This document shows positions 1-41,222 of a stretch of 41,222 bases of DNA, in pieces. The translations under genes and the position numbers were made by a program. Location of the stretch: positions 1 through 41,222 of the forward strand of contig CAJFNF010000015.1 of NCBI GenBank assembly GCA_904394215.1, written 5' to 3'. Every line of letters starts with the position of its first letter. Position 1 is the stretch's first letter. The DNA is from an uncultured Faecalibacterium sp. Lineage in GTDB: Bacteria > Bacillota > Clostridia > Oscillospirales > Ruminococcaceae. The notes beneath the pieces were generated by a model that worked only from the letters and a program-made list of their open reading frames with translations, had not been told where the DNA came from and did not search any database.

Positions 1-84
1 AGGGCTTCGCTCTCTCAGCACATCTTCATTGTAGCTTAGGTTTGGGCATCTGCATAGCTCACTGGCTGTGAGTTTTCTAGAGCC
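1..84. mobile_element. Possible end of an inserted element (IS-like) breaking the portal gene
   Basis: These bases are visibly less GC-rich than the phage DNA beside them and carry no continuation of the portal protein. Read on the minus strand, the stretch begins at base 84 with GGCTCTAGAAAACTC, which resembles the GGCTCT-type terminal repeats of ISL3-family insertion sequences. The portal reading frame runs into it and stops at the TAG at 77-79. The AT-rich palindrome ACAATTGT (88-95) lies just outside and could be part of a target site. No transposase is visible, so this is an inference; a small non-coding insertion or an assembly join would look the same. Confidence 0.25.
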
Positions 85-661
85 AACACAATTGTAGCAG
101 GCAGGGGAAGTGTGTAGGTTTCTCGACCCGCAGATCCTCCAAGAGCTGAAGCTCTGCATCGCGGAGGTCTTCCTCCCGCTCGAGAACGTGCATCCACTCC
201 ATCCGGTGGTAGTAGTTGTTGTTGTCCTGGATGGTGTCGATGAACGCTGCCTCGGTCAAGTTGCCGTCAATGTCGTGGGATACCGGGTAGTATCCGGTGG
301 CGGGGACGAAGGATACCCCCAATTTGTCGCCGCTCTGGTAGGGTTTCCAGATGCCGCTGCCCAGGGCCATGGCCACGGACAAAATTCGGCGCCGCCGCGG
401 GGACAGAACCTGCTGAAGCTGTGCGTTGATCCAATTGGCCCGGGCGCTGCCCTCGACTTTGGCTTCCAGCTCCAGGGTGGTAAGCCGGGACAGCTCGCTG
501 CAAATCACCGCGGGCAAATCCAGCGAGAGCGTGTCCGGGTTGTGGTCGAGGGGCTCGCCTTCGATGGCTGCCGCGTACCAGTCCTCGATGGCCCGCTGCA
601 TCTGGTCGCTGACCAGGGAACGCGTGCCGATAATATTTTCAATATCCGAATGAGAAATCAT
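77..661 (-). CDS. Phage portal protein, N-terminal fragment (broken)
   Basis: The product resembles the N-terminal third of a siphophage portal protein, the dodecameric ring through which DNA enters the capsid. It starts with an acidic helical segment, then LSLDLPAVICSELSRLTTLE, GSGIWKPY, and the typical segment ending in YYHRMEWMHV near residue 158. Family members are usually about 400-500 aa, but this frame ends after 194 aa, and the last 15-20 residues do not look native. Its ATG overlaps the terminase stop codon (ATGA), as expected for a packaging operon. The missing C-terminal two thirds are not in the window. Either an element has inserted near base 84 or the sequence is misjoined there. 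The family call is fairly firm; the cause of the truncation is not. Confidence 0.65.
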   Translation of the reverse strand: MISHSDIENIIGTRSLVSDQMQRAIEDWYAAAIEGEPLDHNPDTLSLDLPAVICSELSRLTTLELEAKVEGSARANWINAQLQQVLSPRRRRILSVAMALGSGIWKPYQSGDKLGVSFVPATGYYPVSHDIDGNLTEAAFIDTIQDNNNYYHRMEWMHVLEREEDLRDAELQLLEDLRVEKPTHFPCLLQLCWL

Positions 662-1953
662 GCGTTGATCACCCCTCTATGCTGCCAGACCGGCTCCATA
701 CCGTATCGGACGGAATCGATGGAATGGTTATCAGCGTCGATGTATCCCGGCATCACGTCGCCGGTCCTCTTGTCGATGCCGTATTCGTACTCCGAAAACT
801 CCCGGGCGGTGTTGGGACAGCTGTCCGGGTCGATGATGATCTCATCGCGGCTCTGCAGCCATTTCATGCCGTCGGTGACGGAAGTCCCCCCGTGGGATGC
901 GTATTTGTGGCAGGCCCGGAGCTTCCTGAACCCCAGGTCTCGAAGTGTAGCGATGCTCTTGTTGCCCGCGCTGTCGGCGATGATCTCGGCGTCCATGTAT
1001 CTGGAAATCGCCGCCGCCAGCATATCGTCCTTCTCCCGCGTGGCGCGGTGCTCCCCGAAGATGTACAGCTTGCGTCGGGCGGCGTCGTAGGCCATGGCGC
1101 TGAAATGATTGGGGTCGGGGTACCACCCGAAGTCCAGCCCGTAATACCGCCGGTCCAGGGTTGCCAATTCTTCCCGGGAAATGGGGCGCAGGGTCAGGTT
1201 GTCAAACACGGCGGTGCCGTTGCCCACAACCTCTCCCAGGTATTCGTGGGCGTAGGCGGTGGGGTCCCGCTGCTGCAGCAGCTGTGCGTCGTCCAGGAAG
1301 CGCTGGCCCAGCCATTCAGGCGGGGTTGTCAGGTAGGTGGTGTGGTGCTTGAACTGCCGCGGGCGGCTCTCCCGCTTGTATCTGTTGACCCAATGGCGGG
1401 CCATGGCGGGGGAGTTGAAGGTCTTAAACGAAAACGAAAACGGGCCGCCGCGGAAGACCGACTGTTCAACGTTACGGATTTCCTCCGGCCCGTCGTACTG
1501 GTCGAATTCCTCAAAGTGGAGAACCCCGAAATACCCGAAAGGCACGGCCAGGGATTTCAGCTTACCGGGGTCGTCCAGACCAAAGAACTGGATCGTCTGC
1601 CCGGTCGGGATGTATGTCAGGGTCAGGGGCTTGCGGGATTGCTTCCACAGGTGGGAGATGCCCATGCGGTCGATCACCCGGTTGTATTCGGGCCATACGG
1701 AGGTGGCCAGGGTACCGCCAACCTTCCGCAAAACAACCCCGTGAATGTCGGGGATGCGCATGATCAGCAGAAGGTGCTCGGTTGCTGCAAAGGTGCTCTT
1801 GAGGCTGCCTCGCCCGCCGTCGCCCAGGTATTCGTCGTAATCCCCGGACCAGATGGCGGCATGGGCCCGGTAATATTCAGGTATGATCAGGCTGCTCAGG
1901 CGGAGCCGTCTTTGCTTCAGCAGCTCCGGTGGCCGCTTCGCGCGGTATGTCAT
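658..1953 (-). CDS. terL: Phage terminase large subunit
   Basis: This is the DNA-packaging motor, with an ATPase that pumps DNA into the prohead and a nuclease that cuts concatemers. The N-terminal ATPase has a Walker A-like GGRGSLKST near residue 48 and a Walker B-like segment FGVLHFEEFDQ near residue 145. The C-terminal nuclease shows its acidic residues in YGLDFGWYPDP, IIADSAG and DADNHSIDSVRYG. The length (about 431 aa) fits the PBSX-like Terminase_3 family. I chose the ATG at 1953 because AAAGGTGG lies 9 nt upstream; a TTG two codons earlier would sit too close to that site. The start overlaps the small-subunit gene and the end overlaps the portal start, so the three are probably translationally coupled. 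Confidence 0.92.
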   Translation of the reverse strand: MTYRAKRPPELLKQRRLRLSSLIIPEYYRAHAAIWSGDYDEYLGDGGRGSLKSTFAATEHLLLIMRIPDIHGVVLRKVGGTLATSVWPEYNRVIDRMGISHLWKQSRKPLTLTYIPTGQTIQFFGLDDPGKLKSLAVPFGYFGVLHFEEFDQYDGPEEIRNVEQSVFRGGPFSFSFKTFNSPAMARHWVNRYKRESRPRQFKHHTTYLTTPPEWLGQRFLDDAQLLQQRDPTAYAHEYLGEVVGNGTAVFDNLTLRPISREELATLDRRYYGLDFGWYPDPNHFSAMAYDAARRKLYIFGEHRATREKDDMLAAAISRYMDAEIIADSAGNKSIATLRDLGFRKLRACHKYASHGGTSVTDGMKWLQSRDEIIIDPDSCPNTAREFSEYEYGIDKRTGDVMPGYIDADNHSIDSVRYGMEPVWQHRGVINA

Positions 1954-2290
1954 CCACAAATACCACCTTTCCGTCGTATCCCTTCAATTCGGGGTGTTCC
2001 GACCAATGCTCGGGGTCTCGGTTTTTCAAGAAGAAGCACATGGCTCCAAGGTCGCCCTTTTGGGCCTTCATGAACAGCGCGTTTGCCACCGATGCGATGG
2101 CGGCTTCGCCCCCGTTGGAGATGGCTCTCTCGATGTTGGGGTCCTGCTTGCACCATCGGCGGAAAGTGCGCTCTGGTACTCCGATGGTCTCGCAGATTTC
2201 TGCCCGGGTCATGCCGTACATGGCATACCGGCTCAACCGAAGCAGCCCCTGTGGGCTGTTCCATTTGTTGATCTCTGTGTGTCTTGCCAC
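1877..2290 (-). CDS. terS: Phage terminase small subunit
   Basis: The 137-aa product is the probable DNA-recognition partner of the large terminase. It binds the packaging site and hands DNA to the motor. The N-terminal half contains a helix-turn-helix of the terminase small-subunit type (MTRAEICETIGVPERTFRRW, residues about 27-46). A helical region follows that includes IASVANALFMKAQKGDLGAMCFFLKNR, the usual oligomerisation part, and EHWSEHP. The 3' end overlaps the large-subunit start by about 77 bases. Upstream lies a terminator-like structure, so packaging genes seem to have their own transcription start, although I see no clear promoter for it. Assignment rests on the HTH, size and gene order. 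Confidence 0.87.
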   Translation of the reverse strand: MARHTEINKWNSPQGLLRLSRYAMYGMTRAEICETIGVPERTFRRWCKQDPNIERAISNGGEAAIASVANALFMKAQKGDLGAMCFFLKNRDPEHWSEHPELKGYDGKVVFVDDIPREAATGAAEAKTAPPEQPDHT

Positions 2291-2317
2291 CGCGGGTGCT
2301 CCTTTCAGGTGAAAATA

Positions 2318-2398
2318 AAAAAGCGGCGTACAGCCCCGCGCTACCGGGGCTTACTGGGAGGGAGGTGAAACTGCCCGCTTGCGCTTGCATACGCCGCT
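2318..2398 (-). terminator. Terminator-like structure before the terminase genes
   Basis: Read on the minus strand, AGCGGCGTA (2398-2390) pairs perfectly with TACGCCGCT (2330-2322), followed by TTTTTTATTTT. An inner GC hairpin, AGCCCC..GGGGCT (2332-2351), lies between the arms, so the structure is branched and not a simple stem. It would separate methyltransferase transcripts from the terminase genes. Confidence 0.5.
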
Positions 2399-2411
2399 GC
2401 TATGGAAAAGA

Positions 2412-2432
2412 CCGATATTGCCTGGATATCGG
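2412..2432 (-). terminator. Weak hairpin after the methyltransferase gene
   Basis: CCGATAT (2412-2418) and ATATCGG (2426-2432) form a 7-bp stem with a 7-nt loop, followed on the minus strand by TCTTTTCC. It lies 12 bases past the methyltransferase stop. The U-run is poor, so it may only stabilise the 3' end. Confidence 0.35.
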
Positions 2433-2444
2433 CTGAGGGAAATG

Positions 2445-3728
2445 TCAAATTTTCACGGCCTTTTCGCCGGTGAGCTTCTCCCACCGGTCGATGATCACGT
2501 CAACATAAGCAGGGTCATACTCCATCGTGTAGCATCTCCGGCTCAGCTGTTCACAAGCTACCAGAGTAGAACCGCTGCCGCCGAAAAGGTCCAGAACCAG
2601 CTGCCCGGGGAGGCTGCTGTTGTGGATCAGCCGGCCACACAGGGGGACGGGCTTCATCGTGGGGTGTTCCTCATTCCGGGAAGGCTTGTCGCAGCGGATG
2701 ATGGTGCTGGGCTGCTGCTGGCGTTCCTGCAGGAGCTTTTTCGCCAATTCGACCAGGTCGTCCTTTTTCATTTTGGTGGGGTCGGGCGGGTTTTCGTCGT
2801 CGATCACGGTGGACTGGCTGCGGTCGTTGATGAAATAATGGGCCGCCCCGGGCTTCCACCCGTAGAGGCAGGGCTCATGCTGGTACTGGTAGTCGCTGTG
2901 GCCCAGAACGAAGCTGTTTTTCACCCAAATCAGGCAGCCGTGCAGCTCCCAGCCGGCCTCCCGGAAGGCTACGCGGAAGTTTTCGCCTTCGGTGTCGGCG
3001 TGGAATACGTAGGCCGCTGCGCCGTCCCGGCACGAATCAATGGCGCGCTGGAAAGCTGCCTCCAAAAATCGCCGGAATACCTGGCCGTCCATGTCGTCGT
3101 TCTGGATCCTCTTGCCATTGGATCCCTCGTAGTTGACGTTGTACGGCGGGTCGGTGAGAAGAAGGTCGGCCTGCTGCCCATCCATCAACCGGGCCACGTC
3201 GTCCGGGTTGGTACTGTCGCCGCACATGACCCTGTGATCACCCAGCAGGTAAATGTCGCCCCTCTGGCTTTTCGGCTGTGTAGGGATCTCGACCTCGTAG
3301 TCGTCGTCTTCCGCCTCATCGTCAACCTTCAGGCGAATATCCAGGCCGTAGGCGGTCAGGTCGTAGGGGGTGGCGCTCCATTCGATGGCCAGCATCCCAG
3401 GGTCCCACAGCGCAATTTCGGCGGTGGCGTTGTCGGCGATCCGCAGGGCACGGACCTGGTCCGGCGTGAGGTCGTCGCAAACGATCACCGGCGCCTCTTT
3501 CAGCTTCAGGCGGCGGGCGGCTTTCAGCCGGGTGTGCCCGGCGATGATTACGCCGTCCTTGTCCACCAGGATGGGGTTGCGGAAACCAAAATCCCGGATG
3601 CTGTTCACAACGAATTTCACGGCTTCATCGTTGATGCGGGGGTTTCGGTCGTAGGGGATGATGTCCTCCAGCCGGCGGTATTCCACCTTCTGCCGCGGCA
3701 GCAATTTTTCGGTCTGATCTGTGCTCAC
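2445..3728 (-). CDS. DNA methyltransferase with N-terminal ParB-like domain
   Basis: The predicted role is transfer of a methyl group from S-adenosylmethionine to the amino group of adenine or cytosine in phage DNA. Residues about 15-110 form a ParB-like nuclease-fold domain (IIPYDRNPRIND, VIIAGHTRLKAARRL, RIADNA). The methyltransferase follows: catalytic motif IV, LLTDPPYNVNY, comes first and the SAM-binding motif DLFGGSGSTLVAC comes near the C-terminus, the order of the beta class. The GTG start at 3728 is preceded by GGGGAGGG; an upstream extension would read through a terminator hairpin and is not credible. No restriction enzyme is adjacent, so it is an orphan enzyme, perhaps shielding phage DNA. 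It has its own phage promoter embedded in that hairpin. Confidence 0.9.
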   Translation of the reverse strand: MSTDQTEKLLPRQKVEYRRLEDIIPYDRNPRINDEAVKFVVNSIRDFGFRNPILVDKDGVIIAGHTRLKAARRLKLKEAPVIVCDDLTPDQVRALRIADNATAEIALWDPGMLAIEWSATPYDLTAYGLDIRLKVDDEAEDDDYEVEIPTQPKSQRGDIYLLGDHRVMCGDSTNPDDVARLMDGQQADLLLTDPPYNVNYEGSNGKRIQNDDMDGQVFRRFLEAAFQRAIDSCRDGAAAYVFHADTEGENFRVAFREAGWELHGCLIWVKNSFVLGHSDYQYQHEPCLYGWKPGAAHYFINDRSQSTVIDDENPPDPTKMKKDDLVELAKKLLQERQQQPSTIIRCDKPSRNEEHPTMKPVPLCGRLIHNSSLPGQLVLDLFGGSGSTLVACEQLSRRCYTMEYDPAYVDVIIDRWEKLTGEKAVKI

Positions 3729-3756
3729 TCTGTACCCTCCCCGCGAAAACAAAAAA

Positions 3757-3794
3757 ATTCGGTTTCTCTGGCAATCATACCAGAGAAACCGAAT
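3757..3794 (-). terminator. Strong terminator with a promoter -10 in its loop
   Basis: ATTCGGTTTCTCTGG (3757-3771) pairs perfectly over 15 bp with 3780-3794. On the minus strand it is followed by TTTTTTTG. It closes the transcript of the first ART gene and its Lys-rich partner. The 8-nt loop contains TATGAT, the -10 of the methyltransferase promoter. Confidence 0.85.
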
Positions 3795-3809
3795 CAAAAA
3801 CGGTACGGG
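3774..3809 (-). promoter_or_regulatory. Phage promoter P1 (methyltransferase)
   Basis: On the minus strand the box CCCGTACCGTTTT (3809-3797) is followed, exactly 22 nt after its CGTACC core, by the extended -10 TGGTATGAT (hexamer 3779-3774). The same arrangement occurs at P2 and P3. The start point would fall near 3767, inside the right arm of the terminator hairpin, so transcripts made here lack the left arm and escape termination. There is no normal -35, which suggests that an activator binds the box. Confidence 0.6.
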
Positions 3810-4016
3810 TTATTTCTTTTTGGCTGTGGTCCGCTTTTTGGCTGCGGGCTTGTCCAGACTGGCGTAGGGGTCCTTCCAGCCTTTGGGCCGTTCATCTGCG
3901 CCGATGTGAATGTTCCAGGCGTCCACTGCGTATTTGCGGGCGTCCCGGCCATATTTCTTGACAGCGCCTTTCTCAACCTTGCTGATCAGGGCTTCATTCC
4001 AATTTCTTTGTGCCAT
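3810..4016 (-). CDS. Small basic phage protein (68 aa), partner of the first ART gene
   Basis: I do not recognise a family. The 68-residue protein has an amphipathic N-terminal part (NWNEALISKVEKGAVKKYGR) and ends in a Lys/Arg-rich tail, AAKKRTTAKKK, as expected for a nucleic-acid-binding protein. It starts 12 bases after the upstream ART gene stops, with GAGAGG as ribosome site, so the two are co-transcribed from promoter P2 and end at the 3757-3794 terminator. A comparable Lys-tailed small gene follows the second ART gene, and the two share the DNA around their stop codons. A role as chaperone, regulator or DNA-binding partner is a guess. Confidence 0.6.
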   Translation of the reverse strand: MAQRNWNEALISKVEKGAVKKYGRDARKYAVDAWNIHIGADERPKGWKDPYASLDKPAAKKRTTAKKK

Positions 4017-4028
4017 GCTGTGCCTCTC

Positions 4029-4808
4029 TTACCAGTTGTTCATTCCATAGGTGGCGTCGGTCTTGATGGTGGAGCAGACCGTCGTTGCGCTGCGGTCCAA
4101 TGTGACAACATATTTTTTGGGCTGTAGGCTCCCGTGAGCCAAGATTGCGTTATACCCGTGGGCGGCGGCTATGACTGAATAACAGACTTCGCTTTCTCCA
4201 CCGTACCCATTCTTTGTGTCCCAGCACAAATAATCGTAGGCTTTGGGATGCGAGGTCTTGAAATCGTGAACCAGATTAGCCAATTCATCCTTGGTGACGG
4301 TTTTGGCTTTCTTGTTGAGGAAGCTCTTAATCTGGATATCTCCGAATTCGGCAGACTTACTGGCACTCTGCGCGGCCCAATAGGTCCCGCTGCCATAGAT
4401 CCCGTAGGAGCTGTACATGGTGGCTCCGTTCAGGTACTGTTTGGTGCAATCCATACCCTTGATGCTCGAACCGTCGGCGGCGTATCCGTCGTGGTCGGCG
4501 TGGTACAGATCAACAGCTCCGGCTGCCGCCTTCGCGGCATCATAGGCTGCAGAATCGAGAATCTCGGGCTTTCGCTGTGCCCATCCGAGAGTGTCCAGGT
4601 ACCGCTGAACAAAGGAATCAGCTTCATCGCTGCCCACATTCTGAGCAGCAATCCCTTTGAAGGCGGTTATTGCATCGTCGTCAGACATCTTCAAAATCGC
4701 TGAGGGATCGGCTTTAATCTGTGCCACAAGCGCCTGCGCTGGTGTCATCGCCGATGCTGCGGTCTTCATCCCGTGCGACCCGCCAATACTTCCGCCTCTG
4801 CCACCCAT
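4029..4808 (-). CDS. Putative ADP-ribosyltransferase-fold protein, PARP-like motifs
   Basis: The 259-aa product starts with MGGRGGSIGGSHGM, nearly the same as the second ART-like gene nearby. Residues 20-95 are helical. The C-terminal part looks like the PARP/Tpt1-type (H-Y-x) ADP-ribosyltransferase fold: LYHAD with His103, then GIYGSGTYWA with Tyr143 and SKSAEFGD, which parallel the NAD-binding histidine and the G.G.Y(F/W)A...SKS block of PARPs. KYVVTLDRSATTV forms a plausible late strand. No third catalytic residue can be fixed by eye. It could be an injected or intracellular effector that modifies host proteins or nucleic acids, or a degenerate structural relative. It is driven by promoter P2 and the ribosome site GAGGGGG lies 7 nt before the ATG. 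Confidence 0.55.
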   Translation of the reverse strand: MGGRGGSIGGSHGMKTAASAMTPAQALVAQIKADPSAILKMSDDDAITAFKGIAAQNVGSDEADSFVQRYLDTLGWAQRKPEILDSAAYDAAKAAAGAVDLYHADHDGYAADGSSIKGMDCTKQYLNGATMYSSYGIYGSGTYWAAQSASKSAEFGDIQIKSFLNKKAKTVTKDELANLVHDFKTSHPKAYDYLCWDTKNGYGGESEVCYSVIAAAHGYNAILAHGSLQPKKYVVTLDRSATTVCSTIKTDATYGMNNW

Positions 4809-4840
4809 CTGATATCCCCCTCACAAATTTGTCTGTGACG

Positions 4841-4876
4841 AGGGTATCACATTTTTGGCTGCAAAAACGGTACAGG
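4841..4876 (-). promoter_or_regulatory. Phage promoter P2 (first ART gene)
   Basis: The box CCTGTACCGTTTT (4876-4864, minus strand) is followed 22 nt after TGTACC by the extended -10 TGATACCCT (hexamer 4846-4841). The -10 again sits in a hairpin loop, here flanked by TGTGA and TCACA (4834-4851). A start near 4834 gives a leader of about 26 nt to the ATG at 4808. The -10 hexamer alone is weak, so the case rests on the match to P1 and P3. Confidence 0.5.
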
Positions 4877-5068
4877 TTATTTCTTCTTGGTCTTTGCCTG
4901 GGCCGTCTTACGCTGGGCGGCCTTGCGGCGCTTGGTGCGCTGCTTCAGGTATTCGGTGTCGGTGTGAAGATCCGCGAAGGGCTTTGCCCCCGGCGGGGTG
5001 TCCAGGGGCCGGTATTTCTGCTCCGCGGCGGCGATGGCTGCCGAGTCTTTCAGTTTGGTGTAGTCCAT
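4877..5068 (-). CDS. Small Lys-rich phage protein (63 aa), partner of the second ART gene
   Basis: No family is recognised. The protein is short, with an Ala/Asp-rich N-terminal half (DYTKLKDSAAIAAAEQKYRP) and a strongly basic tail rich in Lys, Arg and Gln that ends in AQAKTKKK. I chose the ATG at 5068 because GGAAGG lies 6 nt upstream. An alternative ATG at 5113 overlaps the stop of the ART gene (ATGGTAA) and has GGAG 8 nt upstream; it would add 15 residues. The gene belongs to a duplicated arrangement of ART gene, Lys-rich gene and promoter box, and its last codons and stop match those of the other Lys-tailed gene at DNA level. Confidence 0.55.
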   Translation of the reverse strand: MDYTKLKDSAAIAAAEQKYRPLDTPPGAKPFADLHTDTEYLKQRTKRRKAAQRKTAQAKTKKK

Positions 5069-5106
5069 CTTGCCCTTCCCCCTTTTTGTCGATACTCTAC
5101 GCGATT

Positions 5107-5979
5107 TTACCATATCTCGATCTCCAATTCAAGGACCCGTTTGCCCGTGCCATAGGTGTATGCGGGCCCGGTTTTGGTCCAGCGTGCGCCTGTGATGCGG
5201 TGCTGTGTCCCGGGGGGCAGTACGGCCTCAGACTGGCTGGGCTGGATGAATGCGATTCGGGTTTTGCTGCCGGTGTGGTACCGGATCAGAACCTCCCGGT
5301 TGCCTGATACCGATCCGCCCTGGCGGTGCTTGCCTGCGGTGCGGCTGCCGCCCGGCTGCGGCCAGAAGGGGTTTTCCCGGCTGTCGTATGCGGTGGATTC
5401 GGGGGCGTTGTTGGTCCATGCCTTACCGACCAGTGCCCGCCGGAGCTGTGCGTTGGTCATGTGCTGGACGTTGCCCACTTTGAGCCGCTGCAGGAAATCG
5501 TCGTGGTCTGCGCGGTAGAGCGTGGTCTCGGTGCCCACGGGCTTTGCCAGCTTGTCCAGGGCGTCCATCATGGCCTGTTCCCGCTTGGTCAGCTTGCGGC
5601 TGCCCGTGGCCAGGGCCCAGTTGGCGTTCTGGCTGAAGGCCTTACCGTTTGCCGTCTGGCGGGGGTTGGTGTAATCCTGGATGCCGGCGGCCAGGGCGGG
5701 GTCGTTGCGCATGGCCTGCTTTGCGGCTCCCTCAAGGGCGGAAACCTGCGCCGGCGTCAGATGGGCAAACCCATTTGCCCCGGTGGGCGGCGTCGATACC
5801 TGTTTCTTGGCCTGCGCCTTTGCGGGGGCTGCCTGTGCCGCTGCGGGCGCTGCTGCCGCCGGTGCCGCCGCTGCCACCGCTGCTGCGGTCGGGGTCGGCG
5901 TTTTGGATACGGTTCGAACGATTGCCGTGGGTGCGTTCATGCCCTGCGATCCTCGCAGGCTGCCACCTCTGCCTCCCAT
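5107..5979 (-). CDS. Putative ADP-ribosyltransferase, R-S-Q/E type
   Basis: The 290-aa product begins MGGRGGSLRGSQGM and continues with a long Ala/Pro-rich linker (residues 28-60), which suggests an N-terminal tag joined by a flexible arm to a C-terminal enzyme. The enzyme part shows the three landmarks of the toxin-type mono-ADP-ribosyltransferases: Arg156 in LYRADHD, an STS-like Ser-Thr-Ala at 195-197, and QSEAVLPPGT with Gln249 and Glu251 (Q-x-E). The last is the usual E-v-LP-GT turn with the catalytic glutamate. It follows DUF4417 directly (AAAGGAGG ribosome site) in the P3 transcript. Likely role: NAD-dependent modification of a host target during infection, as in phage Alt/Mod enzymes. 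A structural protein carrying this fold is the alternative. Confidence 0.65.
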   Translation of the reverse strand: MGGRGGSLRGSQGMNAPTAIVRTVSKTPTPTAAAVAAAAPAAAAPAAAQAAPAKAQAKKQVSTPPTGANGFAHLTPAQVSALEGAAKQAMRNDPALAAGIQDYTNPRQTANGKAFSQNANWALATGSRKLTKREQAMMDALDKLAKPVGTETTLYRADHDDFLQRLKVGNVQHMTNAQLRRALVGKAWTNNAPESTAYDSRENPFWPQPGGSRTAGKHRQGGSVSGNREVLIRYHTGSKTRIAFIQPSQSEAVLPPGTQHRITGARWTKTGPAYTYGTGKRVLELEIEIW

Positions 5980-5980
5980 G

Positions 5981-6964
5981 TCATGCCTCCTTTGCTGCTG
6001 CCGTTGTCTCGGGGCGCATCCGATTGGCCATGCCGTGGGGGAATACCACGGTGGCGATCCCGTGTTCGCGCAGCAGGTCCTGCATGGTGGGGATGGTGCT
6101 GCCGTAGACCAGGATTTCCGTTGGGGCCAGCCGGGAGATCAGCTCCCGCAGGCCCGTCATGAATCCTGCCTGTGCTTCCGGGTGTTTGGCGCAGCCCACG
6201 GTGGACACCGCCACGGTGCCCCCGGGGCTCATACCGTCAAAACACCAGGCGAAACTCTCCGGGCCGGCCCAGCTGGCGTTCTGGATGCAGGTGACGCCGT
6301 TCTGCTGAAGCCATGCGGTGATCAGCTGGTTCCGGTAATGGTTCCAGCGCTGCAGGGGCTCGGGGAAGTCGGTGTAAAGCGAAAAATCGGGGCCGATGAC
6401 CATCTGGAACTTGCGAAGGACGGGAAGGTATCGGTCGGGCGTCCGCCACAGCCGCTCGAACTGGTAATCATCGAGGTAGCAATGGACCCCGGCGCCCTCG
6501 GTGCTGCTGCAGGTCAAAAGCTCATTGAAGCCGATCAGGTGGTCGATGCCGTAGGGGACCTCTGGCGCTGCGGTGATGGGGTTGCCCATGGCCGTCAGCG
6601 GCAGGCCCGCCAGCAGGTCGTAATTGACCAGAACGGCTGTGCGCTCTCTTTCGTTGTGTTTCTCCATGCTGCCCTCCCCGGATGTGTCGTTGGGGATATC
6701 GTAGCACGGAACGCTGCGACAAAACGGTACAGGCTTTGGGGTGCGTGCCCTGGGGTCCCAGCGCCACAGCTCCCGCTTTGCCCGCATGCGGACGGTCTCG
6801 GGGCTGTTCCCGCCGCCGATCTGGCAGGCCACCCTGGCCCAGCTGGTCTTGCCCGGGCCCAGGAAGGCCAGCTCCAAAATGCGCCGGGTCAGGGGGTCGG
6901 GCACGGACTGGATCATGGCCCGGCGGGCGGAGCGGGGGAGGTGGCGGAAGCTGCGGATGCTCAC
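5981..6964 (-). CDS. HTH (RinA/ArpU-like) segment read through into DUF4417 protein
   Basis: The frame is 327 codons and appears to be two proteins in one. Residues 1-80 are basic with a sigma-region-4-like helix-turn-helix (LTRRILELAFLGPGKTSWAR, GGGNSPETVRMRAKREL), as in RinA/ArpU-type late-gene activators. Residues 100-327 form a DUF4417 domain: YQFERLWRTPDRYLPVLRKF, PDFSLYTDFP, NHYRNQ, SFAWCFDG and ILVYGS; its function is unknown. At residue 100 there is an ATG (6667) with a strong GGGGAGG site, just downstream of promoter P3, so DUF4417 is probably also made alone as 228 aa. The long form starts at an ATGA overlap with the MazG-like gene. Whether the fused form exists cannot be seen from sequence. 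Confidence 0.75.
   Translation of the reverse strand: MSIRSFRHLPRSARRAMIQSVPDPLTRRILELAFLGPGKTSWARVACQIGGGNSPETVRMRAKRELWRWDPRARTPKPVPFCRSVPCYDIPNDTSGEGSMEKHNERERTAVLVNYDLLAGLPLTAMGNPITAAPEVPYGIDHLIGFNELLTCSSTEGAGVHCYLDDYQFERLWRTPDRYLPVLRKFQMVIGPDFSLYTDFPEPLQRWNHYRNQLITAWLQQNGVTCIQNASWAGPESFAWCFDGMSPGGTVAVSTVGCAKHPEAQAGFMTGLRELISRLAPTEILVYGSTIPTMQDLLREHGIATVVFPHGMANRMRPETTAAAKEA
6698..6733 (-). promoter_or_regulatory. Phage promoter P3 and internal start for DUF4417
   Basis: The box CCTGTACCGTTTT (6733-6721, minus strand) is followed 22 nt after TGTACC by the extended -10 TGCTACGAT (hexamer 6703-6698), matching P1 and P2 in spacing. A start near 6691 gives a leader of about 24 nt holding GGGGAGG and the ATG at 6667. 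The promoter lies inside an open reading frame and would drive DUF4417, the second ART gene and its Lys-rich partner. Confidence 0.55.
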
Positions 6965-7281
6965 GGCTGCCGGGTGTCGGCCCCGGCTGCGGCCTTCTTT
7001 GCCTCGGCTTCATCGAGGCGGGTGTGCCACCGCTGGCGCTTGTCCTCCAGGAGCTCGGGGTCGGCGGCGTATCCGGTTCGCAGAAGTTCCTGCAAACACA
7101 GCAGCACGTCTGTGATTTCTTCCTGGATGGCCTTCCCGCATTCGATGGCGGTTTTGGGTGTGGGGTTTTCGCCGCGGAGGCGTCTGGCTTCCTTCAGCAG
7201 GGCATGGGCCAGTTCGGTGCATTCCTCTGCTGCCTGTTCCAGGGTTGCGGGCTTTCCGATGCGCTGGTAGATGGGTTTCAT
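6961..7281 (-). CDS. MazG-like nucleotide pyrophosphohydrolase family protein
   Basis: The 106-aa protein has the core of the MazG/all-alpha NTP-pyrophosphohydrolase superfamily: EECTELAHALLKEARRL (residues 19-35) supplies the ExxE pair and EEITDVLLCL (54-63) the second acidic ExxD motif that binds magnesium. Such enzymes hydrolyse (d)NTPs to monophosphates and pyrophosphate, and phage versions may clean up nucleotide pools or alter (p)ppGpp signalling. The C-terminal 30 residues are charged and of no clear fold. The start has GGAGG 8 nt upstream. The gene is packed between the helicase and the HTH/DUF4417 gene, overlapping the latter by 4 bases. Substrate is not predictable. Confidence 0.78.
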   Translation of the reverse strand: MKPIYQRIGKPATLEQAAEECTELAHALLKEARRLRGENPTPKTAIECGKAIQEEITDVLLCLQELLRTGYAADPELLEDKRQRWHTRLDEAEAKKAAAGADTRQP

Positions 7282-7284
7282 GGT

Positions 7285-8670
7285 TCATTCCTCCAATTCT
7301 CTGATTTCGTGAATCCTTGCCTTGACGGCCTGCAGCAGGGCTTCCTGGCCGGCGTCCTTGCGGGCAAGGGCTTTCACCACCATTTCGTCGGCGCCGCCCT
7401 TGACGATCAGGCGGTGGATGATGACGGGCTGGCTCTGGCCCTGGCGGTATAGGCGGGCCTCGCCCTGTTCGTAAAGCTCCAGGCTCCAAGGCAGGCTGTA
7501 CCAGATCAGGTGGTGGCCGCCCTGCTGCAGGTTTAGGCCGTATGCGCAACTGGCCGGCTGGGCCAGCAGGAGGTCCAGCTGCCCGGCGTTCCAGGCGGCG
7601 GCCTCTGCGGCGGATCGCAGCAGCGCAAATCTGAGGCCGCTGTGGCGCGTTTTCAGTCTGGCCGTGATCTGTTCCGCATCAAAGCGGAAACCGTAAAACA
7701 CGAGGGCCTTTTGGCCGTCCAGGGCTTCGATCAGCTCATCCAGGGCGTCGAGCTTGCAATCGTGGAAGTGGTGGACCTCTCCGGCGTCGTCGTACAGGCT
7801 GCCGTTGCAAAGCTGAAGCAGCTTGCCGGTCAGGGCTGCTGCCTGCTGCGCCGTGATGGTGGTGCCGTCCGCCTGGATCAGGTAGTTCCGCTCCAGCTGC
7901 CGGTATGCCTTCCGGCTCTGGCTGTCGAGGCTCACGGGGATGTCGTCGATCACCTTGCCGGGAAGGCTCAGGTGGTCGGCTGCCTTGATGCTCAGAACGA
8001 TGTCCCCTATGGCCCGGCGGATCGCTGCCTCTGCGCCGGGGCGGGGTTTCCAGCTGTAGACCACCTGCCCGCCGGTTTTGTCGGGCATGAACCAATCCCG
8101 GCGGTAATGGGTTATGTACTGGCCCAGACGCTGCCCCTGGTCGAGGAGGTAAATCTGGGCCCAAAGGTCCAGGAGGTTGTTGGGCGCCGGCGTGCCAGTC
8201 AGCTCTACCACTCTGGCGATCCGGGGCCGGACCCGTTTCAGCGCCTTGAATCGGCCCGCCTGGTGGTTCTTGAAGCTGGATGCCTCATCCAGCACCACCA
8301 TGTCAAAGGGCCATCTGCGCCCGTAAAAATCCGCCAGCCAGGCGGTGTTCTCCCGGTTGATGATGTAAACGTCGGCGGGCTTGTCCAGGGCCGCTTTGCG
8401 CTGTGCCGCGGTGCCCAGCACGGTGGAGATGCGCAGGTGGTGCAAATGGTCCCACTTTGCCGCTTCATCCTGCCAGGTTGCCTCTGCGACTTTCTTCGGG
8501 GCGATGATCAGCGCCTTGCGAACCTCGCAGGCGTCGTAGATCAGGGTGTCGATGGCGGTCAGGGTTACCACCGTCTTGCCCAGGCCCATCTCCATCCAAA
8601 GCGCGACCCCGGGCTTGTCCAGAATCGCCTCGATGGCTGCTTGCTGGTAAGGGTGCGGGGTGAATTTCAT
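7285..8670 (-). CDS. Phage SNF2-type DEAD/DEAH-box helicase
   Basis: The 461-aa product is a superfamily 2 DNA-dependent ATPase. Visible motifs in order: Q/I region FTPHPYQQAAIEAILD, Walker A MEMGLGKTVVTLTAI (about residues 28-42), motif II VVLDEASSFKN near 123, motif III LTGTPAPNNLLDLWAQIYLLD near 155, and C-terminal motifs V/VI, YGLNLQQGG and EQGEARLYRQGQ with the arginine finger. It is shorter than chromatin remodellers and typical of helicases in Firmicutes phage replication modules, where it probably remodels forks or displaces proteins. The start overlaps the VRR-NUC stop by ATGA with AAGGGAG upstream, so a nuclease-helicase pair is likely. Confidence 0.9.
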   Translation of the reverse strand: MKFTPHPYQQAAIEAILDKPGVALWMEMGLGKTVVTLTAIDTLIYDACEVRKALIIAPKKVAEATWQDEAAKWDHLHHLRISTVLGTAAQRKAALDKPADVYIINRENTAWLADFYGRRWPFDMVVLDEASSFKNHQAGRFKALKRVRPRIARVVELTGTPAPNNLLDLWAQIYLLDQGQRLGQYITHYRRDWFMPDKTGGQVVYSWKPRPGAEAAIRRAIGDIVLSIKAADHLSLPGKVIDDIPVSLDSQSRKAYRQLERNYLIQADGTTITAQQAAALTGKLLQLCNGSLYDDAGEVHHFHDCKLDALDELIEALDGQKALVFYGFRFDAEQITARLKTRHSGLRFALLRSAAEAAAWNAGQLDLLLAQPASCAYGLNLQQGGHHLIWYSLPWSLELYEQGEARLYRQGQSQPVIIHRLIVKGGADEMVVKALARKDAGQEALLQAVKARIHEIRELEE

Positions 8671-9008
8671 CGGTTTCGCTCCCTTTCTTTCAAGCCGTGC
8701 GCCTGCCGGCTCTGTGTATTGCTGCCCTTCGCCAATTCGGCAATGAGGCCGCTGATCTGCTGTGCGTCGTCGATGACCTCGACCTGGAACCCAAACTGGC
8801 GCAGGCGTTCATGCCAGAAGGCTTGCAGGCCTTCCTCCCGCACCTTTGCACCCGGGCGCTTCAATTCCACAAAGGTGATCCTCCCTCCCGGCATCAGGAT
8901 CATCCGGTCCGGCACCCCGCGGCGCCCCGGGCAGGTCCATTTCAGGCACAAGCCGCCCGCTGCCTCGACGGCCTGGCGGAGTTTGTTCTCGATTGTCTTC
9001 TCCAGCAC
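8667..9008 (-). CDS. VRR-NUC domain nuclease
   Basis: The 113-aa product is a stand-alone VRR-NUC nuclease of the PD-(D/E)xK fold, a family of structure-specific nucleases that phages pair with SNF2-like helicases. The catalytic core is GVPDRMILMPGGRITFVELK, with the Asp, and Glu-x-Lys in VELKRPG. The N-terminal ENKLRQAVEAAGGLCLKW and C-terminal QAFWHERLRQFGFQVEVIDD complete the domain. I chose the GTG at 9008 because GGAGG is 8 nt upstream; the frame can be extended five codons to another GTG that would contain this ribosome site. It is the first gene after the 480-bp non-coding repeat region. Confidence 0.88.
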   Translation of the reverse strand: MLEKTIENKLRQAVEAAGGLCLKWTCPGRRGVPDRMILMPGGRITFVELKRPGAKVREEGLQAFWHERLRQFGFQVEVIDDAQQISGLIAELAKGSNTQSRQAHGLKERERNR

Positions 9009-9084
9009 GGCTTTTTCCTCCACGTTTCAAAAATTTTCAGAAAATGTGTTTTGTGCGTTTGTCCTGTTGCGCTTTTTCGCACTA

Positions 9085-9307
9085 GGCAAACGGAATAAAC
9101 GAAACGAACGATTTTTTCTATATATACCTATACGCGTGTGCCCTCGCGCGCGCATATATGTATGCATATATTTTATTTTATTAAAATTAATTAAGTAGAA
9201 AAAATCTGTTTGTTCTGTTTGTCTGTGCTGAAAACCCGCATCATCACTCGGTTTTCGGGCAAACAGAACGACGAACAGAACGCAAAAATCCGTTTGTTCC
9301 GTTTGTC
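9085..9307 (+). repeat. Duplicated non-coding element, copy A
   Basis: This element is nearly repeated at 20,583-20,790 in the same orientation. Order: AAACGAAACGAACG, a TTTTTTCTATATA arm, alternating purine-pyrimidine DNA (9145-9171), an AT-rich stretch, the mirrored arm TAGAAAAAATCTGTTTGTTC, then 16-mers GTTYGTTCYGTTYGTC at 9208 and 9292. The left and right arms (9097-9126 and 9196-9223) are imperfect inverted repeats. It lies between VapE and VRR-NUC genes and no conserved reading frame crosses it. A replication origin, protein-binding array or structured RNA are possible roles. Confidence 0.85.
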
Positions 9308-9487
9308 TTGCGTTCGTTTTCGTGTTCTGAAAACTCTGGGATTTTCTGTTCGTTCTGTTCGTCCTATGCTGTGTTTTGAAAAGTTTTCTGTTTTTCTGTT
9401 TGGTTCGTTTGTTCTGTTCGTCCTCCGGCAAACGGAGGCAAACAGATTTTCTGTTTGGACAAACGGATTTTTGAAATGTGTTTGTCC
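9308..9487 (+). repeat. Additional 16-mer iteron-like copies beyond copy A
   Basis: The motif GTTYGTTCYGTTYGTC recurs at 9348-9363 and 9407-9422. Looser variants and inverted relatives (CAAACGGAGGCAAACAG near 9428-9444, GACAAACGG at 9458-9466) fill the rest. Together with copy A this gives four exact matches in about 215 bp. I see no gene or terminator here; the stretch separates VapE (stop at 9488) from the element. Confidence 0.75.
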
Positions 9488-11962
9488 TTACGTTCGTCTG
9501 ATCCAGGCCCTCTGGGAGCCGTAAGGGCGGAAGACCAGGTTGGTATTTTTGCGCACCCAGCCGGGTGTGCTCGAGAGGATGGCGCCGATCCGGCGGCTGT
9601 CTTTGGGCTCGATCCGGGCTCCCTGGCCGAAGCATTCCGCCCAAATCTCGGCCACGCAGACCTGGTCTCTGGGGCGGGTTTTGACCTGGTCGGCGTCCAT
9701 GCACTGGCCCTGCCACCACAGCCGGCGGCGGTCGGTGTCCCAATTTTCCCAATCGGTGGGGATGGGTTTGTCCAGAAAATCGGCGATCTGGCCCTCCCAA
9801 CTGTCGGCCTCCCGGTGGGCGTCCTGCTGCGCGATGGCGGCGTCGTACAGCTCTCCGGTCAGGATCAGGGCCTCTCCGGCCTGGTGCCGCACCACGGCCT
9901 CTGCCCAGATTTGGTCCACCTCGCTGGGGGTGAGGTCGTTGTAGACGTTCTTTTTGGTGTTCGCGGGGTCTTCCTTCTCGCAATCTATGGGCCAATAACG
10001 GCGATTTCCGGTGGCGTCGCGGAGGTAATCGTCCACGTTGGATGTGCCGAAAAACACGCAGCGGCGGGGGTATGCAACGCTCCGGCGGCCATATGCTGCG
10101 CGGTACCGGTCTTCCGTCTGGCTCAGGAACTGCTTTGCCGCCTCGATCTCCGACCTGTTAAAGGCGTTCATTTCGCCCAGCTCGACGATCCAAACCCCGC
10201 GCAGGGCCTCTCTGGCGTCCTTGCCATCGAAGCTGGTGATGCTGTCGTTGTACCACTGGCGGCCCATGCGGCTGAGCAGGGTGTCCTTGCCGATGCCCTG
10301 GATGCCGCTCAGGATGCAGATCTGGTCGAATTTGCACCCCGGGATGAAGGCCCGGCGAACGGCTGCCACAAACATCTTTCGGGTGACCGCTCGGGTGTAT
10401 TCGGTGTCCTCTGCGCCCAGGTAATCTATAAATAAGGTATCCAGGCGGGGCTGGCCGTCCCATTTCAGGCCCTCCAGGTACTCCCTCACGGGGTCCCGGG
10501 CGTGGTTTGAACCGGTGAGGCTCACGGCGTCCTGGACCTTGCTGGTCCCGCTCAGGTGGTAGACGGTCTCGAGGTACCAGCGGGCGCCGGCGTCGTCGGC
10601 GTCGGTCCAGTCCCGCTCTCCCGTCGCCCCGGGCCAGGGGAGGGGGCCCTTGCATCTGAGCCGCTCCGAGAAGGTGTCCATCCAGATCCTGCCGGCGGTT
10701 TTGGGGTCGTGCTCCAGGATCAACCAGGCGTTTTGGGTGGTGCAGGCGATGGCGCCTTTGCTGTTGCAGGTCAGCTGCTCCCGCCACTTGCCATCGTCGG
10801 GCTGCGGGGCGTCTGCGGGCTGATCGTCGGCGCCCTGGCTCTCGCTGGTGTCAACGGGGGAGAAGCCGTCCAGGCTGTGGGCATCGGCTGCCGCTGCTGC
10901 CGTCTCATCGTTGTACAGCTGCCCGGCTTTGGGGTCCTTGGTGGCCAGCTGCCGCATGGCCTGCCAGCTGGGGGTGTCTCCCGGGGCGGTCCCGGGCTGC
11001 ACCCCTTTGTCCAGGTCTCCGAACCGGTGGACCCGCACCAGGTCCCAGGCGTTGAGCAGCTGCCCGCCTGCGGGGTCGGTGGCGTGGTGGCTGTAGAGGT
11101 ATTTGCCGTCGTCGTAGACCACGGCGCCGCCGGTGGTGCTGCCTGCGGCGTAGGTGTACCGGTTGTCGCCGGCGGGGATGTAAACCTCGGGCAGGAATGT
11201 GGCGATCGCCGCGGGGATGTCGTAGGCCCGGCAGAAAGCCCCCACCAGGCCGTCTTTGGTGGTGGGGTCGGCCTGCTTTGCGCCGCTGTGCTCCCGGGCG
11301 TCTTCGCCCTTGCAGCGGGGCCACTGGGCGAAGTCCCGCCAGTCTGCATACCACCCCAGCAGCTCGTCCGCGCTGACCGGGGGAAAATTGGGGTCGTCCT
11401 CGAGGGTGTAATGGAGGAAGGCCTCCGCGTCTGCTGATCGGCTGGGCCAATACATCAGCCGCTCCACCTCGAATGTGGTCGGGTCCCATACGGCCATGTC
11501 GGGGTCGATCATGGCGGCCAGCGCCCTGGCGGCGGGCTGGTATTCGTCCGGGGTCAGATCTCGGTCGGTGGGGAAAATGGCCCGGAGGCGGGGGTGTTCG
11601 GCGTCGTGCTTGCGGGTGGTGTATACGGCGGTGGCGACGCCCATGCTGCGGATGGCTTCCAGCCAGTCTGCCGTGCTGCCGGGGGCGCAGTTGTCCATGT
11701 CCAGGGTGATAAGGCTGCGCCGGTTGCAACTGCCGTGCCGGCGGCGCCCGCCCTGCAATTCGCCTCCAACGAATCCTCCAACGTCTTTCAGCCAGCTCTG
11801 CTGGTCTTTGGGCATGGCGAGGTATTCGGCGTGGGTTTCAGAACTGATGTTGGTGGCATCGGCGTCAGCCAGCAGTCGAGTGAACTCATCCCAGTGCAGT
11901 TTTTTGTTCTGCCATCGTGTAGCTGTCCGGCCTCCGGCAGTAGCGATTGTAATTGTTTTCAT
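9488..11962 (-). CDS. VapE/D5-like primase-helicase
   Basis: The 824-aa product combines a primase-like N-terminal half with a C-terminal VapE-type (D5-like) ATPase, and probably initiates phage DNA replication. In the N-terminal half, SLITLDMDN (around residue 85) has the D-x-D of archaeo-eukaryotic primase-like folds, followed by HPRLRAIFPTDRDL and FEVERLMYWPSRS. The helicase part has Walker A SGIQGIGKDTLLSRMG near residue 555, Walker B WIVELGEMNAF, and sensor VFFGTSNVDDYLRD with the arginine-rich GNRRYWPI. The length suits the fused phage family. The start follows the small upstream gene after 4 bases, with GGGGGTGAGG in front. The repeat region begins right after its stop, which would suit an origin recognised by this protein. 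Confidence 0.9.
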   Translation of the reverse strand: MKTITIATAGGRTATRWQNKKLHWDEFTRLLADADATNISSETHAEYLAMPKDQQSWLKDVGGFVGGELQGGRRRHGSCNRRSLITLDMDNCAPGSTADWLEAIRSMGVATAVYTTRKHDAEHPRLRAIFPTDRDLTPDEYQPAARALAAMIDPDMAVWDPTTFEVERLMYWPSRSADAEAFLHYTLEDDPNFPPVSADELLGWYADWRDFAQWPRCKGEDAREHSGAKQADPTTKDGLVGAFCRAYDIPAAIATFLPEVYIPAGDNRYTYAAGSTTGGAVVYDDGKYLYSHHATDPAGGQLLNAWDLVRVHRFGDLDKGVQPGTAPGDTPSWQAMRQLATKDPKAGQLYNDETAAAAADAHSLDGFSPVDTSESQGADDQPADAPQPDDGKWREQLTCNSKGAIACTTQNAWLILEHDPKTAGRIWMDTFSERLRCKGPLPWPGATGERDWTDADDAGARWYLETVYHLSGTSKVQDAVSLTGSNHARDPVREYLEGLKWDGQPRLDTLFIDYLGAEDTEYTRAVTRKMFVAAVRRAFIPGCKFDQICILSGIQGIGKDTLLSRMGRQWYNDSITSFDGKDAREALRGVWIVELGEMNAFNRSEIEAAKQFLSQTEDRYRAAYGRRSVAYPRRCVFFGTSNVDDYLRDATGNRRYWPIDCEKEDPANTKKNVYNDLTPSEVDQIWAEAVVRHQAGEALILTGELYDAAIAQQDAHREADSWEGQIADFLDKPIPTDWENWDTDRRRLWWQGQCMDADQVKTRPRDQVCVAEIWAECFGQGARIEPKDSRRIGAILSSTPGWVRKNTNLVFRPYGSQRAWIRRT

Positions 11963-11966
11963 GCCC

Positions 11967-12248
11967 TCACCCCCAAATGCTGCGCAGCCGGTCGGCGCAC
12001 TCCCTGGCCTTTGCCTCCAGGTATTCGGCGTATTCGTCCCGGGTCATGTCCATCTCATCGGCGCCCATCAGGACGGTGGTCATCTCATCGGAAATCTTGA
12101 CCAGCCGGGCGGTCTGTTCGTCGGTCAGCCCCAGCTCGGCTGAAAGGTTTTGAATGATGACCCCCCAGAAGATCTGGTATCCGTCCCGGCAGGTGGCGTA
12201 TCCTTTGGTTTCGTGGTATCTTGCGCATTTCAGGCATTTCCTGTTCAT
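11967..12248 (-). CDS. Small phage protein of unknown function (93 aa), Cys-containing N-terminus
   Basis: The protein begins MNRKCLKCARYHETKGYATC, a short zinc-knuckle-like cluster of three cysteines plus a histidine, and continues as predicted helices (LTDEQTARLVKISDEMTTVL, EYAEYLEAKARECADRL). No family is recognised. The ATG at 12248 overlaps the stop of the upstream gene (ATGA), which sets the start; a longer in-frame extension upstream has unrelated Arg/Pro-rich composition and is a shadow of the neighbour. It ends 4 bases before VapE, so it is translated with the replication genes and may be an accessory factor there. Confidence 0.6.
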   Translation of the reverse strand: MNRKCLKCARYHETKGYATCRDGYQIFWGVIIQNLSAELGLTDEQTARLVKISDEMTTVLMGADEMDMTRDEYAEYLEAKARECADRLRSIWG

Positions 12249-12514
12249 TGCTTGTCGTCCTCCAATGGTCCATATTTGATGTGGCCTGCCTCCCAGAATC
12301 CGATGGCGTCGATCATCGTGCGGGATCGCCGGCCAACGCGTCCGCAGCGGATGCAAACGACGGCGACCCCGGGCTCGCACCGGCGGCGGGTAAGGCCCAC
12401 GGTGCCGATGGGGTTGTGCTGGCTGTCGTACCAGGTCCCGCCGCAGGGGCAGGTCACCTTTGGGCAATCCGGCGTGTTGCTCCAGCTCCATCTGCCTGTT
12501 TCCTTTATCCCCAT
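12245..12514 (-). CDS. Small zinc-ribbon phage protein (89 aa)
   Basis: The product carries two Cys pairs of zinc-ribbon type, DCPKVTCPCGGTW and VVCIRCGRVGR, plus a Cys in RRRCEPG. It is therefore probably a small metal-binding, perhaps nucleic-acid-binding, protein. No specific family is recognised. I prefer the ATG at 12514, which has GGAGG 8 nt upstream; the ATG at 12529, directly after the polymerase stop with AAGGA upstream, would add five residues. It overlaps the next gene by ATGA and lies between the DNA polymerase and VapE in the replication operon. Confidence 0.6.
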   Translation of the reverse strand: MGIKETGRWSWSNTPDCPKVTCPCGGTWYDSQHNPIGTVGLTRRRCEPGVAVVCIRCGRVGRRSRTMIDAIGFWEAGHIKYGPLEDDKQ

Positions 12515-12529
12515 GGCTCTGTCCTCCAT

Positions 12530-14533
12530 TTAATCCTTGGTGAAAAACTGGCCCACCCACCCTGCGGCGTTCAGGGGCAGCCCGGGGGCCCAGGGCGGCA
12601 CTTGGCTCATAATCTGGATGACCCTAGCCAGGGCGGCCTCCGGGTCCTTGTCGGCGGGGTATTCGATGACCGCCTCATCGTGAACGTGAAAAACCACCTG
12701 GAATCCGGCGGCCCGCAGGTTGTCCAGGGCGTAGGCCAGGCAATCCCGGCCCACGGCCTGTGTCAAATTCTCGGTGAGCTTCCCGCCGTAGCTCTCTACC
12801 GTCTGCCATTGCCCGGTGTCCCATTCCTGGTAGGTGATCCTGCCGTCGTCGGTAGCGGCGGGGTTGGCGTAGAAAAGTTTTCGACCGCTGGGGAGCTGCA
12901 TGGTTAAAAAGGGGAAGGGGCAGGTGCTCCCGGCCTCTTTGCGCAGGAGCACGTTCCCGATCGGGCGGGTGGTTTGACCGGTGGTGATCGTCTTGTAGGC
13001 GGCGTTCTGCATCCGGCTCCAAAGGCGGCGGATGCGTGGGTTGGCCTGCCGCCAAAGGTCCACGATCTCTTGCAGCCCGGCGTCGTCCAGGCCCAGGGCA
13101 TCGCCGCCCATCCGCTTCATGGCTCCAATGCCGCCCTGGTAACCCAGGGCCAGGGTGGCGACCTTGCCGCGCTGCCGGTACCGGTAGTTGGGGTTGCCCT
13201 TGACGATGCTCTCGAAGGGAACGTGAAACAGCTTTGATGCGGTGGCCTCGTAGATCTTGCCGGTGGTCCTGAAAACGTCCAGGACCCAATCCTCGCCGGC
13301 CAGCCATGCGATCAGGCGGGCCTCGATGGCGCTGAAATCGGCGTCGATGAAGACGCAGCCGGGCGCCGGAACCAGAACGGTGCGGATCAATTGGCTCAGC
13401 AGGTCGTTCACATTGCTGCAAAGCATCTCCAGCATTTTCCCGTCGTGTAGCTTCACAATCTTCCGGTAGTCTTCCTGCTCAGCAGGGGAGATGTAAGTGC
13501 GAGGCAAGTTCTGAACCTGGAGCAGCCGCCCTGCCCACCGGCCCGTGCGGCTGGCCCCGTAGAACTGCAGGGTGCCGCGGATGCGCTGGTCGGGCCCGGC
13601 GCAGGCCCGGACGGCGTCGTATTTGGTGTTGCTGGTCTTGCCCAGCTGCTGTCGGATCTCCAAAACCCGGCGAACGTCTGCCGGCATCTGGCTGCCGTCG
13701 GTCAGGGCTTTGGCCACCGTTTCGGCCCGGAGGTCGGGGAGGGGAAGTCCCCGGGCCGAAAGCCAACCGAGCAGCTGTGTCCTGCTGCCGGGGTTGGGGA
13801 GCCCTGTCAGGGTCCTGGCCTCTGCGGCCATGTCCAGGTTTACCTGTGCGGCGCAATCCAGGGCGCCGTCGGTCAGGGCCAGGTCTACGCCAACCCCGCG
13901 GGCGTTCATCCGTACGTCATCCCGCCATTGGCGCCAGATGTCTTCCGGCACCGGCCAGGCGGCCAGGCGTTCGTCGTTGGCGCGTTCGGCAATAACGTCC
14001 TGGATGTTGTACCGAACGAAAAGCGCCCATTTCTCCGGGTCGTCGCTGCGGCGGTTGCGGGTACGGCCACCGTTCTTTTTGGTGGGCCGGCAGGGCTTGC
14101 AGAAGTAGGTCACCAGGGCCTTGCCCTCCCGCATTTTGGCTGCGTCCTCGGGCTGCCGCAGGGCCTTTCCCAGGGCCTCCAGCTTCGCCGGAAGGCCGCA
14201 ATAAAGGGCGTGGATCATGCTGCATTGCCATTGGTCCAGCCACCGGCTGCGTTCCTCCCAGGTCAGTCCGTAATATTCGGAAAGGCACCACCATTCAAAG
14301 GCGGCGTTGTGCGCCCGCTTTATGTACGCGGGGTCGAACAACCAGGAGAGTTGGCCCGGCTTGAGGTGGGGTTCTATGGTCAAGTCCAGGCAGGTGGGCG
14401 GATTGTCGTCGAGAGCATAAGAAAGGAGCAGGACCTCGAAGCTGGGGTCCTGCGCGTACCTGTACGCGCCGACTTTTACGATGTCCTGCTCGCTGTATGT
14501 CTCAATGTCCACCGTAATGACCCCGGCGGTCAT
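12530..14533 (-). CDS. Phage family A DNA polymerase with 3'-5' exonuclease
   Basis: The 667-aa enzyme copies phage DNA. The N-terminal proofreading exonuclease has ITVDIETYSEQD (D-x-E, residues 6-17) and the later motif YNIQDVIAE near 175. The polymerase part shows motif A, FIDADFSAIEARLIAWLAG (around 390), motif B, KVATLALGYQGG (around 455), and motif C, VFHVHDEAVIE (around 618), all with their catalytic residues. It has no 5'-nuclease domain, as usual in phages. Its ATG overlaps the stop of the ssDNA-binding protein gene, and GGAGG lies 10 nt upstream, so the two are coupled. The layout DUF2800-DUF2815-PolA is a standard replication cassette in Firmicutes phages. Confidence 0.94.
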   Translation of the reverse strand: MTAGVITVDIETYSEQDIVKVGAYRYAQDPSFEVLLLSYALDDNPPTCLDLTIEPHLKPGQLSWLFDPAYIKRAHNAAFEWWCLSEYYGLTWEERSRWLDQWQCSMIHALYCGLPAKLEALGKALRQPEDAAKMREGKALVTYFCKPCRPTKKNGGRTRNRRSDDPEKWALFVRYNIQDVIAERANDERLAAWPVPEDIWRQWRDDVRMNARGVGVDLALTDGALDCAAQVNLDMAAEARTLTGLPNPGSRTQLLGWLSARGLPLPDLRAETVAKALTDGSQMPADVRRVLEIRQQLGKTSNTKYDAVRACAGPDQRIRGTLQFYGASRTGRWAGRLLQVQNLPRTYISPAEQEDYRKIVKLHDGKMLEMLCSNVNDLLSQLIRTVLVPAPGCVFIDADFSAIEARLIAWLAGEDWVLDVFRTTGKIYEATASKLFHVPFESIVKGNPNYRYRQRGKVATLALGYQGGIGAMKRMGGDALGLDDAGLQEIVDLWRQANPRIRRLWSRMQNAAYKTITTGQTTRPIGNVLLRKEAGSTCPFPFLTMQLPSGRKLFYANPAATDDGRITYQEWDTGQWQTVESYGGKLTENLTQAVGRDCLAYALDNLRAAGFQVVFHVHDEAVIEYPADKDPEAALARVIQIMSQVPPWAPGLPLNAAGWVGQFFTKD

Positions 14534-15090
14534 TCGAGCATATCCTCCCAGGGTGCGCTGCTGCTATCCAGGGCTTCGTCCTCCACCTCGAAGCCGTCCA
14601 GGCCGCTGCCGCTGCCGCCGAGACGCTCCCCGTCTCGTACCTTCTGGATCACCTCAAGGCCTGCGCCGATGCCCCTGTTGCCGCTGGCTGCGAAGGCAAA
14701 AAGGGCGATTTTAACTTTGGCGTAGCAGCCGCTGTAGACCTCATCCTTGTCCATGATATCGTTCAGCTGCTGGTCCACCACCCTGGGGGCGTTCTTGCTG
14801 GTGGCGTTCAGGAACATCTGGCCGGCGTAGATTTCGTCGTCCTTTTCCTCATCGCCATCGCGGAGGGGGGTCTTAAGTTTGAGCGGAAGTTTGCCGCCCC
14901 ACCGGGTGATGCTCTTGGGGTCTGCCTTGACCGCCTCAATAACGGCGGCCAGGGCGGCCAGGGTCTTCTTGTCCTTCTTGGGGATCAGCAGGCTGCAGCT
15001 GTACTTGGGATCGCTGCCGTTGATGCTCTTGGGCTCCCAGATGTTGGCGTAGGAAAGCCGGCAGGGGATGATGATTTCGTTTTTGTTCAT
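14530..15090 (-). CDS. DUF2815 family, Enc34-like ssDNA-binding protein
   Basis: The 186-aa product matches the DUF2815/Enc34-like family, phage single-stranded DNA-binding proteins with an OB-type fold. Characteristic segments are CRLSYANIWEPKSING, KYSCSLLIPKKDKKT, PLRDGDEEKDDEIYAGQMF, NATSKNAPRVVD and YSGCYAKVKIALFAF. The C-terminus is acidic and ends DSSSAPWEDMLE, the usual acidic tail with which SSB proteins contact polymerases and helicases. GGAGGAATAACC precedes the ATG. The stop overlaps the polymerase start. It probably coats the displaced strand during replication and recombination. Confidence 0.88.
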   Translation of the reverse strand: MNKNEIIIPCRLSYANIWEPKSINGSDPKYSCSLLIPKKDKKTLAALAAVIEAVKADPKSITRWGGKLPLKLKTPLRDGDEEKDDEIYAGQMFLNATSKNAPRVVDQQLNDIMDKDEVYSGCYAKVKIALFAFAASGNRGIGAGLEVIQKVRDGERLGGSGSGLDGFEVEDEALDSSSAPWEDMLE

Positions 15091-15092
15091 GG

Positions 15093-16229
15093 TTATTCCT
15101 CCTGGTTAAAACCATCTAAGGGGTTGTATTCGGGCCGCGTGTCCGCGGCGTCTGCGAGTTTGGGTGCGCCCGGGTCCCGCTTGACCAGGCCGGCCATGAC
15201 CTGGGCGAAGCGCTTTTTTCCCATCAGCTTTTCGGCTGCTGTCAGGGAAATGGGCTCCCGGGTGTAAAGCATGGCTTCATCGATGCCGTCGGCCTCCATG
15301 GCGCGGAAGGCTGCCTCCTGGTCGGTCCATTTGCGGACGCTGCGGCCCTCGACCAGCTTCCATCCCGGGATCTTGCGTCCGTCGATCATTTGCTGCTGGA
15401 CGTAATTTTCGAGGTCTTTGGCGTACTGCGCCACGCCTTGCAGCCGGTGTAGCCATCTCCCGATTTCCTCATCCGTGAGATCAGGCGGGGCTTCGATCGT
15501 GAATCCGTCCAGGTCGTATTTGTCCTTCCAGGCGCGGCACCGGGGGTAAATCCCGCACCACCGGCACCATTCGCCGGGGTTCCGCTCCCCGCCGCCCTGC
15601 CAGGCAAGTTCCGCGGCGGGCTTGAGGGTCCCGTTAGCCCACCCGAGAAGGTCGGCCATCGGCATCTCTGTCGTCTCTGGCTCGCTCTGAATGCGGGGCT
15701 GCACAATGCTCATGCGGACGGTTTCGATGGTGTCGGTCACGCGGAACAGGTCGTAAGCGCCCAGGGCGTAATACATGAGCTGGGGGTTCTGCTGAACGCT
15801 GACCGGTACGCCTTTGCCGTATTTGAAGTCCACGATGTGTAAAATCCCGTCTCCGATCAGTAAGCAATCGCAGGTTCCAAACCCGCCGGGCACCCATTTG
15901 CCGGTGTCCACCCTCTGTTCAATGAAAACGGAGGGTTCGTGCTCAAAGCCGAGCCACAGGTCGTGGATAAAATCCCTGTAAACCATGGCCGCCTTGACCA
16001 TTTCTTCCGGGTATCCGTCGGTGGGAACCATGGTCCCGCTGTCCCCCAGGCGCCATGCGGTGATCGAAGCCCGCAGAATTTGCTCGCACAGCGCGTGGGC
16101 CTCGGTGCCCTCGGTCATGTATTGGTTGGCTTTCTCGGGGAGGTCTTCCGTCAACCGAACCGAAGGCGGGCAATGCAGCCATCGGTTGGCGCTGCTGGCG
16201 CTCAGCAGGGCGTGCTCAAGCGGGGGCAT
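15093..16229 (-). CDS. DUF2800 family RecB/Cas4-like nuclease
   Basis: The 378-aa product is a PD-(D/E)xK nuclease of the DUF2800 family, found with DUF2815 and PolA in phages and probably acting as an exonuclease in recombination or replication. The N-terminus LSASSANRWLHCPPSVRL and EGTEAHALCEQIL match the family. The catalytic core is GTCDCLLIGDGILHIVDFKYG with the Asp and Lys. A cysteine cluster, GEWCRWCGIYPRCRA (around 245-260), may bind an Fe-S cluster as in Cas4/AddB. The ATG at 16229 is preceded by GGAGG and overlaps the upstream gene by 14 bases. A longer upstream frame is a shadow of that gene. Confidence 0.85.
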   Translation of the reverse strand: MPPLEHALLSASSANRWLHCPPSVRLTEDLPEKANQYMTEGTEAHALCEQILRASITAWRLGDSGTMVPTDGYPEEMVKAAMVYRDFIHDLWLGFEHEPSVFIEQRVDTGKWVPGGFGTCDCLLIGDGILHIVDFKYGKGVPVSVQQNPQLMYYALGAYDLFRVTDTIETVRMSIVQPRIQSEPETTEMPMADLLGWANGTLKPAAELAWQGGGERNPGEWCRWCGIYPRCRAWKDKYDLDGFTIEAPPDLTDEEIGRWLHRLQGVAQYAKDLENYVQQQMIDGRKIPGWKLVEGRSVRKWTDQEAAFRAMEADGIDEAMLYTREPISLTAAEKLMGKKRFAQVMAGLVKRDPGAPKLADAADTRPEYNPLDGFNQEE

Positions 16230-16644
16230 TGTCGTTCGCCTCCATGAGTTTACTGAGCTGCTGATACACTTCTGTGTAGCTCTCAGCCGGTAGCCTACTA
16301 AGCATCCGAGCACCGTGATCCTTCAGGATCTTCTGAACCTCTGCGCCCCGGTTGGCTGCTACAAGCTGGCGGCTCAGCGCCTGGATCTGGCTGAACTCAA
16401 CGGTGGGCCCCTGGGCTGCCGCCGTGGCTTCCTGGGGAGCGGGCTCTGTCACCGGCTCGGGCTCGGGCTCTGCTGCCGGTTCGGGCTCAGGCTCTGCCTC
16501 CGGTTCCGCGGGGGCTTGCGGGCGCTGGCGGATGTACTCCACCTCGGTCGTTGCCTCGGGCCCGATGGAGACGGCGGAGATCCGGCTCATCAGGTCGGTC
16601 AATTCCTCCGCGCTGTTGCCGGTGATCGTTAGTTTGAATTCCAT
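16216..16644 (-). CDS. Conserved phage early protein with Glu-Pro repeats (142 aa)
   Basis: The N-terminal 30 residues (MEFKLTITGNSAEELTDLMS) form a beta-helix unit. Residues 47-72 are an acidic, disordered Glu-Pro-Ala linker of repeated EPEP units. The C-terminal 45 residues (QIQALSRQLV, VQKILKDHGARMLSRLP) resemble a small helical domain that is common at the end of Firmicutes phage early proteins, with unknown function. It is preceded by the leader GAGAGGTAGCAGAT shared with other early genes here and by the 830-bp pentamer array. Position directly before the nuclease/SSB/polymerase run suggests a recombination or replication accessory role. Confidence 0.65.
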   Translation of the reverse strand: MEFKLTITGNSAEELTDLMSRISAVSIGPEATTEVEYIRQRPQAPAEPEAEPEPEPAAEPEPEPVTEPAPQEATAAAQGPTVEFSQIQALSRQLVAANRGAEVQKILKDHGARMLSRLPAESYTEVYQQLSKLMEANDNAPA

Positions 16645-16671
16645 ATCTGCTACCTCTCTTTCAAAAATTTC

Positions 16672-17505
16672 CTCGCCTTGCCTGCCATGCCGTAGCTAGC
16701 CACGGCGTGCCTCGCCTCGCCTTGCATGGCCTCGCCCCGCCTCACCTTGCCTGCCGTGCCAGACCCATCCGAACCTTGAACCACCATGCCTTACCGGGCC
16801 TGCCTTGCCTAGCCTTACCCTGCCTGCGCCGCCATGCCTTGCCCTTCCGGGCCGGGCCTTGCCATGCCATTCCTGCCGTACCCAGCCATGGCACGCCTTG
16901 CTGTGCCATGCCCAGCCTCGCCTGCGTCGCCATACCTCGGCTTACCTCGCCGTTCCACAGCTTACCTAGCCTTGCCCTGCCATTCCTGCCGTGCCAATCC
17001 TTGCCGTGCCAATCCTGGCCCCGCCTTTACTCGCCATACCTTGCCTGCCATACCACGCCGCACCTTGCCTTGCCAATCTGTGCCATGGCCCGCCTTGCCT
17101 GCCACGCCAGACCAAGCCCAGCCTGACCGTGCCTTGCCTGCCTTACCGGGCCGTTCCACGCCTGTCCGTGCCTTACCTTACCCCGCCATTCCTGCCGGGC
17201 CACGCCTTACCCTTGCGGGCCTAGCCTTGCCGTGCCTGCCTCACCCCACCTTGCCGAGGCCTACCCCACCGTGCCTTGCCTGCCGGGCCTCGCGCCGCCG
17301 TACCAATCCTAGCCACGCCATTCCATGCCTGCCTTGCCTTGCCTCCCTTGTCATGCCTTGCCATGCCTTGCCTGCCAATCCTCGCCTTACCTGTCCTAGC
17401 CTAGCCTGCCTCACCCTGCCTCGCCATGCCTGCCGGGCCCTGCCGCGACTCGCCTAGTCACGCCGATCCAACCCATGCCGGGCCTTACCTTGCCTGCCGC
17501 GCTGT
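16672..17505 (-). repeat. Non-coding GGCNN pentamer array
   Basis: Over about 830 bp the minus (transcribed) strand is built of GGCNN pentamers, with a GG nearly every 5 nt, sometimes every 4. Examples are GGCAAGGCAGGCATGGC-type runs. The two free positions vary, so it is not a simple tandem repeat, yet the period holds throughout. Every open frame across it gives the same five-residue Gly-x-Ala-Arg/Trp-Gln pattern and is interrupted, so it is not coding. It sits in the early transcript between the 226-aa gene and the Glu-Pro protein gene. The dense GG tracts could form two-tier G-quadruplexes in RNA or the displaced strand. Confidence 0.85.
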
Positions 17506-17518
17506 GCGGCTGGGGGGG

Positions 17519-18199
17519 TTATTCGCTGACGGTCTCGATGTGGTACATACCGAACCGGCCATCCTTCTCGGGCCGCCATTCGCCGATGCCGCAAACCGCG
17601 CCGCCGGCGTTCAGAATGTTCAGAAGGTTCTCGAGGTTGTACTGCCCGTTCTTGTTGTACCGGAGGATGATGTCGGCGTGCCAGGGGTCAAACTGGCCGC
17701 GGTACCGGATGTCTGCGGTGCCCATGCCGATGCGCACCATGTCCTCCCTGGAAACCGGGGCGCTGCCCTTGATCTCGAACAGGTCAGCGTTCTGCCCGTC
17801 GGGGCCGTTGGCGTCCAGGAAGAACGCGCCGCGGAGGCTGGCCTTGTCCTTGACCCAGCCCATGCGGTATGCTGCGCTGATGGCCGACTGCTTCAGGGCG
17901 GTGATCGGGAAGCCGAACCGGGCGCCCTGGGCGATCGCCGCATTGAAGCCCTCGATGGTGTATTCGGTGGGCACCGGGGTCAGCCAGTAAAGGCTGCGGA
18001 TGAAGTCCTCGGTGGGGTTTTTGGGCTCTTTCTTGGTGCCGGCCTTCTTGCCCATCTGGGCGTCCAGCATCATCCGTTTGGCCTTCTCGCTCCATGCGTG
18101 AACGATCAGGGGCGAATCCCCGACCACATGAAGGGGAATGTCCACCATCTCGATGGGTTTGATCTCGGGAAGGGCTGCATTGCTGTTTTTGACTGCCAT
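17519..18199 (-). CDS. Conserved phage early protein of unknown function (226 aa)
   Basis: I recognise this as a widespread early protein of Firmicutes phages without a settled function. Hallmarks are IPLHVVGDSPLIVHAWSEKA near the N-terminus, FGFPITALKQSAISAAYRMG in the middle, MVRIGMGTADIRYRGQF, and a glycine-rich C-terminal segment, NAGGAVCGIGEWRPEKDGRF. The last resembles the Gly-rich loop of ferredoxin-like RAMP proteins, but that is only an impression. The ribosome site is in the shared leader GAGAGGTAACAGAT. Five 9-bp repeats lie immediately upstream of this leader, and the pentamer array follows its stop codon. A role in phage recombination or replication is suggested by context only. 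Confidence 0.72.
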   Translation of the reverse strand: MAVKNSNAALPEIKPIEMVDIPLHVVGDSPLIVHAWSEKAKRMMLDAQMGKKAGTKKEPKNPTEDFIRSLYWLTPVPTEYTIEGFNAAIAQGARFGFPITALKQSAISAAYRMGWVKDKASLRGAFFLDANGPDGQNADLFEIKGSAPVSREDMVRIGMGTADIRYRGQFDPWHADIILRYNKNGQYNLENLLNILNAGGAVCGIGEWRPEKDGRFGMYHIETVSE

Positions 18200-18221
18200 A
18201 TCTGTTACCTCTCTTTCACTT

Positions 18222-18269
18222 TGTGACGTTTGTGACGTTTATGACGTTTATGACGTTTGCATGACGTTT
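18222..18269. repeat. Five 9-bp TGACGTTTR repeats
   Basis: TGACGTTT followed by G or A occurs five times, spaced 9, 9, 9 and 11 nt. The array lies between the stop codon of the 110-aa gene (which overlaps the last copy) and the ribosome site of the 226-aa gene. It could be an iteron-like protein site or a translational operator in the mRNA leader. Confidence 0.85.
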
Positions 18270-18600
18270 AGCCTTCGCTGCTGTCGTCATCGTTGTCATC
18301 GCTGATCCCCAGCTCATCCTCTGCGGCGTTGCGGACGGTGCCCAGGAAGGTGTCAACGCTCCGGGCTGCCTGGTCCGGGGTGGCCGGGGGAGTGGGGTCG
18401 TTCATCAGGCTGCGGGCCATGGCGCGGGTCACGCGGTCCAGGATGACCATGCGTGCCAGGCCGCGGACGTTCGACTTCTTGCTGGCCTCATCGACCAGGT
18501 CCATCAAAACGTTGGCGATGGCGGAGGTCATGTCATCAAAGCTGCCCTCCAGCTCGACGTGCAGGTGCTTGTCGTCGCTGTCCTGAATGCAAATTCTCAT
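18268..18600 (-). CDS. Small phage early protein, paralogue 1 (110 aa)
   Basis: This unknown protein is a paralogue of the next gene upstream. Both have a strand-rich N-terminus followed by VE-x-x-GSFDD-x-T-x-A, then a long helical region with LMDLVDEASKK and MVILDRVTRAMARSL. The C-terminus is acidic and disordered (ISDDNDDDSSEG), like tails that contact other proteins. The ribosome site AGAGAGG lies in the shared early leader. Tandem placement in the early operon suggests gene duplication. A DNA-mimic or anti-host role is possible for such small acidic proteins but nothing here shows it. Confidence 0.62.
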   Translation of the reverse strand: MRICIQDSDDKHLHVELEGSFDDMTSAIANVLMDLVDEASKKSNVRGLARMVILDRVTRAMARSLMNDPTPPATPDQAARSVDTFLGTVRNAAEDELGISDDNDDDSSEG

Positions 18601-18645
18601 AGTGCTTACCTCTCTTTTGCTCTGTGTAGCGGCTGTATCCTGGGC

Positions 18646-18999
18646 TCAGTCGTTGCCGCCCTCGACGGCCTTGCGGATGATGTCCATGACCTCGTCGATG
18701 TCGTGCGCGATGGCGATTTTGATGCCGGCGTCCGGCTTCTTGTCGTCCGGCTTCTTGTCGCTGGGCTTCTTGTCGCTGGGCTTCTTGTTAGCGCGGTCCT
18801 CCCGCTCGCTCATGGCCATGGCCTCTGCAACCCGGCGCATGATCTCAAGGTGGGCCATCTTGCGCAGTTTGGGGTCCTCGCTGGCATCGTTGGCCAGGGT
18901 CATGAGAAGGAATGCCAGGGCGGCGGTGAGGTCATCAAAGCTGCCCTTCATCTCGACGTCGGTAAGGTTGTTCTTTTCGGCCTGCATAAGAATTTTCAT
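18646..18999 (-). CDS. Small phage early protein, paralogue 2 (117 aa), with KKPSD repeats
   Basis: This is the second copy of the paralogous pair: VEMKGSFDDLTAALAFLLM parallels VELEGSFDDMTSAIANVLM in its neighbour, and both continue with helices containing MRRVAEAMAMS-like segments. It differs by an inserted low-complexity linker of about four KKPSD/KKPDD units (residues about 75-94) before an extra C-terminal helix, HDIDEVMDIIRKAVEGG. The repeat is visible in DNA as 15-bp units, so it probably grew by slippage. I chose the ATG at 18999 since GGAGG lies upstream; a GTG five codons earlier overlaps the ribosome site. Function unknown. Confidence 0.62.
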   Translation of the reverse strand: MKILMQAEKNNLTDVEMKGSFDDLTAALAFLLMTLANDASEDPKLRKMAHLEIMRRVAEAMAMSEREDRANKKPSDKKPSDKKPDDKKPDAGIKIAIAHDIDEVMDIIRKAVEGGND

Positions 19000-19047
19000 A
19001 TCGGTTACCTCCACTTTGTTTTTGCTGCCCCTCTCGGGGCCTGTATG

Positions 19048-19272
19048 TTACTCAGCCCGGTATTGGGCCAGGTCGTAAACCTGGCGCGCCAGCTGGCTGC
19101 GGCTTAGAAATGGGCGGCCTTTCTGGCCGCCGAATCGGAACCGGCGCTTGACCGTCTTTCGGGACCACCCAACGATGGCCATGACGTCGGCTACCGTCAG
19201 GAGGGTGTGCTCAATGCCGAGCGCCGCGCAGCGGGCGTTTACCTGCTGCAGCTCTGTGCGGTATTCCTCCAT
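19048..19272 (-). CDS. Small helix-turn-helix protein, possibly Xis-like (74 aa)
   Basis: The 74-aa protein has a helical N-terminus and then LLTVADVMAIVGWSRKTVKRRF, a helix-turn-helix of the excisionase/MerR-like type, followed by a basic wing (GGQKGRPFLSRSQLARQV). Such proteins act as excisionases that bend DNA at attachment sites or as small regulators. The start has AAAGGGGGG 7 nt upstream. Its place just behind the Cro-like gene in the early operon would suit either role. The integrase is encoded on the opposite strand 1.7 kb away. Confidence 0.6.
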   Translation of the reverse strand: MEEYRTELQQVNARCAALGIEHTLLTVADVMAIVGWSRKTVKRRFRFGGQKGRPFLSRSQLARQVYDLAQYRAE

Positions 19273-19300
19273 TGTGCTGCCCCCCTTTCGGTGCTTGTGG

Positions 19301-19474
19301 TTACATCCGGCTGCGCCTCCGGCGCCGCACCTGGCGGCGCTGGCGCTTATCCCGGTCGGCCATCCATCCGGCTATCAGGTAGATAGCCGCGAGGGCTGCG
19401 ATCGCCCAAATGACGGGGCTGAGGCAGGTGGCGTGGTAGGGCGCCATGCCGGTCAATTCCAGAAGCATCCTCAT
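19301..19474 (-). CDS. Tiny membrane protein with Arg-rich tail (57 aa)
   Basis: The protein has one clear membrane segment, PVIWAIAALAAIYLIAGWMA (residues about 21-40), followed by a very basic cytoplasmic tail of repeated Arg residues. No family is recognised. The ATG at 19474 has AAAGGAGG 7 nt upstream, which decides the start over a longer frame that reads back into the Cro-like gene. As an early phage gene it might alter the membrane or act in superinfection exclusion, but that is only inferred from size and topology. Confidence 0.5.
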   Translation of the reverse strand: MRMLLELTGMAPYHATCLSPVIWAIAALAAIYLIAGWMADRDKRQRRQVRRRRRSRM

Positions 19475-19506
19475 GGGGTTTCCTCCTTTGTTGCAAAATC
19501 TCGACT

Positions 19507-19522
19507 GTTGAGAAATCTCAAC
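19507..19522. promoter_or_regulatory. Operator-like palindrome at the end of the Cro gene
   Basis: GTTGAGAAATCTCAAC is a perfect 7+7 palindrome with a 2-nt centre. It matches the four sites in the repressor/Cro intergenic region and lies at the 3' end of the Cro-like gene, before the tiny membrane protein gene. It could let the repressor or Cro also control downstream transcription. Confidence 0.55.
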
Positions 19523-19736
19523 TCTTGGGGCTAAAAAAATATCGCCCGATGTCAATGGGATCGATGTTCAGCAGGGCGATGATCCGGTCGATTTCGTCCT
19601 GCCGGAAAACAAATTCACCGGCCAGCTTTCGGTTCAGCTGCCCTTCGCTGATTCCAATTCGGGAGGCCACCTCTTTTTGGGTGAGCCCGCAATCTCGAAT
19701 CCGACCGCGGAGTGCGGAATAGTTCATTTCAGGCAT
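19518..19736 (-). CDS. Cro-like phage regulator (72 aa)
   Basis: This small HTH_3-type DNA-binding protein is encoded divergently from the CI-like repressor, the classic Cro position. The helix-turn-helix is LTQKEVASRIGISEGQLNRKLAGE (residues about 18-41), followed by FVFRQDEIDRIIALLNI and the ending DIGRYFF, typical of short Cro/DUF739-type proteins. The transcript starts at a strong sigma-A promoter (TTGACA, 17 nt, TACAAT). GGAAGGAGAG precedes the ATG. It probably competes with the repressor for the shared 16-bp operators and favours the lytic path. Confidence 0.82.
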   Translation of the reverse strand: MPEMNYSALRGRIRDCGLTQKEVASRIGISEGQLNRKLAGEFVFRQDEIDRIIALLNIDPIDIGRYFFSPKS

Positions 19737-19759
19737 CTTGTTCTCTCCTTCCTGCGGGT

Positions 19760-19868
19760 GTTGCTATTTCTCAACCGCACCTGCATTGTATCACTCAGGT
19801 TGCGAAATGTCAACAAAAAAGTAGAGAAAACTCAACTTTTTTCTCACGCGATATTGATTTTTCGCAAC
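19760..19868. promoter_or_regulatory. Four 16-bp operators between cro and the repressor gene
   Basis: Sites at 19760-19775, 19799-19814, 19821-19836 and 19853-19868 fit GTTGMGAAATNKCAAC or its complement with few mismatches. The second overlaps the -35 of the leftward promoter, the fourth overlaps the -35 of the repressor promoter, and the first lies just downstream of the leftward start point. This is the arrangement of a lambda-like switch; the recognising proteins are presumably the adjacent CI-like and Cro-like products. Confidence 0.7.
19785..19813 (-). promoter_or_regulatory. Leftward early (lytic) promoter
   Basis: On the minus strand TTGACA (19813-19808) and TACAAT (19790-19785) are separated by exactly 17 nt. 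It points into the Cro-like gene and the whole early operon. An operator overlaps its -35. Confidence 0.85.
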
Positions 19869-19882
19869 TTTTATGGTATAGT
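19854..19882 (+). promoter_or_regulatory. Repressor maintenance promoter
   Basis: TTGATT (19854-19859), a 17-nt spacer and TATAGT (19877-19882) form a good sigma-A promoter reading into the repressor gene at 19917. The -35 lies within the fourth operator, so self-regulation is likely. Confidence 0.75.
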
Positions 19883-19916
19883 ACACACAGACTTTAGATG
19901 AAAGGGCAGGGCGGTT

Positions 19917-20576
19917 ATGGCTGAAAAAATATCTTCCTTCGCAAAAAGATTAAGGGATGGGCTGAAGCTCCGGGAATATAGCCAAGCGGAGCTTGCACGG
20001 ATGACCGGACTTGATAAATCCAGCATTTCGCGGTATCTGAAAGGCGATTACAAGGGCAGCCAGGATGCGCTTTATAAAATTTCACAGGCGCTGCGGGTGT
20101 CGGAAAGCTGGCTTATGGGTTACGACACTCCCATGGATCCCGATGCGCCCCAGGTTCGGGTTGTCATCCCCGCCGGCTTTCAGGATATGCCGGATCTGAC
20201 GCCGGTTCCGCTGATCGGCTCCATCGCCTGTGGCACCCCGATTCTGGCTGAAGAAAATATCAAGCAGATGGTTGGTGTGCCGTCTGCCTGGCACGCGGAC
20301 TTCGCCCTGGAATGCCACGGGGACAGCATGGCCCCTCGCATCTGCGACGGCGATATTGTCTGCATCCGCAAACAGGCGGAAGTGGAAACCGGGCAGATCG
20401 CGGCTGTGCGCATCGGTGACGAGGCCACCCTGAAGCGCTTCTACAAGTCCGGGGATACGGTCCAGCTGGTCGCGGAAAATCCCGCTGTCTGCCCTCCGAT
20501 GATGTATACCGGCGAACAGCTGGAAGATATGCAAATCGAGGGGCTGGCCGTTGGCTTCTGCCGCAGCCTGATCTGA
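19917..20576 (+). CDS. CI/LexA-like phage repressor with S24 autoprotease
   Basis: The 219-aa product maintains lysogeny. Residues 1-68 hold an HTH_3 domain (YSQAELARMTGLDKSSISRY). The C-terminal part is an S24/LexA-type peptidase with the self-cleavage site Cys105-Gly106 in GSIACGTPI, nucleophile Ser137 in HGDSM, and general base Lys173 in EATLKRF. After DNA damage, RecA-stimulated cleavage between Cys and Gly would inactivate it and induce the phage. It is transcribed rightwards from a promoter overlapped by an operator. Downstream lie repeat element copy B and the integrase. All catalytic parts are intact, so the repressor looks functional. Confidence 0.93.
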   Translation: MAEKISSFAKRLRDGLKLREYSQAELARMTGLDKSSISRYLKGDYKGSQDALYKISQALRVSESWLMGYDTPMDPDAPQVRVVIPAGFQDMPDLTPVPLIGSIACGTPILAEENIKQMVGVPSAWHADFALECHGDSMAPRICDGDIVCIRKQAEVETGQIAAVRIGDEATLKRFYKSGDTVQLVAENPAVCPPMMYTGEQLEDMQIEGLAVGFCRSLI

Positions 20577-20582
20577 TCGTTG

Positions 20583-20790
20583 GGCGAACGCTCCAAACGA
20601 AACGAACGCATTTTTCTATATAGCCTACGCGTATGTATACGCCTCGCGCGTATGTATATAATGCTGTTTTAACTCTATATAGAAAAATCTGTTTGTTCTG
20701 TTTGTCTGGGGCGAAAAGCCGCACCACGGCTCAATTTTAGGGCAAACGCAAGGGCAAACGGAACGCTAAAATCCGTTTGTTCCGTTTGTC
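20583..20790 (+). repeat. Duplicated non-coding element, copy B
   Basis: This is the second copy of the element at 9,085-9,307, in the same orientation. Shared order: AAACGAAACGAACG and TTTTTCTATATA (20595-20622), two alternating purine-pyrimidine tracts (20626-20642, 20645-20660), the mirrored arm TATATAGAAAAA (20676-20687), then exact 16-mers GTTYGTTCYGTTYGTC at 20691-20706 and 20775-20790. It lies between the repressor stop and the integrase. Inner sequence has diverged while arms and 16-mers are kept. Confidence 0.85.
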
Positions 20791-20799
20791 CAGAGGACA

Positions 20800-20828
20800 A
20801 ACAAAAAGCACCCGGCTTGCGTCGGGTG
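20800..20828 (-). terminator. Minus-strand terminator next to copy B
   Basis: GCACCCG and CGGGTGC (20807-20828) form a GC-rich stem; on the minus strand TTTTTGTTTG follows. It would stop leftward transcription before copy B and the repressor region. Confidence 0.65.
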
Positions 20829-20855
20829 CGGGCTGAATCTTCATCTTACCGAAAA

Positions 20856-20883
20856 GCGCCCGAGTGCTGCAACACTCAGGCGC
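20856..20883 (+). terminator. Hairpin downstream of the repressor unit
   Basis: GCGCC-C-GAGTG pairs with CACTC-A-GGCGC around a CTGCAA loop. The following TTGAATAA is a poor U-tract, so it is a weak terminator or a processing hairpin for the repressor transcript. The rest of the 20,791-20,984 interval shows only a small inverted repeat (CCTGGG 20944, CCCAGG 20968) next to the integrase ribosome site. Confidence 0.4.
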
Positions 20884-20984
20884 TTGAATAACTGGCTCCC
20901 CCGAAGGGGCGCAATTGCACAGCTACACAGCAATTATAGCGCACCTGGGAGGGCTTGTCAAACTGTACCCAGGAGGTATGCGAA

Positions 20985-22052
20985 ATGCTGTCAAAATTTG
21001 CCGATTACCGCCCGAAGCTGCGCAACCCGTCCCGGCGGGCTTCTCCCACCTTCCAGGTGGTCTGTGACCGCTGGTGGGAGGGGAAAAGCCGGGAACTGGC
21101 TCCCGGAAGCCTGAAGACCTATGTGCCGTGCGTCGCCCGTGCGGTGGATGTGTTCGGCGGCTACCGGATGGATGAAATCACCGGTGGGGAAATCGCCGGC
21201 CTGCTGAACGATATGAAGGATGCGGGCTTTTCGCAAAAGGTCATCTCGAACCAGCACTGTGTCGTGAACATGGTCTTCGATTTTTGGTGCGAAAATTACG
21301 GCGGGGAGCTGAATGTCAGCCGAACCGTCCGCAATCCCCGCCATTGCCGTAAGCAGCGCCGCACGCGGCCCATGGAATACCAGCGTGAAAAACTGGACGC
21401 TCTGGTCTCCGACCATGGCGGCGGGCTGTTCCTCGGGTTTCTGCTTTATACCAGCTGCCGCCGGGGCGAGGTACTTGCGCTGCAATGGCAAGACATCGAC
21501 CTGGATGCTGGTCAAATCCATATCACCAAAAGTGTGACCCATCTGGGGAACGCTCCGGTGGTGGGGCCCACCAAAACGGAGGCGGGGCTGCGGGTGAATC
21601 CGATCCTGGACCCCTTCCGGCCCTTCCTGGAGAGTGCCTGCCGGGGGCTTCATCGCCCGGCGGATTTTATCTTTGGCGGGGCTGAACCGCTGACCTCCAG
21701 CCGGTTCACGAAGCTCTGGCTTGATCTTCTGGAACCCGCCGGGCTGACCACGGTAACGGACGGGGGCGCCTGGAAGGGGAGCCGCCATAGCCAGCGGCGG
21801 GCGCTTGTTACCCCGCATCAGCTGCGGCATGAATACGCCTATACGCTGTTCCGGGCCGGCGTGCCTGCGCTGGCTGCTAAGACCTTGATGGGGCATTCGG
21901 ATATCCGGGTCACCGAAAATATCTATACTGAACTCGGGCAGCGCGATCTGGATGATGCTGCGGCTTTGCTGAATGCCCATTTTCGGGGATCTCGGGAGAG
22001 TGCCGAGACCGATCTGGATAAAAAGCTCGCAAATCCTGAAAAATCGGCTTGA
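20985..22052 (+). CDS. int: Phage tyrosine integrase
   Basis: The 355-aa enzyme inserts and excises the prophage by site-specific recombination. An N-terminal SAM-like core-binding domain (about residues 22-125) precedes the catalytic domain. All active-site residues are visible: Arg in YTSCRRGEVLAL (159/160), Lys likely in TKTEAG (197), HQLRH (His278, Arg281), His304 in LMGHSD, and the nucleophile Tyr314 in ENIYTEL. I chose the ATG at 20985, preceded by AGGAGG at 8 nt; ten extra codons upstream would include the ribosome site. It ends 42 bases before the tRNA-like attachment core. A small inverted repeat includes part of its ribosome site, which might dampen translation. Confidence 0.94.
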   Translation: MLSKFADYRPKLRNPSRRASPTFQVVCDRWWEGKSRELAPGSLKTYVPCVARAVDVFGGYRMDEITGGEIAGLLNDMKDAGFSQKVISNQHCVVNMVFDFWCENYGGELNVSRTVRNPRHCRKQRRTRPMEYQREKLDALVSDHGGGLFLGFLLYTSCRRGEVLALQWQDIDLDAGQIHITKSVTHLGNAPVVGPTKTEAGLRVNPILDPFRPFLESACRGLHRPADFIFGGAEPLTSSRFTKLWLDLLEPAGLTTVTDGGAWKGSRHSQRRALVTPHQLRHEYAYTLFRAGVPALAAKTLMGHSDIRVTENIYTELGQRDLDDAAALLNAHFRGSRESAETDLDKKLANPEKSA

Positions 22053-22093
22053 TACAGGGCTTTTATATGGACGAAAAGCACGGCGAGCCTAGT

Positions 22094-22117
22094 CTTCGAT
22101 TCTCGCCACTCGGACCA
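22094..22117 (+). other. attR: Likely attR core: 3' end of a tRNA gene
   Basis: The bases read as a perfect tRNA 3' end: T-loop TTCGATT, T-stem CTCGC, acceptor strand CACTCGG, discriminator A and CCA. The rest of the tRNA is absent on the left, where integrase DNA begins. This is what remains when a phage integrates into the 3' end of a tRNA gene. G72 implies C1, which among bacterial tRNAs fits tRNA-Pro best, but that is a guess. The complete tRNA should lie at the far, left end of the prophage. Confidence 0.7.
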
Positions 22118-22119
22118 GA

Positions 22120-22165
22120 AGTCCGGACTGTATCTGAAGAGGATACAGTCCGGACTTTTTATTTT
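22120..22165 (+). terminator. Strong terminator after the tRNA 3' end
   Basis: AGTCCGGACTGTATC (22120-22134) and its exact complement (22142-22156) form a 15-bp stem with a 7-nt loop, followed by TTTTTATTTT. It is probably the original terminator of the tRNA gene and also closes integrase transcription. Confidence 0.9.
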
Positions 22166-22188
22166 GCAAAAGAAGGTATAAAACGTTG

Positions 22189-22965
22189 ATGAGATGGTTT
22201 TCAGCCCTGAGGGCCCTGCTGGGGCATGACCCCGCCCGGGACAAAGGGGCCCGGGGCGAGGATCTGGCAGCGGCCAAGCTGGCCGAAAAGGGATGGTTCC
22301 GGGTCAAGGGCCTCTGCCTGCGGAATTTATACCTGCCGGCAGGGGAAGGGGCCACCACCGAGGTGGACCTGATCTACCTGACCCGGAAGGGGATTTATGT
22401 CCTGGAGAGCAAAAACTATACGGGCCGGATCTACGGCCAGGAACACTGGCAGGAATGGACTGCCTCGGTCTGCGTGGGGCGCGGCTGGCTGGGCCGGCCC
22501 AAGACCCGGCAGCACAGCTTTTACAACCCCATCCGCCAGAATGCGGGCCATATCCGGGCGCTGCGGGACCTGGTGGGGGAGGAAGTGCCCCTGTGGTCGG
22601 TGATTGTCTTTTCGGGCCGGTGCCGGCTGGCCGACGTGGAATGGGACCGGGATGACACGGCGGTCTGCCGGGTGGAGCAGCTGCCCCGGACCCTGCGGAA
22701 GCTGGGCCGGAGGAAGGTTTTGTCCCGGAGGCAGGTGCGGGAGCTGTATGACCAGCTGGAACCCTATACCCGGGTGGCTTGGGGAGAAAAGTTTGCCCAC
22801 CTGTGCCAGGTACAGGAGAAGGAACAGGCGGCGGCCCATCCCCGGCGCTGCCCCTGGTGCGGCGGGACCCTGGTGCTGCGGACGGCCCGGCAGGGCCGGT
22901 ATGCGGGCCGGTCTTTTTATGGCTGTTCCAACTACCCCAGCTGCCGCTACAAGCGGGATCTATGA
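22189..22965 (+). CDS. NERD domain protein with C-terminal zinc finger
   Basis: The 258-aa product has a NERD domain, a nuclease-related PD-(D/E)xK fold: GARGEDLAAAKLAEKGW, then TEVDLIYLTRKGIYVLESKN with Asp and Glu-Ser-Lys, and VPLWSVIVFSGRC. The C-terminus is a topoisomerase-type zinc finger: CPWCGG, then FYGCSNYPSC, giving four cysteines. Such proteins are probably DNA-binding nucleases, but function is unproven. The start is uncertain: ATG at 22189 (AGAAGG 12 nt upstream) or the TTG just before it. It is the first host gene past the attachment site, so it could also be accessory DNA gained with integration, although its base composition fits the chromosome. Confidence 0.82.
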   Translation: MRWFSALRALLGHDPARDKGARGEDLAAAKLAEKGWFRVKGLCLRNLYLPAGEGATTEVDLIYLTRKGIYVLESKNYTGRIYGQEHWQEWTASVCVGRGWLGRPKTRQHSFYNPIRQNAGHIRALRDLVGEEVPLWSVIVFSGRCRLADVEWDRDDTAVCRVEQLPRTLRKLGRRKVLSRRQVRELYDQLEPYTRVAWGEKFAHLCQVQEKEQAAAHPRRCPWCGGTLVLRTARQGRYAGRSFYGCSNYPSCRYKRDL

Positions 22966-23162
22966 GGGGCGGAAAAGTCTGCCTCTTCTCCTGACTGCAC
23001 AGAATATTCGACGTAAACTGTGCAGTATATACAAAAATTGTGAAAACAGAATTCACAAAATGCGAAAATCAAGTGAAAGTTTGCCTTCAAACCATTTACA
23101 AATTGGTAACAACTGCGTTAAACTATAAACATGAAATAAATTCAGGAAGGGAAGAGGCAAGC

Positions 23163-24197
23163 TTGGAAACACAGAATACATGGCGCCGCCGCATCGCGGC
23201 GCTGGTTTTGACAGTCGCTCTGCTGGTCACCTGCATGCCCAGCGCATGGGCAACAGCCGATCTGAATGTAGACGCAGGTTTTTACCTGAAACAGAGCCGG
23301 AGCGGCACCTGCACCCTGACGGCCGCCGCCATGATGCTCCGGCGCCGCGCCTATCTGGACGGCCGGTCTGACTGGGTGGATGTCACCGAGAACAGCGTCC
23401 GTTCGGCGGCCTGGTCCAACGGCCTGGCCCACAGCTTTACATACAAGTCCATGAAGGTGCTGTACGCCACCCTTCCGACGGACAACACCGTCAAGACCCA
23501 GACCCTGATCAACCTGCTGGCGGCTCATCCCGAGGGGATTGTCCTCTATGACCGGACCGAGCCCCACGCAGTCCTTTTGACCGACTACACCAATGGCACG
23601 TTCTACTGCTCTGACCCTGCCGGCAACATCTCCGCCGGCCGGGTGCCCGTTTCCGAGGCCAGCGTGTCCATGGAGGACTCCTCCTGCTACTGGTACATTG
23701 CCGAGGACCAGAACGCCGCCGTGCCCACCACCAGTGACCTGCAGCTGGCGGGCGTGACCTACCCGGTCAACGTCCACACAGGCTCGGGGATGAGCCTCAA
23801 CGGCACCGTTACCGCCACTGCCGGCAGCACCCTGGCAGAGGTGGCCGTCCTGGTGGAGGATGCCGCCGGCAATACGGTGATGAGCGCATCCGCCGCCCTC
23901 ACCGGCGCTGAAACCAGCTGGTCCCTGCGGCAGGTGGACAACCAGATCCTGTTCGGCACCCTGCCCGCCGGCAGCTATGCCTTCCTGGTGATTGCAGAGG
24001 ACACCACCGGCGCCAGCCTGTGCTTCAGCAGCAACTTCACTGTGTCGGATGCCGCCGCCAGCAGCGGCACCTACTGGTCGGCCCAGGATCCCGAGGGCAC
24101 CATGCTGCAGGATGAACTGGTGTCTGTGGAGCAGGTGCCTGATGCACAGAGCACCGGGCTGGACGGATTCTTCAGCTTCCTGGATCAGCTGTTCTGA
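23163..24197 (+). CDS. Secreted C39-like cysteine peptidase family protein
   Basis: The 344-aa product starts with a signal peptide: WRRR, a hydrophobic IAALVLTVALLVTC core, and a likely cleavage near AWATA. The next 190 residues look like a Peptidase_C39_2 papain-like domain with Cys in SGTCTLTAAAMML, His in EPHAVLLTDY, and an Asp in CSDPAGN. A C-terminal beta-rich domain (PVNVHTGSGMSLNGTVTATA) may bind the cell wall or a ligand. The start is a TTG at 23163 with AGAGG 5 nt upstream; no ATG fits the signal peptide. The 197 bases upstream are AT-rich with a possible TTTACA/TTAAAC promoter near 23094-23122. The gene is convergent with the SpoIID-like gene. Substrate unknown. Confidence 0.72.
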   Translation: METQNTWRRRIAALVLTVALLVTCMPSAWATADLNVDAGFYLKQSRSGTCTLTAAAMMLRRRAYLDGRSDWVDVTENSVRSAAWSNGLAHSFTYKSMKVLYATLPTDNTVKTQTLINLLAAHPEGIVLYDRTEPHAVLLTDYTNGTFYCSDPAGNISAGRVPVSEASVSMEDSSCYWYIAEDQNAAVPTTSDLQLAGVTYPVNVHTGSGMSLNGTVTATAGSTLAEVAVLVEDAAGNTVMSASAALTGAETSWSLRQVDNQILFGTLPAGSYAFLVIAEDTTGASLCFSSNFTVSDAAASSGTYWSAQDPEGTMLQDELVSVEQVPDAQSTGLDGFFSFLDQLF

Positions 24198-24218
24198 TTG
24201 TTCCCGGAATAAGACGAG

Positions 24219-24254
24219 GGCCCCGGCGCCGTATAGAGACGCCGGGGCCTTTTT
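24219..24254 (+). terminator. Terminator after the C39-like peptidase gene
   Basis: GGCCCCGGCG (24219-24228) pairs with CGCCGGGGCC (24240-24249) and is followed by TTTTT. It lies in the 76-bp gap between two convergent genes. Confidence 0.88.
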
Positions 24255-24273
24255 GGTTCCTGGTTTCCGGGGG

Positions 24274-25299
24274 TCATGGTTCCAGGGTGGTGCCGGGGAA
24301 GTAGTGGGCCAGGATTTCGATCCAGCTTTTGCCCTGCTCGGCCATGGCCTTGGCGCCCCATTGGCTGAGGCCCACCCCGTGGCCGTAGCCCCGGGTGGTG
24401 ATGGCAAAGCCCCCCTCCTGGTGCAGAATGGAAAAGCAGGTGCTCCGCAGCCCCAGGGCCGTCCGCAGGGCGGTGCCCTGGACGGTCTGGCCGCAGACAG
24501 GCAGGCTGTCCACATAACCCGAAGGGGTGTAGCTGGGGGTGCCGAACCAGGCCGAGGGGTCTGTCTCCCCGGTGGAAATCCCCAGGGAAGAGGCCAGGGC
24601 GGCGCTGACCTGCTGGTCGGACAGGGTGACGGTCACCTGGTAGTCCTGGGCATCGCGGTCGGTGCTGCTATCCACCGGGGTGAGGTAGGGCAGGGCGGTG
24701 CCCCAGACGTACTGGCTGGATTCGGTCTGGCCGTTGGAGATGGCAAAATAGCTGGTGCCTGCCGGGGCGCCGTCGTAATACACAACCTCGTTCAGGACCG
24801 GCTCCAGCACCGCCGACAGCCGGGCATAGTTGGCCTCATAGGCGGTGCCCCAATAGCTCCGCAGGACGGTGTCGGTGAGGCATCCCTGCCGCCGGGCCGG
24901 GTCCACCGTCAGCCAGGGATCGTCCTCGTCCGACCGGTGGTCCCGGCAGTAGAGGATGTAGCTGTGGCAGGCCACCGCCTGGGCCTTCAGGGCCTCGTCA
25001 GGCCAGCTCACCGGCATCTCGGAGGCCACCGCCCCCAGGATGTAATCTTTCATGGACAGGGTGAAGGTCTGGCCGCTGTCCTGGTCCTGGAGCAGCACCT
25101 GGGTGTCCTCCGGGCCGGAACCGGTCAGGCCGGCCAGCCCGCCGGGCTCCGGGGCCGGGGCAGACGAGGCCGGGGCGCTGCCGGCGGGGCCGGAGGCCGC
25201 GGCCCCCAGAAGCTGCCCCGCCATCCAGTAGCCCGCCAGGGGCAGGGCCGCGCCCAGCACCAGCAGCAGGGCCGCGAGAAGAAGAATCGCTTTTTTCAC
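24274..25299 (-). CDS. spoIID: SpoIID/LytB-domain protein, probable peptidoglycan lytic transglycosylase
   Basis: The 341-aa protein has an N-terminal membrane anchor (AILLLAALLLVLGAALPLAG) and an Ala/Pro/Ser linker. The SpoIID domain follows: FTLSMKDYILGAVASEMPVS with the catalytic Glu, PDEALKAQAVACHSYILY, a divergent middle, and the C-terminal GYGHGVGLSQWGAKAMAEQG. In sporulating Firmicutes SpoIID cleaves stem-less glycan strands made by SpoIIP and drives engulfment; vegetative relatives trim the wall. Length matches SpoIID. The start is GTG with AAAGGAGG 10 nt upstream, and a sigma-E-like promoter lies 66 nt ahead. Whether this host sporulates is unknown. Confidence 0.87.
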   Translation of the reverse strand: MKKAILLLAALLLVLGAALPLAGYWMAGQLLGAAASGPAGSAPASSAPAPEPGGLAGLTGSGPEDTQVLLQDQDSGQTFTLSMKDYILGAVASEMPVSWPDEALKAQAVACHSYILYCRDHRSDEDDPWLTVDPARRQGCLTDTVLRSYWGTAYEANYARLSAVLEPVLNEVVYYDGAPAGTSYFAISNGQTESSQYVWGTALPYLTPVDSSTDRDAQDYQVTVTLSDQQVSAALASSLGISTGETDPSAWFGTPSYTPSGYVDSLPVCGQTVQGTALRTALGLRSTCFSILHQEGGFAITTRGYGHGVGLSQWGAKAMAEQGKSWIEILAHYFPGTTLEP

Positions 25300-25371
25300 G
25301 CTGGTACAGCCTCCTTTCTGGGAAAGAGGATACCACCAGTTTCCTGCGGGAAAGGCCGAAACCTGCCTGGA

Positions 25372-25400
25372 ACTGTATGCGCCTCAGCGACGAAATGTGA
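25372..25400 (-). promoter_or_regulatory. Possible sigma-E type promoter of the spoIID-like gene
   Basis: On the minus strand CATACAGT (25379-25372) matches the sigma-E -10 consensus CATACAnT, and TCACATT (25400-25394) is one mismatch from TCATATT, with a 14-nt spacer. This is the promoter class expected for spoIID. The match could be chance, since the motif is short. Confidence 0.45.
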
Positions 25401-25460
25401 ATAAAATCCGAATATTCTCAAAACATTTGGTATTTGGACCGGGGGTTCGGCAGTTTTGAC

Positions 25461-25489
25461 TTGAATTTATTTAACAAAAGCGATATCAT
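25461..25489 (+). promoter_or_regulatory. Promoter of the citrate synthase unit
   Basis: TTGAAT (25461-25466) and TATCAT (25484-25489) are 17 nt apart and point to the citrate synthase gene 120 bp downstream. Along the leader, GCTGCAG and CTGCAGC (around 25560-25580) form a hairpin before the ribosome site. The 25,300-25,608 gap holds this and the divergent spoIID promoter; I see no gene. Confidence 0.55.
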
Positions 25490-25608
25490 AAGCACATCCA
25501 TTGTGATTTATAGGAAGAGGGATTGCCCGAGCCCAGAGAAAGGCAAACCGAACGACACCGGCTGCAGGTGCTCTCTGCAGCTGAAAGGAAAAGGGAAGGG
25601 GATTTGTC

Positions 25609-26970
25609 ATGATGACCAATTTGGGAACCAAAGAGCATGAAGCCATGAAGACCCTCTGCGAGGAGTATCTGGCCAACAACTATATTGACCCCGAGACCAG
25701 CGAGCGGCTGGGCGTCAAGCGCGGCCTGCGAAACCCGGATGGCACCGGCGTCCTGGCGGGCCTGACCAATGTCTGTGACGTTGTGGGCTACCGCAAAGAC
25801 CAGGAAGGCCATATCATCCCGATTCCCGGCCGGCTGATTTACCGCGGCGTCAACATCAATGAGATCGTGGATGAGGCCTACCGCAACGACCGCTTTGTGT
25901 TTGAGGAAGTGATCTGGCTGCTGCTGTTCGGCAGCCTGCCCAACAAAAAGCAGCTGGAAAACTTCTGGGAGATCCTGGCCGAACACCGGGACCTGCCCGA
26001 GGGCTTTATGGACACCATGAACGCCCCCTCGCCCAACATCATGAACAAGATGCAGCGGTGCGTGCTGGGCATGTATTCCTACGACGACAACCCCGAGGAC
26101 CTGAGCCTGGAGAACCTGCTGCACCAGAGCATCGTCCTGATCGGCGGCATGCCCACCATGATGGTGAACGCCTACCAGATGAAGCGCCGCTTCTACGACA
26201 AGCAGAGCATGTTCTTCCATCTGCCCCAGCCGGGCCACTGCACCGCCGAGCACATCCTCAGCACCTACCGCCCCGACCAGAAGTTCACCCATGAGGAAGC
26301 CAAGCTGCTGGACACCTGCCTGCTGCTCCACGCCGACCACGGCGGCGGCAACTGCTCCACCTTTGCCACCCGTGTGGTGTCCTCCTCCGGTTCGGACACC
26401 TATTCGGCCATTGCCGCAGGCATCGGCGCTCTGAAGGGCCCCAAGCACGGCGGCGCCAACCTGGCAGTCAACCGCCAGCTGAAAGATATCCTGGCCCACG
26501 TGGAAAACTATGACGACGACGACGAGGTCCGGGAATACCTCCGCCGCATCCTGCGCAAGCAGGCCGGCGACGGCAGCGGCTTGATCTACGGCATGGGCCA
26601 CGCGGTCTACACCATCAGCGATCCCCGCGAGGTGATCCTGAAGGAGCGGGCCCGCCATCTGGCCTACGAGAAGGGCTTTGAGGCCGAGTACAATATGCTG
26701 TGCAGCATCGAGCGGCTGGCCCCGGCCATCTTCGCCGAGGAAAAGGGCAGCTCCAAGCCGGTGTGCGCCAACGTGGACCTGTTCAGCGGCCTGATCTATC
26801 AGATGCTGGGCATCTCGGAGGACCTGTACACCCCGCTGTTCGCCATCGCCCGTCTGCCGGGCTGGTGCGCACACCGGATCGAAGAAGTGGTCTTTGCCAA
26901 CCGGATCATCCGTCCGGCCTACAAGTACCTGGGGGTGCGCCAGCGCTATAAACCTCTTGAGGAGCGTTAA
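25609..26970 (+). CDS. gltA: Citrate synthase
   Basis: The enzyme condenses oxaloacetate and acetyl-CoA to citrate, here probably serving glutamate synthesis in a fermentative cell. The length (453 aa) fits the long bacterial/Clostridia type. The catalytic residues are seen in LLLHADHGGGNCSTF (first His), GMGHAVYTISDPR (second His) and NVDLFSGLIY (Asp), with RLPGWCAHRIEE near the end. ATG at 25609 is preceded by AAGGGGA; a second ATG follows directly. Its own promoter lies at 25461-25489. A small membrane protein gene follows six bases after the stop. No aconitase or isocitrate dehydrogenase is nearby. Confidence 0.95.
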   Translation: MMTNLGTKEHEAMKTLCEEYLANNYIDPETSERLGVKRGLRNPDGTGVLAGLTNVCDVVGYRKDQEGHIIPIPGRLIYRGVNINEIVDEAYRNDRFVFEEVIWLLLFGSLPNKKQLENFWEILAEHRDLPEGFMDTMNAPSPNIMNKMQRCVLGMYSYDDNPEDLSLENLLHQSIVLIGGMPTMMVNAYQMKRRFYDKQSMFFHLPQPGHCTAEHILSTYRPDQKFTHEEAKLLDTCLLLHADHGGGNCSTFATRVVSSSGSDTYSAIAAGIGALKGPKHGGANLAVNRQLKDILAHVENYDDDDEVREYLRRILRKQAGDGSGLIYGMGHAVYTISDPREVILKERARHLAYEKGFEAEYNMLCSIERLAPAIFAEEKGSSKPVCANVDLFSGLIYQMLGISEDLYTPLFAIARLPGWCAHRIEEVVFANRIIRPAYKYLGVRQRYKPLEER

Positions 26971-26976
26971 TCGAGC

Positions 26977-27738
26977 ATGAAACGTTTGATCATCGGATAT
27001 CTGGCCGCAGGGGTGGCCTTCTGCGGCCTCCGCTGGGCTGACCTGGCCCTTTGGACCGACCATGCGTCGGGGCTGGTGACGGCGGGGCCGGTGTGGGCCC
27101 GCTATGCAGTGCTGGCCGTCTTTGCTGCGGCCGCCCTGGTGGCGGGCCGGGCGGCTGCCGGTTCGCCGGCGCCCCTCCGCACCCGCCAGTGGGCAGCTGC
27201 TGTGCCGGCCCTGGCCGGAACTTTCCTCTGCGTGGCCGGGGGCATCCTGGGACTGATCCAGGCTGCCGGGGTTGCCGCAGTGGCCAGCAGCATCCTGCTC
27301 CTGGCCTGCGGCGGCTGGCTGGGCTGGCTGGGTTTCGCCTGGGTGGCCGGAGGGGGCCGCCGGCCCTCGGCCTGGCTGGGGGTGGCAGGTACCCTGCTCT
27401 TTGTCTGGCAGATCCTCAACAGCTTTATGACCAACGGCTCCAGCTGGTACCGCACCATCCCCACATCCGCTGTGTGGCAGCAGCTGTCCGCCCTGTTGTT
27501 CCTGACCGCCCTGCTGCGGGTGCTCTGCCTGCCGGCACAGACCAGCGGCCGGGCTGTGGGGGGCTATGGGCTGCTGGCATTCTGTCTGTGCTTTTGTTGG
27601 CAGCTGCCCCGGTGCGTCCTGCTGGGGGCAGGTTTCAGCGGCTGGGCCCTGGCAGCCATCGGCCTTTTGGGGGGCGTCTGCGCCCTGCTCTGCGCCGCTG
27701 CAGAGCCCCATCCGGGGGCTTCTCACGCGGCTGGATGA
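26977..27738 (+). CDS. Polytopic membrane protein of unknown function (253 aa)
   Basis: The protein has about seven hydrophobic stretches, for example IIGYLAAGVAFCGLRW, YAVLAVFAAAALVAG, ALAGTFLCVAGGILGLI, LLLACGGWLGWLGFAWVA and FCLCFCWQLPRCVLL, with short Arg-containing loops. No domain is recognised. It begins six bases after citrate synthase, and the GAGG before it lies within that gene's last codons, so the two are co-transcribed. The pairing gives no clear functional clue. It may be an orphan accessory gene of the host lineage. Confidence 0.65.
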   Translation: MKRLIIGYLAAGVAFCGLRWADLALWTDHASGLVTAGPVWARYAVLAVFAAAALVAGRAAAGSPAPLRTRQWAAAVPALAGTFLCVAGGILGLIQAAGVAAVASSILLLACGGWLGWLGFAWVAGGGRRPSAWLGVAGTLLFVWQILNSFMTNGSSWYRTIPTSAVWQQLSALLFLTALLRVLCLPAQTSGRAVGGYGLLAFCLCFCWQLPRCVLLGAGFSGWALAAIGLLGGVCALLCAAAEPHPGASHAAG

Positions 27739-27824
27739 TTTGCCAAAAGTGCTAAAAAGATTTGAATGAAATCATGTAAAATCTATAAAAACGAAAAACC
27801 GCTTGTTATTTCTTTGTCGGACAC

Positions 27825-27853
27825 TTGAAGGTTTTGCGTTTTTGGTCTATAAT
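27825..27853 (+). promoter_or_regulatory. Strong promoter of gapA
   Basis: TTGAAG (27825-27830), 17 nt, and a perfect TATAAT (27848-27853) drive gapA. The start near 27860 gives a leader of about 50 nt ending in TAGGAGG before the ATG. Confidence 0.88.
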
Positions 27854-27911
27854 AAAAGCACCGTGAGATTTATCCTATTTCAAAGGGTAAAAATTTTAGG
27901 AGGTATATACA

Positions 27912-28943
27912 ATGGCTGTAAGAGTTGCTATCAATGGTTTTGGCCGCATTGGCCGCCTGGCTTTCCGTCAGATGTTCGACGCTGAGGGTTACGAGGTCGT
28001 CGCTATCAACGATCTGACCAGCCCCAAGATGCTGGCTCATCTGCTGAAGTACGACACCGCTCAGGGTTCCTTCTGCGGCAAGATCGGTGAGAACAAGCAC
28101 ACCGTTTCTTCCACTGAGGACTCCATCGTTGTCGACGGCAAGGAGATCAAGATCTACGCCATTAAGGACGCAAAGGATTGCCCCTGGGGCGAGCTGAACG
28201 TTGATGTCGTGCTGGAGTGCACCGGCTTCTACACCAGCAAGGAGAAGAGCATGGCTCACATCCAGGCTGGCGCAAAGAAGGTCGTCATTTCCGCTCCTGC
28301 CGGCAATGATCTGAAGACCATCGTCTACTCTGTCAACGAGAAGACCCTGACCGCTGAGGATCAGGTCATCTCCGCTGCTTCCTGCACCACCAACTGCCTG
28401 GCTCCCATGGCCGACACCCTGAACAAGGCCTTCCCCATCGTTTCCGGTATCATGACCACCGTTCATGCTTACACCGGCGACCAGATGATCCTGGATGGTC
28501 CTCAGCGCAAGGGCGACCTGCGCCGTGCTCGTGCTGGCGCACAGAACATCGTCCCCAACAGCACCGGCGCTGCCAAGGCCATCGGCCTGGTCATCCCCGA
28601 GCTGAACGGCAAGCTGATCGGCTCTGCTCAGCGTGTGCCCGTTCCCACCGGTTCTACCACCATTCTGGTTGCCGTTGTCAAGGGCAAGGACGTCACCAAG
28701 GAAGCCATCAACGCTGCTATGAAGGCTGCTGCTTCTGAGTCCTTCGGCTACAACGAGGATCAGATCGTTTCTTCCGACGTCATCGGCATGCGTTACGGCT
28801 CTCTGTTCGACGCTACCCAGACCATGGTTGCTAAGATCGACGACGACACCTACCAGGTTCAGGTCGTGTCTTGGTACGACAACGAGAACTCCTACACCTC
28901 TCAGATGGTCCGCACCATCAAGTACTTCGCTGAGAACTGCTAA
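27912..28943 (+). CDS. gapA: Glyceraldehyde-3-phosphate dehydrogenase, type I
   Basis: The 343-aa enzyme oxidises glyceraldehyde-3-phosphate to 1,3-bisphosphoglycerate with NAD in glycolysis. NAD-binding [17 protein letters not shown] starts the protein. The active site is [18 protein letters not shown] with the catalytic Cys, and the C-terminal signature [19 protein letters not shown] is intact. The gene has a strong promoter, an ideal AGGAGG ribosome site and its own terminator, so it is a single-gene unit apart from pgk-tpiA-gpmI located 6 kb further. Codon use is strongly biased, as expected for a highly expressed gene. Confidence 0.97.
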
Positions 28944-28973
28944 GTACTGAGGGTACTCCAAAGGGCTAATGAA

Positions 28974-29003
28974 GGCCGCCGGCTTATGCCGGCGGCCTTT
29001 TTT
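28974..29003 (+). terminator. Terminator of gapA
   Basis: GGCCGCCGGC, loop TTAT, GCCGGCGGCC (28974-28997), then TTTTTT. A 10-bp GC-rich perfect stem. Confidence 0.95.
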
Positions 29004-29108
29004 GGTTTTCCGGAGGGCTTTTTTGTTTTTAAAAGAAAAAAGCTAAATTTCTTGTATTTTTTGCCCGCTTTACTGGACATTTGAACCGGAAAGGAGTTTA
29101 ATAAAGTT

Positions 29109-30773
29109 ATGTCCAGCAGTGAGCAGAAAAGGGGCGATCCTATGCCAGACAGACCGCTGACGGCAGGGCGGAGAAGTTTTCGCCTGTTGTATCCGCCGCA
29201 CACACCAGCCAAAGGGAGCGAATTGCCCGACACCAGTTTTTTCCACACCCTGCAGATTGACCAGATGGTCTCGGTGCGGCGGGAGAGCTGGCGGGGCCTG
29301 CCCGACCTGCGGCTGGAACAGTTTTACACCACCAATCCCGACGTTCTGGCCTGGCGGCTGGACGTGGTGGCAGATTTGGTGGACAGCGAACCCCTGCGGT
29401 CTCTGATCCGGGATGCCCTGCCCATGCTGCGGGATGCCGCCGAGATGCGGAAAGTGCTGAATGACCCTGCTTCCTCGGTGGAGAGCAGCCTGGCCTCGGT
29501 GCGGTATCTGGAGATTTATCTGGAGCTGGTGGAGATGTTCCATAGCCGGCTGGAACAGGCAGAGATCCACAGCGCGGGTTTCACCGCCCTGCGGGAGGAA
29601 ATCGAGTCCCGCCGGAACAGTGAGGACTACAAAGCCCTCAGCCGGCAGCTGGAGCGCACCGAATACCAGGTGGGCCATGTGCGGAGCATTGCCCTGGGGG
29701 TCAACCTGGACGGCACCCTGCGGGTAACCGAGGTGGGGCTGCTGTCCCTGAACACCGACCGCTACCGCCAGGGAAGCGTCCTGGACAAGCTGATGGGGAA
29801 GGACAAGACCGACCCCATGGTCTGCATTTCGGGCTTTGCCAACCTGGCCCGGACCGCCCGTCAGGAGGAAAAACACGCCCTGGACCAGGCGGTCTGCCGG
29901 GCTTTGGACAGTGCGTTTTCCAAGACCATCCGCAGCTGGGAGCCGGTCATCGACCAGTATTTCCGGGATGAGACCTCCTTTTTCATCGGGCTGCTGGATG
30001 ATTTCCGGTTTTTGTCGGCGGCCGTCAGCTTCCTGATGGAACTGAAAGGCCACGGCTGCCCCCTCTGCCGCCCCCAAATCCGCCCCATGGCCGAAAAGGC
30101 CCTCCAGCTCAAAGATGTGTACAATCCCATGCTGGTGCTCCGCGGCGAGGGCCAGGGGCCGGTGGTGTCCAATGACTTTGGCTATGACGCCAAGGGCCGG
30201 TTTTATCTGGTCACCGGGCCCAACCACGGGGGCAAATCCATCTTCTGCTACTCCATCGGGATGGCCCAGGTGCTGTTCCAGCTGGGCCTGCTGGTGCCGG
30301 CCCGGGAAGCAGTGATGAGCCCGGTGCGGTGCGTCTTCACCCATTTCCCCACCTCGGATGAGGACAACTACGGCAAGGGCCGGCTGGAAAGCGAATGTGC
30401 CCGGATGAGCCACATCCTTCACCTGCTGGAGGAGGATGACATGCTGCTGATGGATGAGAGCTTCAGCTCCACCAGCCTGCTGGAAGGCGGCTACATTGCA
30501 GGGGAGGTGCTGTCGGCCATCACGGTGATCGGCTGCGGCGGGGTGTATGTGACCCACATCCACGAGCTGACCCAGAAGCTGGACCAGTTCAACGCCACCC
30601 CCGGCCGCACCGGCTGCATCGACAACCTGGTGGCCCAGATGGAAAATGCGGCCGAGGGCACCCGCAGCTACCGGGTGGTACGGGCCACCCCCGACGGCCT
30701 CAGCTATGCCAAAGATATTGCCCGCAAATACGGCCTGAGCTGCGAGGAAATCCTGGCAGATCACAAGGGTTGA
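29109..30773 (+). CDS. MutS-related ATPase without mismatch-recognition domain
   Basis: The 554-aa product has the core/lever and ATPase domains of the MutS superfamily but lacks the N-terminal mismatch-binding domain and any C-terminal Smr nuclease. The ATPase shows Walker A GPNHGGKSIF (near residue 375), a signature loop SDEDNYGKGRLESECARM, Walker B MLLMDESFSST (near 445), and VYVTHIHELTQKL. The mid part is helical and clamp-like. Such MutS-like proteins are of unknown function, perhaps recombination control. The start may be ATG 29109 or the ATG at 29142, which has AGGGG 7 nt upstream. It stands alone between gapA and a bidirectional terminator. Confidence 0.82.
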   Translation: MSSSEQKRGDPMPDRPLTAGRRSFRLLYPPHTPAKGSELPDTSFFHTLQIDQMVSVRRESWRGLPDLRLEQFYTTNPDVLAWRLDVVADLVDSEPLRSLIRDALPMLRDAAEMRKVLNDPASSVESSLASVRYLEIYLELVEMFHSRLEQAEIHSAGFTALREEIESRRNSEDYKALSRQLERTEYQVGHVRSIALGVNLDGTLRVTEVGLLSLNTDRYRQGSVLDKLMGKDKTDPMVCISGFANLARTARQEEKHALDQAVCRALDSAFSKTIRSWEPVIDQYFRDETSFFIGLLDDFRFLSAAVSFLMELKGHGCPLCRPQIRPMAEKALQLKDVYNPMLVLRGEGQGPVVSNDFGYDAKGRFYLVTGPNHGGKSIFCYSIGMAQVLFQLGLLVPAREAVMSPVRCVFTHFPTSDEDNYGKGRLESECARMSHILHLLEEDDMLLMDESFSSTSLLEGGYIAGEVLSAITVIGCGGVYVTHIHELTQKLDQFNATPGRTGCIDNLVAQMENAAEGTRSYRVVRATPDGLSYAKDIARKYGLSCEEILADHKG

Positions 30774-30786
30774 GATACAAAAAACA

Positions 30787-30828
30787 CCGCCGCGCCTTCC
30801 TGACAGGGGAAAGGCGCGGCGGTTTCTT
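30787..30828. terminator. Bidirectional terminator
   Basis: CCGCCGCGCCTT (30787-30798) pairs with AAGGCGCGGCGG (30811-30822). AAAAAACA precedes and TTTCTTT follows, so it can serve both the MutS-like gene and the convergent LysR gene. Confidence 0.85.
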
Positions 30829-31724
30829 TACGCCTGCTGCATCAGCCGGATGAAATCCTGGGCGCACTCGGGCAGGTAGCTGCCCCGGCGCCAGGCGGCC
30901 ACAAAGTCCAGGGACGGGCCGCCGGCCAGCAGATAGCGGTCAAACTGGGCGTCCCGCTCCAGATGGCGCAGCAGCCCGCTGCTGATGAAGGCAGCCCCGT
31001 AGCCGTTGACCGCCAGGGCAAAGGCGGCCCGGATGTTGCTGGTCTCCAGGATCCGGCGGGGGGAGACGTGCTGCCGCCGCATCAATTCATAGATGTACTG
31101 CCCCTGGCGCTGGGTCCGTTTTTGGAGCAGGAAGGTCTCCTCGGCCAGGGTGGAGAGGGGCAGCTCCCACTGGTCTCCCCGGGGGACGGCCTGGCTGCGG
31201 GCGGGATGCCCCTGGGGCAGGACTGCGTAGATGGTGTCATGGGCCAGGACCCGGTATTCCAGCCGGGGGTCGGGGGCGGTGTAGTTGTAGAAGTTCAGGT
31301 CTACCTGCCCCGACCGGAGGGCCTCGTCCAGGGCCTCGCTGTCATCCTCCAGGATCCGGATTTCCACGTTGGGGTGGAGCCGCCGGAAGCCGGGCAGCAC
31401 CGACGGCAGGGAAAAGCTGCACCGCACCGGCGGGATTCCCACCGGCAGCCGGCCCACGTCCTCCCGCCGGATGTCCGCCATCTCGGCGTCCAGGGTCCGC
31501 TTGACGCTCAGCAGTTCCTTGGCCCGGGCCAGATACCGCTCCCCTGCATAGGTCAGCACCAGCCGCCGCCCGGTCCGCTGGAACAGGGGCAGGCCGACTT
31601 CCTCTTCCAGCCGCTGCAGGGACTTGGTGAGGGTGGGCTGGCTGACATACAGCTGCTGGGCCGCCTTGGTGATGTTGCCCAGCTGGGCGATGGTGACAAA
31701 GTAATCCAGTTCGTGGAGTTCCAT
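30828..31724 (-). CDS. LysR-type transcriptional regulator
   Basis: The 298-aa regulator has the LysR N-terminal winged HTH (LDYFVTIAQLGNITKAAQQL, VSQPTLTKSLQRLEEEVG, FQRTGRRLVLT) and a C-terminal substrate-binding domain (residues about 90-298) that senses a small molecule. It is divergent from the lipoprotein reductase gene, with 172 bp between the two start codons, and so probably controls it. ATG at 31724 is chosen because AAAGGAGG lies 10 nt upstream; an upstream extension of 23 residues does not resemble the family. The intergenic region holds a 24-bp palindrome and a second, smaller one. The inducer cannot be guessed beyond a likely substrate of the reductase. Confidence 0.9.
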   Translation of the reverse strand: MELHELDYFVTIAQLGNITKAAQQLYVSQPTLTKSLQRLEEEVGLPLFQRTGRRLVLTYAGERYLARAKELLSVKRTLDAEMADIRREDVGRLPVGIPPVRCSFSLPSVLPGFRRLHPNVEIRILEDDSEALDEALRSGQVDLNFYNYTAPDPRLEYRVLAHDTIYAVLPQGHPARSQAVPRGDQWELPLSTLAEETFLLQKRTQRQGQYIYELMRRQHVSPRRILETSNIRAAFALAVNGYGAAFISSGLLRHLERDAQFDRYLLAGGPSLDFVAAWRRGSYLPECAQDFIRLMQQA

Positions 31725-31791
31725 GGGAGAAAAGCCTCCTTTCCGGCTACACCCAGTGTAGCATAAAGTATGCCTAAAAGCTATTGACCGC

Positions 31792-31815
31792 ATAAATAAA
31801 ATGAATTTTATTTAT
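31792..31815. promoter_or_regulatory. Palindrome in the LysR/reductase intergenic region
   Basis: ATAAATAAAAT, GA, ATTTTATTTAT form a perfect 11+11 palindrome between the divergent genes. It includes several T-N11-A type spacings expected for LysR sites. A smaller palindrome GCATA-AAG-TATGC lies at 31761-31773. Likely regulator-binding or core promoter DNA for the reductase. Confidence 0.5.
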
Positions 31816-31896
31816 TGTGCATCTTTTGCTACAATAGTTTGTGAAAAAGGTGGCAATGCCAGCCTGGCAGGAAACAATATGAAGGAGGTTCCCATC

Positions 31897-33690
31897 GTGA
31901 AACATACCCGTAAATGGCTGCGCGTCCTCTCGGCAGCCGTGGCATCTGTGGTGCTGCTGGCCGGGTGCCAGAGCGCCTCGACCCAGAGCACAGCAGCCGG
32001 CAGCGGCGCAGCAGAGCAGCAGGTCCTGACCGGCACCGGCCAGGGCATCGAGGGCGACGTGGTGGTGGAGGTGACCACCGACGGCCAGAAGATTTATTCC
32101 ATCGACGTGGTGGAGCAGAACGAGACCGAGGGCATCGGCTCGGTGGCAGTGGAAAAGCTCCCCGGCATGATTGTGGATGCCCAGAGCCTGGCGGTGGACG
32201 GCATTGCCGGCTGCACCGTCACCAGCGACGCCATCAAGGAAGCCGTCCGGGCTGCCCTGGAGAGCGGCGGCATCGACGTGTCCAAGTTTGAGGTGGCTCC
32301 CGCCGCTTCCGAGGACACCGAGCGCACCGAGGAAACCCTGGACTGTGACGTGGTGGTGGTGGGCGCCGGCGGCGCCGGCCTGACTGCCGCAGCCCAGGCC
32401 GCCGAAGACGGGGCCTCGGTCATCGTGGTGGAGAAGATGCCCATCGTGGGCGGCAACAGCCTGAAGGCCACCGGCGGCATGAACGCAGCCGGCACCTCTT
32501 ACCAGGCAGCTCTGGGCATCACCGACAGCGGCGTCCAGGAGTTCATTGAGGACACCATGAACGGCGGCCACCAGATCAACGACATCAACCTGGTGACCAC
32601 CATGGCCGAGAACAGTGCAGACGCCATCGACTGGCTGGCCAGCATCGGCGCACCCCTGCCCAAGGTGGAAGCCACCGGCGGCACCACCCACAAATACCTC
32701 CATGAGCCCGAGGACGGCAGCGCCGTGGGCTCCTACCTGGTGGACAAGCTGAGCGCCCAGGTGGAGAAGGAGGGCATCCAGGTCCTGCTGGAGACCAAGG
32801 CCACCGAGATCCTGATGGACAACGGCCAGGCTGTGGGCATCCGGGCCGAGGGCAAGAGCACCGACTACACCATCAACGCCAAGGCTGTGGTGCTGGCCAC
32901 CGGCGGCTTCGGCGCCAACTATGACATGATGACCCAGTATAACCCCTCCCTGGCCAACGCCGTCACCACCAACCACGCCGGCGCCACCGGCGACGGCATC
33001 ACCATGGGTGAGGCCGTGGGTGCTGACACGGTGGATATGGAGCAGATCCAGCTCCACCCCACCGTCTACCAGGAAAACGGCCTGCTGGTGTCCGAGAGCG
33101 TCCGCAGCATGGGCGGCATCCTGGTGAACAGCGAGGGCAAGCGGTTCTGCAACGACCTGGCCACCCGCGACGCCGTCTCCAACGCCGAGCTGGAGCAGCC
33201 CGGCAGCTATGCCTATATCATCTTTGACCAGCGGGTGGTGGACAACCTGGCTTCCACCCAGAAGTACATCAAGAACGGCCTGACGGTGCAGGCTGATACC
33301 TATGAGGGCCTGGCCGAGGCCATGGGCCTCACCGGCGACGCCGTCACCAACTTTGTGGACACCATGAACACCTGGAACGCCAGCGTAGCCGCCGGCGTGG
33401 ATGAGGAGTTCGGCCGCAACAACGGCATGGAAGAGGATCTGTCCACTGCGCCTTACTACGCCATCAAGATCGCCCCGGGCATCCATCACACCATGGGCGG
33501 CCTGAAGATCAACACCGACACCCAGGTCATCAGCACCGAGGGCCAGGCCATCCCCGGCCTGTATGCCGCAGGTGAGACCACCGGCGGCGTCCACGGCGGC
33601 AACCGCATCGGCGGCAATGCTGTCTGCGACTTCGTGGTCTTTGGCCGGATCGCCGGCCAGAATGCCGCGGCTTTTGCCCAGGCAAACTAA
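31897..33690 (+). CDS. Lipid-anchored FMN/FAD-dependent reductase (fumarate reductase-like)
   Basis: The 597-aa product is a lipoprotein (VVLLAGC lipobox near residue 22), so it acts outside the membrane. Residues about 45-120 form an FMN-binding domain; GIAGCTVTS is the likely site where FMN is covalently attached. The FAD-binding fumarate reductase/urocanate reductase module follows: DVVVVGAGGAGLTAAAQAA, MPIVGGNS, ATGGFGAN, IHHTMGGLKI and GGNRIGGNAVCD. It would take electrons from an extracytosolic carrier and reduce an unsaturated acid; whether fumarate, urocanate or another cannot be told. The start is GTG at 31897, with AAGGAGG 8 nt upstream. The LysR gene faces it. No ApbE flavin transferase is in the window. 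Confidence 0.85.
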   Translation: MKHTRKWLRVLSAAVASVVLLAGCQSASTQSTAAGSGAAEQQVLTGTGQGIEGDVVVEVTTDGQKIYSIDVVEQNETEGIGSVAVEKLPGMIVDAQSLAVDGIAGCTVTSDAIKEAVRAALESGGIDVSKFEVAPAASEDTERTEETLDCDVVVVGAGGAGLTAAAQAAEDGASVIVVEKMPIVGGNSLKATGGMNAAGTSYQAALGITDSGVQEFIEDTMNGGHQINDINLVTTMAENSADAIDWLASIGAPLPKVEATGGTTHKYLHEPEDGSAVGSYLVDKLSAQVEKEGIQVLLETKATEILMDNGQAVGIRAEGKSTDYTINAKAVVLATGGFGANYDMMTQYNPSLANAVTTNHAGATGDGITMGEAVGADTVDMEQIQLHPTVYQENGLLVSESVRSMGGILVNSEGKRFCNDLATRDAVSNAELEQPGSYAYIIFDQRVVDNLASTQKYIKNGLTVQADTYEGLAEAMGLTGDAVTNFVDTMNTWNASVAAGVDEEFGRNNGMEEDLSTAPYYAIKIAPGIHHTMGGLKINTDTQVISTEGQAIPGLYAAGETTGGVHGGNRIGGNAVCDFVVFGRIAGQNAAAFAQAN

Positions 33691-33726
33691 AGTTCAGCCA
33701 TCTTCGATTGAAAACACATACTGGGG

Positions 33727-33772
33727 GCGGGCCCGCTTTCTGCACAGCGCAGAGGGCGGGCCCGCTCTTTTT
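33727..33772 (+). terminator. Terminator of the reductase gene
   Basis: The 10-nt self-complementary GCGGGCCCGC occurs at 33727-33736 and 33756-33765 and so can pair across an 19-nt loop, followed by TCTTTTT. Confidence 0.8.
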
Positions 33773-33776
33773 GCGC

Positions 33777-33805
33777 AAAAAAGCCCCGCGGCCTTCCGCG
33801 GAGCT
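33777..33805 (-). terminator. Terminator of the nucleotidyltransferase gene
   Basis: On the minus strand AGCTCCGCGG and CCGCGGGGCT (33805-33782) flank AAGG and are followed by TTTTT. It serves the convergent nucleotidyltransferase gene, whose stop is at 33821. Confidence 0.8.
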
Positions 33806-33820
33806 TTGCTGCTGTGGTGC

Positions 33821-34732
33821 TTAGAATTGAGCGGGGTAGAGGCCCTCCTGGGTGAGGCGGGCCAGGGCCTCCATGACGCCGGGCTTATCCTCCCGGTAGG
33901 TGACCCCGTACCACTTGTCGGTGCTGTGGAGCATCTGCACCTGGGCCTTCCCCTCGGTAATCAGGTTCGAGATGATGGTGGGCAGGAAGTACTCGCACTT
34001 CATGGGGTTCTGAGCCAGGTTTTCAGCCAGGAACCGGGGAAACCGGGTTTCCGCCTCGGCCATAAAGCCGGCGGTCAGACCCCAGAAGCCCATGCTCACC
34101 AGGGTGTCCCCGGGCAGGGTGACCCAGCCGTCCCCGTCGGCGTAGCGGATGGTGCCGTCCTTCTCCTGGACAATTTTGGTCCGCTCGGTGACGCTGGTGA
34201 GGGTGCCGTCGGGGGCCACCTCACAGACCCCCCGGGAGACGCTGCCGTGTTCGGTGACGGTGTTCTTGACCTGGTAGCCCACCATGCAGTATTGGGCCTT
34301 CTGGCCGTCGGTGTGGGTGGAAAGGTAATCGTACATCACCCGGAAAGCCTCGGGGCCGTAGTAGTCGTCCGAGTTGATGACGGCGAAGGGCCCGTGGATC
34401 AGGTGCCGGGCGCTGAGCACTGCCTGGCCGGTGCCAAAGGGCTTGGTCCGCCCTTCGGGGACGGCATAGGGGGCGGGGAGGTCTTCCAGGGACTGATAGG
34501 CGTATTCCACCTCCATCAGCCTGGTCAGCCGGTCCCCGATGGCCCGGCGGAAGTCAGCCTCGAACTCCCGGCGGATGATGAAGATGACCTTCCCAAAGCC
34601 GGCCCGGCGGGCATCAAAAATCGAATAGTCAATGATCAGCTGGCCGGAAGGCCCCACCGGGTCCAGCTGCTTCATGCCGCCGTAGCGGCTGCCCATGCCG
34701 GCAGCCAGCACGACCAGAACAGGTTTTTCCAT
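33821..34732 (-). CDS. Sugar nucleotidyltransferase family protein
   Basis: The 303-aa product belongs to the NTP-transferase (GlmU/RmlA-like) superfamily that joins a nucleotide to a sugar-1-phosphate or alcohol phosphate. The nucleotide-binding start LVVLAAGMGSRYGGMKQLDP is intact, FGTGQAVLSARHLI and FAVINSDDYYGPEAF (metal-binding Asp) follow, with VSMGFWGLTAGF later. The exact substrate is unclear; similar proteins are often listed as UTP-glucose-1-phosphate uridylyltransferase-like. The ATG at 34732 has AAAGGAGG 9 nt upstream; longer frames upstream are not credible. It is a single-gene unit divergent from pgk. Confidence 0.8.
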   Translation of the reverse strand: MEKPVLVVLAAGMGSRYGGMKQLDPVGPSGQLIIDYSIFDARRAGFGKVIFIIRREFEADFRRAIGDRLTRLMEVEYAYQSLEDLPAPYAVPEGRTKPFGTGQAVLSARHLIHGPFAVINSDDYYGPEAFRVMYDYLSTHTDGQKAQYCMVGYQVKNTVTEHGSVSRGVCEVAPDGTLTSVTERTKIVQEKDGTIRYADGDGWVTLPGDTLVSMGFWGLTAGFMAEAETRFPRFLAENLAQNPMKCEYFLPTIISNLITEGKAQVQMLHSTDKWYGVTYREDKPGVMEALARLTQEGLYPAQF

Positions 34733-34890
34733 AGAAAAATTCCTCCTTTGCGGCCGGGTGGCCCGGCTGCCTTTGGGTCTATTATAGACCCGGGGTCCGG
34801 CGGTTGACAAGACTGTTTTTCCAAAACACAGCAGGCCGCAGTTTTTGCCGCCTGAAAGGCCGGTTTGTCAAAAAACAATCAAATAACGGC

Positions 34891-34919
34891 TTGCTTTAAA
34901 CCGCTGATTTGTATATAAT
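34891..34919 (+). promoter_or_regulatory. Promoter of the pgk unit
   Basis: TTGCTT (34891-34896), a 17-nt spacer and a perfect TATAAT (34914-34919) precede pgk. The leader is about 70 nt and ends with GAGGAG before the ATG. Confidence 0.82.
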
Positions 34920-34996
34920 AGAACTATCCACGGGGAGACCCGAAGATGACAAAACTCACTTCAGGCAAATTCAAGGATTGAGAGGAGTTTAGAACA

Positions 34997-36205
<1,209 letters not shown>

Positions 36206-36234
36206 GGCAGTCGCTTTTCACAACAAGATGTGAT

Positions 36235-36268
36235 GGGTGCGGCGGCGCATCGCCGCCGCACCCTTTTG
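36235..36268 (+). terminator. Terminator between pgk and tpiA
   Basis: GGGTGCGGCGGCG (36235-36247) pairs with CGCCGCCGCACCC (36251-36263), followed by TTTTGTTTTG. The U-run is interrupted by G, so partial read-through into tpiA is plausible. No separate tpiA promoter is obvious in the remaining 50 bp. Confidence 0.75.
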
Positions 36269-36320
36269 TTTTGGGCGGCCTTCCCGGCCGTCCCTATGGA
36301 AATAACAAGGAGAAACCATT

Positions 36321-37091
36321 ATGGATAAAGCAAAGCGCAAGGCTATCATTGCCGGCAACTGGAAGATGAACAAGACCGCCACCGAGGCAGCCCAGCTGAT
36401 TGACGAGCTGATCCCCGCTGTCAAGGATGCCACCTGCGAGGTTGTCATCTGCACCCCCTACACCGACCTGGTAACCGCTGTTGCCAAGACCAAGGGCACC
36501 AACATCCACGTGGGCGCCGAGAACGTCCACTTTGAGAAGTCCGGCGCCTTCACCGGCGAGATCAGCGCTGACATGCTGGTGGACCTGGGCGTGGAGTACG
36601 TCATCGTCGGCCACAGCGAGCGCCGCCAGTACTTCGCAGAGACCGACCAGACCGTCAACAAGCGCGCCCTGGCCGCTCTGAATGCCGGCCTGAAGACCAT
36701 CATCTGCGTGGGCGAGAGCCTGGAGCAGCGTGAGGAGGGCGTCACCGAGGAGCTGGTCCGGATGCAGACCAAGATCGCCCTGCAGGGTGTCACCGCCGAG
36801 CAGATGGCCAATGTGGTTATCGCTTACGAGCCCGTCTGGGCCATCGGCACCGGCAAGACCGCTACCGCTGACCAGGCTGAGGAAGTCTGCGCCCAGATCC
36901 GCAAGGTGATCGGCGAGCTGTACGGCGAGGCTGTGGCTGAGGCCACCACCGTCCAGTACGGCGGCAGCATGAACGCCAAGAACTGCGAGGAGCTGCTGGG
37001 CAAGAAGGACGTGGACGGCGGCCTGATCGGCGGCGCCTCCCTGAAGGCTCCCGACTTCGCAGTGATTGTCAACGCTGCCACCAAGGGCTGA
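36321..37091 (+). CDS. tpiA: Triosephosphate isomerase
   Basis: The 256-aa TIM barrel enzyme interconverts dihydroxyacetone phosphate and glyceraldehyde-3-phosphate. The substrate lysine is in [10 protein letters not shown], the electrophilic His in IVGHSERRQ and the catalytic Glu in [17 protein letters not shown] (loop 6 follows). The phosphate-binding ends YGGSMNAKN and [11 protein letters not shown] are complete. AAGGAG lies 8 nt before the ATG. It follows pgk and a terminator and precedes gpmI by 39 bp. Confidence 0.97.
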
Positions 37092-37130
37092 GCCTTTGGC
37101 AAATCAATAGAAACCGAGGATTAAATTACT

Positions 37131-38663
37131 ATGGCAAAGAAACCCATGATGCTCTGCATCCTTGACGGCTTCGGCTGGGTGCCGGACCAGGTCGATGGCA
37201 ACGCCATCGTCGCCGCCAAGACTCCCTATATCGACCACCTGTTTGCCACCTGCCCCAACGTCACCATCGGCGCTTCGGGCATGAGCGTCGGCCTGCCCGA
37301 CGGCCAGATGGGCAACTCTGAGGTGGGCCACACCAACATCGGCGCAGGCCGCATCGTCTACCAGCAGCTGACCCTCATCACCAAGTCCATCCAGGACGGC
37401 GAGATGCAGAAGAACGAGGTGCTGGTCCGGAACATGAAGGCCGCCATCGATGCCGGTAAGGCCATCCACTTCATGGGCCTGATGGGCACCGGCGGCGTGC
37501 ACAGCCACGAGGAGCACCTGTTCGGCCTGCTGGAGATGGCCAAGGCCCTGGGCGCCAAGGACGTCTATGTCCACGCCATCATGGATGGCCGTGACACCGA
37601 CCCCCACGACGGCGAGCACTTCCTCCAGAACGTCCAGAACGAGCTGGACAAGCTGGGCATCGGCAAGATTGCCACCGTCACCGGCCGTTACTACGCCATG
37701 GACCGCGACAAGAACTGGGACCGCGAGGAGAAGGCCTATGCCGCCTTCGTCTACGGCGAAGGGGAGAAGGCCAACGGCTGGAAAGAGTGCATTGAGCGCA
37801 GCTACGCCAACGACGTCACCGACGAATTCGTGGTGCCCTGCGTCACCTGCGAGGGCGGCCGCGTCACCGAGGGCGACACTGTTGTCTTCATCAACTTCCG
37901 CCCTGACCGTGCCCGCCAGATGACCCGCATCTTTGTGGACGACGCCTTCGACGGCTTCAAGCGCCGCTATGGCCGGTTCCCGGTCCACTACGTCTGCATG
38001 ACCGAGTATGACGCCACCATGCCCAACTGTGAGGTTGCCTATCCTCCTGTGGACCTGAACAACGTCATGGGCGAGTATATCTCCAACCTGGGCATGACCC
38101 AGCTGCGGATCGCCGAGACCGAGAAGTACGCCCACGTCACCTTCTTCTTCAACGGCGGCCGCGAGGAGCCCTTCGCCGGCGAGGATCGCTGCGTGATCCC
38201 CAGCCCCAAGGTGGCCACTTACGACCTGAAGCCCGAGATGAGCGCCCCCGAGGTTGCCGACGAGTGCGTCAAGCGGATTGAGAGCGGCAAGTACGACGTG
38301 ATCATCCTGAACTTCGCCAACTGCGACATGGTGGGCCACACCGGCGTCTTTGACGCTGCTGTCAAGGCCGTGGAGGCCGTGGACCAGTGCGCAGGCAAGG
38401 TCATTGACGCTGTGCTGGCTGCCGGCGGCAAGGTCATCCTGACCGCTGACCACGGCAACGCCGACAAGATGAAGAACCCCGACGGCACCCCCTTCACCGC
38501 CCACACCACCAACCCGGTGCCCTGTGTGGTGATCGGTGCCGGCAATGACTTCACCCTCCGTGAGGGCGGCGTCCTGAGCGATCTGGTCCCCACCATGTTC
38601 GATCTGATGGGTGTGCCTCAGCCCAAGGAAATGACCGGCAAGAGCCTGATTGTCCGCAAGTAA
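37131..38663 (+). CDS. gpmI: 2,3-bisphosphoglycerate-independent phosphoglycerate mutase
   Basis: The 510-aa manganese enzyme interconverts 3- and 2-phosphoglycerate. It starts with the alkaline phosphatase-fold metal-binding CILDGFGWVPDQ, has the catalytic Ser in GLPDGQMGNSEVGHTNIGAG, the transfer domain with IHFMGLMGTGGVHSHEEHL and ALGAKDVYVHAIMDGRDTDP, and the C-terminal metal ligands NFANCDMVGHTG and LTADHGNADKM. Length fits the family. The ribosome site is GAGGA at 10 nt. It is the last gene of the pgk run, followed by a strong terminator. Enolase is not in the window. Confidence 0.97.
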   Translation: MAKKPMMLCILDGFGWVPDQVDGNAIVAAKTPYIDHLFATCPNVTIGASGMSVGLPDGQMGNSEVGHTNIGAGRIVYQQLTLITKSIQDGEMQKNEVLVRNMKAAIDAGKAIHFMGLMGTGGVHSHEEHLFGLLEMAKALGAKDVYVHAIMDGRDTDPHDGEHFLQNVQNELDKLGIGKIATVTGRYYAMDRDKNWDREEKAYAAFVYGEGEKANGWKECIERSYANDVTDEFVVPCVTCEGGRVTEGDTVVFINFRPDRARQMTRIFVDDAFDGFKRRYGRFPVHYVCMTEYDATMPNCEVAYPPVDLNNVMGEYISNLGMTQLRIAETEKYAHVTFFFNGGREEPFAGEDRCVIPSPKVATYDLKPEMSAPEVADECVKRIESGKYDVIILNFANCDMVGHTGVFDAAVKAVEAVDQCAGKVIDAVLAAGGKVILTADHGNADKMKNPDGTPFTAHTTNPVPCVVIGAGNDFTLREGGVLSDLVPTMFDLMGVPQPKEMTGKSLIVRK

Positions 38664-38698
38664 GGAAAACTTACCGACCCATTGTCCAAAACCCATAC

Positions 38699-38749
38699 AG
38701 AGCCCCGCAGGCCGGTGTCAGGAGACACAAGCCCGCGGGGCTCTTTCTG
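38699..38749 (+). terminator. Terminator after gpmI
   Basis: AGAGCCCCGC (38699-38708) pairs with GCGGGGCTCT (38735-38744) and is followed by TTCTGT. An inner hairpin GTGTC-AGGA-GACAC lies in the loop. Confidence 0.75.
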
Positions 38750-38846
38750 TAGCGGGGCAGGCAGGGCTTTCCCAAGTCTTTTCCCAGTGACCGGGGAACT
38801 TTCCATCCCGGATCAAAGCCCTCCACAGACCCTGAAAAAGGGCGGC

Positions 38847-38892
38847 AAAAAAGCCCCCGCGGCTTCCGGTAAAACCGGAGGCTGCAGGGGCT
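38847..38892 (-). terminator. Terminator of the opp operon
   Basis: On the minus strand AGCCCCT..TCCGGT and ACCGGA..GGGGGCT form a long stem with short mismatches, followed by TTTTTT (38852-38847). It lies 39 bases after the oppF stop. The 38,664-38,930 interval otherwise shows only the gpmI terminator. Confidence 0.8.
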
Positions 38893-38930
38893 TTGGTTGC
38901 GTTCTGGGCTTTCAGGTGGGCAGGGAAGAC

Positions 38931-39872
38931 TCAGCGGTTGGCCTCGTATTCCTTGCGGTAGCCCTCCAGCTCCTTCTGGTTGCCATAGACGAAGTGACCG
39001 TTGGCAATTTCTGCCCAAACGGGCTTGTCGGTGCTGTAGTCGTGGATAGACGGGTCATACACCAACAGCTTTTTCTTCTTCTCCAGGCCGGGATCAGGGA
39101 TAGGCACAGCCGACAGCAGGGCTTTGGTGTAGGGGTGCAGGGGGTGACGGAAGAGTTCTTCCGTCTCAGCCAGCTCCACGATACGGCCCTTGCTGATGAC
39201 GGCGATCCGGTCCGAGATGAACCGCACCACCGACAGGTCGTGGGCGATGAACAGGTAAGTCAGCCCGCGGGAAACCTTCAGCTTGTTCAGCAGGTTCAGC
39301 ACCTGTGCACGAATCGAGACATCCAGTGCCGAGATGGGCTCGTCTGCCACGATGAACTCAGGCTCCATGATCAGGGCACGGGCAATGCCGATGCGCTGAC
39401 GCTGGCCGCCGGAGAACTCGTGGGGGAAACGGGATGCAAACTCGGGCAGCAGGCCCACCTCGTGCAGGGCAGCCATGACCTTGTCGTGAAGGTCATTCTG
39501 GTCCTTGTACAGGTGGAAGTTCAGCAGGCCCTCCGCGATGATATACTCGACCTTGGCACGCTCGTTCAGGGAAGCCATGGGGTCCTGGAAGATCATCTGG
39601 CATTTGCGGATGACTTCCTGGTCCAGCTCCTTGGAGATCTTGCCGTTGATCTTGCGGCCCTTGAAGTAGATTTCGCCGGCCGAAGTGGGGTTGATGCGGG
39701 TGATGGCACGGCCGATGGTTGTCTTGCCCGAGCCGCTCTCGCCCACCAGGGAGAAGGTCTCGCCCTTGTAGATGTCGAAGTTGACGTGGTCTACGGCCAC
39801 AAACTTCTTGCGCCCCGAGCCGAAGGAGATCTGGAGGTCCTTGATTTCAATGAGCTTTTCTCTCTCAGCCAT
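38931..39872 (-). CDS. oppF: Oligopeptide ABC transporter ATP-binding protein
   Basis: The 313-aa ATPase powers peptide import together with OppD. Walker A is GESGSGKTT (about residues 38-46), the ABC signature [14 protein letters not shown] near 150, Walker [14 protein letters not shown], and the switch His lies in [10 protein letters not shown]. The C-terminal oligopeptide extension, [19 protein letters not shown], is present and continues with a lysine-rich piece. It overlaps oppD by 8 bases and ends the operon before a strong terminator. Substrates are probably di- or oligopeptides; nickel transporters share the architecture but are less likely. Confidence 0.92.
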
Positions 39873-40911
39873 TGGTGTGGTCCTCCATCAGTTTCTTGCG
39901 CAGGTTCTGGATCGAGTGGGGGCGGTCCACCTTGGGTGCCCGGGGGTCCAGATACCAGGTCTTGGCGGCATGGGTCGGCGACACCTGGAAGAAGGGCGGC
40001 TCTTTGACAAAGTCAATGGCCAGGGCCTTCTTGTTGCGGGGTGCGAACGCATCGCCGTGAATCTCGTTGAAGAGGTTCGGGGGCGTGCCGTCAATGGTGG
40101 GCAGCGTTTCGCCCTTGATGCCCAGCTGGGGCAGAGCCTGCAGCAGGGCCCAGGTGTAGGGGTGCCATGCGTCGTAGAAAATCTCCTCGACGGTGCCGTA
40201 CTCCACGATCTGGCCTGCGTACATGACAGCCACACGGTCGGCCACGTTTGCCACAACGCCCAGGTCATGGGTGATGTAGATGACCGACATGCCCAGTTCC
40301 TTCTGCAGATCACGGATCAGCTGCAGGATCTGGGCCTGGATGGTCACATCCAGGGCGGTGGTAGGCTCGTCGCAGATCAGAACCTGGGGCTTGCAGGCGG
40401 CGGCGATGGCGATGACCACGCGCTGCCGCATGCCGCCCGAAAACTCGTGGGGGTACTGGTTGTACCGGCGCTCAGGGTCGGGGATGCCGACCCTGCCCAG
40501 CATCTCGATGGCGGCCTTCTTGGCGGCCTCGCCCTTCAGGCCCTGGTGATGCTCGATGCTCTCCTGAATCTGCTTGCCGATTTTCTTCAGCGGGTTCAGG
40601 CTGGTCATGGGGTCCTGCATCACCATCGAGATCTTGCTGCCGCGGACGGTCAGCCAGTCCTTCTCGGTGAATTTGGCCATGTCACGGCCATCGAACATGA
40701 TGCTGCCGCCGGTGATTTTGCCGTTGACATCCAGCATGCCCACAAAGGTCTTGGTAAAGACCGATTTGCCCGAGCCGCTCTCGCCCACGATGGCGAGGGT
40801 CTCGCCTTCGTACAGGTCCAGAGAGCACTTGCGGATGGCCTTCAGCGTCCGGCCCCGCAGGCTGAACTGAATCTCCACGTCACGGGCAGAGATAATTGCG
40901 TTTTTATCCAT
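39865..40911 (-). CDS. oppD: Oligopeptide ABC transporter ATP-binding protein
   Basis: The 348-aa partner ATPase has Walker [10 protein letters not shown], the ABC signature [13 protein letters not shown], Walker [14 protein letters not shown], and the switch His in [12 protein letters not shown]. The C-terminal [15 protein letters not shown] is the peptide-transporter motif; after it, LNPLKK-type and [14 protein letters not shown] segments complete the usual extension. The order oppC-oppD-oppF is the standard opp/dpp layout. A gap of 22 bases separates it from oppC. Confidence 0.92.
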
Positions 40912-40933
40912 TGTCTCTTATCTCTCCCATCTC

Positions 40934-41222
40934 TTAAACGTGATTCCGCGGGTCGGCTGCGTCCGAGAAAGCGTTGCCCATGATATAGAAGGAAACCGAG
41001 ATGATGGACACGATGGACGCAGGGAAGATCAGCAGGTAGGGGTAATCCAGGAAGAAGGTGCGCACCTTGGCCAGCAGCAGGCCCAGAGAAGGCGTTTCAA
41101 TTCCCAGGCCCAGGCCCAGATAAGACAGGGTGGACTCCATGTTGATGGTATAGGGAATGTTCAGAGCCGTCTGGAGGATGATGACCGACACCAGGTAGGG
41201 CAGGATGTTCTTGGTCAGAACA
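40934..41222 (-). CDS. oppC: Oligopeptide ABC transporter permease, C-terminal part (runs off the window)
   Basis: The visible 95 residues are the C-terminus of an OppC/DppC-type membrane permease: LTKNILPYLVSVIILQTALN, then MESTLSYLGLGLGIETPSLG (part of the EAA coupling region and following helix), a hydrophobic YLLIFPASIVSIISVSFYIMG segment, and the ending DAADPRNHV, which is very close to the DPR ending usual in this family. The frame is open to the last base of the window, so the gene starts outside. It forms the channel with OppB and is powered by OppD/OppF. Confidence 0.88.
   Translation of the reverse strand, partial: VLTKNILPYLVSVIILQTALNIPYTINMESTLSYLGLGLGIETPSLGLLLAKVRTFFLDYPYLLIFPASIVSIISVSFYIMGNAFSDAADPRNHV

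Follow-up and report, generated by a model that had tools for sequence, protein, structure and literature searches.

The 226-residue protein and the adjoining array of GG-punctuated pentamers described here most probably form a VIPR system of a phage or prophage, in which the protein serves as Vipr and the array supplies its guide RNAs (vrRNAs). We assign this reading a probability of roughly 94%. VIPR was described in a 2026 preprint (April 2026) as a phage RAMP protein together with vrRNAs of 9-16 YNNGG repeats, wherein the NN pairs recognize DNA as NNxNNxNN and the skipped base is mostly a wobble base (PMC13142463). DNA targeting by relatives of the system examined here has been published, experiments having been carried out on SUSP1 and P. 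fulva, and the authors propose that VIPR is older than CRISPR (PMC13142463). Searches by name (vrRNA, Vipr) or by description returned no other publication on VIPR among their best matches. The locus is very probably a further example of VIPR rather than a new kind of system. It resides in a 41,222-base stretch of DNA, hereafter the window, that constitutes an entire contig (C15) of a 2.4 Mb source genome assembled in 88 contigs. The positions of its features are collected in Table 1.

Table 1. Features of the putative VIPR locus and its surroundings, in window coordinates.
Feature	Position	Strand	Remarks
vipr gene (putative), 226 aa	17519..18199	(-)	RAMP-like predicted fold, phrog_4652; flanks array
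vrRNA array (putative)	16670..17498 (both ends approximate)	(-)	GGY/NN pentamers, GG periodicity
142-aa frame	16216..16644	(-)	flanks array
Guide unit 1 (putative)	17431..17494	(-)	first in array; 12 complete NN, then terminal GGCA
Guide unit 10 (putative)	17046..17099	(-)	AA GG AT AC TT AA AA GC GT AT; GGCA-GGC on either side
Guide unit 16 (putative)	16752..16800	(-)	CC AA AT GG AA TC TG CT AC
Guide unit 17 (putative)	16683..16751	(-)	longest unit, 13 NN
Open frame over array, 207 aa	16834..17457	(+)	
Candidate early promoter, sigma-70-like	19785..19813	(-)	TTGACA-17-TACAAT, 11/12; reads towards vipr and array
9-nt repeats, 5.3 copies	18220..18269		gap between vipr and 110-aa frame, just upstream of vipr
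Related 9-nt repeats	9205..9401		first cluster
Related 9-nt repeats	20688..20789		second cluster

The periodicity of the array is evident on the minus strand, where 161 non-overlapping GG dinucleotides occur between positions 16666 and 17510, and where for 90 of these the next GG lies exactly 5 nt on. Specifically, autocorrelation of GG positions gives 115 coincidences at lag 5 compared to 37.4 ± 5.4 in 500 dinucleotide-preserving shuffles (z 14.2). Similarly, lags 10 and 15 give 105 and 87 compared to about 37 ± 5 in the shuffles (z 12.4 and 9.4), and the counts fall below those of the shuffles at lags 6-8 and 11-13. A first-pass annotation of this DNA had noted a 5-nt GG period on the transcribed strand, with occasional 4-nt spacing, that extends for about 830 bp, and the data bear out all three observations. 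Its description of the repeat unit as GGCNN is correct with regard to the GG and its spacing, but not with regard to the third position. Among 114 five-step pentamers, this position is C in 66%, T in 20%, A in 13% and G in 1%, with positions 4 and 5 mixed, and the unit is therefore GGY-NN. In total, there are about 165 repeats, including those that have lost their GG, and GGCA-GGY 4-nt steps set off about 18 units. The window contains 17 4-nt steps in all, 13 of which read GGCA-GGC and three of which read GGCA-GGA. The array had been judged to be non-coding, and we agree: TAA and TGA recur on its minus strand in GGTAA and GGTGA pentamers, which makes coding on this strand unlikely, and the 207-aa frame on the opposite strand is presumably a by-product of the periodicity. 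No Rfam family matches anywhere in the window at gathering thresholds.

Long runs of regularly spaced GG dinucleotides had initially suggested two-tier G-quadruplexes, formed in chains by the RNA or the displaced strand, which could regulate transcription of the early operon or its replication. Four or more GGNNN repeats do fit the minimal two-tier form, and 36 segments of the array hold five successive GG at 5-nt spacing. However, conservation extends to the position-3 pyrimidine and to the 4-nt GGCA-GGY steps, neither of which is of use to a quadruplex, and a RAMP protein constantly accompanies the array. Moreover, the predicted ordinary fold of the array RNA is no more stable than those of 20 shuffled sequences (z -0.55, from a fold model that does not include quadruplexes). 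We consider quadruplex formation to be a highly improbable explanation for the array.

The protein encoded beside the array matches the family phrog_4652 (8e-25). The corresponding protein of phage Z31 (locus L014) matches the same family (2.3e-96) and is 96.4% identical to a phiSUSP1 protein, and profile comparison of the window protein (A1) with the Z31 protein by hhalign yields a probability of 97.8% across the C-terminal 69 residues. We take the phiSUSP1 protein to be the vipr product of the published work because GGT/NN blocks adjoin it in L014. Judged by sequence, membership in this common family argues that the 226-aa protein is a homolog of SUSP1 Vipr. The C-terminal region carries the sequence GGxxCGIGEWRPEKDG..G, a candidate for the glycine-rich G-loop of Vipr proteins, and residues G199, G200, G204, G206, G214 and G217 are invariant among nine sequences. 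As a separate observation, record GU169904.1, titled Staphylococcus phage SA1, contains a Felixounavirus-type vipr gene (91679-92263, 97.9% identity), and is possibly a mixed or mislabelled record.

An AlphaFold2 model of the 226-aa protein, built from a nine-sequence alignment, has a pLDDT of 76.7 and a pTM of 0.72. When this model was compared to the PDB using Foldseek, the best 50 of 584 matches (E up to 10) were all chains of CRISPR effector complexes of types III, IV, VII and gRAMP, with a best E of 5e-5. We take these chains to be RAMP subunits, and the model thus predicts a RAMP (RRM-core) fold for the protein. Among these best 50 of 584 matches, TM-scores by query range from 0.37 to 0.48, with one of 0.27, which weighs against the VIPR reading. 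Two modelled helices (residues 38-48 and 62-69), with local pLDDT values of about 56-82, form a candidate thumb region. The first-pass annotation had also raised the possibility that the 5-bp phase, half a helical turn, presents two faces of DNA to a coating protein. This proposal fares poorly given a protein modelled as a CRISPR-type RAMP and an array that is always found on the sense strand of the gene. Rather, the array probably acts as RNA and is probably bound by the adjoining protein, as had likewise been envisaged.

Array and protein are consistently linked. When the array DNA was compared to 50,697 phage records by distant blastn, 27 records matched, all of them from Mycobacterium phages. 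The protein, searched by tblastn, matched 36 records (27 Mycobacterium, 5 Gordonia, 2 Salmonella, 1 Shigella and 1 cyanophage), and the 27 Mycobacterium accessions, representing 17 phage names, are identical in the two lists. A larger set of 81 relatives was compiled from 80 loci kept of 331 confirmed in IMG/VR, plus one from genome contigs, and 74 of the 81 are distinct over the first 540 nt of vipr. A GG-chain detector finds at least 15 chained GG near vipr in 64 of these relatives, always on the vipr sense strand. No chains were found nearby on the opposite strand in any of the 81, and three chains occur elsewhere. The 17 relatives that fall under the threshold of 15 chained GG count against the VIPR reading, and a laxer parse recovers guide units in 75 of 82 loci, the window included. 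GG-periodic stretches lie beside vipr in all seven loci that were inspected (Donkeykong, Pipp, ODay, Cy-LDV1, Z31, L009 and L002). The arrays of relatives keep the period while their variable positions differ. The earlier view that the period is maintained and is not the product of repeat expansion also holds. Finally, among 199 host-related genomes, the Vipr protein is found in that of the window and in none of the other 198, as expected for a mobile element.

Most relatives also encode a second protein. A phrog_15946-type partner is present in 79 of the 81 relatives, placed after vipr in nearly all of them, and each of the four partner proteins scanned belongs to phrog_15946. An accessory vap gene is typical of VIPR, and the partner is a candidate for such a gene. 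It is absent from the window, from L017 and from L053, the last of which is a contig that stops inside vipr. L017 is the closest relative of the window, and the two Vipr proteins are 77% identical. Two other relatives yielded additional observations. In Donkeykong (L010), gene 48 (3968-4354) is annotated as a hypothetical protein and overlies a GGY/NN array, and it is probably not a protein. In Z31 (L014, 4718-5178), GGT/NN blocks, three found by expression and a fourth by eye, occupy the gap past vipr and its neighbor, an arrangement that agrees with the description of SUSP1.

The 4-nt steps divide the arrays into units, many of which are of guide length. Among 446 such steps in the relatives, 356 carry GGCA and 308 have GGC next. 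Of 508 intervals between steps, drawn from 67 loci, 277 are 8-15 repeats long with a peak at 10-12, and a geometric distribution describes the intervals very poorly (chi-square 222, p 7e-47). A second group of 163 intervals is only 1-4 repeats long, falls outside the guide model and counts against the VIPR reading. These intervals, from the arrays near vipr in L016-L096, are too short for guides and may reflect guide overlap or spurious steps. The 19 intervals in the window are, in order, 1, 13, 5, 7, 6, 3, 10, 9, 9, 11, 8, 11, 12, 12, 10, 9, 5, 10 and 14 repeats. If the repeat that ends in GGCA is counted, 12 of these 19 intervals and 255 of the 508 in relatives lie within the published range of 9-16 repeats.

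Unit 10 is the sole cassette common to the window and L017, where it is preserved NN for NN with one GGY letter changed. The next-best common runs are 4 NN long, a length that shuffled sequences reach and sometimes exceed (5 NN). Because this shared unit has GGCA-GGC at both ends, the 4-nt step bounds the guide. Similarly, L087 and L089, L050, L056 and L058, and L020 and L070 have units of 9-21 NN in common amid other units that differ, suggesting turnover of guides or their transfer as cassettes. No structured 3′ tail is present between units of the window array, which is a further point against the VIPR reading. Such tails have been shown for type II, and other array architectures have been described (PMC13142463), such that the lack of a tail is not decisive. 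Staggered arrays have also been depicted (fig. S18 of PMC13142463) and may correspond to the head-to-tail arrangement of the window.

These characteristics might alternatively indicate a degenerate VIPR system whose function has been lost. This would be in keeping with the missing partner protein, with the 17 of 150 steps that span ten nucleotides because one GG is lost, and with the majority of units that have no clear target. Yet the vipr frame is intact and aligns end to end with those of relatives, and ten-nucleotide steps are no rarer in the relatives (590 of 3653). Furthermore, every NN of unit 10 has been kept in L017 despite the changed GGY letter. We therefore view loss of function as unlikely and retain the interpretation of the locus as a VIPR system.

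The 1-nt skip rule could be examined with guides from the relatives by pooling 332 distinct units that contain 8 NN or more and searching for exact NN runs in another locus. At skip 1, 9-NN runs are found for three of the 332 units compared to a shuffled mean of 0.085, and none of 200 shuffles reaches three. No 9-NN runs are observed at skips 0, 2, 4 or 5, and skip 3 was excluded because arrays match themselves at this spacing. Runs of 10 NN are found for two units and in none of 200 shuffles. By contrast with these longer runs, those of 8 NN are not significant (three of 332 units vs a shuffled mean of 1.13 and a maximum of 5), which counts against the VIPR reading. A first pooled count of 33 matches at 8 NN, compared to 0-1 in shuffles, was discarded in favor of these distinct-unit tests. 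It overstated the signal because a single guide matches many homologous vipr genes.

The three units with 9-NN matches, from L020, L032 and L039, all start right after GGCA-GG. The first unit of L020 finds its match in vipr genes from other phages, at GxxT(L/A)EQIVNIIN (five checked), and the L032 unit matches vipr genes at EDMVKIGMG (nine loci, three checked), in both instances in frame and with the wobble base skipped. The L039 unit matches a 671-aa frame at GKVAELALGY, which Pfam assigns to family A DNA polymerase. At 7 NN, the vipr gene of the same locus is not among the targets of the L020 or L032 units. Given that all loci compared contain vipr, the pooled test is biased towards vipr targets. 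The fit of these few guides lends the 1-nt skip rule small, independent support, at the sequence level, from a different group of phages.

These matches are also informative with regard to the possibility that the array is a binding platform or sponge, wherein a Vipr filament on the RNA protects or sequesters without targeting DNA. A long periodic RNA and a RAMP protein could make such a filament, and most window units have no demonstrable target. In contrast, this scheme does not account for NN positions that vary, for punctuation at guide length, or for the in-frame matches, at least 9 NN long and at skip 1 only, to the polymerase and vipr genes of rivals. In addition, DNA targeting by relatives has been published (PMC13142463). 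A platform or sponge without DNA targeting seems to us extremely improbable, and the array is better regarded as a set of VIPR guides.

The window's own guides were assessed using the 13 units that reach 7 NN or more, which excludes the shorter units 2, 3, 4, 15 and 18. The sequences searched were 60 terminase-flanking stretches, the 81 relatives and the window, and the terminase stretches surround 36 of 41 strong matches (E < 1e-25), with the window's own among the other five. For 12 of the 13 units no convincing target was found in these sequences, as their best skip-1 scores are within the maxima of six shuffles, and unit 16 exceeds the shuffled maximum by one letter. Skip 1 is not favored for the window units, since units 1 and 8 score 19 and 18 at skip 2 vs 18 and 15 at skip 1. 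Both this result and the shortage of convincing targets count against the VIPR reading. Unit 17 gave nothing above shuffled background in the same three sets, and unit 10 has no match at 10 NN in IMG/VR. Several candidate matches were rejected. At 8 NN, unit 10 matches 53 stretches that encode mixed proteins by eye, with at most two of the four remaining letters matching, unit 1 matches 23 stretches (at most four of eight), and unit 5 matches five (at most one of two). With 9 NN and up to two mismatches, unit 1 has two matches in 31 genus genomes vs three in the control.

When read by the 1-nt skip rule, unit 16 spells P-(K/N)-(I/M)-G-(K/N)-S-(C/W)-L-T, a spelling shared with the Walker A motif of AAA_25 helicases. 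Allowing for up to one mismatch, the unit is matched at five places in four of 396 host-family genomes, and the reversed control at none. All five places spell PKIGKSWL, four of them inside frames 242-389 codons long and the fifth inside one of 17 codons, and all three that were scanned are AAA_25 proteins. Its first 8 NN occur in 57 IMG/VR stretches at 59 places, of which 56 spell PK(I/M)GKSWL. Among these 56 places, 53 lie within frames 300 codons or longer, and all nine frames scanned are AAA_25 proteins, four of them fused to a primase domain. The ninth NN (AC) is not fully matched at any of the 59 IMG/VR places or the five host-family places, and IMG/VR contains no exact copy of the complete 9-NN pattern. 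In frame, the pattern permits a stop or P(K/N)(I/M)G(K/N)S(C/W)L and nothing else, and what lies outside this built-in spelling is the joint occurrence of K, K and W and the common AAA_25 family. Unit 16 was chosen after a 16/18 match to a P-loop in L025 had been seen, and part of the evidence for it is accordingly post hoc. Given that choice, the general frequency of P-loops and the partly predetermined spelling, we regard the targeting of AAA_25 Walker A codons by unit 16 as no more than suggestive.

The surroundings of the array are those of a phage replication region. The first-pass annotation had placed it beside the 226-aa gene and recombination and replication genes, and this is confirmed by genes downstream on the same strand, which encode an exonuclease (DUF2800/PD-(D/E)XK), a single-strand binding protein of the Enc34 type, a family A polymerase, a VapE-like primase/helicase and an SNF2 helicase. 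The candidate early promoter is one of two promoter-like sites between 16500 and 20600, where 1.5 are expected from shuffles. No Cas family was identified among ten neighboring proteins scanned, and the window's tandem-repeat list contains no CRISPR repeat-spacer array. The same list also includes a 9-nt repeat, TTTGTGACG, whose copies upstream of vipr are possible regulator-binding sites. The related repeats TCTGTTTGT, TCCGTTTGT and TTCTGTTCG occur in two separate clusters of lower GC and look like shared regulatory sites.

We hypothesize that the array is transcribed as part of the early operon and gives rise to a set of vrRNAs, each carrying about 8-15 pentamers, with a 5′ start just past a GGCA-GGY step and cleavage at or near that step. 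Vipr subunits would line up on each vrRNA such that GGY is held and NN is exposed, and we would guess that one subunit occupies each pentamer. The exposed NN pairs would then read double-stranded DNA as NNxNNxNN, usually passing over the wobble base of codons, and binding would repress the target gene of a competing phage. The steps of RNA processing, RNP formation, DNA binding and repression are modelled here on the published system (PMC13142463).

More tentatively, the window phage and L017 may represent a branch of VIPR that lacks the partner protein and uses head-to-tail guides cut or phased by GGCA-GGY, with unit 16 serving as a broad-range guide against the AAA_25 Walker A motif. We consider this extended proposal possible but rather doubtful. 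With the wobble base skipped, a single Walker A guide could recognize many unrelated rivals by their protein motif. An AAA_25 replication module is not among the window phage genes scanned, which include the VapE-type primase/helicase. If the proposal is true, then wobble-blind guides directed against conserved motifs would be phage weapons against whole protein families. The locus also adds a long, cleanly punctuated array to VIPR. Guides have a period of 5 and targets a period of 3, and thus no guide can simply duplicate its target sequence. This mismatch sharpens the question of how new guides arise.

The closest described counterpart is the type II VIPR of Escherichia phage SUSP1 (PMC13142463), which likewise is phage-encoded, carries GGY/NN repeats on the strand of the gene with 9-16 repeats per guide, and has a protein of phrog_4652. 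Its 1-nt skip rule fits a few guides of the window's relatives. SUSP1 has four guide RNAs of about 100 nt with a 3′ tail, plus a vap1 gene (PMC13142463), whereas the window has about 18 head-to-tail units with a 4-nt GGCA-GGY step, and lacks both tails and the usual partner of its relatives. Mycobacterium phages (27 records, e.g. Donkeykong) and the Gordonia phages Pipp and ODay encode Vipr homologs with 35% and 37% identity, and, as in the window, the strand of the gene carries a GGCNN array broken by GGCAGGC steps. Unlike the window, Donkeykong carries its array before vipr, and the two phages examined, Donkeykong and ODay, encode the phrog_15946 partner.

RAMP subunits of CRISPR types III, IV and VII resemble the window Vipr in predicted fold, and like VIPR they function as guide-RNA-dependent effectors. 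The window Vipr differs from these systems in being a single small protein, with no cas genes among the neighbors scanned. VIPR is further distinguished from the CRISPR RAMP systems by a 5-nt rather than a 6-nt register and by a noncontiguous code (PMC13142463).
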